Assembly (NCBI GenBank): GCA_903902345.1
Contig: CAIUUR010000232.1
Span: 1-43,658, forward strand
Reading direction: 5' to 3'
Length of the DNA stretch: 43,658 nt
Source of the DNA: an uncultured Geobacteraceae bacterium
GTDB lineage: Bacteria; Desulfobacterota; Desulfuromonadia; Geobacterales; CAIOGM01
Translations under genes and position numbers: made by a program
Shown: positions 1 to 43,658 of the stretch, one piece after another
How positions within the stretch are numbered: the first letter of the stretch is position 1
Layout of the letters: each line of letters opens with the position of its first letter
Notes under the pieces: model-generated
What the model was told of the DNA's origin: nothing
Databases searched by the model: none
Seen by the model: the letters and a program-made list of their open reading frames with translations, nothing else

Positions 1-1863
1 AACAATCATGCCGGTGCGACGTTTCATCAGGCCGGCGTACCAGCGTAGCGCCGCTGCCAGCCCATAGGAAGAGAGTACGGGGGGCTGCAGACGAGCGATG
101 ATATTCCGGAGTTTGCCGCTGAGACCATCCACCAACTCCGTTGCATCGGCCATCAACCCCACAAGACGGATCCTCCGCTCCGGTTGAGCGTCGGTTTTGA
201 TCAGCGCCAGGGTGAAGTTGAGGGCCGTCAGGTCGGGACCCAGCTCGTCATGAAGTTCGGCGGCAAGAGTTTTTCGCACCTCTTCTTCCAGATCGATGAG
301 CCGTCGGCTGTAACGCTGGAGCGTCTGTTCCGTCTTTTTCTTCTCGGAAATGTCATGAATCAGGGAAACATACCCCTGCACCCCACCCCGGGAATCACGA
401 TCAGGAACATGAAACACCTGGAGCGTCAGCAACTTGCCGTCAACGCCGGTCATCTCGGTCTCGTAGGAAACCGGTTCCCCCCCAAGGACCCGGGCAACAA
501 AAGGGGCAGCTTCTCTCCAGGCGACCTCCCCGATGACCTCCCACACGTGACGGCCGCGGATCTCCTGCACAGTGATACCGGTCAGCTCTTCATAACGTCT
601 GTTGACCAGCTGATAGCGACACTCCCGGTCCACGTAGGAGACATAGGCCGGCATGGCGTCGATGATGAGATTCCTCAGCTCCTTGGTGCGATAGAGCTCC
701 TCCCTGGCCTCCCGCTGGACGGTAATGTCCTGGATTGTGCCGGTCATGACCAGCGGCCGCCCCTCTTCATCGTAGGTGGCGGTGGCATGAGAGTGTACCC
801 ATTTGCGCCTGCCGTCGGGCATGAGGAGCCGATATTCCAGCTCATAGGGACTCTGAGCGGCATGGGCACTCCGCTCCGCCAGCAGGAGACTCTCCCGGTC
901 ATCCGGATGGAGAATGGCCAGATAGTTATCGAAGTTGTTGTCGAAATCCCGAGGGCTGATCTGACTGATGGCAAACATGCCGTCGGACCAGGACAGCGTG
1001 TTTTTACGGTAATCGCGGCTCCAGGATCCCACCTGAGCCAACCGCTGAGCGTTGTTGAGATGGCTCTCACTGGCCCGAAGCCGCTTCTCCATCTCCTTCT
1101 GCGGGGTAATATCCGTAATGGTCCCCACGTAACCGGTGACGCCGTCCACGGGGTCGACTTCGGCAAGGGCCTGTCCCTGCACCCAGGTAATAACCCCGTC
1201 GGGGCGCAGCAAACGGTACTCCAGGTTGAACGGGAGCTGTTCCCGCAGGCAGTGTGACCAGGCCGCGAAGAACCTACCCCGGTCACCGGGATGAATCGTC
1301 CGCTCCCAACCGGTGAACAACGCCTCGTCGTAGCTGAACCCGGCAATCTGCTGCCACCGCTCGTTCACATAGAGGCACTCCCCCTGGAGATCGGCACGAA
1401 AGATCCCCACCGGCGCCCCCTGTGCCAGGGTACGGAGGAGGTTCCGGCCTGCCAGCAACGCTCCCTCCGCCTGCTTCTGGCCGGAGATATCAATGAGGGC
1501 AAGGTGGAACCCCTCCCCCGAGGATGCCGCCGTGGCGACAATCCGCACCGCCAGCGGGACGGCTTCATCCGTGAGGATCGTCACCTCGCAGCTCCCCTTA
1601 CGGCGACTTGTTTCCGTCCCGAGGAGGAAACCGGCAAAAAGGGGACGATCGTTCTCGGCCACGAGGAGCACCAGGGATCGACCCACCAGTTCGCAGCGTT
1701 CCCCCCCCAGGAGCGTGGCGCCGGCCAGGTTTATGCTGCCGATGATTCCGTTACCCCCCAGGGTCAGATACCCCACCGGCACGACATCAAAAAAGTCATC
1801 AGGCAACGGGGCAGCACGGAAATCCGGCTCTGCCGAACGTTTTCCCTTGCAGTCACTCATCAT
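1..1863 (-). CDS. Multi-PAS sensor histidine kinase, NarX/HisKA_3 type (3' end beyond window)
   Basis: I translated this on the minus strand: 621 codons stay open from ATG at 1863 to the window edge. Four PAS-type modules are visible at about residues 22-130, 145-255, 275-385 and 395-505. They are followed by an ELHDELGPDLTALNF box (about 536-550) with the phospho-accepting histidine at about 538, typical of HisKA_3 kinases that pair with LuxR/NarL-type regulators. The ATPase domain lies outside the window. No signal peptide or membrane segment is seen, so it is probably a cytoplasmic sensor; the ligand is unknown. AGGAG lies 6 bases before the first of two in-frame ATGs. It starts 9 bases after the rlmKL stop, so co-transcription is likely. 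Its first PAS domain resembles that of the sigma-54 activator at 37464-39194. Confidence 0.85.
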   Translation of the reverse strand, partial: MMSDCKGKRSAEPDFRAAPLPDDFFDVVPVGYLTLGGNGIIGSINLAGATLLGGERCELVGRSLVLLVAENDRPLFAGFLLGTETSRRKGSCEVTILTDEAVPLAVRIVATAASSGEGFHLALIDISGQKQAEGALLAGRNLLRTLAQGAPVGIFRADLQGECLYVNERWQQIAGFSYDEALFTGWERTIHPGDRGRFFAAWSHCLREQLPFNLEYRLLRPDGVITWVQGQALAEVDPVDGVTGYVGTITDITPQKEMEKRLRASESHLNNAQRLAQVGSWSRDYRKNTLSWSDGMFAISQISPRDFDNNFDNYLAILHPDDRESLLLAERSAHAAQSPYELEYRLLMPDGRRKWVHSHATATYDEEGRPLVMTGTIQDITVQREAREELYRTKELRNLIIDAMPAYVSYVDRECRYQLVNRRYEELTGITVQEIRGRHVWEVIGEVAWREAAPFVARVLGGEPVSYETEMTGVDGKLLTLQVFHVPDRDSRGGVQGYVSLIHDISEKKKTEQTLQRYSRRLIDLEEEVRKTLAAELHDELGPDLTALNFTLALIKTDAQPERRIRLVGLMADATELVDGLSGKLRNIIARLQPPVLSSYGLAAALRWYAGLMKRRTGMIV

Positions 1864-1872
1864 GGCCCACTC

Positions 1873-4044
1873 CTAGGAACAGGTGATCCGCCAGCAGGAG
1901 TGGATTCGTGGATTGCGCCGGAAATCGGGGGGGATGGTCCGGGGGGTGAGTTCTTCCAGGACGAGTCCGGGGAGAGCACTCCTCTCCAGGGTGAACTCCC
2001 GCAAGTTCGTGGAAAAGATCAGAACACCGTCAGGCTCCAGCAGCCGGGCGGCCAGGGTGATGAGCACCCCGTGGTCCCGCTGCAGGTCCAGAGTCCCCTC
2101 CATCCGCTTGGAGTTGGAGAACGAGGGGGGATCCAGAAAGATGAGATCCCATCGACGCGTCCCCTCCTCGGCCATATCCTCCAGCCACTCCCGGCAGTCG
2201 GCCCGGACCAGTTCGTGCCCCTTCCCCCCGACACCATTCAGTTCCAGGTTTCGCCTGGCCCACTCCAGGTAGGTGGCGGACAGGTCCACCGTGGTAGTGG
2301 CCGCCGCCCCCCCCACCGCGGCATGAACCGTGGCCGTGCCGGTGTACCCGAAGAGATTGAGAAACCGTTTACCCGGAGCGAGGGTCCGGAGGAGCTCCCG
2401 GGTGGGGCGGTGATCCAGGAAGAGACCGGTGTCCAGGTAGTCGGTGAAGTTCACCAGGAACCGGCAGGGGCCTTCCTGCACGTGGTAAAATTTCCCCGTC
2501 GCCCCCAGCCGGGTATACTGACTGCTCCCCTTCTGCCGGCGACGAATCTTGACGAAGAGTCGCTCCGTGGGGATCTCCAGGGTACCGGCAATGACCTCCA
2601 GCGCTTCCCGGAGCCGCCGGTCGGCGTCGGCCGGGTCGATGGAGCGAGGCGCTTCATACTCCTGCACATGGGCGTAGAGCTTTTCTCCACCGTAGAGATC
2701 CACCGCCAGATTGTATTCGGGGAGATCGGCATCGTAGAGGCGGTAACAGGTCACCCCCTCCCGGGCAGCCCACCCCTCCAGGTTCCGCCGGTTCTTCCGG
2801 AGCCGGTTGGCAAAGGATTCGGCGCCGGGGGTGAGGGGCTTCAAGGGAACAGGGGTGGATTCCCCCCTGGAGCGGGAGGTATCCTGCGCGGCAATGTCGA
2901 AAAGGGAGAGGGAACACTCCAGGGCGCCGTTGTACAAAACCGTCACCTTCCGGGGCTTGAGGCCGATGGGGTACCGCTCCTGACTTCCGGTGAGAAGGGC
3001 GGCGCTCCAGCCGCGAAACTCCCCCTTGAGAAGTTCGCCGATGCGGGAATAGAGCCGAGCAAGGTCCTCCCCCCGTCCCAACCGCTCACCGTAGGGGGGG
3101 TTAATCACCACCATCCCCGGAACCCCTCCCGGTACGGTGGGGCGGGCATCGCCGATCTCCCGCCGCTCGAAGCGGATGATCCCCGCCAGACCGGCCCGTT
3201 CCGCATTGGAGCGGGCCATCCCCAGAGCCTTCTCATCCCGGTCGTACCCGGCAATGTCCAGCGTCCGGTTCAAGCCGGCCTCCCACCGCTGCCGGGCCTT
3301 GCCCCGCAACTCCTCCCAGAGCCCGGCATCGTGCCCCTTCCATCCCAAAAAGCCGAAATAATTCCGAAAAAACCCCGGGGCGGTATCTGTGGCCATGAGT
3401 GCGGCTTCGATGGGAAAGGTCCCGGAACCGCACATGGGGTCCAGGAGCGGAGCACCGTTTTTTGCCAGTTCCGGCCACCCGGCCCGATGGAGAATGGCCG
3501 CCGCCAGGTTCTCCTTCAGCGGGGCCTCTCCCTTCTCCTCGCGGTATCCCCGGCGGTGCAGGCTTTCCCCGGAAAGGTCCAGGCTCACCGTCGCCACCCC
3601 TTTGTGGAGCCGGACGGCCACCTGGAGATTCGGCCGATCACGGGCCACCGACGGTCGGACCCCGTACCGGTCACGGAACTGATCCACAATGGCATCCTTC
3701 ACCTTCACCGCGCCGAAGCGGGTGTCAGTGATGAGGGGGGAGCCGCCGGCAAAATCCACGGCAAGAGTCCCTTCCGGGAGGAGATGGTGGTCCCAGGGAA
3801 CCGTAAGTATCCCCTCGTAAAGATCCTGGGGACTTTCCACCGGAAACTCGGTCAGAGTGAGAAATACCCGTCCGGCAATGCGTGACCAGAGGCAGATCCG
3901 GTACCCCAGTGCCAGGGCGCCGGAACAGTGAACCCCGGCATGCCCCTCCCTGACGGCGTCGGCGCCCAGGGAACCGAGCTCGCAGGCAAGGAGGTATTCG
4001 GCGCCACGAGGAGCAGTAATAAAGTATGAAAAGGGTTTGGTCAT
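1873..4044 (-). CDS. rlmL: 23S rRNA (guanine) methyltransferase RlmKL
   Basis: This is a double methylase of about 723 residues, close to the roughly 700 of E. coli RlmKL. A THUMP RNA-binding region comes first (about 1-160). The RlmL-type methylase follows, with the SAM loop DPMCGSGTFPIEAAL and the catalytic NPPYGERLG. The C-terminal RlmK-type methylase has FLNLFGYTGTATVHAA and LDPPSFSNS. The two halves modify G2445 and G2069 of 23S rRNA (E. coli numbering) during 50S assembly. I chose ATG at 4044, which has GGTGGAG 9 bases upstream; a GTG at 4059 would add five residues but has no ribosome site of its own. It lies between a regulator gene and a sensor kinase gene on the same strand. Confidence 0.95.
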   Translation of the reverse strand: MTKPFSYFITAPRGAEYLLACELGSLGADAVREGHAGVHCSGALALGYRICLWSRIAGRVFLTLTEFPVESPQDLYEGILTVPWDHHLLPEGTLAVDFAGGSPLITDTRFGAVKVKDAIVDQFRDRYGVRPSVARDRPNLQVAVRLHKGVATVSLDLSGESLHRRGYREEKGEAPLKENLAAAILHRAGWPELAKNGAPLLDPMCGSGTFPIEAALMATDTAPGFFRNYFGFLGWKGHDAGLWEELRGKARQRWEAGLNRTLDIAGYDRDEKALGMARSNAERAGLAGIIRFERREIGDARPTVPGGVPGMVVINPPYGERLGRGEDLARLYSRIGELLKGEFRGWSAALLTGSQERYPIGLKPRKVTVLYNGALECSLSLFDIAAQDTSRSRGESTPVPLKPLTPGAESFANRLRKNRRNLEGWAAREGVTCYRLYDADLPEYNLAVDLYGGEKLYAHVQEYEAPRSIDPADADRRLREALEVIAGTLEIPTERLFVKIRRRQKGSSQYTRLGATGKFYHVQEGPCRFLVNFTDYLDTGLFLDHRPTRELLRTLAPGKRFLNLFGYTGTATVHAAVGGAAATTTVDLSATYLEWARRNLELNGVGGKGHELVRADCREWLEDMAEEGTRRWDLIFLDPPSFSNSKRMEGTLDLQRDHGVLITLAARLLEPDGVLIFSTNLREFTLERSALPGLVLEELTPRTIPPDFRRNPRIHSCWRITCS

Positions 4045-4117
4045 GATGTAGTGCTCCACCGGGAATATGCTACCGCAACTCTATCATGAATACCGGAAAT
4101 TAGGGGGAGAATCAACG

Positions 4118-4762
4118 TTACTGAGGAGCGCAGTGGGGGCAGACGGTTCTCCCCACTCCCATGGTCATCTCCTCCTGGAGATACTCCAGGGCCTCCTGAA
4201 GGGAACCGACTTTCCCGCCGAAGCCGGCAAGGAAACGCCGGGCCTGATCCTCGTTCTCGAAGGTCAGAATGGAGGGGGAACAACAGGGGGAGGCCGCGCT
4301 CCCCATGAGGTAATAGGAGCGATGGGCCGGATGGGGACGGCCGCTGATGAAGTCGGCAGTCATGGCCGAGGTGATGTTTTCCTTATGCCGGAGGTGGGCC
4401 GAGAGGCCGCAATGGGGACAACAGGCAAAGTACTGTTCGCCCGACGCCAGAGTAATCCCATAAAGGAGATGCTGGGTAACCGGACGGAGGCAGACGAGAC
4501 AGGTGTCCAGGGGATGTACCGGGGGAGCCACCCGGGACAGTGATGGCAGCGAAATAGCGGGAGTGGAGAGCACCTTGGCTTCATCGGCGGGAACTGCGCC
4601 ACCGAAGATTCGTCGGATGAGGCCACGGGATTCCAGTACGTCCAGATCACGATGAATGGTCATCTTGGAGACTTCGAACTGCTCGGTCATTTCCTTGAGG
4701 GAGAGTCCCCCCTTCTCCTGGATCATGGCGATAAGCTCTTTGCGTCGCTGGCTAGCTTTCAT
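4118..4762 (-). CDS. DeoR-type regulator with C-terminal cysteine-rich NosL/TRASH-like domain
   Basis: Residues 1-60 form a typical DeoR winged helix (SLKEMTEQFEVSKMTIHRDL, then a GLIRRIFGGAV wing). The usual DeoR sugar-phosphate domain is absent. Instead the tail has CLVC (about residue 93), CCPHCG (about 119), CC (about 165) and a NosL-like stretch RRFLAGFGGKVGSLQEALEY, with a last CPHC near the end. The cysteine pairs suggest binding of a metal such as copper or zinc, or redox sensing, in place of a sugar ligand; this is inference. ATG at 4762 is preferred because GGTGAGG sits 9 bases upstream; ATG at 4771 abuts that site. A long perfect palindrome just upstream may be its own operator. 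The 58-bp gap to rlmKL suggests one transcript. Confidence 0.8.
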   Translation of the reverse strand: MKASQRRKELIAMIQEKGGLSLKEMTEQFEVSKMTIHRDLDVLESRGLIRRIFGGAVPADEAKVLSTPAISLPSLSRVAPPVHPLDTCLVCLRPVTQHLLYGITLASGEQYFACCPHCGLSAHLRHKENITSAMTADFISGRPHPAHRSYYLMGSAASPCCSPSILTFENEDQARRFLAGFGGKVGSLQEALEYLQEEMTMGVGRTVCPHCAPQ

Positions 4763-4779
4763 GACGACCATCCTCACCG

Positions 4780-4807
4780 TTTTTTTGTTAGCAATATAAC
4801 AAAAAAA
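4780..4807. promoter_or_regulatory. Perfect palindrome, probable autoregulatory operator
   Basis: TTTTTTTGTTA-GCAATA-TAACAAAAAAA has 11-bp perfect arms and a 6-bp spacer. It sits 18 bases before the chosen start of the DeoR-type regulator gene. The core TTGTTA-N6-TAACAA has the size and symmetry of a dimeric winged-helix binding site. Autoregulation is inferred from position only. A hairpin flanked by T-runs could also act as a terminator for transcripts from the right. Confidence 0.5.
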
Positions 4808-4913
4808 GGAGGAGTCACGCAACGAAATGCTTGGCGCCGAATTCCCGGCAGTTATCCCGGGGGCAGACCCGGCGTTTTCGACAGTTTCGGTTAAACCTCT
4901 AAAAAGCAGTCCA

Positions 4914-5060
4914 CCACTGAGACACGGAGACACTGAGGATAATCTTACACAGTTACTCAGGTTGCACGGACATACGTTATAAACTGGGTCAAACCTTCTG
5001 GGTTAAAACCAAGAACCAGATTTTCTCTGTGATTTCCTCCGTGTCTCCGCGCCTCAGTGG
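4914..5060. repeat. Paired inverted-repeat element (ccactgag...ctcagtgg)
   Basis: The left arm 4914-4933 and the right arm 5041-5060 are complementary at 18 of 20 positions. Each arm is built from GGAGACAC-like units. About 107 bp of AT-richer DNA lies between them. The outer flanks are A-rich on the left (AAAAAGCAGTCC) and T-rich on the right (AACCGTTTTTTGG), as in the elements at 37095-37397. It fills much of the gap between the DeoR-type gene and the Bat operon; the rest of 4808-5162 shows no convincing gene. Confidence 0.75.
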
Positions 5061-5162
5061 TTCAAAAACCGTTTTTTGGCTAAAGAATTACCGGTATCTC
5101 GCCGATGAGAGTAACAGGTGAATTCGGCCATGGCGACCTACCTGCAACGAAGGAGAACCGTA

Positions 5163-5591
5163 ATGAAGGCGTCCGCACCGACTACCACGGGAAATTACTC
5201 CTCGCAACTCCTCCTGGGGGGAGCCGCAATCCCCTTGCCAGGTTCTGCGGCGCCCTCAGGAACCGCGCCCCGGGATACTACCGCCAGGAAGCCCCCCCCC
5301 GGCGGAGACGCCGTAGCCGTGGATCTTTCCGCATCCCATGACGTCTTCGCTGCGGTGGACAAGTTCTTCGATCTGAACAGCCCGGGCAAACTGGAAACCT
5401 TCAACTCGTTGTCGCCGGACGAAAAAGGACAGGCGTTGAAGATGGTCGCCGAACTGGGGAAGAGAGGGTATGTGGGGTACGAAACCCTCCTGGTGAATAA
5501 TCAGAAGGTGGAACGTCACGACATCATCATGGAGATCGGGGACGACCGGCTCCGCAACGCCCGCGTTTACCACGGAGCTGACGGGAGGTAA
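5163..5591 (+). CDS. Unknown protein, first gene of the Bat operon
   Basis: This 142-residue protein is not from a family I recognise. The first 45 residues are rich in Ala, Pro, Thr and Gly and probably disordered. The rest is a compact charged domain (about 48-138) with FFDLNSPGKLETFNSLSPDE and GKRGYVGYETLLVNNQKVE. There is no signal peptide or membrane segment. ATG at 5163 has AAGGAGA 6 bases upstream and is preferred over an earlier in-frame ATG at 5118. It ends 35 bp before moxR in the same direction, so it probably belongs to that operon, perhaps as a small cytoplasmic partner of the MoxR ATPase (inference). Confidence 0.65.
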   Translation: MKASAPTTTGNYSSQLLLGGAAIPLPGSAAPSGTAPRDTTARKPPPGGDAVAVDLSASHDVFAAVDKFFDLNSPGKLETFNSLSPDEKGQALKMVAELGKRGYVGYETLLVNNQKVERHDIIMEIGDDRLRNARVYHGADGR

Positions 5592-5626
5592 TAGGGTTTG
5601 TCAGGCAATCCAGGAGAGTCCGGAAC

Positions 5627-6616
<990 letters not shown>

Positions 6617-6649
6617 AACCGTCATTCCTTCCCGAAATCGACCAGCGCC

Positions 6650-7534
6650 ATGACCTCACCGGAAGAGTTCAAGCAGATCCGCCGCATTCATCTCCTGGCC
6701 TCGCGCCCGGCCGCCGGCATCCTGGCCGGCGAATACCGGAGTTCCTTCAAGGGGAAGGGTATCGAGTTTGATGAACTGCGGGAGTACCAACCGGGTGACG
6801 ACATCCGGAATATCGACTGGAACGTGACCGCCCGATCGTCCCACCCTTTCGTGCGCCGCTTCGTGGAAGAACGGGAACTCACCGTCATGATCATGCTGGA
6901 TATCTCCCCCTCCCTCCGCTTCGGCACCGGGCAGCAGCTCAAGAGCCGGAGGGCGACGGAGATCGTCGCCCTCCTGGCCGGCGCAGCGCTCCGGAATAAC
7001 GACAAGGTCGGCCTCCTCCTCTTTACCGACCGGATCGAGCAGTACCTCCCCCCACAGAAGGGTAACCGGCAGCTGTTCAAGCTGATCCGGGAAGCGCTCT
7101 TTCTGAAACCGGCAGGGAGAGGCACCGATATTGCCGGTGCGTTGGAGTACCTGGAACGGGTCATGAAGACGACCGCGCTCCTCTTCCTGGTCTCGGACTG
7201 CATCGCGCCGGAGTTTTCGCGCCCCCTGATGCGGGCCGCTGCCCGCCATGATCTGGTGGCCATCGCCATGTCGGACCCGGCGGAGATTGAGCTCCCGGAG
7301 GCCGGAGTGGTCATGCTGGAGGAAGCGGAAACCGGCGAGAAGTTTCTGGTGGATACGGGCAATCCCCGGACCCGGAGCTGCTATCGCCACGCCGGGAAGC
7401 TGTTGCGGGAGAAGGTACGAGCCGGATTCCACCGGGCCGGGGCTGATTTTATGGAGATTACGCCGGGAAGTTCCTGTTATCAGACCCTGGTCGGTTTCTT
7501 CCGGCAACGGGGACGGAGGGTGCAACGCAGATGA
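6650..7534 (+). CDS. DUF58 domain protein (VWA-like, MoxR partner)
   Basis: This 294-residue protein has the DUF58 hallmark EFDELREYQPGDDIRNIDWN followed by TARSSHPFVRRF. A VWA-like core begins with IMLDISPSLRFG, a degenerate MIDAS (D-I-S-P-S). There is no membrane helix, so it is likely cytoplasmic or peripheral. DUF58 proteins follow moxR in Bat operons and are thought to link the ATPase with membrane VWA proteins. ATG at 6650 is the family-like start. The last codons overlap the next gene by 4 bases (ATGA at 7531-7534), indicating translational coupling. Confidence 0.93.
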   Translation: MTSPEEFKQIRRIHLLASRPAAGILAGEYRSSFKGKGIEFDELREYQPGDDIRNIDWNVTARSSHPFVRRFVEERELTVMIMLDISPSLRFGTGQQLKSRRATEIVALLAGAALRNNDKVGLLLFTDRIEQYLPPQKGNRQLFKLIREALFLKPAGRGTDIAGALEYLERVMKTTALLFLVSDCIAPEFSRPLMRAAARHDLVAIAMSDPAEIELPEAGVVMLEEAETGEKFLVDTGNPRTRSCYRHAGKLLREKVRAGFHRAGADFMEITPGSSCYQTLVGFFRQRGRRVQRR

Positions 7535-8148
7535 GCGCCCCTATCCGGTGGAAAATCATCCCGGCGGGAGCGGTGCTCCTCCTTTCCCTGACATCTGCTC
7601 CAAGGTTTGCCGATCCCGGCGCCATCCCCCCGGAGGTGACCCCTGCCAGGGTAGAGATTCGAGACATCAAGGGTCCCCTTCCTCCGACGCAGCTGTTCCC
7701 CTGGCTCCTGCCGCTGGGCTCCGCCGTTTCCCTTGCGGCCGGAATGACGTTTTTCAGTATCATGAGGCGCCGGAGGAGTCGGAGTTCCCTCCACCCGGAT
7801 CCCACCCCGCTCCCCCCCGAAGCGGCACTGGATACCCTGGCGGTGCGGTTCGCTGAAGGGAAGGAGGAGCTCCGCCACCTGTACGGGGAGCTCTCCTCCC
7901 TGGTGCGGCTCACCCTGGAGCAGCAAAGCGGGCTCCCCGCCCGGCGGATGACCTCCCAGGAACTCGTGAAGGAGATCGTTGCCCGGGGAGCAGTTTCCAA
8001 CGAAGCAGCAGAGCGGCTCACTACCTTCCTGCTCCGGTGCGACCTGGTGAAATTCGCCGGGGTAACCCCCACCGCGGTGGAGATAGAGGAAGCGCTGGCC
8101 GCTGCCCGCAGGATCATCCTGGTAACGACAGGTGTTACGTTATCATGA
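7531..8148 (+). CDS. DUF4381-like membrane-anchored protein of the Bat operon
   Basis: This 205-residue protein has an N-terminal hydrophobic stretch (about 8-25), a Pro-rich linker and a second hydrophobic helix (about 51-72, LFPWLLPLGSAVSLAAGMTF) followed by RRRR. That leaves a short periplasmic part and a cytoplasmic tail. The tail (about 95-200) is helical and contains the LLRCDLVKFAGVTP motif shared by DUF4381 proteins and BatD tails; BatD at 12201 has a similar tail (LFSDCNRARYG). It overlaps DUF58 upstream and batA downstream by 4 bases each (ATGA). Likely an accessory subunit of the VWA complex. Confidence 0.8.
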   Translation: MSAPIRWKIIPAGAVLLLSLTSAPRFADPGAIPPEVTPARVEIRDIKGPLPPTQLFPWLLPLGSAVSLAAGMTFFSIMRRRRSRSSLHPDPTPLPPEAALDTLAVRFAEGKEELRHLYGELSSLVRLTLEQQSGLPARRMTSQELVKEIVARGAVSNEAAERLTTFLLRCDLVKFAGVTPTAVEIEEALAAARRIILVTTGVTLS

Positions 8149-9155
8149 CCTTCGCCGACCCCTGGTTCCTCCTCCTTACCCTGCCGCTGCTGGGAGCACT
8201 CCCGCTGCTCCGGAGAGGAGAAAAAGGGGCGTCGGGGGTGCTCTTTCCCCACGGGAGGGTGCTGCGGGATCTCCCCCCATCATTTCGGGTCAAGGCCGCC
8301 GGGCTCCTCCCCCTTCTCAGGAGCGCCGGGCTTCTGCTCCTGGTTCTGGCCCTGGCGCGCCCCCAGAGCGTGGGAAAGGATCGGACGCTACCCCGGAAAG
8401 GGATCGATATCATGCTGGCGCTGGATCTCTCCACCAGCATGAAGGCGAAAGATCTTGATTCCGGAGTGGGGGGGGAGGACCGGCTCCGGATTGCCCAGAG
8501 GGTACTCCGGGAGTTCATCACCCGGCGGGAGGGGGACAGAATAGGGATGATCGTCTTTGCGGCGCACCCCTACCTCCTCGCCCCACTGACCCTGGACCAC
8601 CAATGGCTCCGGGAGAACCTGACCCGGGTGACTACCGACAGCATCGAAGACGGCACCGCCCTGGGGGACGCTCTTCTGGCCGCCCTGGCCCGGCTAACGG
8701 ACAACGGCGTCCGGACCGACCATCGGGAGAAGATCGTCATTCTCCTCACCGATGGAAGGAATAATGCCGGGTCAATTTCCCCCGCCGTCGCCGCAGCCTC
8801 CGCCCGGGCCCTGGGGATCAAGGTCCATACGGTGGGGGTCGGCTCCCGCGGCCGGGCGCTCTTCCCGCTCACCGACCCCTTCGGCGCCACCGTCTATCGG
8901 CAGCTCCCGGTTGACATGGACGAACCGACCCTGCGGGAGATCGCCCGGAACACCGGCGGCGACTATTACCGGGCCACCGACGCCGCGACTCTCCAGAAGG
9001 TCTGTCAACGCATCGACACCCTGGAAAAACGCCCGTTGGAAACCAGGGAGCATCTCCCCCGACGCGAACTTTTCCCCCTCTTCCTCCTCCCGGCCCTGGC
9101 GTTCCTCCTTGCAGAGATCACCCTAACGTGCACCCTGCTGAGAAGGAGTCCCTGA
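8145..9155 (+). CDS. batA: BatA-like VWA membrane protein
   Basis: This 336-residue protein has two N-terminal membrane helices (about 6-22 and 53-71). A periplasmic VWA domain follows, with a complete MIDAS: DLSTS at 94-98, plus DGTALGDALLAA and LLTDGRNNAG. A C-terminal membrane helix (about 305-330) closes the protein. BatA and BatB are inner-membrane VWA proteins first described in Bacteroides aerotolerance; the molecular role is unsettled, with envelope assembly or stress tolerance proposed. ATG at 8145 overlaps the previous stop (ATGA), so longer in-frame versions are rejected. The batB start follows the stop by one base. Confidence 0.92.
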   Translation: MTFADPWFLLLTLPLLGALPLLRRGEKGASGVLFPHGRVLRDLPPSFRVKAAGLLPLLRSAGLLLLVLALARPQSVGKDRTLPRKGIDIMLALDLSTSMKAKDLDSGVGGEDRLRIAQRVLREFITRREGDRIGMIVFAAHPYLLAPLTLDHQWLRENLTRVTTDSIEDGTALGDALLAALARLTDNGVRTDHREKIVILLTDGRNNAGSISPAVAAASARALGIKVHTVGVGSRGRALFPLTDPFGATVYRQLPVDMDEPTLREIARNTGGDYYRATDAATLQKVCQRIDTLEKRPLETREHLPRRELFPLFLLPALAFLLAEITLTCTLLRRSP

Positions 9156-9156
9156 G

Positions 9157-10140
9157 ATGATAGCCGCGACCCCTCAGGCGCTCTGGCTGTTGCTCCCGGT
9201 GGCAGGCGCCCTCCTCCTCCAGTTCCGGGCGGCAAGGAAACGCACCGCGGCCCTGGAGCGGTTCGCCCGGGATGGTACTCGTCCCCACCTCGTCCCCACC
9301 CGACAGCGGGGAAAGGAAGGTCTCAGGGGGGTCCTTCGGTACGGCGCGCTCCTCCTCTGCGTCGTGGCGCTCCTTCGTCCCCAGGGGGGTCCCTCCGGCG
9401 AGACCGGCAGCAAGGAAGGTCTGGATATCCTCATCGCCCTGGACTGCTCACGCAGCATGCTTGCCGACGATCTCCCCCCCAACCGACTGGCGGCGGCCAA
9501 GGGAGCCATCCAACGACTGACCTCCTCCCTGCGGGGGGACCGGATCGGACTCCTTCTCTTTGCCGGGTCGTCGTTCCTTTCCTGTCCGTTGACAACAGAC
9601 TATGCCGCCTTCACCGAGGTTTTGAACCAGGTCGACGCGAAGAGCATCCCCCGGGGAGGAACCTCACTGGCGGCTCCCCTAGAGGGGGCGCTGGGCGGAT
9701 TTAAGGGAATCCGGGGCAACTCCCGGGTACTGATCCTTGTCACCGACGGCGAGGAGCATGAAGGGGACCCACGCCCCCCCCTCCAGGCGCTCCGCGCCGC
9801 GGGGATAAGGCTCGTTACGGTAGCGGTGGGAAGCGCCCAGGGGGGGCTCATCCCCCAGGGAGGGGGGTATCTGAAAGATCGCCGGGGAAATGTGGTCAAG
9901 AGCTCCCTCCATGCCGCGTCGCTGCGTGCTCTTGCGGAGGAGGCCGGAGGAACCATGATCACTATGAACGGGGCGGAGAGCCTACCCCGCCTTTATGAAG
10001 AACGGCTCTCCACTCTCCCCAAGCGGAGTGCCGGGAGTGGCGGAGGAGGAGCGTTTCAGGAATGGTATCAACTCCCCCTGGCCGCCGCCTCCATCCTGCT
10101 CCTTCTGGAGCTCCTCGTGGCTGTACGAGGGCGGAGATGA
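9157..10140 (+). CDS. batB: BatB-like VWA membrane protein
   Basis: This 327-residue paralogue of the preceding protein has N-terminal helices at about 5-22 and 58-75. The VWA domain has MIDAS residues DCSRS at 96-100, a GGTSLAAPL motif and the LVTDGEEHEGDP loop. A C-terminal membrane helix is at about 302-322. Both VWA proteins keep the metal-site residues, so both could bind a divalent cation and a partner. The stop overlaps the next start in ATGA at 10137-10140. Confidence 0.92.
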   Translation: MIAATPQALWLLLPVAGALLLQFRAARKRTAALERFARDGTRPHLVPTRQRGKEGLRGVLRYGALLLCVVALLRPQGGPSGETGSKEGLDILIALDCSRSMLADDLPPNRLAAAKGAIQRLTSSLRGDRIGLLLFAGSSFLSCPLTTDYAAFTEVLNQVDAKSIPRGGTSLAAPLEGALGGFKGIRGNSRVLILVTDGEEHEGDPRPPLQALRAAGIRLVTVAVGSAQGGLIPQGGGYLKDRRGNVVKSSLHAASLRALAEEAGGTMITMNGAESLPRLYEERLSTLPKRSAGSGGGGAFQEWYQLPLAAASILLLLELLVAVRGRR

Positions 10141-10934
10141 AGCGATGGCTCGTCACGTTCCGCGCATTCTCCGCTCCACTCCTGATCCTCTACGGAACCC
10201 TCTTCGTTGCCTGCACCATGGTGACGGTGAGGTACATCCAGGAAAACGGCGCCGCAGCCACCGCCGTCTGGAGATGCCTGTCGAATCTACTACCCGATTC
10301 ACCCGGGATCGCCTACAACAACGGGGTGACACTCTACCGCCGGCGCGAATACCGGAGGGCTTCGGCGGAATTTTTACGGGCTATCCTGAGTAAGGAGCCT
10401 GCGCTCTCGGCCGCCGCACGGTACAATCTCGGCAATGCCCTTCTCCGACAGGGTGATGCCCTCCCCCCCGGCGAAAAGCAAGGAGCCATGGAGTTCTACC
10501 GGCAAGCCATTGTCCGGTATGAGGAGGCGGCACGGCTGAATGGAGCCGAACAGGACACACGATTCAATCTTGCCGTTGCCCGCGTTCGACTCCGGAGTAG
10601 GCAAAACTCCCTCCTCGGGGAGAATCCGGCTCCCGGCCCGGAGCACCGGGGAAAAAAGGAACCGGGAGCAGCCGGCCGGAAACAAACGGTGCAGGGAAAG
10701 GTAGACGCCCCAAAGTTGACCCATCCCGCAGTGGGTGACCAACCCGGCGGGGGATCAGCGGGAGAGAGCGCAGGAGAGAGCGAGAAAGGGAACAACCGCT
10801 CTCTCACCCCCGGCATCTCCCGCCGGGATGCGGAGGCGCTGATACGGGCGCAGCGACAACCGGGGGGGAGCACGGCCCTGTTCCGTGACCAGCGTAAGCC
10901 TGGTCACTCCGCCGCAGTTCTCAAAGATTGGTGA
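10137..10934 (+). CDS. TPR protein, BatC-like
   Basis: This 265-residue protein begins with a signal-anchor helix (about 8-30). Two to three TPR repeats follow (about 55-165: YNNGVTLYRRREYRRASAEF, AARYNLGNALLRQGD, DTRFNLAVARVRL). The last 90 residues are low-complexity and charged, with repeated GES units. In Bat operons such a TPR protein lies between BatB and BatD and is taken to be a periplasmic scaffold. ATG at 10137 overlaps the batB stop. After its stop at 10934 the Bat gene order is interrupted for about 1.27 kb before batD. Confidence 0.85.
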   Translation: MKRWLVTFRAFSAPLLILYGTLFVACTMVTVRYIQENGAAATAVWRCLSNLLPDSPGIAYNNGVTLYRRREYRRASAEFLRAILSKEPALSAAARYNLGNALLRQGDALPPGEKQGAMEFYRQAIVRYEEAARLNGAEQDTRFNLAVARVRLRSRQNSLLGENPAPGPEHRGKKEPGAAGRKQTVQGKVDAPKLTHPAVGDQPGGGSAGESAGESEKGNNRSLTPGISRRDAEALIRAQRQPGGSTALFRDQRKPGHSAAVLKDW

Positions 10935-10973
10935 CACCCAAGGTGATTTGCGTTAAAAAATATGCCATCCGTC

Positions 10974-11000
10974 TGTCATCCTGAGCAACGCGAAGGCTCC
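10974..11000. repeat. Single copy of a dispersed intergenic repeat motif
   Basis: The stretch begins TGTCATCCTGAGCAACGCGA and continues AGGCTCC. Its form (GTCATCCTGAG...GCGAAGG) matches a short repeat I know from intergenic regions of many unrelated bacteria. Only one copy is seen here. It marks the left side of the block between batC-like and batD. Confidence 0.4.
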
Positions 11001-11035
11001 CTTGAGCTACCGGAGTGAATCGGACAATTCCCCGG

Positions 11036-11052
11036 ACGGGACTTGAACCCGT
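11036..11052 (-). other. tRNA T-arm-like hairpin, possible 3' tRNA remnant
   Basis: On the minus strand ACGGG-TTCAAGT-CCCGT forms a 5-bp stem with a 7-base TTCAAGT loop, the exact shape of a tRNA T-arm. It is followed by CCGGGGA, which could be a 3' acceptor strand. I could not find a matching D-arm, anticodon arm or 5' acceptor strand upstream, so this is not an intact tRNA. Its place at the left side of an insertion fits an attachment-site remnant, but chance is possible. Confidence 0.25.
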
Positions 11053-11259
11053 TAGATATTCAACTATTACTGTGTACGGACGTAGTTCACTTGTTCACTT
11101 ACTCAGGGGGCCGGAGGGGACGACAGAACGGTTATATCATAGCATTCACTAATCGTGCCATCGTAAGGCGGGAAGTGAACAGTCGAGTACGCGACATTGC
11201 AATGTTGCGTTTCACGATAAAACCGTTCAACGCAACCTACACCACTAAAAATATAACCC

Positions 11260-11304
11260 TTGTATTGGTCGTTTTGTAGGTCTATATTTTGATCATACCA
11301 TGAT
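11260..11304 (+). promoter_or_regulatory. Promoter and small palindrome of the toxin-antitoxin pair
   Basis: TTGTAT (11260-11265) and TATATT (11283-11288) are separated by 17 bases, a good sigma-70 layout. Just downstream ATCAT-ACC-ATGAT (11292-11304) is a perfect short palindrome that could bind the antitoxin for autorepression, as is usual for Phd/RelB-type systems. The antitoxin GTG follows at 11325. Confidence 0.5.
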
Positions 11305-11324
11305 TCTTATGAGGAGGTAAAACA

Positions 11325-11615
11325 GTGAGAGCGATTTCAATCAGCAATGATATTGTCCCAATCGCAGAATTCAAAACAAATATTTCCAAATGGTTCAAAA
11401 CACTTCAGACATCCGGACATCCACTTATTATTACCCAAAACAGCAAACCCGCTGGCGTACTGTTGTCCGCGTCTGATTATGATGAGTTGGTGTACCGGAA
11501 ATCTTTTCTCGATTCTGTTGAGAAGGGGATTGCTGACGTTAATAACGGGCGGACCCAAACGACTGATGAACTTCGAAAAGCACTGCAAGCCCGAAGAAGT
11601 GTGGGTAATCCATGA
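11325..11615 (+). CDS. Type II antitoxin, Phd/YefM-like
   Basis: This 96-residue protein has the Phd/YefM fold signature: an N-terminal DNA-binding part (VPIAEFKTNISKWFKTLQTS, HPLIITQNSKPAGVLLSASD) and a charged C-terminal tail that would embrace the toxin. The start is GTG at 11325 with GAGGAGG 7 bases upstream. It overlaps the toxin gene by 4 bases (ATGA), the usual coupling for such pairs. It would neutralise the toxin and repress the shared promoter. Confidence 0.88.
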   Translation: MRAISISNDIVPIAEFKTNISKWFKTLQTSGHPLIITQNSKPAGVLLSASDYDELVYRKSFLDSVEKGIADVNNGRTQTTDELRKALQARRSVGNP

Positions 11616-11911
11616 CCACAACATGGTCACAGGAGTCTGGCGCTAATCTGGTTGATACAGAGGAGTTCATTGCACGTGATAGCGTGGAGCATGCGGTCCG
11701 GTTTGTTGATGCCCTTATTGACCATGCTGAAGCAATGTTGGCCGACAATCCGAGAAGTGGAAAAACTGTTCCGGAAATAGGTAATCCTGACATTCGAGAG
11801 CTGATTTACCGAGGATATCGTATCGTCTATCGATTGAAAAGCGATCAAATTGAAATACTTACAGTTTTTGAGGGGCATCGTCTACTGCGTCTGAACGAGT
11901 CTGGCGATTAG
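11612..11911 (+). CDS. Type II toxin, RelE/ParE family
   Basis: This 99-residue protein has the RelE/ParE core: SVEHAVRFVDALIDHAEAML, then PRSGKTVPEIGNPDIRELIY and GYRIVYRLKSDQIEILTVFE. RelE-type members cut mRNA on the ribosome and ParE-type members poison gyrase; sequence alone does not decide which applies here. ATG at 11612 overlaps the antitoxin stop. It is intact and of normal length, so the module may be active. Confidence 0.88.
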   Translation: MTTTWSQESGANLVDTEEFIARDSVEHAVRFVDALIDHAEAMLADNPRSGKTVPEIGNPDIRELIYRGYRIVYRLKSDQIEILTVFEGHRLLRLNESGD

Positions 11912-11942
11912 TGTTTAAACGACTGTTGGAGCAAAAGAAACC

Positions 11943-12200
11943 ATGACCTTTACCAAAGAAAGCAACTTTGAAGACGCCCTGGTGGAACTTCTCTCCCACA
12001 AAGGGTGGGAAAAGAATGTCATCACGTATTCCACGGAAGATGAGTTGAAGGATTCCGTGGACAAATTCAAAGCTAAAAAGTTCTTTGAAGAACGTGATGC
12101 TCAGTCGATTCCACCATTTAAAGTGAACATGAAAACTGATGACTTACTCAAGAGGTTCATTTTAAGTGGAGGATTTGAAATAAGTACGTTGGAGTTATAG
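11943..12200 (+). pseudogene. Fragment resembling the N-terminus of a type I restriction subunit (HsdR)
   Basis: The first 35 residues (MTFTKESNFEDALVELLSHK, then GWEKNVITYSTEDEL) match the opening of HsdR subunits. HsdR proteins usually exceed 800 residues, but this frame stops after 85, and residues 36-85 (PPFKVNMKTDDLLKRFILSG) look unrelated to HsdR. It is therefore probably a chimeric remnant made by deletion or recombination. Its TAG stop directly abuts the batD ATG, and its last codons supply the GGAG ribosome site for batD. It might still be translated as a short leader that couples to batD. Confidence 0.55.
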
Positions 12201-13658
12201 ATGACAAGGTATTCAGGCTCCCTCCTCCGCCGACTTACCGGGGCCATGTTCGCCGCTCTCCTCCTGTCGGCGGGCGGTACAGCCGGGGCTTTGGCCGTAA
12301 CAGCTACGGATAGGAGCCCATCACCGGTCGATCTACCCTCTGAGCTCTCCGGAGTACCGTCACTAACCGTCTCGAGTGGAAAAACGGATGCATATCCGGG
12401 AGAAGAGATCCCCGTCACCGTCACCGTGAGGTACCCTTCTGATCTCATCGTCCGAGATATTCAATATCCCCAAATACTCCATCCCGGCCTCTCGTTGCGG
12501 GAAACGGGATCACCCACCCCCGGGACAGAAGATATGGGAGGCTCAACCTGGACAACGCTGAAATTCTCCTATCTCCTTTCCGGAAACAGGCCGGGTAGAT
12601 TCATCCTGGGGGCCACATCCCTCGACTGTGTGCTCCTTCTCCCTGCTGCCGGTTCCTCGGGCTTCTTCGATGCCCCCAACTCCCAGCGCCGGCAGCTGAA
12701 ACAGGATGGTTTTGCCCTTACCATCGCCCCCTTTCCCCTAGCAGGACGACCGGCCGATTTCAGCGGCGCCGTGGGTGATTTCCGTCTGGCCGTGGCGGTA
12801 CGACCTACCCAGCTCACTGCCGGTGATCCGGTCACCGTTACCAGCACCATTTCCGGGCCCGGGGCTCTGGGAACGGTACTCTGCCCGACGATGGCGACGG
12901 ACAACCGTTTCAGAGCATACCCGCCCCGGAGCCGTAGGACGGAGAGGGCCGTTGTCTGCGAACAGCTCCTGATCCCTGCCGATGGTTCGGTACGGGCCCT
13001 CCCTCCGGTCGCCTTCACTTTTTTCGATTCCGTACAGGGTGCCTACCGGACGGTGCGGCGGGGTCCGTTCCCCCTGAGAGTCACCGCCGCCATTAAAGCA
13101 GCGGGAGTTGCACCCCCACCTCCTTCTTTCTCTTCGGTCACCGGCGCCACGTTGGCGCACCACGACTCCGCCGCCGACCGACGCACCGACCTCCGCGGCG
13201 CCATCATCCTTGTCTCCGGAGCGGCTCTTCTGACACTTCTGGCCACCCTGCTTCGACGATTCAGGAGAAAAGCCACGCCATCTCCAGTCAACGGTGCAGG
13301 CGGGACCAGCATCGCCGAAGAATCTTCCACCGAGACGTATCTTCATGAGTTAGAGACTGGAACTGCTGAACCTGATTCCGAACAGTTTCACACGGCTGTT
13401 TTCAGACTGCTGCAACAGTGCCTTGGCAGGAACTGCTCTGTCGCTCCCCAGGGAATAACAGAGGCGATCATCGAGACACACCTCCGTCCCGGGGGATGCA
13501 GTGATGCGGTGATAGCCATGGTGCGAACTCTCTTCAGCGATTGCAACCGTGCCCGTTACGGCGGCGCCCTGGTCAGCAGGGAGGGTAGGGAAGCGATCTA
13601 CCTGAGAATAAAGGAGTTGCAACACCGTCTCGAAACGTCACCGGACGTAGGCGCATGA
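12201..13658 (+). CDS. batD: BatD-like membrane protein
   Basis: This 485-residue protein has a signal sequence (about 8-33). Two or more periplasmic beta-sandwich regions follow (VSSGKTDAYPGEEIPVTVTV; AVRPTQLTAGDPVTVTSTIS), the classic BatD pattern. A membrane helix lies at about 337-356 (ILVSGAALLTLLATLLRRFR). A cytoplasmic helical tail (about 395-480) with LFSDCNRARYGG resembles the tail of the DUF4381-like protein at 7531. GGAG stands 6 bases before the ATG. It is the last Bat gene, separated from its partners by the toxin-antitoxin block, so it may now depend on another promoter. Confidence 0.88.
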   Translation: MTRYSGSLLRRLTGAMFAALLLSAGGTAGALAVTATDRSPSPVDLPSELSGVPSLTVSSGKTDAYPGEEIPVTVTVRYPSDLIVRDIQYPQILHPGLSLRETGSPTPGTEDMGGSTWTTLKFSYLLSGNRPGRFILGATSLDCVLLLPAAGSSGFFDAPNSQRRQLKQDGFALTIAPFPLAGRPADFSGAVGDFRLAVAVRPTQLTAGDPVTVTSTISGPGALGTVLCPTMATDNRFRAYPPRSRRTERAVVCEQLLIPADGSVRALPPVAFTFFDSVQGAYRTVRRGPFPLRVTAAIKAAGVAPPPPSFSSVTGATLAHHDSAADRRTDLRGAIILVSGAALLTLLATLLRRFRRKATPSPVNGAGGTSIAEESSTETYLHELETGTAEPDSEQFHTAVFRLLQQCLGRNCSVAPQGITEAIIETHLRPGGCSDAVIAMVRTLFSDCNRARYGGALVSREGREAIYLRIKELQHRLETSPDVGA

Positions 13659-13859
13659 TATCCGCGCGCCGCCGGAGACTCCGCCTGATTCATTGACGGA
13701 AAAGCTTGACAGGAAGTCATGCAATATACTAAGTACCTATTGTTACGATGCTTAGTTATTGTCGAAAGGTACAGGTAATCCACCCTTTCGGGGCGCAAGA
13801 ATAACAGAGATGATCCTACCCTCACGCGACACCAAGAAAACAAAAGGAGGCGCCTCACC
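13659..13859 (+). promoter_or_regulatory. Leader of the exported-protein/Ebo operon
   Basis: This 201-bp gap follows batD. It holds TTGACA (13705-13710) with no well-spaced -10 box, and further on a short hairpin CCCTTTCGGG. The stretch ACAGGTAATCC...GGGGCGCAAG is vaguely like a cyclic-dinucleotide (GEMM-I) riboswitch core, but the match is too poor to call. AAGGAGG lies 9 bases before the next gene. A promoter for the downstream operon here is inferred. Confidence 0.3.
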
Positions 13860-14639
13860 ATGGTGCACTACGGAATTCAAGAAATCTTATGTGCCATTTT
13901 TTGCTTTCTTGCTGTTTTCTCGACCAATTCCCTAGCCCAAGAGCCCGCGGCCGTCGCGGCGGCTCCCGCTATCCGGATTCAACCCCCCGGCTTTCAAAGT
14001 ACGCCGCTTAACCCTCCCAGACCACCTTTTGAAGAAATCCACCCCCCGGTGATAGAGAAGGTCTCTCCCGGGATATTCCGGATTGGTGATATCCTGATCA
14101 ACAAGAAGGAGCGATCGATTTCATTTCCGGCCGAGGTCAACATGGGTAGAGGTCTCCTGGAGTACCTCGTTGTGCGGATGGGGGGAAAAACACACGAAAG
14201 CCTGTTACGGACCACCGTGGAACCGTATCCCCTTCAGGTCGCGTTCCTGCTCCTGGGGTATGAAGGGACAGATCAACCCCTTTCCCGTCAGGGTGCTCCC
14301 GAAACACCCAAAGGAGAGCCGGTAAAGATTACCGTCACTCACAACGGTGTCGACGGCAAGGTGGAAACGATCGACTATGAACAGTGGATCTGCAAGAAAA
14401 TCGACGGAACAACCTGTGAAGTCCCCGCTCTGACATGGGTCTATTCAGGCTCTGTTGTCGCGGAGGGAAGGTTTCCGGCCCAGCAGGAAGGGTCGTTGAT
14501 TGCCCTCTATCACGACCCGGTTGCGCTCATCGACAACTCCTCCAGTGGGGGTGAGAGTGACAAAATCTGGTTCGTCAAGGAAGATGCGGTACCCCCTGCG
14601 GGAACAGCAGTTACCGTGACGATACGACCGAAACTATGA
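13860..14639 (+). CDS. Exported YdjY-like domain protein
   Basis: This 259-residue protein starts with a signal peptide (about 1-26, ending NSLAQ). A Pro-rich linker follows, then a domain with GIFRIGDILINKKERSISFP, GLLEYLVVRMGGKTHESLL and LQVAFLLLGYEG. That pattern fits the YdjY family of uncharacterised exported proteins. It is probably periplasmic. ATG at 13860 has AAGGAGG 9 bases upstream. It is tightly linked to the next exported protein: its TGA falls at 14637-14639 within an ATGA overlap with one possible start of that gene. The function is not known. Confidence 0.72.
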   Translation: MVHYGIQEILCAIFCFLAVFSTNSLAQEPAAVAAAPAIRIQPPGFQSTPLNPPRPPFEEIHPPVIEKVSPGIFRIGDILINKKERSISFPAEVNMGRGLLEYLVVRMGGKTHESLLRTTVEPYPLQVAFLLLGYEGTDQPLSRQGAPETPKGEPVKITVTHNGVDGKVETIDYEQWICKKIDGTTCEVPALTWVYSGSVVAEGRFPAQQEGSLIALYHDPVALIDNSSSGGESDKIWFVKEDAVPPAGTAVTVTIRPKL

Positions 14640-14656
14640 ATCGACATGGAGGATCT

Positions 14657-15835
14657 ATGAGCGTTTGGAAATCCTGGAAAATATGCTGTACGGTTCTTGC
14701 CTTTCTCGCGGCCTCGATGCAAGCCTCTGCCGCGGAAAAGGTGGTCGCTCGGTCAAAATCCGACGTCTCCCTGAAGTTGGAGGTGGAGAACTCCATCGGC
14801 AAGGGGCTGACCTGGCTGGCGGCGAAACAGAAGCCGGAGGGATACTGGGGGCAACAGGAGCACCCGGCGCTCACCGGACTGGTTCTCACCGGATTTCAGG
14901 GAGATCAGTCGGGGTTCTACCGGAGGAAATATGAGCAGGAGCTCAACAGGGGGTACGGCTATCTCCTGAAAAACGTCAAACCTGACGGCGGCATCTACGG
15001 TAAGGATCTGACCAACTATAACACCTCCATCTCAATGATGGCTCTCCTGGTGGCGAACCGACCGGAATACCAACCGGTCATCAAGAAGGCTCGAAACTAT
15101 ATCATCGGCTTGCAGGATGATTTCGGGAAGAAAGGGACGAGTGATGATCCGCTGGACGGCGGCATCGGGTACGGCGGGACCTACAAACATTCCGACCTGA
15201 CCAATACGACCTTTGCCCTGGAAGCACTCCACTACAGCCGCTATCTGAAAAACGATGTTGTCGGTGACGCCGAAGCAAAAGAACTCAACTGGAACGCCGC
15301 GATCAAGTTCATCTCACGGACCCAGAATCTTCCCGGCTCCAATGACCAGAAGTGGGCCAGTGACGATCCGGACAACAAGGGGGGATTCGTCTACTTCCCG
15401 GAGGAGAGCAAGGCCGGAGAAGTCAAACTCTCCGACGGAAAGGTGGCCCTCAGATCCTACGGAAGCATGAGCTACGCCGGGATGCTGAGTTACATCTACG
15501 CCCAGCTTGACAAAAACGATCCCCGGGTCAAGGCGGTCTACCTCTGGCTGAGCCGCCACTATACCCTGGACGAAAATCCGGGGATGGGAAAAGACGGCCT
15601 CTATTTCTACTACCATACCATGGCCAAGGCGCTGAGCATCTACGGCGTGGAAAACCTGACACTGAAGGACGGGAGTAGCGTCAACTGGCGGAAAGAGCTC
15701 GCCAGGAAGCTCCTGAACCTGCAGAACGGCGACGGTTCCTGGGTCAATACCAACGGTCGCTGGTGGGAGAAAGACCCCGGGCTCGTCACTGCCTATGCGG
15801 TCATCACCCTGGAGATCATCTCCCGGGGATTGTAG
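14657..15835 (+). CDS. Exported terpene-cyclase-fold protein (prenyltransferase/squalene-oxidase repeats)
   Basis: About 392 residues: a signal peptide (ending MQASAAE), then alpha/alpha-toroid repeats of the squalene-hopene cyclase and prenyltransferase type (GLTWLAAKQKPEGYWGQ, GYGYLLKNVKPDGGIYG, LLNLQNGDGSWVNTNGRWWE). The catalytic DXDD motif of class II cyclases is replaced: SDLTNTTFALEAL aligns with DVDDTAxxLxAL. Simple squalene cyclase activity is therefore unlikely; binding or transfer of an isoprenoid or peptide is possible. GGAGG lies just before ATG 14657; ATG 14636, overlapping the previous stop, is the alternative. The Ebo genes follow after 7 bases. Confidence 0.85.
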   Translation: MSVWKSWKICCTVLAFLAASMQASAAEKVVARSKSDVSLKLEVENSIGKGLTWLAAKQKPEGYWGQQEHPALTGLVLTGFQGDQSGFYRRKYEQELNRGYGYLLKNVKPDGGIYGKDLTNYNTSISMMALLVANRPEYQPVIKKARNYIIGLQDDFGKKGTSDDPLDGGIGYGGTYKHSDLTNTTFALEALHYSRYLKNDVVGDAEAKELNWNAAIKFISRTQNLPGSNDQKWASDDPDNKGGFVYFPEESKAGEVKLSDGKVALRSYGSMSYAGMLSYIYAQLDKNDPRVKAVYLWLSRHYTLDENPGMGKDGLYFYYHTMAKALSIYGVENLTLKDGSSVNWRKELARKLLNLQNGDGSWVNTNGRWWEKDPGLVTAYAVITLEIISRGL

Positions 15836-15842
15836 GACGGCC

Positions 15843-17012
15843 ATGGAGAGCATCCGGCAGGAATTCACCGTATCCTATTCGTACCCCGTCATCTTCACCC
15901 GAGACCTCTTCACCCCCGGGAACCCGATCCTGCCGGAGTTCCTTGCCGCCCGAGGGGAGGGGAGGGCCAGGATCGCTCTGGTGGTGGATTCGGAGGTGGC
16001 ACGGCTCACGGTGGGTCTCCGGGAAAGGATCGATCTGTTCGCCGATCTCCACCGGGATCTCCTGGAATTCGTCGCCCCGCCGCACATCATCCCCGGGGGG
16101 GAAGGGTGCAAGAACCGTCCGGAAGAGCTTCATCGGCTTCATGCCCTGGTGGAGCAGGAAGGGCTCTGTCGCCACTCCTATATCATCGCCCTGGGAGGAG
16201 GAGCGCTGCTGGATCTGGCCGGTTATGCGGCGGCCACCGCCCACCGCGGCATTCGCCTGATCCGGATGCCAACCACGGTCCTGGCGCAAAACGATGCGGG
16301 GGTAGGGGTCAAAAACGGCGTGAACGCCTTTGGCCGGAAGAATTTTCTCGGGACATTCGCTCCCCCCTGCGCCGTCATCAACGATTTCGATTTCCTCCGG
16401 ACACTGGAACAGCGCGACCAGCGGGCCGGCATTGCCGAGGCGATCAAGGTTGCCCTCATCAAGGATCGCCCCCTCTTTGACCGCCTGTACGCCCAGCGAG
16501 AGGAGCTGTCACTCTTTTCGCCGACGGCCGTGGAACGGTTGATCGTCGACTGCGCCCGAATTCATCTGGAACATATCCGTTCCTGCGGCGATCCCTTCGA
16601 ATTCGGCACGTCACGCCCGCTGGACTTCGGTCACTGGACGGCGCACACGCTGGAAGAGCTGACCCACGGCGAACTGAGGCATGGCGAGGCCGTGGCCATC
16701 GGTATCGCCCTGGATTGTCTCTACTCCCACCGCCGATCGCTGATAAGTGACACTGAGTTACATCGGATACTGACCCTGTTGGAAGAGGTGGGCTTCACCC
16801 TGTATCACCCGGCCCTCAGGCGGTTCAACATCACCAAGGCGCTGCGGGAATTCCGGGAACATCTGGGGGGAACCCTCACCATCCCGCTTCTAAGGGGAAT
16901 CGGAAACACGGTGGAAGCCCATGAGATGGATCTGGAACTGTACCAGGAGTGTATCTTCGCCCTGGCAGCCAGGGAAAGCAGGAGAGGAGAGCGTCATGAA
17001 CAGCCGGAATAA
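15843..17012 (+). CDS. eboD: EboD, 3-dehydroquinate-synthase-like protein
   Basis: This 389-residue member of the sugar-phosphate cyclase superfamily has an NAD-binding IIALGGGALLDLAGYAA and MPTTVLAQNDAGVGVKNGVN. Zinc-ligand regions are visible at AGIAEAIKVALI, DFGHWTAHTLEEL and LRHGEAVAIG. The divergence from AroB and the TatD, xylose-isomerase-like, phosphatase-like and UbiA-like neighbours place it as EboD. Ebo proteins are linked to moving a biosynthetic precursor in scytonemin-making cyanobacteria; the reaction of EboD is unproven. TAGGA lies 5 bases before ATG 15843. Its end overlaps the next gene by 17 bases. Confidence 0.9.
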   Translation: MESIRQEFTVSYSYPVIFTRDLFTPGNPILPEFLAARGEGRARIALVVDSEVARLTVGLRERIDLFADLHRDLLEFVAPPHIIPGGEGCKNRPEELHRLHALVEQEGLCRHSYIIALGGGALLDLAGYAAATAHRGIRLIRMPTTVLAQNDAGVGVKNGVNAFGRKNFLGTFAPPCAVINDFDFLRTLEQRDQRAGIAEAIKVALIKDRPLFDRLYAQREELSLFSPTAVERLIVDCARIHLEHIRSCGDPFEFGTSRPLDFGHWTAHTLEELTHGELRHGEAVAIGIALDCLYSHRRSLISDTELHRILTLLEEVGFTLYHPALRRFNITKALREFREHLGGTLTIPLLRGIGNTVEAHEMDLELYQECIFALAARESRRGERHEQPE

Positions 17013-17301
17013 CCCTCTGTCGGCACGGGAGATCCTGGAGGGCTCGTTTCTTGAGAACCGGGCGCGTATTCTGGAAGTCGCCGCGTTCCTGGATCGGATT
17101 GAGCGGGCGGAGGGCGCACCCCAGGCTCACGACGACTACCGGTACCGTGCGCTGCTACGCGCCGTGGAGTGTCTCCTGAAACCGTCGGGAGAGGTAACGA
17201 AGGATATTCTGGAAAACCTCAGTGACCCGACGCCGGAACCCATTGAGTGCGCCGCCGGGATGAAGGGCGCGGTGGGAGCATGGAAGGGGGTGAAGGAGTG
17301 A
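16996..17301 (+). CDS. Small unknown protein within the Ebo cluster
   Basis: This 101-residue soluble, mostly helical protein (SFLENRARILEVAAFLDRIE; YRALLRAVECLLKPSG) is not one I recognise. It occupies the place where an EboA might be expected but is much shorter than EboA proteins of about 200 or more residues, and I see no clear similarity. GGAGAGGAGAG precedes ATG 16996. It overlaps eboD upstream by 17 bases and eboB downstream by 4 (GTGA), so expression is tightly coupled to the cluster. It could be a divergent or trimmed EboA, or a new Ebo partner. Confidence 0.75.
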   Translation: MNSRNNPLSAREILEGSFLENRARILEVAAFLDRIERAEGAPQAHDDYRYRALLRAVECLLKPSGEVTKDILENLSDPTPEPIECAAGMKGAVGAWKGVKE

Positions 17302-18101
17302 ACTTCATCGATCCCCATATCCATATGGTCTCCCGGACCACCGATGACTACCGTGCGCTGGCCCTGGCCGGCATTGGCGCCATCACCGAACCGGCCTTCT
17401 GGGCGGGCTTCGACCGGGGGAGCGCCCAGGGGTTCCGGGACTACTTCAACCAGCTCACGGTGGCGGAACCGGCCCGCGCCGCCAGGTTCGGCATTCGCCA
17501 TTACTGCTGGATCTGCCTTAATCCCAAGGAGGCCGAGGATCTTTCCCTGGCCAGGGATGTCCTGGCGATCATGCCGGAATTTCTGGACCGACCCACGGCG
17601 CTGGGAGTCGGGGAGATCGGCCTCAACAAGAACAGCGTGAACGAAGTGGCGGTGCTGGAGCTCCAGATAAACCTGGCCGCCCGGCGGGACGAGCTGATCC
17701 TCGTGCATACTCCCCACCTGGAAGACAAGCTGAAGGGGACCCGTCTCATCATGGACGTTCTCCGGAACGAACCACGCATCAGGCCGGAACGGGTTCTCAT
17801 CGACCACGCCGAAGAGCATACGGTGGGGGAGATCAGGGACCGGGGGTACTGGGTCGGGCTGACCCTCTATCCCGATTCCAAGTGCAGCCCCGCCCGGGCC
17901 GTGGACATCCTGGAACGGTATGGGACCGACCGGGTCTGGCTCAATTCCGCCGCCGACTGGGGAATCAGTGATCCCCTGGCCATCATCAAGGCCGCCAGCG
18001 AGATGCGGAATCGCCGACATCCCGAGGAGCTGATCAGGAAGATCTTTCATGACAATCCTGCGGCCTTCCTGAGCCAATGTCCCAAATTTATTACCCCGTG
18101 A
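17298..18101 (+). CDS. eboB: EboB, TatD-family metal hydrolase
   Basis: This 267-residue TIM-barrel hydrolase has metal ligands at DPHIHM near the N-terminus, a glutamate in GVGEIGLN, histidines in LVHTPHLEDK and LIDHAEEHT, and an aspartate in NSAADWGISDP. These fit the TatD branch of the amidohydrolases and the EboB subgroup. I chose GTG at 17298 because the protein then begins VNFIDPHIHM, as is usual, and overlaps the previous stop as GTGA; ATG at 17280 adds six residues. The substrate is not known. It overlaps eboE by 25 bases. Confidence 0.88.
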   Translation: MNFIDPHIHMVSRTTDDYRALALAGIGAITEPAFWAGFDRGSAQGFRDYFNQLTVAEPARAARFGIRHYCWICLNPKEAEDLSLARDVLAIMPEFLDRPTALGVGEIGLNKNSVNEVAVLELQINLAARRDELILVHTPHLEDKLKGTRLIMDVLRNEPRIRPERVLIDHAEEHTVGEIRDRGYWVGLTLYPDSKCSPARAVDILERYGTDRVWLNSAADWGISDPLAIIKAASEMRNRRHPEELIRKIFHDNPAAFLSQCPKFITP

Positions 18102-19204
18102 TCACCTACTGCACCAACATCCATCCCGGTGAGAGCTGGGAAGAGACCTTCGACGCCCTGCGTCGTCATCTCCCCACCATTAAAGCCGAATTTTCTCCCG
18201 CCGAGCCGTTCCCCGTTGGTTTGCGGCTACCCGCCCGCGCAGTGCGAGAACTGGACGAAACGTCCACCGGGCGGTTCATGGAGTGGCTCCTCCGGCATGA
18301 TCTCTTCGTCCCCACGATCAACGGTTTTCCCTATGGAGCATTCCATGGAACGCGGGTCAAGGAGCAGGTCTACCTCCCCGACTGGCGGCAACCGGAACGG
18401 GTCGACTACACAATCGGAATCGCCACACTCCTGGACCGGCTGCTTCCGGAATCCGTCCAGGGTTCACTCTCCACGGTACCGATACGTTTCGGCAGGGAGC
18501 TCCCCACGGAGGAGCTGGCCGTGGTCCGGAAAAATCTCCTCCGGGCCATGGAGCATCTGGACCGTCTCCGTCAGCATAGCGGCAAGAGCATCCTCCTGGC
18601 GCTGGAACCCGAGCCGGGATGCACCCTGGAAACAACGGAGGATGTCGTCTCCTTCTTTCAGCGGATGGAGTTTCCTCATTCCCTCTCATGGACGCTGGGG
18701 GTCTGCCTGGACTGCTCCCATCAAGCGGTGCAGTTCGAATCTCCGGCGGAGATACTGGGAGCTCTTGCCGCTGCGGGGATACCGGTGGGAAAAGTTCAGA
18801 TCTCTTCGGCGCTCCGGATACGTGATCCCGACCTCATCGCGCTGGAAAGATTCTGCGAGCCCGCCTATCTCCACCAGACGGTGGTCAGGGACGTTAAAGG
18901 GAAACTGTGGCGGTACGATGACCTCCCCCAGGCGCTCCGGCTCCACCCCTCCGGCGGGGGGGACGAGTGGCGGGTTCATTTCCATCTCCCGGTTTTCGTG
19001 GAAGGGATGCCGGGGTACGGAACCACCCGCTCTTTCATCGAATCGCTCCTCCCTCTCCTGGAGGACACGATGCTCCTGGAAGTGGAGACCTACACCTGGG
19101 AGGTCCTCCCTCCCGAACTCCGGATGAACAGCGTTGACGGTTCCATTGTCCGGGAACTGCAGTGGCTGAAAGGCGCCGTGGATGCAACGAACCGTCGTCC
19201 TTAA
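18077..19204 (+). CDS. eboE: EboE, xylose-isomerase-like TIM-barrel protein
   Basis: This 375-residue protein begins YYPVITYCTNIHPGESWEET and continues VPTINGFPYGAFHGTRVKE, features characteristic of EboE proteins. A barrel region carries SILLALEPEPGCTLETTEDV and LGVCLDCSHQAVQFE; the glutamate, aspartate and histidine residues there resemble the metal site of sugar-phosphate isomerases/epimerases. It is probably cytoplasmic and acts on a small polar metabolite; the reaction is unknown. It overlaps eboB by 25 bases and eboF by 23, so all these genes are likely to be made together. Confidence 0.9.
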   Translation: MSQIYYPVITYCTNIHPGESWEETFDALRRHLPTIKAEFSPAEPFPVGLRLPARAVRELDETSTGRFMEWLLRHDLFVPTINGFPYGAFHGTRVKEQVYLPDWRQPERVDYTIGIATLLDRLLPESVQGSLSTVPIRFGRELPTEELAVVRKNLLRAMEHLDRLRQHSGKSILLALEPEPGCTLETTEDVVSFFQRMEFPHSLSWTLGVCLDCSHQAVQFESPAEILGALAAAGIPVGKVQISSALRIRDPDLIALERFCEPAYLHQTVVRDVKGKLWRYDDLPQALRLHPSGGGDEWRVHFHLPVFVEGMPGYGTTRSFIESLLPLLEDTMLLEVETYTWEVLPPELRMNSVDGSIVRELQWLKGAVDATNRRP

Positions 19205-20549
19205 CGTAGTCGGGCTATGCCGCTCCCTGCTGGGGGAGAGGACCCCGCGCCTGAACGAACTCGCCGGGGGGAGCGCCGACATCCGGGCGATCACCCCGGC
19301 CGTGACCTGCTCCATGCAGGCGACCTACCTCACCGGCAAGCTCCCCAGGGAGCATGGCATCGTGGGTAACGGCTGGTATTTCCGGGATCTGGGGGAGGTC
19401 ATGTTCTGGTGTCAATCCAACCGTCTTGTTCAGTCGGAACAGATCTGGCAAAGCGGACGCCTACGGGACCCGTCGTTCACCTGCGCCAACGCTTTTTGGT
19501 GGTATAATATGGTGACGGACGTTGATTGGGCCGTGACCCCCCGTCCCCTCTACTGCGCCGACGGGAGGAAACTTCCCGACTGCTACAGCATTCCCCCCAA
19601 CCTCCGGGAACGGTTTAACCGGGAGTTCGGCCAGTTTCCGCTCTTCCGGTTCTGGGGGCCTGCCACCTCCATCGCCGCCAGCAACTGGATCGCCAAGGCC
19701 GCCATGGCCCTGGAGGAACAGCATCGGCCCACCCTGCAACTGGTCTATCTCCCCCACCTGGACTACATCCTCCAGAAGGTCGGTCCCGGGGGGGATATCA
19801 GCCGGGACCTGGGGGAGATCGACACCCTCTGCGGCGAGCTCATGGACTTTTTTCGGGACCGGGGGTGCCGGGTGGTCGTCCTTTCCGAATACGGGATCAC
19901 CCCGGTCTCCACCCCGATTCACCCCAACAGAATCCTGCGCGACGCCGGATTCCTGGGGATCAAGGTGGACCTGGGGCGGGAATACCTGGATCCCGGCGCC
20001 AGCCGGGCCTTCGCCGTGGCCGACCACCAGATCGCCCACGTCTACGTGAATGACGATCGGGATATTTCCGAGGTAAAGAAGTTGTTTACTGACGTGCCGG
20101 GTGTGGAGCGGGTACTGGATGAAGAAGGAAAGCGGGAATTTGGCCTGGATCATGCCAGAAGCGGGGAACTGGTACTCGTAGCCGACGAAAACAGCTGGTT
20201 TACTTACTACTTCTGGAACGATAACGGGCGGGCGCCGGATTACGCCCGTACCGTCAATATCCACGCCAAGCCGGGGTATGACCCCTGTGAACTGTTCCTT
20301 GATCCGAAGATGATGGCGCCCAAGGTGAAGATCGCCTGGGCCTTATTGAAAAAAAAGCTCAGCTTCCGCTACCTCATGGAAGTGATCCCCCTGGACGCCA
20401 CTCTCATCAAAGGTTCCCACGGCCGGATGACAAAACGGCTCGCCGATGGTCCGATAGTTATGACCACCGAACCTCGTCTCATGGATGCGTCGGTGGTTGC
20501 CGCCGGGGATATCCGCGACCTGCTGCTGAAACATCTTTTCACCCCGTGA
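19182..20549 (+). CDS. eboF: EboF, nucleotide-pyrophosphatase/alkaline-phosphatase-like protein
   Basis: This 455-residue protein belongs to the alkaline-phosphatase superfamily. ITPAVTCSMQATYLTG holds the probable threonine nucleophile, with GKLPREHGIVGNGW after it. Metal-ligand regions follow at LPHLDYILQKVGP, VLSEYGITPV and IKGSHGRM. No signal peptide is seen, which suggests a cytoplasmic place unlike many phosphodiesterases of this fold. Family and neighbours match EboF; the substrate may be a phosphate or nucleotide ester of the Ebo metabolite (inference). The end overlaps the eboC GTG start (GTGA at 20546-20549). Confidence 0.9.
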   Translation: MQRTVVLNVVGLCRSLLGERTPRLNELAGGSADIRAITPAVTCSMQATYLTGKLPREHGIVGNGWYFRDLGEVMFWCQSNRLVQSEQIWQSGRLRDPSFTCANAFWWYNMVTDVDWAVTPRPLYCADGRKLPDCYSIPPNLRERFNREFGQFPLFRFWGPATSIAASNWIAKAAMALEEQHRPTLQLVYLPHLDYILQKVGPGGDISRDLGEIDTLCGELMDFFRDRGCRVVVLSEYGITPVSTPIHPNRILRDAGFLGIKVDLGREYLDPGASRAFAVADHQIAHVYVNDDRDISEVKKLFTDVPGVERVLDEEGKREFGLDHARSGELVLVADENSWFTYYFWNDNGRAPDYARTVNIHAKPGYDPCELFLDPKMMAPKVKIAWALLKKKLSFRYLMEVIPLDATLIKGSHGRMTKRLADGPIVMTTEPRLMDASVVAAGDIRDLLLKHLFTP

Positions 20550-21268
20550 CTCATATGCTCCTTAAGCGTGTCAAAGCGTACCTGGACCTCTGCCGGGTCA
20601 GTAACCTCCCCACCGTATGGACCAATGTCCTGGTGGCGCTCCTCCTGGCAGAGGGAAAGTTTTCCTGGCCGGATTTTTCCCTGCTTGCCCTCGCCCTGTC
20701 ACTATTCTACTCCGGCGGGATGTGCCTCAACGACCTCTGTGACGCCGAAATAGACCGGCTGAAGCGCCCCACTCGTCCTCTCCCCTCGGGCCGTATTTCG
20801 CGACGTGGCGCCCGTCTCCTTACAGTTCTTCTGTTCGCGACAGGGTTCTCCCTTCTCGCGACGGCACCCCATCCCCAGGCGCTCCTGGCGGGGACCATCC
20901 TGCTACTTCTCATCGTCGCCTACGACACTCTCCATAACTCTCTGGATCTCAGCATCGTTTTGATGGCCGGTTGCCGCCTCATGCTCTTCGTTGTCACTGC
21001 ATTGGCGGTCTCGGGCGAAGTCGGAATGAGTGTCCTATTCGCCGGGACTCTACAGTTCGGCTATGTCCTCCTGATCAGTGGGGTAGCGCGCCATGAAAAG
21101 AAGTTGAGTGAACCGTACGGAGCGCCGGTGGTGCCGATCATGCTTGCCGGCATCTCACTTCTGGACGGGGCCGTCGTGGCCCTCCTGGTCTCCCCTGTCT
21201 GGCTGTTCGCCGGCATCTGCGGGAGCGTAATAACTCTCACATGCCAAAAATTTGTTCGGGGTGATTAA
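20546..21268 (+). CDS. eboC: EboC, UbiA-like prenyltransferase (possibly shortened)
   Basis: This 240-residue polytopic membrane protein of the UbiA superfamily has the first aspartate-rich motif NDLCDAEIDRLKRPTRPLPSG. The second is reduced (VAYDTLHNSLDLS). UbiA proteins and EboC are usually about 290 residues, and the end here (LTCQKFVRGD) looks abrupt, with IS-end-like repeats starting 12 bases after the stop; the last membrane segments may have been lost. GTG at 20546 overlaps the eboF stop; ATG at 20555 is an alternative. If active it would join an isoprenoid to an acceptor at the inner membrane. Confidence 0.85.
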   Translation: MTHMLLKRVKAYLDLCRVSNLPTVWTNVLVALLLAEGKFSWPDFSLLALALSLFYSGGMCLNDLCDAEIDRLKRPTRPLPSGRISRRGARLLTVLLFATGFSLLATAPHPQALLAGTILLLLIVAYDTLHNSLDLSIVLMAGCRLMLFVVTALAVSGEVGMSVLFAGTLQFGYVLLISGVARHEKKLSEPYGAPVVPIMLAGISLLDGAVVALLVSPVWLFAGICGSVITLTCQKFVRGD

Positions 21269-21279
21269 GCGGGCGCAAC

Positions 21280-21329
21280 TGTAAAGAATACCGACACCAG
21301 CAGCAACGAGATGTAAAGAAAACCGACAC
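21280..21329. repeat. Two direct 18-bp repeats, remnant of an insertion-sequence end
   Basis: TGTAAAGAATACCGACAC (21280-21297) and TGTAAAGAAAACCGACAC (21312-21329) differ at one position and lie 32 bp apart. A partial inverted copy (TTAATTTTACAC) follows. Repeated TGT...GACAC ends of this kind resemble the multiple terminal repeats of IS21-type elements. No transposase remains. The rest of 21330-21477 shows no gene. Confidence 0.5.
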
Positions 21330-21477
21330 TTTCTTAATTTTACACACCGTTGTCAGAACGATGTTATTTCTTGGCGAGAGTTTACATAACAGAACAATCT
21401 CATCGAAGCCGCCCCACTCCACCCCCTCCGAGGAAATACGACAGTAATGTGACATCATTAGACAAACACACTTTTAG

Positions 21478-21493
21478 TGGTATACATATTGCA
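21478..21493 (+). promoter_or_regulatory. Sigma-54 promoter of the PEP-CTERM gene
   Basis: TGGTATACATATTGCA matches the sigma-54 (-24/-12) consensus TGGCAC-N5-TTGCA at the invariant GG and GC with exact spacing. It lies 43 bases before the PEP-CTERM ATG. PEP-CTERM genes are often controlled by sigma-54 with a PrsK/PrsR two-component pair, which supports the call. Confidence 0.75.
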
Positions 21494-21536
21494 TAAGCTT
21501 TCCGTTCACGCAATACCAAAACAAGGAGAAACCACT

Positions 21537-22166
21537 ATGACATGGACACGAGCACTGGCGCTGGTTCTTAGCTTGGCTGCCCTGGCCTCCCCCGCCTGGG
21601 GCAGCTACGGAGCCGATGTTTCCTACACCTATCTACAAACGGGAAACCACTACATTTTCAACGTCAACCTGAATAATAGCTCCACAGCGCCCGACACAGC
21701 CTCCCTGGATTATTTCCGGATTATTCTTACTGCGGACCCGATCGTCGACAACTATACCAATGTCGCATGGAACAACGGCAAGGGATGGGCAACCTGGGAG
21801 GATCAACCCCTGGCCGGTTTTGGCGGGAACCCAGGAGCGCTTCATGCCGATGACTCAATCCTCGCCGCCGGCGGTGGCGGCATCGCCCACGGCTCCACCA
21901 TCAACGGTTTTCAGTTCGCCTTTGACTACAGCGGCTCCGTTCTTCCCGCTCAGCAGCTTCTTTCCTGGCATGCCGAATATGGGACCAATCTGGGGGGTAA
22001 CGGCATACCCCAGGGCGATCTCCAGAACCCCGACTACTGGATCATAGGCTCTGCCGATGGCAATCTTCGTTATAACGGAGGAGGGGCGTCCGTCCCGGAG
22101 CCGGGAACCTTTCTCCTTGTGGGCGCGGGGCTGGTGGGACTGGTGTATAGAAAAAAACGTCAGTAA
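21537..22166 (+). CDS. PEP-CTERM sorted exported protein
   Basis: This 209-residue protein has a signal peptide (about 1-22, ending ASPAWGS). A secreted beta-rich domain follows, then a C-terminal sorting tag: VPEPGTFLLVGAGLVGL followed by YRKKRQ. The PEP motif, membrane helix and basic tail are the substrate signal for exosortase, usually in exopolysaccharide-making bacteria; no exosortase lies in this window. ATG 21537 has AAGGAGA 8 bases upstream. It is preceded by a sigma-54 promoter and is 30 bp from the next exported protein gene. Confidence 0.92.
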   Translation: MTWTRALALVLSLAALASPAWGSYGADVSYTYLQTGNHYIFNVNLNNSSTAPDTASLDYFRIILTADPIVDNYTNVAWNNGKGWATWEDQPLAGFGGNPGALHADDSILAAGGGGIAHGSTINGFQFAFDYSGSVLPAQQLLSWHAEYGTNLGGNGIPQGDLQNPDYWIIGSADGNLRYNGGGASVPEPGTFLLVGAGLVGLVYRKKRQ

Positions 22167-22196
22167 TTACGATTGATAACTGTAAAGGAGAAACTC

Positions 22197-24635
22197 ATGA
22201 AAGAATACAGGTGGCGGATAGTATTCGCACTGCTTTTGGCGGTTCTGACCCTGGCGACGACGGTCATGGACGCTTCGGCAACTCTCATTGTTCGGGCCAT
22301 GCCCAACGGTGTGACATCAAAGCTCACCCCGTGGGATAGCGGCCCCTATACTTGGCCGGGGAACAACCTGGAGCTGTGGGGAAACGTAACCTACACCGGC
22401 GCCGGCGCCCTCACCTATACCTGGGATTTCGGAGCGGGTGAAGGAGCAACCTCGGGAACGGTGACCAACGGCAACAACATCGTAGCCAACCATGCCTATG
22501 CCAGCGGTGGCTCCTACATTGCCAAGCTTACGGTAACCGACGGGACAGAGACCGACTCGGCGACGGTGGACATCGACGTGCTGCCACTGACCCTGGAATT
22601 CCAGAAGAACCTGGCCGTCCAGCGAGGACTCAAGTACCTCTACATGACCAAAACCGGCTATACGGTGAACAATTGCGCCGCTTACTACTGGGACGCCGAG
22701 GGGCGCTGGTTCGCCATTACCAATCTTGCCGTACTGGCCTTTGAGGACTACGGACACCGGGAAACCAACGACGCGACCGTCGACAAGAGCGATATCTATG
22801 CGAATGTGGTAAAGATGGGGCTGCGGATGATAACGGCGTATCTCGCTACGGAAAGCGCAGGTAACGACCCGGCAAATGGACAGTACGATTTGAATAACGA
22901 CCTCTTGAGGGTCTACTCCACGGGCACCGGCTCCCGCAGTCTCTATGAAACCGGAATTCTGGCCATGACCATTGCCAACACCGCGACACCTGCCGTCGTA
23001 GTCGGGAGTTGCGGCAGCGCGGCGATTCGAGGGATGACCTACAAGCAGGTGCTGGAGGATGTGATCGACTGGCTGGCCTACGCCCAGGAAATCAGACCCG
23101 GCTGCCATGTCGGCGGGTGGCGCTACGGCGAACGCTACTGCTCAAGTGACAACTCCGTTTCCCAGTGGCCGGCACTGGGGATGAGCTCGGCGGCCAAGGC
23201 GCCCTTTGCGGTGGCTATTCCTGCTATGGTAAAAACCCGCTTGGCGTCGTGGATAGCCTCAAGTCAGGGGGTGAGTGGCGGTTTTGACTATTATCCCGGT
23301 TACAACTGGTTCAACATCGCCAAAACCGGCGCCGGCCTTGCTCAAATGACTTTTACCGGAAACGGTAATCTGGCAAACGCTCTTGGTTTCATGAACTTAC
23401 ACTGGAATGATAATGATGGCAATCCCTACAGCGATTACAGCAACCGCAGCGATCACTACTCCATGTACGCGGCCAAGAAGGGGCTTCAGGCCGCAGGCAT
23501 TACCAATGTGGGTGCGCACAACTGGCAACAGGAGTACAACCAGTGGTATGTGAATAATCAGGTCAACGCCGGAACCAGCGGCGTCTACTGGCCCGCTTCC
23601 CAGCGTATCGGCTCCTCCATAACCACCACGGCATTCAGCCTGCTGGTCATGGCTCCCGGTCTGACGGAATTGCCACCGGTATCCGTGGCCGGCGCCGATC
23701 AGCAGGTTCCCCCGTTGGCTCCGGTGACATTCAACGGTTCCAGCTCCTATCACACCGACCCGGCGAAACATATTGTCAAGTACGAGTGGGACTTCAACTA
23801 TGACGGGGTCACCTTCAATATCAACGCCACCGGTCCCATTGTTACCAAGAGCCCCGGCTACACCCTTTCGGGTGTCCCCTCCAAGCAGTACACCGTTGCG
23901 CTCAAGGTTACCGATGACAGCAGTCCTGCTCTCACCTCCTTCTCCACCCTGATCGTGACGGTCAGTGTGAACGATCAGGCCCCGGTGGCCAACCCCGGCG
24001 GACCGTACCTCGGCGCGGCGGGACTGCCCATCACCTTTGACGGCTCCCTGTCCCACGACGCCAACGTAAGTGGTGGCGCCAACCCCATCTGCCCCGGAGG
24101 AGCAGTGACTCCAAGCGGCTGCGATGAAATCGTACGCTACGAATGGAACATTGACGGGAACATCCTGCTGGGGAAAACCGTCAACTACACCTTCGGCAGC
24201 ACGGGCACAAGGAACGTATCTCTCAAGGTGACCGACAGCTTCGGCGCCAGTGCGGCACAGAGCGTCAACGCGACGACAGTGGCGGTTTCCGACCTCTACC
24301 TGGTGAGCTATGTCCCGACGGTGGACTCCTATAACCGGGTGACCAAGCGCTGGACCAAGGGGTGGAAGGTCGGCATCAGAAATCGTGGCAATGGCGATGC
24401 CACCGGCGTAACCGGTGTCCTCACCGGCGCCAGCATCCCGCCGAATGTCACGGTCATGGACGGAAAGGTGACGTGGGGCACCGTACCTTTTGGAACGACG
24501 GTCCTGAGTGGCGACGACTTCCAGATCAGCTTCCCCTTGGGAACCAATCCTCCGGACCTGTCAAAGATCACGTGGGACGTTCAGTTTACTGACGGACTCG
24601 GAACACAGCATGTCATCAGGAACTTGCCCCAGTAG
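22197..24635 (+). CDS. Exported PKD and terpene-cyclase-fold protein
   Basis: This protein of about 812 residues has a signal peptide (about 1-28). A PKD domain (about 55-128) contains LTYTWDFGAG. A long alpha/alpha-toroid region (about 138-500) has squalene-cyclase/prenyltransferase-like repeats (QRGLKYLYMTKTGY, SDNSVSQWPALGMSS). Two more PKD domains follow (about 505-700; IVKYEWDFNYDG, IVRYEWNIDGN), then a last beta domain that resembles a CARDB-type adhesion module. There is no DXDD acid motif and no PEP-CTERM tag. It is probably secreted or surface-held. AAGGAG lies 8 bases before ATG 22197. It is likely co-transcribed with the PEP-CTERM gene. Confidence 0.85.
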   Translation: MKEYRWRIVFALLLAVLTLATTVMDASATLIVRAMPNGVTSKLTPWDSGPYTWPGNNLELWGNVTYTGAGALTYTWDFGAGEGATSGTVTNGNNIVANHAYASGGSYIAKLTVTDGTETDSATVDIDVLPLTLEFQKNLAVQRGLKYLYMTKTGYTVNNCAAYYWDAEGRWFAITNLAVLAFEDYGHRETNDATVDKSDIYANVVKMGLRMITAYLATESAGNDPANGQYDLNNDLLRVYSTGTGSRSLYETGILAMTIANTATPAVVVGSCGSAAIRGMTYKQVLEDVIDWLAYAQEIRPGCHVGGWRYGERYCSSDNSVSQWPALGMSSAAKAPFAVAIPAMVKTRLASWIASSQGVSGGFDYYPGYNWFNIAKTGAGLAQMTFTGNGNLANALGFMNLHWNDNDGNPYSDYSNRSDHYSMYAAKKGLQAAGITNVGAHNWQQEYNQWYVNNQVNAGTSGVYWPASQRIGSSITTTAFSLLVMAPGLTELPPVSVAGADQQVPPLAPVTFNGSSSYHTDPAKHIVKYEWDFNYDGVTFNINATGPIVTKSPGYTLSGVPSKQYTVALKVTDDSSPALTSFSTLIVTVSVNDQAPVANPGGPYLGAAGLPITFDGSLSHDANVSGGANPICPGGAVTPSGCDEIVRYEWNIDGNILLGKTVNYTFGSTGTRNVSLKVTDSFGASAAQSVNATTVAVSDLYLVSYVPTVDSYNRVTKRWTKGWKVGIRNRGNGDATGVTGVLTGASIPPNVTVMDGKVTWGTVPFGTTVLSGDDFQISFPLGTNPPDLSKITWDVQFTDGLGTQHVIRNLPQ

Positions 24636-24657
24636 GCGTAAATAGCCATGATTATTA

Positions 24658-24692
24658 GACTAAAATGCCGGCCCCGGGCCGGCATTTTAGTC
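24658..24692. terminator. Strong bidirectional hairpin terminator
   Basis: The arms 24658-24674 and 24676-24692 are perfectly complementary over 17 bp, with a GC-rich core (GCCGGCCC) and AAAA/TTTT ends that give a U-run in either direction. It follows the PKD protein stop by 22 bp and closes the exported-protein operon. Confidence 0.85.
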
Positions 24693-24832
24693 TCCCTTCC
24701 GGGAAAAACCATTTTCAGCTTTCCATCGGGAGAGCATAAGATAATTCTTGACAAACTCCGCACTCTCCTTTAGAAGTGACAATGTAGCAACCGTACATCC
24801 ATACGGATTCTCGCCACATTCGCATACACAAT

Positions 24833-24941
24833 TTCTTATCAAGAGCGACCGAGGGACGGGCCCTACGACGTCGCGGCAACCTCCATCACGGAAGGTGCCA
24901 ATTCCCGCGGAAACGGGCGACCGTTTTCGGAAGATAAGGAA
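24833..24941 (+). ncRNA. SAM riboswitch (S-box, SAM-I type)
   Basis: The sequence has the S-box order: TTCTTATCAAGAGCGACC, GAGGGACGGGCCC, CGCGGCAACC, GGTGCCAATTCCCGC and a closing GGAAGATAAGGA. The P1 helix (TTCTTATC with GATAAGGA), the GGCAACC junction and the GGTGCCAATTCC helix are clear. It binds S-adenosylmethionine and turns off downstream methionine or cysteine genes when SAM is high. It precedes the first MetB/MetC-family gene, with a terminator between. Confidence 0.92.
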
Positions 24942-24960
24942 GAGTGAGACCTGACAAGGA

Positions 24961-24995
24961 ATCCTCTTCCGCACCCCGGAAGGGGATTTTTCTTT
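24961..24995 (+). terminator. Riboswitch expression-platform terminator
   Basis: ATCCTCTTCCG (24961-24971) and CGGAAGGGGAT (24977-24987) pair over 11 bp with one G-U wobble, followed by a T-rich tract TTTTTCTTT. It lies 19 bases after the riboswitch core and just before the GGGAGGAG ribosome site, as expected for SAM-controlled transcription termination. Confidence 0.85.
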
Positions 24996-25007
24996 GGGAG
25001 GAGCAAC

Positions 25008-26144
25008 ATGAAGATCGCGACGCAGGCAACACAGATCGGACTGGAGACGAACAGCCGTACCGGAGCCGTCTCCGTCCCCATCTACCAGACCGCCACTTTC
25101 CGCCACCCGGGACTGGGACAGAGCACCGGCTACGACTACAGCCGCTCGGGAAACCCCACCCGGCAGGCGCTGGAGGAAGGGATGGCCCGGCTGGACGGCG
25201 GAGCACGAGGCTTCGCCTACTCCACGGGGATGGCGGCCATCACCAGCCTTCTCTTCCTCTTCAAAAGCGGCGACCATCTGGTGGTCACCGAGGATCTCTA
25301 CGGCGGCACCTACCGGTTGTTCGAGCAGTGCCTCCAGCAGTACGGCCTCACCTTCTCCTACGTGGACAGCTCGGACCCCGAAGCGGTCCGGAAGGCCATT
25401 CGCCCCGAAACCCGGGCGCTCTTCGTGGAGTCCCTCACCAACCCGCTCCTCAAGGTAGCGGACATCGCCACCCTGTCAGAGTTATGCAAGGCGCGGGGGC
25501 TCCTCCTCATCGTGGACAACACCTTCCTCACCCCCTACCTCCTCCGACCGCTGGATCTGGGGGCCGATATTTCCCTCTACAGCGGCACCAAGTACCTCTC
25601 AGGCCACAATGACACTCTCTCCGGCCTGGTGGTGGTAAAGGATCCGGCCCTGGCGGAGAAGGTCTACTTTCACCAGAACTCCATCGGCGCGGTGCTGGGC
25701 CCCCAGGATGCCTGGCTCACGATCAGGGGAATCAAGACCCTCTCCGTCCGGCTGGACCGGCAGCAGGAAAACGCCGGGAAGATCGCCCGGTGGCTGGAGA
25801 GCCATCCCCAGGTGGAGAAGGTACACTATCCTGGGCTGGCCGATCACCCCGGCCACCAGCTGATGAAACGGCAGGCCCGGGGTTTCGGCGCCATGATTGC
25901 CTTTCAGGTGACCGACCCCGCCCTGGTGGAACAGCTTCTGATGAAAACTACGATCATCTCCTTTGCCGAGAGCCTGGGTGGGGTGGAGAGTCTCATCACC
26001 TTCCCGGCGGTGCAGACCCACGCCGACATCGAGCCGGAGAAGCGGGAGCGGTTGGGGATCACGGCCGGGCTCCTTCGGCTCTCCGTGGGAATCGAAGATG
26101 TAGACGATCTCATCGCCGACCTCGCCGCAGCCTTTACAGGCTGA
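25008..26144 (+). CDS. Transsulfuration PLP enzyme, MetB/MetC family (first copy)
   Basis: This 378-residue enzyme of the Cys/Met-metabolism PLP family has YDYSRSGNPTR, STGMAAITS, LIVDNTFLTPYL and the PLP-lysine motif LYSGTKYLSGHND. A SAM riboswitch upstream points to methionine synthesis. Sequence alone does not separate cystathionine gamma-synthase from beta-lyase or O-acylhomoserine sulfhydrylase; the short length and tandem pairing with a second copy suggest one synthase and one lyase. GGGAGGAG lies before ATG 25008. Confidence 0.9.
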   Translation: MKIATQATQIGLETNSRTGAVSVPIYQTATFRHPGLGQSTGYDYSRSGNPTRQALEEGMARLDGGARGFAYSTGMAAITSLLFLFKSGDHLVVTEDLYGGTYRLFEQCLQQYGLTFSYVDSSDPEAVRKAIRPETRALFVESLTNPLLKVADIATLSELCKARGLLLIVDNTFLTPYLLRPLDLGADISLYSGTKYLSGHNDTLSGLVVVKDPALAEKVYFHQNSIGAVLGPQDAWLTIRGIKTLSVRLDRQQENAGKIARWLESHPQVEKVHYPGLADHPGHQLMKRQARGFGAMIAFQVTDPALVEQLLMKTTIISFAESLGGVESLITFPAVQTHADIEPEKRERLGITAGLLRLSVGIEDVDDLIADLAAAFTG

Positions 26145-26180
26145 GCGAGAGACTAATTCAGCACCAGGCAAAATGCTTTT

Positions 26181-26297
26181 CACACGGATTTAACGGATGA
26201 CACGGATCAAGGCGGATTAAACCTTTGCCCTGATAAAAAAAGAGGCTGTTTTTTTGTTATATCCGTTTGATCCGTCTAGATCCGTGTCATCCGTGTG
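26181..26297. repeat. Paired inverted-repeat element (cacacggat...atccgtgtg)
   Basis: The left arm 26181-26217 has repeated ACGGAT units; the right arm 26261-26297 has repeated ATCCGT units. The outer 9 bp are perfectly complementary and the rest pair with shifts of one base. Between them is an AT-rich loop. It separates the two MetB/MetC-family genes. The right outer flank gccgttttt recalls the A/T-rich ends of the elements at 37095-37397. Confidence 0.7.
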
Positions 26298-26338
26298 CCG
26301 TTTTTCCCCAACTCATACTGCTCCCGGAGGAATAATCT

Positions 26339-27475
26339 ATGGATATCGCCACCCGTCTCATCCATACCGGCGCCTCGGTGGAACCGGTGCAGGGGGCGCT
26401 CAGCGTCCCCCTCTACCACGCCTCCACCTATGCCCAGCCCTCCCTGGAGAGTTTCGGCCGCTGGGATTACGCCCGCTCCGGCAACCCCACACGCCATGCC
26501 CTGGAGGAAGCCGTCGCCGCCCTGGAGGGTGGGTCCGTGGGATGCGCCTTCGGCTCGGGAATGGCCGCCACCTCCTCAACGCTCCTCCTGTTTCAACCGG
26601 GGGACCACCTGGTGGTCTGCGATGATGTGTACGGTGGGACCTTCCGGGTCATGACCAAACTCTTCGCCCAGTGGGGGCTCACCGTCACCTTCGTGGACGC
26701 CACCGAAACAACCAACATCGCCGCAGCCCTCAGGCCCAACACCAGGGCGCTCTTCCTGGAGACCCCTTCCAACCCGCTGCTCAAGATCATCGACCTTCGG
26801 GCCGCCGCGACCCTGGCCAGGGAACGTGGAGTGTTGACCATCGTGGACAACACCTTCATGACCCCCTACTTCCAGCGTCCCCTGGAGCTTGGGTGTGACA
26901 TCGTCATCCACAGCGGCACCAAGTTTCTCAACGGCCATAGCGACGTGGTCTGCGGCTTCGCCGTCACCGCCGACCCTACCCTGGGGGAGCGGCTCCGCTT
27001 CGTCCAGAACGCCTTCGGCGCGGTCCTTGGCCCCAACGACGCCTGGCTGACCCTTCGGGGGTTACGAACCCTCAAGGTTAGGATGGAGGAGAGTCAAAAA
27101 GGGGCCAAGACCATCGCCTCGTGGCTTGCGGACCACCCCCGCGTCAGTCAGGTATGGTATCCCGGCCTCCCCGGCCATCCCGGCTACGCCGTGCACCAGT
27201 CCCAGGCCTCCGGTCCCGGCGCGGTGCTCTCCTTCCAGCTGGACTCCTTCGAACTCACGAAGAAGGTACTGGAAGGGGTGAGACTCATGGCCTTTGCGGT
27301 AAGTCTGGGTGGTGTCGAAAGCATCCTCTCCTACCCGGCCAAGATGTCCCATGCCGCCATGCCGGCTGAAGAGCGGGCGCTCCGGGGGATCAGCGACTCC
27401 CTGGTCCGGCTCTGCGTGGGGCTGGAATCCCCCGACGATCTTATCGCGGAACTTGACCGGCTGATGAATTCCTGA
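26339..27475 (+). CDS. Transsulfuration PLP enzyme, MetB/MetC family (second copy)
   Basis: This 378-residue paralogue has the same length and motifs as the first copy: WDYARSGNPTR, SGMAATSSTLL, IVDNTFMTPYF and HSGTKFLNGHSD with the PLP lysine. The two probably carry out successive steps (cystathionine synthesis and cleavage) or different sulfur-donor reactions. It has no SAM riboswitch of its own; the 194-bp gap holds an inverted-repeat element whose hairpin might limit read-through. CGGAGGAA lies 7 bases before ATG 26339. A lipocalin gene follows after 30 bp. Confidence 0.9.
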   Translation: MDIATRLIHTGASVEPVQGALSVPLYHASTYAQPSLESFGRWDYARSGNPTRHALEEAVAALEGGSVGCAFGSGMAATSSTLLLFQPGDHLVVCDDVYGGTFRVMTKLFAQWGLTVTFVDATETTNIAAALRPNTRALFLETPSNPLLKIIDLRAAATLARERGVLTIVDNTFMTPYFQRPLELGCDIVIHSGTKFLNGHSDVVCGFAVTADPTLGERLRFVQNAFGAVLGPNDAWLTLRGLRTLKVRMEESQKGAKTIASWLADHPRVSQVWYPGLPGHPGYAVHQSQASGPGAVLSFQLDSFELTKKVLEGVRLMAFAVSLGGVESILSYPAKMSHAAMPAEERALRGISDSLVRLCVGLESPDDLIAELDRLMNS

Positions 27476-27505
27476 TACTTCATGAAGCAGGGAAAGGAGG
27501 AGAAC

Positions 27506-28003
27506 ATGAAAACGATTATCGCGACGCTCCTGCTCCTCCTGACGCCCCACTTCTGCCCCGCCCAGGCCGTCTCACCTGTTCGGACCGTATCCTCCGTGGA
27601 GCTGACGCGCTACACGGGGCTCTGGCACGAAATCGCCCGTTACCCCAACTTCTTTCAGGAGGGGTGCCGCGACAGTACGGCTACCTATACCCTCACCTCC
27701 GACAACGAGATGGAGGTTGTCAATCGCTGCATCAAGGGGACCAAGCAGTCGGAAGTCAAGGGGCGTGCCTGGCTGGTTGACCCTGCCGAACCGGCCAGAC
27801 TCAAGGTCACCTTCTTCTGGCCCTTCCGGAGTGATTACTGGATCATCGATCTGGGGGAAAACTACGAATACGCCGTGGTGGGAACGCCGGACCGGAAATA
27901 TCTCTGGATACTGGCACGCCAGCCGAAGCTTTCACCGGAGCTGTATGCCGGTATTCTCCGGAGGGTCGAGCAGCAGGGATTCGATCCCGCCAGGCTCCGG
28001 TAA
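27506..28003 (+). CDS. Bacterial lipocalin (Blc-like), exported
   Basis: This 165-residue protein has a signal peptide (about 1-22) and a lipocalin fold. YTGLWHEIARYPNFFQEGC holds the GxW motif, YEYAVVGTPDRKYLWILAR the second conserved region. It lacks the lipobox of E. coli Blc: the cysteine in HFCPAQ has no suitable residues before it. It is therefore probably a soluble periplasmic lipid carrier. ATG 27506 has AAAGGAGGAG upstream. A TetR regulator gene follows after 41 bp. Confidence 0.9.
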   Translation: MKTIIATLLLLLTPHFCPAQAVSPVRTVSSVELTRYTGLWHEIARYPNFFQEGCRDSTATYTLTSDNEMEVVNRCIKGTKQSEVKGRAWLVDPAEPARLKVTFFWPFRSDYWIIDLGENYEYAVVGTPDRKYLWILARQPKLSPELYAGILRRVEQQGFDPARLR

Positions 28004-28044
28004 ACAACAGGTGATACTGCGCCGTACCATAACGAGGAACTAGC

Positions 28045-28635
28045 ATGTCCGACAACGATTGCCGCGTCACCCTGATGGCTGTTGCCACGCCGCTCTTTGC
28101 CGAAAAAGGATTTCACGGAGTAAGCGTTCGGGAGCTGGCCAAGGCCGCCGGCATGAACCTCTCCATGATCTCCTACTATTTCGGCGGCAAGGAGGCTCTC
28201 TACGCCGCCGTCCTGTCCCAGCAGTTCGCCACCCTGGGACAGGTGACCGACATCAAGGCGCTGGCCATGGATCCCCTGGGGAAATTTGAACGGTATATCC
28301 GCTCCACGGTGGAGCGCTACCGAAAGAATCCCTACCTCCTCCGCTTCTACACCAGCGAGTTGACCAACCCCACCCCCAGTTTCCAGCTCATCGTCAAGCC
28401 GGCCATCCGCGAAGTTCTCGTGGTGCTGCAGGAGATTTTCAACGAAGGGCTCGCTGCCGGGCAATTCCGCCAGGGGCTCGACCCCATGGACACGATTCTG
28501 GCCCTGGCCGGTATGATCAACTTCTACTTTCTCCTGGAACCGGTTACCCAGGAGATGGTGAACCATGCCCCCCAGCGGGACGAGGTCCTGGTGAATCACC
28601 TCATGGACATCTTCACCAGGGGAGTGGCTGTTTAA
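28045..28635 (+). CDS. TetR-family transcriptional regulator
   Basis: This 196-residue protein has a TetR helix-turn-helix (about 12-55: ATPLFAEKGFHGVSVRELAK, MISYYFGGKEALYAAV). A C-terminal helical ligand domain follows, rich in hydrophobic residues near the end. ACGAGGAA stands 7 bases before the ATG. It may control the upstream lipocalin gene and respond to a lipid or drug-like molecule; that is inferred from position. The gene is convergent with sfsA, with an inverted-repeat element between. Confidence 0.9.
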   Translation: MSDNDCRVTLMAVATPLFAEKGFHGVSVRELAKAAGMNLSMISYYFGGKEALYAAVLSQQFATLGQVTDIKALAMDPLGKFERYIRSTVERYRKNPYLLRFYTSELTNPTPSFQLIVKPAIREVLVVLQEIFNEGLAAGQFRQGLDPMDTILALAGMINFYFLLEPVTQEMVNHAPQRDEVLVNHLMDIFTRGVAV

Positions 28636-28742
28636 TTGACAATGGACAGTTGATAATTGACAATTACCCCCTCCCCCATCTACTTCCGCCATCAATTATC
28701 CATTGTCAATTGTCAATTGTCAATTGTCCATTATCAACTGTC
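28636..28742. repeat. Paired inverted-repeat element (ttgacaatggac...gtccattatcaa)
   Basis: The whole gap between the tetR and sfsA genes is filled. The left arm (28636-28665) has TTGACAATGGACAGTTGATA units; the right arm (28691-28742) has ATTGTCAATTGTCAATTGTC units. TGACAATTGAC-like units repeat about every 9-10 bp. The right arm enters the sfsA coding end. It could fold as a long hairpin and end transcripts from both sides. Confidence 0.75.
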
Positions 28743-29431
28743 AGCCGCACCGGCAGCCGAGTAACGAGGGAGATCCCCGCCGGCGAAACATCCGCACGGT
28801 AAGCGAGAGCTTCCACGCCGACGGTCACCGCTTCCCGCAGGAGTACGCCATAGCGTGGATCGATCCGGTCGGCTGGAGCCATGGCCCGACAGTCTCCCCG
28901 CTGCACCACGTAGAAGATTACCCCCCGTTCCCCGCTCCGGACGACATCCATCAGTTCGATGAGATGCTTCTGCCCCCGCAGGGTCACGGAATCGGGGAAG
29001 AGGGCTAGGCCATCCTCGGCCAGGGTGACGTTCTTTACCTCCACCCAGCATCTCCCCCCCTCTCCCGTCAGGAGAAGGTCCAGACGGCTGTCCCCCCGCG
29101 TGACTTCGGGGCGAATGGATTCATACCCCTGGAGCTCCGCCACAACACCCCCCAGGATCCCCTCCCGGACCAGCGTCGGGGTGATCCCCGTATTCACTCC
29201 GATCCAGCAGCCATCTACCTGCACCAGTTCCCAGGTGTGGGGGTACTTCCGTCCGGGGCGATCCGAACGGGAGAGGATGACGGGGCTTCCCGGAACGGCG
29301 CATCCCGTCATGCTCCCCGAGTTGGGACAATGCACGGTGATGGTCTCTCCGGAAGCCAGGATCACGTCGGCCAGGAATCGCTTGTAGCGTTGAATGAGAA
29401 CGCCGGTGAGAAGATTTTCGGGTAAGTTCAT
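28706..29431 (-). CDS. sfsA: SfsA (sugar fermentation stimulation protein family)
   Basis: About 241 residues with clear SfsA motifs: LIQRYKRFLADVILASGETI, HCPNSGSMTGCAVPGS, WELVQVDGCWIGVNTG, DSRLDLLLTGEGGRCWVEVK and PDSVTLRGQKHLIEL. The PD-(D/E)XK-like residues D and ExK are present; the family has been described as DNA-binding and nuclease-like, but its role is uncertain. The last 12 residues (RLTVDNGQLTIDN) and the stop come from a repeat element. ATG 29431 overlaps the upstream stop (ATGA), so the longer in-frame version from 29632 is rejected. Confidence 0.9.
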   Translation of the reverse strand: MNLPENLLTGVLIQRYKRFLADVILASGETITVHCPNSGSMTGCAVPGSPVILSRSDRPGRKYPHTWELVQVDGCWIGVNTGITPTLVREGILGGVVAELQGYESIRPEVTRGDSRLDLLLTGEGGRCWVEVKNVTLAEDGLALFPDSVTLRGQKHLIELMDVVRSGERGVIFYVVQRGDCRAMAPADRIDPRYGVLLREAVTVGVEALAYRADVSPAGISLVTRLPVRLTVDNGQLTIDN

Positions 29432-29964
29432 AGAACTATCTTCACCCGTCCCACCAGCGCCCCCGTCTGGAACGTCACATCCCGCAGCGTCACGAAGTCC
29501 AGGGGGTGAACCCCCTTCACCGATGCGCCGAACAACGGAGCCAGTTTCGGTATCCGGGCCAAGTCGCAGATGATGCTCCCTGCCTGCCAGGTCAGGAACG
29601 GGACTCGCCCCACGATCCTGGCGGTGACCCAATCGAGGGAAAAAGGCTTCACCTCGTCGGCCTTCAGTACCAGATATCTCCCTTCCGGGGTGAAATCCAC
29701 CCGCTGGAGGGTGAGCCGGGCCGAAAAAGAGATGTCGAAAGGGAGCGGCCGTTTGCGCACCTTGCCGGTGATCTCGCCATAGCCGTCATGGAACCGGATC
29801 TCCAGCTCCCGGATGTCGTCCTCCTCCCCCGTGGAGACCAGTTCCCGCTGGAACAGCTCCTCGGTTATCCGAAACTCCCGCTTGGTGAAGAGCTCCCGCA
29901 GATTCTGCTCCTCCATGAACTGCCGCAGGAGCGGGTTGGATATCTTGTTAAAAATTTTCAACAT
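29428..29964 (-). CDS. Unknown conserved-looking protein upstream of sfsA
   Basis: This 178-residue protein is not from a family I can name. It begins MLKIFNKISNPLLRQFMEEQ, followed by a beta-rich domain (RELEIRFHDGYGEITGKVRK, VDFTPEGRYLVLKADEVKP) and a hydrophobic stretch near residues 115-130 without a clear membrane helix. ATG 29964 has GGGGAG 6 bases upstream. Its start overlaps the deaminase-like gene by 17 bases and its end overlaps sfsA by 4, so the three genes are one translational unit. Confidence 0.8.
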   Translation of the reverse strand: MLKIFNKISNPLLRQFMEEQNLRELFTKREFRITEELFQRELVSTGEEDDIRELEIRFHDGYGEITGKVRKRPLPFDISFSARLTLQRVDFTPEGRYLVLKADEVKPFSLDWVTARIVGRVPFLTWQAGSIICDLARIPKLAPLFGASVKGVHPLDFVTLRDVTFQTGALVGRVKIVL

Positions 29965-30553
29965 TAGGTGCTCCCCTTCCGTTATAGATCACTCCCCCCC
30001 GGGTTGCATACGCGCGGAGCACCGCCACGGCTTCATCGCGACAGCAGTCGCGAACAACCTTTATCCCTCGCCGTTCCAGAGTCCCCACCCACTCCGCCGG
30101 CTTGTCCCCCTCGTCGAACCCGATCTCCTCCACGTCTCCCCCCCGCGCCCCGCAGAGGAGCCGTCGCACCCCCGACCAGGGGAGGGCGCCGAGACACATG
30201 GCGCACGGTTCGGCGCTGGTCACCAGCTCGCACGCCGGGATTCCGGGAACGCTCAGATCAAAGGTTTTGAAAACCTGCTGAGCCAGCACCAGAGCCACCA
30301 TCTCGGCAAGGAGGATGGAACATACCCCGGAGGTGACCAGATTTACTCCGGCAGCCACCAGCCGCCCGCTTTCAATCTCGAAGATGGCGGCGCCGAAGGG
30401 ACCGCCGGTCCCCCGTTCCACATTCAGCCGGGCAAGAGCGATAGCCAATCGCACCCGCTCTTCCGGCGTGGGGAGGAAGGTCTCACCCGAGCCAAGATAC
30501 TCCCCAATCCAGGGGGGGAGAGTTATGGTAATCGTGTTCAAGTTCAAGTTCAC
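29948..30553 (-). CDS. Nucleoside-deaminase-fold protein with altered zinc site
   Basis: This cytidine/guanine-deaminase-like protein of about 200 residues has the second zinc motif SAEPCAMCLGALPW (PCxxC). The first motif, normally H-A-E, reads SILLAEMVAL: the zinc-binding histidine is leucine, by a CTT codon at 30308-30310 where CAT would give histidine. The glutamate that activates water is kept. Without the histidine, deamination would be weak or absent unless another residue replaces it. The start is uncertain: GTG 30553 is chosen; GTG 30586 would add 11 residues. No good ATG is available. Confidence 0.78.
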   Translation of the reverse strand: MNLNLNTITITLPPWIGEYLGSGETFLPTPEERVRLAIALARLNVERGTGGPFGAAIFEIESGRLVAAGVNLVTSGVCSILLAEMVALVLAQQVFKTFDLSVPGIPACELVTSAEPCAMCLGALPWSGVRRLLCGARGGDVEEIGFDEGDKPAEWVGTLERRGIKVVRDCCRDEAVAVLRAYATRGGVIYNGRGAPNVENF

Positions 30554-30607
30554 GTCACGCCCCGTATCGTTCCGAGTTCTTCCCACATCACATCAGGACC
30601 TGTACTT

Positions 30608-30761
30608 GTAGGGGCGCCCCTTGCGGGCGCCCTGTTGCCGTCACCACGGTGTCACTGTCGACAACAAAAAAAAAATCAAACCCGGATACCCGCGAGGGGC
30701 ATCCCTACAAAATCAACACCTGCAGACACCAAACCCGGATACCCGCAAGGGGCATCCCTAC
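30608..30761. repeat. Dispersed repeat cluster (two direct copies and one inverted copy)
   Basis: Two direct 32-bp copies at 30677-30708 and 30730-30761 (core CCCGGATACCCGC, GGGGCATCCCTAC) differ at one base. An inverted relative at 30608-30628 (GTAGGGGCGCCCCTTGCGGGC) matches 18 of 21 positions of the second copy's last 21 bases. An A-run (30665-30675) lies between. The cluster fills the gap between the deaminase-like gene and the zinc-ribbon gene. Confidence 0.75.
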
Positions 30762-30767
30762 GGAATT

Positions 30768-31154
30768 CTACCGCGACTCCTTGAACAACTTCTCCCTTAG
30801 CTCCTCATCGTAGATGCTTTCCTCTATGGCGTCCCGCCCCCAGGGGACCTTGCTCCGGATCAGAACCCTCCCCGCTCCGCCGGCGATGGCCTCCATGTCG
30901 CTCCAGAGGGCGTTGCGCAGTGCATGCAACTCTCCCTCTTCGGCTTTCCCCCCCTGGGCTATGTCCCGGCAGCGGCCACAGAGGAGCGCCAACAGTTCAG
31001 GAGCCGGCACTTCACCGGGAGAGTACTCCCATGGCCTCAAATCATCCTTCGCCCCGCACCATTCGCAGGCAAACTTGGCCCGCTTCCCCAGGATCTTGCC
31101 ATAGGACGCCACCAGTTCCTTCTGCTCCCTGTTCCCATCATACCCTTTCGCCAT
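30768..31154 (-). CDS. Small zinc-ribbon protein, PhnA-like
   Basis: This 128-residue protein has a zinc-ribbon-like pair CEWCG (about 30-34) and LCGRCR (about 58-63), spaced as in the PhnA N-terminal ribbon. A mixed charged helical tail of about 65 residues follows (LRNALWSDMEAIAGGAGRVL, EESIYDEELREKLFKESR). PhnA in some bacteria is linked to phosphonate use, but the name covers proteins of unknown role, and no other phosphonate gene is nearby. It is probably soluble and metal-binding. Confidence 0.7.
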   Translation of the reverse strand: MAKGYDGNREQKELVASYGKILGKRAKFACEWCGAKDDLRPWEYSPGEVPAPELLALLCGRCRDIAQGGKAEEGELHALRNALWSDMEAIAGGAGRVLIRSKVPWGRDAIEESIYDEELREKLFKESR

Positions 31155-31174
31155 GGGTCACCCCTCCGCAGCCG

Positions 31175-31390
31175 TCATTGCCGCTGAAAATACCACGTCG
31201 GCTTTACCGTGGGAACAAAAACCGCACCCGGTTCTGAGAGGAAGTTCAGGGAAGAATCAGGCAAAAATAAAGTCCCACCGTTACGGTAACAGTCAACCCC
31301 GCCGCCGGTATCAGCCGGCTGCGCCGATTTTTTCGGCGGACGCGACTTTTCCGGACGGGCGGGAGCGCCGCCAGACGCTTTGGTTTCCAT
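31175..31390 (-). CDS. Possible small protein of low complexity
   Basis: A 71-residue frame starts METKASGGAPARPEKSRPPK, basic and proline-rich, with a hydrophobic C-terminal half. The ribosome site is weak and a perfect hairpin CGCCGA-TTTTT-TCGGCG (31322-31338) lies within it. It may be a real small gene or chance. The remaining 31391-31513 shows nothing convincing. Confidence 0.25.
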   Translation of the reverse strand: METKASGGAPARPEKSRPPKKSAQPADTGGGVDCYRNGGTLFLPDSSLNFLSEPGAVFVPTVKPTWYFQRQ

Positions 31391-31513
31391 GAATCACTCT
31401 GGGGGAAGGACGGGAGGAGGAAAGGGAAAGTCGGCTAAACCGTTAGACACGTATCAGGGCTACAGCTGGAATCTTCAGGAAGGACATGAACTTGAAAAGA
31501 AAAGTTAACCGGT

Positions 31514-31900
31514 CTACCACTCTACACGCACAGGATAACGGCTGATGTGTGTATCCGGGGTAAGTATCGTCATGCCTTCGGCTATGGCTTGACAGATAAT
31601 AATGCGGTCAAATGGGTCTTTGTGATACTCCGGCAGGCGTGATAATTGAAGCACGGCGGCTTCATCAAGTGGCAGGCTCTCTATCCTGTGTCGAATCCGG
31701 TTATTTTTGATGAAGTCATGCGGTCGTTCCGGAAGAGGCAATTTGCCAATGTTGTGCTTAACGATTATCTCCCATGCTGAAGCTACACTTAAATGTATAT
31801 CATTTGCCGGATCTTCAAACAGGCGACGGGCGTTCAAGGATAGTTCGGGACTGTCTGAGACAAGCCAGAGAAATGAACAGGTATCCAACAGGATATTCAT
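31514..31900 (-). CDS. vapC: PIN-domain toxin, VapC-like
   Basis: This 128-residue PIN ribonuclease has acidic residues at MNILLDTCSFLWLV (D6), SVASAWEIIVK (E), DPFDRIIICQAI (D) and TPDTHISRYPV (D). The type resembles the group paired with Phd-like antitoxins. VapC toxins cut specific RNAs, often tRNA. It overlaps its antitoxin by 4 bases (ATGA at 31897-31900). All four acids are present, so activity is likely. Confidence 0.9.
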   Translation of the reverse strand: MNILLDTCSFLWLVSDSPELSLNARRLFEDPANDIHLSVASAWEIIVKHNIGKLPLPERPHDFIKNNRIRHRIESLPLDEAAVLQLSRLPEYHKDPFDRIIICQAIAEGMTILTPDTHISRYPVRVEW

Positions 31901-32142
31901 GGCGTGATGCCGGAAAACAGGGCGGTGATCTCTTCCGGTAATTCCTCAAAAAATGAGGTTGGCACCTCAAATGTTCCCTTGGCGAGACCAATTGGGCGCT
32001 TTGTCATCACTCTACTCATGATGGGGCGGATTTCCGCCACCGGTTTGTTCCGTTTACAGAGAATAAAGCTCTCTCCCTTTGCGACCTCATCAAGGTAACG
32101 GGAAAAATGGGTCTTAGCTTCTTGAACGTTTATAGTTATCAT
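31897..32142 (-). CDS. Phd/YefM-like antitoxin of the PIN toxin
   Basis: This 81-residue antitoxin has MITINVQEAKTHFSRYLDEV, GESFILCKRNKPVAEIRPI and a C-terminal toxin-binding tail ending in PEEITALFSGITP. It would repress its own promoter; GTATAC at 32149-32154 with nearby ACTAT repeats may be part of the operator. It overlaps vapC by 4 bases. Confidence 0.9.
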   Translation of the reverse strand: MITINVQEAKTHFSRYLDEVAKGESFILCKRNKPVAEIRPIMSRVMTKRPIGLAKGTFEVPTSFFEELPEEITALFSGITP

Positions 32143-32450
32143 AGTGGTTGTATACTAAACCATAAAGTTGACCAAGTCAAGAATGTTGCCTACGCACTCC
32201 CCCCCCACACAACCCCACGGCAAACCGCAATCCTTCATCACTTATAAGTCTCTCGCCCCCCCTCACGTCCATTGTTATCAAGGACATTGATGCCCCGGTG
32301 ACGGAGATATCTGCAAGAGCTTTGATACACGAGCCATGGGAACTGGGGTTCTGCTTTGCTCTACGCTCTCTGCGAGAGACCGCCTTTCCGGTTGAGCAGT
32401 GTGGCGCCGGCCTCCACGTGGCCAAGTTGCGTGTAACACGGGGTTGCCCG

Positions 32451-32478
32451 TTGACAAATCCGCCGGAGCTTATTACAT
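32451..32478 (+). promoter_or_regulatory. Sigma-70 promoter of degQ
   Basis: TTGACA (32451-32456) and TTACAT (32473-32478) are separated by 16 bases. They lie 38 bp before the protease ATG. The 32163-32450 part of the gap holds only an 82-codon minus-strand frame (32177-32425) that I do not support as a gene. Confidence 0.55.
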
Positions 32479-32515
32479 TGGCTCGGCAGACTCATACCAC
32501 GAACAGGAGGCTCCC

Positions 32516-33934
32516 ATGTTCACCCCAGCGTACCGTTTAAGCCGGCTTATACCGGTGGCTCTGCTTCTGACAACCCTTACGTTCTCCCCGGCATCCGCCA
32601 AGGGGATCGGCCCCGACTTCGTCGACCTGGCCAAACAACTGAAACCCACCGTCGTCAACATCAGCGCGGCCAAGCATCCCCAGCCCCAGCAGCACCAAAC
32701 CCGCCGTCCCCAGATCAACCCTCAGAACGATCCGTTTCAGGATTTCTTCGACCAGTTCTTCAACAACCAGCCCCAGCTCCGCCAACGGGAACAGCGAAGC
32801 CTGGGCTCAGGCTTCATCATCAGTGATGACGGCTATATCCTCACCAACAACCATGTGGTGGCGGGGATGGATGAGGTAAAGGTGAAGATCGCCATCCCCG
32901 GCGACCAGGGGGAGTACAAGGCGGTCGTCAAGGGGAGCGACGAAAAACTGGATCTGGCGCTCCTGAAGATTGAAGCCAAGGAAAAACTCCCCTTCGCCCC
33001 CTTGGGGGACAGTGACAAGATCGAAGTGGGGGAATGGGCAATGGCCATCGGCAACCCCTTCGGCCTCTCCCAAACCGTCACCGCCGGAATTATCAGCGCC
33101 ATGGGACGGGTCATCGGCAGCGGCCCCTATGATGACTATATCCAGACCGACGCCTCCATCAACCCCGGCAACTCCGGAGGCCCCCTCTTCAACCTTCAGG
33201 GCCAGGTCATCGGGATCAACACCGCCATCATTGCCGGCGGGGGCGGGGGGATCGGCTTTGCCATCCCGGTGAATATGGCCAAATCGGTGGTCAATCAACT
33301 GCGGGATTCAGGGAAGGTGACCCGCGGCTGGATGGGGGTCTCCATCCAGCCGGTAACCCCGGAGCTGGCCAAGGCCTTCACCCTGGGGAGTGAAAAGGGG
33401 GCGCTGGTGGCCGATGTCTCCAAGGGTAGTCCGGCGGAAAAGGCGGGGATCAAAAACGGCGATATCATCCTGGAGTTCAACGGCAGGGCCATCAAGGAGA
33501 TGAACGAACTTCCCAAAATTGTGGCTGCCACCGTGGTGGGGAGCAAGGTCCCGGTGAAACTCTTCCGGGACGGGAAAATCGAAAGTGTGACCCTCATGGT
33601 GGAGAAACTGGCCGACGGGAGCGACGGCGACACCACGGGGGCAGCCAGCTCGGAACGGCTGGGAATGGTAGTGAGCGAACTGAACAAGGAGCTGGCCGCC
33701 AAGCTGGGAATCAAGGAGAGCAGCGGCATCGCCGTCACCGAGGTTAAACCGGGTGGTGTGGCCGAGAACGTGGGAATCAGCCAGGGGGATCTGATCCTGG
33801 AGGTGAACAACGTGAAGATCACCACCGTAGCGGCCTACGAGAAGGCGGTCAACGCGGTCAAGAAGGGTTCGATCATGAACATACGCCTTCGTCACGGCAA
33901 CAGTTTCCGCTACGTGGCGTTCACCGTGGAGTAG
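32516..33934 (+). CDS. degQ: Periplasmic serine protease, DegP/DegQ (HtrA) family
   Basis: This 472-residue protein has a signal peptide (about 1-28, ending TFSPASAKG). The trypsin-like domain has the histidine in ILTNNHVVAG, the aspartate in EKLDLALLKI and the serine in INPGNSGGPLF. Two PDZ domains follow (about 290-380 and 395-470; MGVSIQPVTPELA, GMVVSELNKELAAKLG). A Q-rich linker (PQPQQHQTRRPQ) lies before the protease domain. It degrades or holds misfolded envelope proteins. CAGGAGG lies 7 bases before ATG 32516. A hairpin terminator follows. Confidence 0.95.
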   Translation: MFTPAYRLSRLIPVALLLTTLTFSPASAKGIGPDFVDLAKQLKPTVVNISAAKHPQPQQHQTRRPQINPQNDPFQDFFDQFFNNQPQLRQREQRSLGSGFIISDDGYILTNNHVVAGMDEVKVKIAIPGDQGEYKAVVKGSDEKLDLALLKIEAKEKLPFAPLGDSDKIEVGEWAMAIGNPFGLSQTVTAGIISAMGRVIGSGPYDDYIQTDASINPGNSGGPLFNLQGQVIGINTAIIAGGGGGIGFAIPVNMAKSVVNQLRDSGKVTRGWMGVSIQPVTPELAKAFTLGSEKGALVADVSKGSPAEKAGIKNGDIILEFNGRAIKEMNELPKIVAATVVGSKVPVKLFRDGKIESVTLMVEKLADGSDGDTTGAASSERLGMVVSELNKELAAKLGIKESSGIAVTEVKPGGVAENVGISQGDLILEVNNVKITTVAAYEKAVNAVKKGSIMNIRLRHGNSFRYVAFTVE

Positions 33935-33958
33935 GGAGAAACCTCCCGATAGATGACG

Positions 33959-33998
33959 CAGCGCCCCCGGACGGAACCACCGCCGGGGGCGTTGCTGT
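33959..33998 (+). terminator. Hairpin terminator after degQ
   Basis: GCGCCCCCGG (33961-33970) pairs with CCGGGGGCGT (33983-33992) around an 12-base loop, followed by TGCTGTTT. The T-tract is short, so termination may be partial. Confidence 0.65.
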
Positions 33999-34035
33999 TT
34001 AATTCAGCTCCTTTACAACACGGACCCAGCATGAT

Positions 34036-34057
34036 AGCATATGTTTAGGCATATGCT
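34036..34057. promoter_or_regulatory. Perfect palindrome, operator of the vapBC pair
   Basis: AGCATATG-TTTAGG-CATATGCT has 8-bp perfect arms and a 6-bp spacer, ending 16 bp before the antitoxin start. Such palindromes are normal binding sites for AbrB-type VapB antitoxins, which repress their own operon together with the toxin. Confidence 0.65.
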
Positions 34058-34073
34058 GGCCATGGAGGTTGTC

Positions 34074-34310
34074 ATGCAGACTTCACGTCATATCAGGCTG
34101 TTTCGCAACGGCGCCAATCAGGCGCTTCGTATCCCTCGTGAACTTGAACTGACGGGGACGGAAGCCCTTATTCGCAAGGAGGGCGAATGTCTCATCATAG
34201 AACCGTTGAAGAAACCTTCCCTGTTGACGTTACTGGCTACCTTGCGCCCTCTGGACGAAGAATTTCCGGAAATTGAGGACCCTTACGTGACGGATGAAGA
34301 GGTATTCTGA
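34074..34310 (+). CDS. vapB: VapB-type antitoxin (AbrB/SpoVT fold)
   Basis: This 78-residue protein has a swapped-hairpin AbrB-like DNA-binding N-terminus (RHIRLFRNGANQALRIPREL, then GTEALIRKEGECLIIEP) and an acidic C-terminus (EEFPEIEDPYVTDEEVF) that would cover the toxin. ATG 34074 has GGAGG 5 bases upstream; an earlier in-frame ATG at 34041 lies within the palindrome. It overlaps vapC. Confidence 0.9.
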   Translation: MQTSRHIRLFRNGANQALRIPRELELTGTEALIRKEGECLIIEPLKKPSLLTLLATLRPLDEEFPEIEDPYVTDEEVF

Positions 34311-34719
34311 GGTGGGTCGACCTCGTTATCTCCTTGACACGAACATCCTGTCTCACCTGGTGAAAGAGCCGTCGGGCATCGTAGCGGACCGGATCAGAGT
34401 CGTCGGAGAGCGCGCGGTATGCACCAGCATTGTAGTTGCCGGTGAACTTCGTTTCGGTGCGGTGAAAAAGGGTTCCGCGAGGCTAACCGCTCAGGTGGAG
34501 GCTATCCTCTCAGCTCTGAACATTCTGCCGCTGGATGTCCCGGCAGACAGTCATTACGCCGATATTCGTGTCCATCTGCACCTCACCGGACAACCCATCG
34601 GCCACAATGACCTGCTTATCGCCGCCCATGCCCGCTACCTTGGCCTCATCATGGTAACCCATAACGAGGGAGAATTTTCCCGGGTTCCCGGGTTAATCGT
34701 TGAGAATTGGCTCCCCTGA
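34294..34719 (+). CDS. vapC: PIN-domain toxin VapC
   Basis: This 141-residue PIN ribonuclease has PRYLLDTNILSHLVKEP (first aspartate), SIVVAGELRFGAVKKGS (glutamate), IGHNDLLIAAHARYLG (aspartate) and MVTHNEGEFSRVPGL near the end. GTG at 34312, giving VGRPRYLLDTNIL with AGAGG upstream, is a plausible shorter start; ATG 34294 is used here. Together with vapB it forms a complete module, the second PIN system within 3 kb. Confidence 0.9.
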   Translation: MKRYSEVGRPRYLLDTNILSHLVKEPSGIVADRIRVVGERAVCTSIVVAGELRFGAVKKGSARLTAQVEAILSALNILPLDVPADSHYADIRVHLHLTGQPIGHNDLLIAAHARYLGLIMVTHNEGEFSRVPGLIVENWLP

Positions 34720-35068
34720 CGTCAGCGCACAAAAAGACGCCCCCTTATCCATTGTCCGTTGTCAACGACAGCTTATCCGTCGGTTACAGTCCGCGATACT
34801 GGAACCGGAAATGAGAAAGCAGATGGAGATCGAAGATGGCATTCTTGATGATTTTGAGGATATGCAGCGTGAGATACTGAACCTGAGGCAGAAAGCGGCG
34901 GAAGCTCGGCGAGAGACCGACGAGGCGAATCGAAAAACAGTCGAAGCCGAGCGAGAGGCAAACGAAGCGAGGAAAACTATCGCACGCAACCTTAAAACGG
35001 CGAGCGTCGCGATATCGACTATCATGCAAGCGACCGGTTTGAGCCGGGATGACGTTGAAAATAGTTGA
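34700..35068 (+). pseudogene. C-terminal remnant of a PD-(D/E)XK nuclease/transposase-family gene
   Basis: The frame from about 34700 to 35068 gives PEMRKQMEIEDGILDDFEDM, a heptad-rich coil (RRETDEANRKTVEAEREANE) and a tail VAISTIMQATGLSRDDVENS. Proteins of the Rpn-like nuclease/putative-transposase family end with this kind of coiled coil and helix-turn-helix-like tail. The upstream catalytic part is missing; the junction at about 34720-34800 falls beside vapC. If a start is used it may be ATG 34811. It is a remnant, probably not functional. Confidence 0.5.
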
Positions 35069-35239
35069 TTTCGCCCCCTTGTGGTCGCCTGCATGGGGAT
35101 TTGCGTCACCACCGGCAACAGCCCCGAACTCTCTCGTCAAAACCGTTATAGTTCGATACGGCCCGACATTCACAAAACCGCTTCATCTCCCCCCCCCTCC
35201 TGTGGTACAGTGCGCCGAAACCACCCATCGAGGCGCCTC

Positions 35240-35878
35240 ATGCAGTCCTTTATCCTGATCGATTCCCCACTCTATCTCCGGGCGGAGGAGCTACCCTCTC
35301 CCACGCACTGGCCGGCGCTCTTCGGTAATGACAATCCCCTGGTCCTGGAGATCGGCGCGGGAACCGGCGATTTCGTCGCCAAGACTGCGGCGGATCACCC
35401 GCACCGGAACTTCATCGCCATTGACTACTACAACAAGGGGTGTTTCAAAACCTGTCGCCGACTGGAAAAACTGGGTCTTACCAACGTCCGGGTCCTACGG
35501 GAAGAAGCCCGGCAATTTCTCCTGGAGCGGATCTCCCCGGGCTCCCTGGTGGCGGTGCACATCAACTGTCCCGACCCCTGGCCCAAGAAACGCCACCGGA
35601 AAAGGCGGCTGGTGAACCGGGAGTTTCTGGTGTTTCTCCTCCCCTATCTTGCCCCCGGCGGCGACTTCTACTTCGCCACCGATTTTGATGATTACGGTAT
35701 CGACGTGGGGGAGTTCATGCCAGGGGTGGAGGGGATGACCAACATCCTTGCCCCTGACCCCCTCCGATACCAGCTGGAAGGGTACCACCTCTCCCGCTAC
35801 ATGGAGAAATTCATGGCCCAGGGAAAGAAGATCCATTACATCCACTACCGGAAGGTGAACCCATGTCCCGCTATCTGA
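35240..35878 (+). CDS. trmB: tRNA (guanine-N7)-methyltransferase TrmB
   Basis: This 212-residue SAM-dependent methylase has [20 protein letters not shown] (SAM loop), [40 protein letters not shown] (PDPWxKxRHxKRR is the TrmB hallmark) and [10 protein letters not shown]. It makes m7G46 in tRNA. ATG 35240 begins [11 protein letters not shown] and sits near GAGGCGCC; an in-frame extension to 35081 has no TrmB-like sequence. The end overlaps truD by 16 bases, so two tRNA-modifying enzymes are coupled. The 171 bp before it hold nothing recognised. Confidence 0.93.
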
Positions 35879-37059
35879 CGGCTGAAATTCCCGGAACGGG
35901 AGGGCTCTTCAAGGAGACCGACGAGGATTTTCGCGTCACCGAGATCCCCGCCTACCTCCCCTGCGGCGAAGGTGAGCACCTTTACCTGGAGATTGAGAAA
36001 CGGGGGATCACGACCCCCGAAGCGATCAAGAGGATAAGTCGCGCCCTGGGGGTTCAGGAACGGGAGATCGGCTACGCCGGGATGAAGGATAGCAAGGGAA
36101 TCACCCGGCAGACCCTCTCCCTCCCCCGGGTTCGCCCGGAGGTCGCCCTGGGGCTGGAGCTCCCCGGCATCACCCCCCTGAACGCCGTCTTTCACAAAAA
36201 CAAGCTCCGGCTGGGGCATTTGCGGGGAAACCGGTTCCGGATACTGGTTCGCGGCGTCACCCAGGGCGCCGCGGAGTACGCCGGTGAAACCCTCAGGATA
36301 CTGGAGCAGCGGGGAGTTCCCAACTTCTTTGGCGCTCAACGGTACGGCGTTCAGGGGAATTCGCACCTCATCGGCGCGGCTCTCCTCCGTCGGGATTTCC
36401 GGGGTGCGGTGAATGCTCTCATGGGGGATCCGGCAGGGATTACCGACGCGCGGTGGCGGGAAGGGGTGGAGGCATACCATCGGGGGGAGTACGAAGAAGC
36501 GGTTAGGCTCCTTCCCGGATTCTGTCGCACCGAGCGAGAGGTGGCCCAGCGCCTCGCCCAGCGCCCCGACTTCTTCGAGGGTGCGCTGCGGGCCGTCAAC
36601 CCCCGGCTGCAGAAGCTCTATCTCTCCGCCCTTCAATCGTGGCTCTTTGACAAGCTGCTGGAGGAACGGCTCCCCACCTTCGACACGGTGGAGGAGGGGG
36701 ATCTTGCGTACCGGCACGACAACGGAGCCTGCTTCCTTATCACCGATGCCGCCGCCGAAGCCCCGCGGGCAGCCAGACAGGAGATCTCCCCTTCAGGGCC
36801 TCTCTTCGGCTGCAAGACCACCCCTCCCGCCGGGATCGTACGGGAACGTGAGGAACGAACACTGGCGGAGGAGGGACTTTCACCGGAGCAGTTCGACCTT
36901 CCCGGCGGCCTCCGGATGGAAGGGGAACGCCGTCCTTTCCGGATTCTGCTGGAAGGTACGGAAATGTCCCAGGAGGGGAGCGACCTCGTCCTCTCCTTCA
37001 CTCTGCCCAAGGGGGCTTACGCCACGGTTGTGCTGGGGGAAATAATTAAGTGCTACTAA
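35863..37059 (+). CDS. truD: tRNA pseudouridine synthase TruD
   Basis: This 398-residue protein has [20 protein letters not shown], the catalytic aspartate in [36 protein letters not shown] and [20 protein letters not shown]. These are the standard TruD motifs for pseudouridine at position 13 of tRNA-Glu. The insertion domain is present. It starts within the last codons of trmB. A repeat-rich gap follows. Confidence 0.95.
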
Positions 37060-37094
37060 TTTTTTAGGACATTCATTCTAAAACGGCTGTCAAT

Positions 37095-37220
37095 CACGCG
37101 GAGACTCGGATCGCGGAGAAATTCAAGACGTTAGGAGCCATGATGCCAGGACCGGTCAGGTGAAAGAAGATGCAACAGTAATCACCTTGTTTTGCTTGGC
37201 TTTCTCCGCGTCTCCGCGTG
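37095..37220. repeat. Paired inverted-repeat element A (cacgcggag...ctccgcgtg)
   Basis: The left arm 37095-37121 equals the reverse complement of the right arm 37201-37220 except for a 7-base insertion (TCGGATC) in the middle. The outer flanks are A-rich on the left (TAAAACGGCTGTC) and T-rich on the right (CAACTGCTTTTTT). Between the arms is a 79-bp AT-richer stretch. Confidence 0.75.
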
Positions 37221-37256
37221 CAACTGCTTTTTTGCGTTCATCCCAAAAAAGCTGTC

Positions 37257-37397
37257 CCTCGCAGAGTTCGCAGAGAAAAACTCGGTAAATCATAAAGATA
37301 TGAATCATATGCCGGCAGAGGATCATCACCTGATCAGTGAAAATCTTGTCGAACTTAACTAGCTGACCTTCTTGGTTTCTCTGCGAGCACTGCGAGA
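37257..37397. repeat. Paired inverted-repeat element B (cctcgcagag...ctctgcgag)
   Basis: The left arm 37257-37278 and the right arm 37376-37397 are complementary at 19 of 22 positions. The outer flanks are AAAAAAGCTGTC on the left and AAACTGCTTTTTTT on the right, the same as element A although the arm sequence differs. The two elements together fill the gap between truD and the sigma-54 activator gene (37060-37463), where I see no gene. Confidence 0.75.
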
Positions 37398-37463
37398 GAA
37401 ACTGCTTTTTTTAGGTTCATATGTTTTGATTCTGTGATCTGTGGCGAGCTGCATTTTCCGGAT

Positions 37464-39194
37464 TTATGCCCGGCAGATACAGTATTTACGCATCCGGGCG
37501 CGCAGGGTGCTGGGGTTGAGCCCCAGGATGACCGCCGCCCCCTCTTTCCCCTCCACGCGCCATCCGGTTTTTTGGAGCACCCTGAGGATATGGTGCTGTT
37601 CCAGTTCGGCCAACTCCTTGATAGCTTCCCCCTCCGCCCCCGGTCTACTCCGCGACCGATCCCGCCAGTCGAAGATCTCCAACGCCTTCCCCGAACTGGT
37701 GATTACCCCCCGCTCAACAATACTCTCCAACTCCCGCACGTTGCCGGGCCAACTGTACCGTGAAAAATTATCCAGGGTATCCTTTGAGACGGTCTCGATC
37801 TCCTTCCCCATTTTTTTGTTGAATTTGGCGACGAAATAAGAGACGAGAAGCGGAATATCTTCCTGACGTTGCCGGAGGGGTGGAACCAGGATGGGGAACA
37901 CATTGAGACGGTAGAACAGATCTTCCCGAAACCGACCGTTACGGATCTCATCTTCAAGGTTCCGGTTGCTGGCCGCGATGATTCTGACGTTGACCTTTAT
38001 CGTGCGGGGCCCCCCCAGACGCTCGAACTCGCCGTCCTGTATGACCCGGAGCAGCTTGCATTGCAGATCCAGCGGCATCTCGCCGATTTCGTCAAGAAAG
38101 ATGGTCCCCCCGTCTGCCAGCTCGAACCGCCCGATCTGCCGTTCATTGGCGCCAGTAAATGCTCCCCGTTCACGCCCGAAGAGCTCGCTTTCGATGAGAC
38201 TCCCCGGCAGGGAGGCGCAGTTCACCGTTATCATGGGGCGCTCCTTACGGGTACTCCTGCTATGAATGGCACGTGCGACAACCCCCTTGCCGACCCCGGT
38301 CTCTCCCGTGAGCAACACGGTGGCGTTCATGGGCGCCACCTGTTTGATCTTGAGGAAGACAGAGGAGATGGCGCTGCCGCCCCCGATAATATCGCCGAAA
38401 TTGTATTGTTGGGCATCCTCCTGGCGCAGATAGATATTTTCCGCCTGGAGCCGATCCTTCAGCTCCGTTATTTCCGCATACGCATCAAGGAGTGACCCTT
38501 CGGCCCTGCTCCGTTCGCTGATTTCATGGGTGAGCTGTTCCACGGCCCGGCTCAACTCTCCGGTCCGTTCGGCAACCCTCAATTCCAGATCATCGTGAAC
38601 TCGAAGGAGCGCACCCTCGGCTTGCCGGCGTCCGGTAATATCCAGAACCGCCGCGCGACACTCCTCCCCCGAACCGAAGGCAACGGCCTCGATCTGTACA
38701 AAAAGCGGGGAACTCCCCTCCCGCACAAGCTCCACTTCACACGAGCAGTTACCCTCTCCGGCAAAGACCTTCCCAAGATAGTCACTGAAGCGTGGTCGGA
38801 CCTCATCGGCGACATACTTCCCGAATCGCCGGCCGATGAGCCTGGAGCGTTCACACCCCAGGTAGGTGGCGCCGGTCAAATTGACGCTTCCGATGGCTCC
38901 GTCCCGCCCCAGGGTAAAATACCCCACCGGCGCGAAATCGTAGAGATCGGCATACCTCTCCAGCGTCACCTCCACCTCGTACCTGGCCCGCTGAAGCTCG
39001 GCGTTCTGCATCTCCAGTTCGATCTGGTGGACCTGCAGTTCCTGAAGCAGTCGCTGGGCGGCATCCTTGCTATGGAGCTGCTCCCCTTCAGGCGCATCCG
39101 GTTCCAGCAGCTCCTCGGCACGACGACACAGGGAAGGGGGCGGCTGGACCGTTTTGCCTGAATGATCAGCACCCTGCCGGTTGCCGTTTCCCAT
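37464..39194 (-). CDS. PAS-domain sigma-54-dependent transcriptional activator
   Basis: This 576-residue protein has an N-terminal coil (QELQVHQIELEMQNAELQRA). A PAS domain follows (about 85-195, DFAPVGYFTLGRDGAIGSVN), then a coiled linker and a sigma-54 AAA+ domain (about 265-500) with Walker A GETGVGKG, the sigma-54-contact loop GAFTGA and Walker B GGTIFLDEIGEMP. It ends in a Fis-type helix-turn-helix (EGAAVILGLNPSTLRARMRK). There is no receiver domain; the PAS domain is the likely sensor. The gene starts 2 bases after the stop of cheB-cheR, so the two are coupled. It might serve the sigma-54 promoter at 21478, but this is not shown. Confidence 0.93.
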   Translation of the reverse strand: MGNGNRQGADHSGKTVQPPPSLCRRAEELLEPDAPEGEQLHSKDAAQRLLQELQVHQIELEMQNAELQRARYEVEVTLERYADLYDFAPVGYFTLGRDGAIGSVNLTGATYLGCERSRLIGRRFGKYVADEVRPRFSDYLGKVFAGEGNCSCEVELVREGSSPLFVQIEAVAFGSGEECRAAVLDITGRRQAEGALLRVHDDLELRVAERTGELSRAVEQLTHEISERSRAEGSLLDAYAEITELKDRLQAENIYLRQEDAQQYNFGDIIGGGSAISSVFLKIKQVAPMNATVLLTGETGVGKGVVARAIHSRSTRKERPMITVNCASLPGSLIESELFGRERGAFTGANERQIGRFELADGGTIFLDEIGEMPLDLQCKLLRVIQDGEFERLGGPRTIKVNVRIIAASNRNLEDEIRNGRFREDLFYRLNVFPILVPPLRQRQEDIPLLVSYFVAKFNKKMGKEIETVSKDTLDNFSRYSWPGNVRELESIVERGVITSSGKALEIFDWRDRSRSRPGAEGEAIKELAELEQHHILRVLQKTGWRVEGKEGAAVILGLNPSTLRARMRKYCICRA

Positions 39195-39196
39195 TG

Positions 39197-41827
39197 CTAC
39201 TCACTACCCTTCAGGAGCACCTTGAATCGGTCATTCTCCTCCCGCAGCACCGACTCCAGTTTTTTGGCTGCGGTGATTTCCGCAAAGGTGATGACCACGC
39301 CATCGATGACATCGGCCACGGTGCGGTAGGGCATGATCCGCACCGAGAACCATCGCCCGTCACCCGTGGAGACCTGTTTTTCGGAAAAAAGGAGGCTTCG
39401 CACGACCTCCCCCGCGACTTCGGTCAGTTCCGGATACAGCAGATCGCTGGCGATATCGGAGAGCGGCCGCCCTACATCACCGGGAAGGAGTTTGAAGAGC
39501 CGGTTCGCCCCGGAGGTAAATCGCCGGAGGTTAAGCTCCTTGTCCAGGAAGATGGTTACTATCTCGGTACTGTTGAGCAGATTTTTCATGTCGCTGTTCA
39601 GTCGGGCCAACTCGTCCATCTTAAACTGTTGTTCGGCGTTTACCGTCTGCAGCTCTTCGTTGAGAGACTGCATCTCTTCCCGCGAAGTCGTCAGCTCCTC
39701 GTTGGTGGACTGCAACTCTTCATTGGTGGACTGCAACTCCTCATTGGTGGATTTAAGCTCTTCCTGGGAAGACTGCATCTCCTCGCGGGTCCCCTGCAGC
39801 AGTTCTCGGAGATGCTGGACTTCCTGCGTCAGCTCCAGCAACCGGGCCGCTCCGCCCGGTATCCCCTTGCCACGACCGGCACCCTTTGGCGCCGGTGGGG
39901 AAGCCACATCGGTGAAGACGATCATGACCATTCCCCGCAGCGCCTCCGGCTCGGCAAGAGGCTGAACGGTGAGGTCAACGATCCTTGCCGCTCCATTGAT
40001 CCCCACCTTGAGCCCCTTGACCGTTATCACCTCCTGCAGTCGCAGCGCCTTATGAAAGGCGTTCCCCAGCTCGAAGCTGAGTCCGTCACGGGCCATGGCA
40101 AAGATGTTCCAATTGGCCTTCCCCGCCGCCGGTTCCAGATAATTACCGATCCGGCCGCTGATGTAGAGGATATCGCCCGTGCCGTTCACCAGCACAGCCG
40201 GCGGGAAAAAGTGCCTCAGGAGCACTTGGTCCGCCAGGCTCTGGAGATTGTCCATCGGTTTCATCATCGGTATCTCCGGAGGAACTCCCGGCGGGCCGGG
40301 GACGAAAGAGGGTGGAAACTCCACCAGCTCGGGAGGAAGGATTGATTCTCGTCGCCGAAAGAGTCTCAGCTTGAGATTCAACGGCTCGAAGAGTTCCCCG
40401 CTGCTGCTGACACTCTCCGCACTCCCCAGGAAGAGAACCCCGCTCGGTCTGAGGCTGTAGTGAAAAAGGGGAATGAGCTTTTTCTGGATTTCAGGGGTGA
40501 GATAAATCAGTAGGTTGCGGCAGACAATGAGATCCAGCTTGGTAAAGGGGGGATCCATGATGACGTTTTGCGTGGCGAAGGTAACCATCTCCCGGATCTC
40601 CTTACAGACCCGGTAACCGGCCCCTTCCTTGACAAAGTACCGGGCAAGACGTGGGGGGGAGAGCTCGGCGGCGATGGCGGCCGGATAGAACCCCTGACGG
40701 GCCTTGTTGATGGCGTCCTGATCCAGGTCGGTGGCAAAGATCTGCAGCGTGTAACTGGCCGCTGAGTCACTGCGGGTCAGGAGCTCCTTGAAGGCGATGG
40801 CCAGGGAATAGGGCTCTTCACCGGTGGAGCAACCGACGGACCATGCCCGGAGCGATCCGCCTGCCGGGAGGCTCGTCAGGAGCGGCGAGATCGCCTCCGT
40901 CTGCAGCTGTTCCCAGGCATCCGGATCACGAAAGAAACTGGTGACGCCGATGAGGAGCTCTTTGAAGAGGAGTTCCACCTCCTGGGAATTTTTCTGGAGA
41001 TACCGGACGTATTCGGCAATTCCGGTGATCTGGTGCAGCCCCATCCTTCGCTCGACCCGGCGGCACACGGTATTCTTCTTGTAGAGTGAAAAATCCTGAC
41101 CAGTCTTGGCGCGCAACAGAATGAGGACCTTCTCCAGGGAGCTCTGATCTTTTGCTTCCAGGAGCGGTTCAGTGGCGACAGCGATATGGGCGTGCCGAAG
41201 ATAGTCAATAATCCTGTCGGGGAGCTCTTCCGCCGGGGCCACGATATCGGCCAGACCGGCATCCATGGCGCTCCGGGGCATACTGTCGAACTTGGCCGAG
41301 GCCGGCGTCTGCACCAGCGCCACCCCCCCCTTTTCCTTGATGGCCCGCAGTCCCGCAGTACCATCGGATCCCATGCCCGAAAGAATGACGCCGATGCTCG
41401 CGGCCTGACGATCCTCCGCCAGGGAACAGAGGAAATAATCGATGGGAAGGCGCAATCCCCGGGGCGCCGTCGGCTCGAACAGGTGGAGCACCCCGTGCAG
41501 AAGCGACATGTCCCGGTTGGGGGGAATAACATACACGGAATCGGTCTTTACCGCCATCAAGTCCTCGGCCTGGAGGACCTCCATGTCGGTGATACGCTGG
41601 AGCAGTTCGGCCATGATCCCCCGGTGAGTGGGATCCAGGTGCTGGATAATGACAAAAGCCATGCCGCACCCCACCGGCACATGTCTCAAAAACTGCTCCA
41701 GGGCTTCCAGCCCCCCTGCCGAAGCGCCGATACCGACGATGGGAAAGGAATGCTTCGATGAAGGAGCTTGGGTGGACGATTGGGCTGATTCCGGTTGAAC
41801 TTCGGGCGGTCTTTGTTTGGTTTTCAT
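39197..41827 (-). CDS. CheB-CheR-PAS fusion protein
   Basis: This 876-residue protein has a CheB methylesterase domain (about 28-215) with the serine in GIGASAGG, the histidine in IIQHLDPTH and the aspartate in GMGSDGT. A CheR methyltransferase follows (about 230-490, AWSVGCSTGEEPYSLAIAFK, then NVIMDPPF and CRNLLIYL). A linker with a first PAS-like region, a long coiled coil with repeated STNEELQ units and a final PAS domain (about 745-860) follow. CheB has no receiver domain and no histidine kinase follows. Such fusions may modify or sense with non-chemoreceptor partners. No ribosome site precedes ATG 41827. Confidence 0.93.
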   Translation of the reverse strand: MKTKQRPPEVQPESAQSSTQAPSSKHSFPIVGIGASAGGLEALEQFLRHVPVGCGMAFVIIQHLDPTHRGIMAELLQRITDMEVLQAEDLMAVKTDSVYVIPPNRDMSLLHGVLHLFEPTAPRGLRLPIDYFLCSLAEDRQAASIGVILSGMGSDGTAGLRAIKEKGGVALVQTPASAKFDSMPRSAMDAGLADIVAPAEELPDRIIDYLRHAHIAVATEPLLEAKDQSSLEKVLILLRAKTGQDFSLYKKNTVCRRVERRMGLHQITGIAEYVRYLQKNSQEVELLFKELLIGVTSFFRDPDAWEQLQTEAISPLLTSLPAGGSLRAWSVGCSTGEEPYSLAIAFKELLTRSDSAASYTLQIFATDLDQDAINKARQGFYPAAIAAELSPPRLARYFVKEGAGYRVCKEIREMVTFATQNVIMDPPFTKLDLIVCRNLLIYLTPEIQKKLIPLFHYSLRPSGVLFLGSAESVSSSGELFEPLNLKLRLFRRRESILPPELVEFPPSFVPGPPGVPPEIPMMKPMDNLQSLADQVLLRHFFPPAVLVNGTGDILYISGRIGNYLEPAAGKANWNIFAMARDGLSFELGNAFHKALRLQEVITVKGLKVGINGAARIVDLTVQPLAEPEALRGMVMIVFTDVASPPAPKGAGRGKGIPGGAARLLELTQEVQHLRELLQGTREEMQSSQEELKSTNEELQSTNEELQSTNEELTTSREEMQSLNEELQTVNAEQQFKMDELARLNSDMKNLLNSTEIVTIFLDKELNLRRFTSGANRLFKLLPGDVGRPLSDIASDLLYPELTEVAGEVVRSLLFSEKQVSTGDGRWFSVRIMPYRTVADVIDGVVITFAEITAAKKLESVLREENDRFKVLLKGSE

Positions 41828-41834
41828 GAAACCG

Positions 41835-41864
41835 AATATAGCAGCATTTCATAAAATATACCAA
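41835..41864 (-). promoter_or_regulatory. Possible promoter giving a leaderless cheB-cheR transcript
   Basis: On the minus strand TTGGTA (41864-41859) and TATATT (41840-41835) are separated by 18 bases. The -10 box ends 7 bases before the ATG at 41827, so transcription would begin at or near the start codon. This fits the lack of a ribosome site. Confidence 0.35.
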
Positions 41865-41878
41865 AATTTTTCCCTCCG

Positions 41879-42382
41879 TTACCCCCTCATCCCCCCCATC
41901 ATCAGCTCAAAATCCTCCAGCAGGGCCTGGAGATCCTCTTCGTGCTCGACCTCCTGCTGAAGGATGGTCAGCACCATGCCGTAGGTGACGGGATCCGCCT
42001 CCCTGGTGATATCCAGGAGTCGCTTATACACACCGATGGCGCACTGTTCACCCTTGATATTCTGCACCAGCAAGCTCTTGACAAAGGGATCGTCCGGGGC
42101 TTCATAGCCGCAGTTGGTTGCCTGATACCAGTCGGCCGGCTTGGTAATGGGGGTTCCTCCCAATTGAATGATCCGCATGGCAATCATGTCGGCATGGAGC
42201 AGTTCCTCCGTCGCATGCACGAGCAATTCGGCCCCCACCGCATCCTTCATGGGACCTTTCACCAATTTGGCCCCCAGCCAGTACTGGTAATAGGCAAGCC
42301 ATTCGTCGGCGTAGGCCCGTCGCAGTAATCCCAGAAGCTCCTGAACATCCATCCCGATAATTTCGCGCCCTTTAGTTCCCAT
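41879..42382 (-). CDS. Ferritin-like/Dps-like iron protein
   Basis: This 167-residue four-helix-bundle protein has iron-ligand motifs typical of the ferritin-like superfamily: RAYADEWLAYYQYWLGAKLV, LLVHATEELLHADMIAMRI (ExxxH), and LQQEVEHEEDLQALLEDF (ExxH). It probably binds a diiron site and stores or oxidises iron. ATG 42382 shares a base with the TGA of the flavodiiron gene (TGATG) and has AGGAG 7 bases upstream. The pair suggests shared oxygen or iron stress defence. Confidence 0.88.
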   Translation of the reverse strand: MGTKGREIIGMDVQELLGLLRRAYADEWLAYYQYWLGAKLVKGPMKDAVGAELLVHATEELLHADMIAMRIIQLGGTPITKPADWYQATNCGYEAPDDPFVKSLLVQNIKGEQCAIGVYKRLLDITREADPVTYGMVLTILQQEVEHEEDLQALLEDFELMMGGMRG

Positions 42383-43593
42383 CACGGCTCTCCTTTAATT
42401 GTCAGGTTATACTGTTTGGCAAAATCGCTGCCGAAGCTTCTGCAAGCTGCTATCCCCTCTTCATCCGGGTTCCAGAGAAGCTTCAGACCGTCGTTAACCA
42501 GGGTGAAGCCCCCCTCTTTCAACCTCTCCCCCATCATCTTCACCGCCTCGCCGCTCCAGCCGTAAGCTCCGAACGCCGCTGCTTTCTTGTTTTTGAAGCC
42601 CAGCCCCCTGATCTCTTCCAGAATGCCGGCAACCGCCGAGAGCAGCCCCTTGTTCACCGTGGGAGAGCCCACCAGAACTCCTTTTGATTTGAACAGTTCC
42701 GTGATGATGTCGTTTTTGTCACCACGGGCGACATTGAAAATTTTCACCAGCACCGACGGCTCTTCCTCGCGTATCCCCTGGGCAATAGCTTCCGCCATTT
42801 TCCGTGTGGCGTCCCACATGGAGTCATAGATGATCGTTATCTGGTTTTCCTGATAGTCTGAGGCCCATTGAAGATAGTTGGCAACGATCTGCTGGGGATT
42901 GTCACGCCAGACGACACCATGACTGGTGCAGATCATATCCAGCGGCAGGTTCAAGCTGATGAATTCCTTTATTTTCCGCAGGACAAACGAATTGAAGGGG
43001 GTAAGAATGTTGGCGTAATACTTCAGGCACTCCTGCAGCAATTCTCCCCCATCCACGCAGTCATTGAACAGTTTCTCCGTGGCAAGGTGCTGGCCGAAGG
43101 CGTCGGTACTGAAGAGGACATTGTCTCCCGTCAGGTAGCAGAACATGCTGTCGGGCCAGTGAAGCATGGGCGCCTCGATAAAAATCAGCTCCTTGCTTCC
43201 CAGGCTCAGGCGATCGCCATTTTTTACCACGCGGAAATTCCACTCCTGATGATACTGCCCCTTGAGAGATTTGACCCCGTTGGCGGTGCAGTAGACCGGA
43301 GTCTCGGGGATCAGACGCATGAGTTCAGGCAGCGCACCGCTATGATCGATCTCACCATGATTGGCGATGATGTAATCGATGCACTTCAGGTCAATTTCCT
43401 GTTGCAGCTTTTGCACATACTCCCGGGCAAAGGGAGCCCAGACGGTTTCCACCAGTGCAATTTTTTCTTCCCGAATCAGGTAGGAATTATAGGAGGTGCC
43501 CCGATGCGTGGAAAGTTCCTCGCCATGAAATTTACGAAGTTCCCAGTCCACCTTCCCCACCCACCAAATATTATTTTTAACTTTAACACTCAT
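42382..43593 (-). CDS. Flavodiiron protein (A-type flavoprotein, FprA)
   Basis: This 403-residue protein has a metallo-beta-lactamase-like diiron domain with NHGEIDHSG (H-x-E-x-D-H), [16 protein letters not shown] and [11 protein letters not shown]-terminal flavodoxin domain follows ([43 protein letters not shown]). It reduces oxygen to water or nitric oxide to nitrous oxide, a common protection in anaerobes. ATG 43593 is preceded by GGGGGGG. The 65 bp before it are AT-rich (GATAAAATAA on the minus strand) and may hold the promoter, but the window ends there. Confidence 0.95.
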
Positions 43594-43658
43594 GACATCC
43601 CCCCCCTCACTATGCGGCCTACCTTTTTATTTTATCATCGGCTTTATATTTTGCACAT

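Follow-up and report, generated by a model that had tools for sequence, protein, structure and literature searches.

Elements A, B and C, three non-coding hairpins in a 43,658-nucleotide window of an uncultured Geobacteraceae bacterium, combine two modules that appear to have different partners. The window is contig 232 of the 568 that make up a draft genome of 4.9 Mb. We lean towards the explanation that the three are non-autonomous two-module elements, in which the outer ends are moved by a transposase and the inner arms are a probable target of the GxxExxY protein (PF13366). The elements carry marks of mobility, the two arms of an element match each other, and arms of the same kind are associated with GxxExxY genes. 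Similar arms surround GxxExxY genes in many bacteria and archaea, and for this reason the arms may be what GxxExxY recognises. That A and B belong with MITEs is known ground; the link between arms and GxxExxY appears new as judged by the CC-licensed PMC literature, in which (supplements aside) we found neither a connection between GxxExxY and repeats nor a paper that gives the arm sequences in print. GxxExxY is a widespread, uncharacterised family, and a link to a recognisable DNA or RNA hairpin would open its role to a direct biochemical test.

Structure of elements A, B and C

A and B are adjacent and lie between two convergent ORFs (35863-37059 on the + strand and 37464-39194 on the − strand). 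Direct reading gives the order TTCAT, A (37077-37236, + strand), TTCAT, B (37242-37415, + strand), TTCAT. The first TTCAT (37072-37076) is the left-hand repeat of the target duplication that flanks A, as judged from sequence reading and the duplication statistics of the whole family; the second (37237-37241) is common to A and B and the third (37416-37420) is the right copy. Each element is about 160-175 bp long. Their outer ends are alike, approximately CCTAAAAA on the left and TTTTTAGG on the right, and the right end common to both (37212-37233 versus 37390-37411) agrees at 82%. The inner arms differ. Element A has arms of the CGCGGAG type, and its full-length relatives in the own genome are 75-80% identical. 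Inverted-repeat comparison places its left arm at 37095-37127 (+ strand; CGCGGAG, a decayed middle unit, CGCGGAG) and its right arm at 37195-37220 (− strand; two CGCGGAG units); the arms pair as 37095-37110 with 37205-37220 and as 37112-37127 with 37195-37210. Element B has arms of the CGCAGAG type and a 92% identical copy at G000:C114 (L026). By the same comparison its left arm, with two CGCAGAG units, is at 37255-37278 (+ strand) and its right arm at 37376-37399 (− strand), both 24 nt long and 88% complementary.

The original prediction of two tandem elements with common outer ends and different inner arms is confirmed by direct reading and repeat comparison. The span it gave, 37080-37408, marks the right site and is slightly short, the real limits being 37077-37415. 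The related pattern it noticed at 4914 is element C (4896-5079, + strand), which has the plan and the ends of A and B and arms of the CACGGAG/CACTGAG type. C is flanked by an imperfect target duplication (TTAAA/CTAAA), and two sister species are without it.

Both A and B fold better than their shuffled sequences. The z value is −2.46 for A, where 1 of 200 shuffles was as good, and −5.18 for B, where none of 200 was. Rfam gave no match at A, B or C; its match in the window is a SAM (S-box) riboswitch at 24833-24940 on the + strand, outside the three elements.

A family with common outer ends and different arms

Searches of the own genome with A and B as queries led to 41 places, and with C to 56. 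Sixty places from these searches were fetched with flanks and compared with A, B and C, and they make up three subfamilies, which have the outer ends in common and differ in arms and interiors. The elements are about 150-185 bp long, non-coding and multicopy, and in 35 of 63 copies the terminal inverted repeats CCTAAAAA/TTTTTAGG score 6/8 or better at both ends; both are features of MITEs. Twenty further places were chosen from outer-end matches. Nine of them turned out to be complete elements with new arm types, namely CACGAAA (L119, L120, L127), CACGAAG (L124, L125, L129) and CACAGAG (L131, L134, L137). Four places hold one-sided or cut elements (L118, L126, L130, L132), two hold unlike elements (L121, L128), and at five (L122, L123, L133, L135, L136) there is no element. 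The genome holds scores of copies with at least six arm types. Recovery of the nine complete elements through their ends bears out the expectation of a family in which the outer ends are conserved and the arms change.

The outer end alone exceeds chance when it is searched strictly. Exact CCTAAAAANNGCNGT occurs 11 times in the own genome versus 2 times for the reversed control, and on reading 10 or 11 of these 11 matches lie in or beside armed elements; AACTGCTTTTTT at up to 1 mismatch was found 70 times versus 43 in the comparison with chance. At up to 2 mismatches CCTAAAAANNGCNGT is not enriched (357 versus 752 for the control), and the loose outer-end search, which gives fewer matches than its control and from whose lists came the five places that proved to be without an element, was rejected as a family finder. 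The expectation that outer ends are more frequent than chance therefore holds for strict ends and fails for loose ones, so that the evidence for the family rests on ends, arms and target duplication together.

Mobility

The elements are flanked by a 5-bp target duplication of the form WTNAW, scored on the 35 copies with two good ends. Identical flanking 5-mers were found in 7 of the 35, compared with a mean of 0.6 and a maximum of 4 in 2000 shuffles. The inner TNA is equal on both flanks in 16 copies (shuffles: mean 4.5, maximum 11), and the flanks are alike at 4 or more of the 5 positions in 17 (mean 4.2, maximum 11). About 1.2 Mb of sequence from two sister species allowed orthologous sites to be compared 13 times, at 9 own loci; partial orthologous matches at L026, L052, L077 and L128 stand outside these 13. 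In 11 of the 13 comparisons, C in both species included, the site is without the element, the intergenic DNA being too diverged for base-exact empty sites. In one, element L073 is present in both species. In another (L075 versus L261) the sister element has CACAGAG arms; those in the own genome are of the CACGGAG type, and a CACAGAG right arm is retained there further on. L075 looks like an insertion into, or a recombination with, another element, and arm replacement or nested insertion is possible. Taken together, the target duplications and the 11 of 13 comparisons without the element indicate a MITE-like family.

In the stretches read, no transposase gene lies between CCTAAAAA/TTTTTAGG-type outer ends. 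An A-type element at L278 (G000:C40, 384-1843) has its outer ends around an AAA_14/DUF4143 ATPase gene, which is not a transposase, and a possible 4-of-5 target duplication (TTTAA/ATTAA). This gene, together with the right outer end of a GxxExxY cassette at L013, indicates that the outer module can carry genes.

Could the hairpins have been kept instead as bidirectional transcription terminators or small RNAs, with compensated change reflecting selection on the RNA fold? The location of A and B between convergent ORFs, the T-runs after the arms and the strong folds of both elements agree with such a role. However, most of the orthologous sites compared are without the element, target duplications are present, many copies have decayed, and A, B and C have no Rfam match. 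Moreover, the link to GxxExxY would be left unexplained. We consider a terminator or small RNA role improbable.

Matching of the arms

The arms are built from a 7-nt unit, CRCNRAN, which is repeated in tandem two to four times at a spacing of 1-3 nt. The arm-matching test started from 72 elements, and leaving out 5 with units on one side only gave 67. In 58 of these the most frequent unit of the left arm is found again in the right arm (shuffle mean 20.3, maximum 31). Part of this matching reflects common descent within subfamilies. The clearest single case of coordinated unit loss or gain is a GxxExxY cassette that occupies one locus in four species, where both arms in one species (G002) are shorter by one 8-nt repeat than in the other three. 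In the C subfamily the pairing of arms is loose, and C/T/G changes at position 4 of the unit are often unmatched; compensation thus takes place between arm types and in unit number, not base by base.

These results agree with two proposals of the original prediction, that arms change in a compensated manner and that they change by tandem units: the first is seen in the 58 matched elements and the second directly at the orthologous locus. A third proposal, that a 7-base insert in one arm of A marks a recent change, had to be abandoned. The left arm once had a third tandem unit, and the insert is what remains of it. Three units on the left with two or one on the right is the commonest state of the A subfamily, found at 11 of 22 A-type places, and because a third left unit is so common there, the insert is not evidence of recent change.

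GxxExxY genes between the arms

The own genome has six PF13366 matches at five loci, and TIGR04256 matches three. The genes at L009-L011 have both the profile match and the PD-(D/E)XK residues. A, B and C hold no GxxExxY gene between their arms and would be gene-less relatives of such cassettes. Within the genus, each locus was scored by its best inverted repeat in the 300 bp to either side, leaving out three short fragment matches in G003 (L097-L099). A score of at least 12 was reached at 14 of 16 GxxExxY loci (L012 and L091 fail) and in 1 of 28 shifted windows.

For a wider comparison we used the best 80 GxxExxY loci from a scan of named genomes, 77 of which have enough flank. The 80 come from Planctomycetota, Chloroflexota, Acidobacteria, Bacteroidota, Cyanobacteria, Proteobacteria, Verrucomicrobia, Spirochaetota, Methanosarcinales and others. 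An inverted-repeat score of at least 12 was found at 60 of the 77 versus 12 of 276 shifted windows on the same contigs, the other 17 of this best-80 set being without inverted arms by score. A score of 12 or higher is also reached by 262 of 1527 swapped flanks, because the CRCNRAN unit is common to all. A stricter test requires tandem units in the standard orientation on either side of the gene; it is passed by 58 of the 77 loci and by none of the 276 control windows. Among the rest, 2 have units in the opposite orientation only, 13 on one side only and 4 none. Protein identity and unit similarity are correlated over 70 loci (rho 0.27, 0 of 1000 permutations as high). The correlation is 0.23 for pairs under 60% identity, and with the GC difference removed the partial correlation is 0.28 (0 of 1000 permutations). 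Joint inheritance is enough to produce it, which means that arm and gene travel together and not that one reads the other.

Arms and gene also co-occur across the phylum. Of 297 genomes, 44 have a three-unit arm pattern, for which the reversed control gave 0 matches in each genome listed, and 111 have PF13366. Among genomes with arms 34 of 44 have PF13366, versus 77 of 253 without arms (odds ratio 7.8, p = 1e-8, kinship ignored). It is important to note that the pattern spans only CACNGAG units and so undercounts arms. PF13366 is found in 20 of the 23 genomes with at least 4 arm matches. The three without it (G148 with 13 arm matches, G231 with 11 and G022 with 6) are among the 10 of 44 arm-pattern genomes that have no PF13366 match, and they suggest another partner gene or loss of the gene. 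In the own genome no GxxExxY gene matches the B-type or the CACAGAG-type arms.

GxxExxY cassettes are mostly without CCTAAAAA-type outer ends; the cassette at L013, of the CACGAAG type, has a recognisable right outer end. The usual lack of these ends suggests that the two modules may have been independent mobile entities that came together, and outer and inner modules may have separate histories. The same lack would also be expected if the elements were ordinary MITEs of a DDE insertion sequence targeting TNA/WTNAW, their arms an incidental stem and the GxxExxY link a product of common intergenic preference. Terminal inverted repeats, target duplications, sister-species sites without the element and the many decayed copies all fit such MITEs, and we regard this explanation as unlikely but serious. 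It does not account for arms that stand in one orientation around GxxExxY in many phyla, as in the 58 of 77 loci of the best-80 set versus 0 of 276 windows, nor for the correlation of arm type with the GxxExxY protein. In addition, the stretches read have no transposase between such ends.

It is also conceivable that the arms serve GxxExxY as regulatory or immunity sites, such as an operator or an antitoxin-like RNA, that the cassettes are immobile, and that A and B are what is left where a GxxExxY gene has been lost. Arms do adjoin the gene on both sides, and one cassette is found at a single orthologous locus in four species. The interiors of A, B and C, however, are family-specific and 75-90% conserved between copies, ORF remnants are not apparent in them, and element copies far outnumber GxxExxY genes. 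Our results make such a regulatory origin very improbable.

A predicted nuclease and a possible mechanism

Among 40 GxxExxY sequences, E22 (of GxxExxY), D62, E72, K74 and Q86 are invariant and Y90 is nearly so. We take this residue layout to be that of the RecB/Cas4-type PD-(D/E)XK nucleases, with QxxxY as third motif. An AlphaFold2 model of the protein has a pLDDT of 94.8. The nearest solved folds by Foldseek are SSO0001, presumably a Cas4, and lambda-type phage exonucleases, with weak E-values (best 5.9e-3), and no solved relative was found by sequence at E 1. GxxExxY is thus predicted from its sequence to be a minimal RecB/Cas4-like PD-(D/E)XK nuclease. The accessible text of a paper on reverse transcriptases has one GxxExxY call where another tool gave cas4 (PMC8934634).

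As two-module elements, A, B and C probably work as follows. The outer module, common to all arm types, is the pair of short terminal inverted repeats, which insert with the 5-bp WTNAW duplication and are presumably cut in trans by a transposase encoded elsewhere. The inner module is the hairpin with its tandem CRCNRAN units, and its arms may be the binding or cleavage site of GxxExxY, as a DNA cruciform, a single-strand hairpin or an RNA hairpin. A, B and C would be gene-less passengers that kept the site, comparable to REP elements and RAYT genes. The matching of arms could arise if cutting or strand switching is followed by repair in which one arm serves as template for the other; an altered unit, or an altered number of units, would then show on both sides.

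More tentatively, and with more doubt than confidence, we suggest that GxxExxY and CRCNRAN arms form the cognate pair of a cosmopolitan class of selfish hairpins in bacteria and archaea. The nuclease would cut hairpins of its own arms, and hairpin-templated repair would spread gene-less copies and rewrite both arms in concert. If this is true, it would add to RAYT/REP and IS200/IS605 a third type of partnership between a protein and a hairpin. The link between arms and nuclease would also explain an intergenic repeat class in many phyla and inverted arms that change in sequence yet stay complementary.

Likeness to known systems

A search for a RAYT-type tyrosine transposase had been suggested. 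The four Y1_Tnp matches that a profile search found in the genome, and the occurrence of the elements as extragenic hairpins in high copy, are what one would expect of REP-like repeats whose movement depends on a Y1 (tyrosine) REP transposase. Yet none of the 4 RAYT loci examined is flanked by CRCNRAN arms, and the gene that is associated with such arms is GxxExxY. The RAYT-like Y1_Tnp genes at L023 and L024 come with separate GGGGACGTAG-type repeats, which stand upstream; L023 has an inverted copy downstream as well. Moreover, the family of A, B and C has a target duplication, and RAYT movement of the IS200/IS605 type is not known to make one. We give the REP/RAYT explanation hardly any credence. 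The GxxExxY system resembles REP/BIME and RAYT in that a low- or single-copy gene is bracketed by inverted hairpin arms and many gene-less hairpins are found elsewhere; it differs in having a PD-(D/E)XK nuclease (PF13366) in place of a Y1 transposase, target duplications, and arms made of tandem units.

Other known repeats share some of these features. Chunjie, a MITE of Geobacter uraniireducens, is described in the accessible part of a review (PMC10969869), and by that description it is, like our elements and other MITEs, short, non-coding and intergenic, with terminal inverted repeats, target direct repeats and many copies, partial ones included. Unlike MITEs so described, the present elements have a two-module plan in which the outer ends are constant and the arms, made of tandem 7-nt units, can be exchanged, and these arms match those around a nuclease gene. 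The intervening sequences of 23S rRNA with their S23/IVP protein, as far as the available text on the Coxiella IVS goes (PMC4990558), are also small selfish elements with one protein of about 100-130 aa, but the protein is another one, and the IVP genes found here (L015-L017) adjoin other, heptamer-like repeats. The TAACTGA repeats of Beggiatoaceae are intergenic tandem 7-nt units in high copy; in the part of the report available to us (PMC4679880) they are mostly direct repeats upstream of genes, unlike the two inverted arms described here. Finally, the 'multicopy nucleotide sequences' of Geobacter (PMC2996986, PMC2700814) include families of intergenic palindromes and of heptanucleotide repeats from related bacteria, and the accessible text of these papers, supplementary tables aside, names no nuclease gene with them.

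Neighbouring repeat systems

The three IVP/four-helix-bundle genes (PF05635) at L015, L016 and L017 adjoin repeats of roughly 7-nt units, AACCCTG, TTGAATG and AACTGGT. At L015 the repeats make inverted arms around the IVP gene (1397-1430 and 1861-1894, 34 nt, 94%). A second family of small proteins, IVP (PF05635), may have the same architecture. In a sister species (L104, G002) the orthologue of the ORF to the left of A and B is followed by another type of hairpin, with ACAGGAT-like units.
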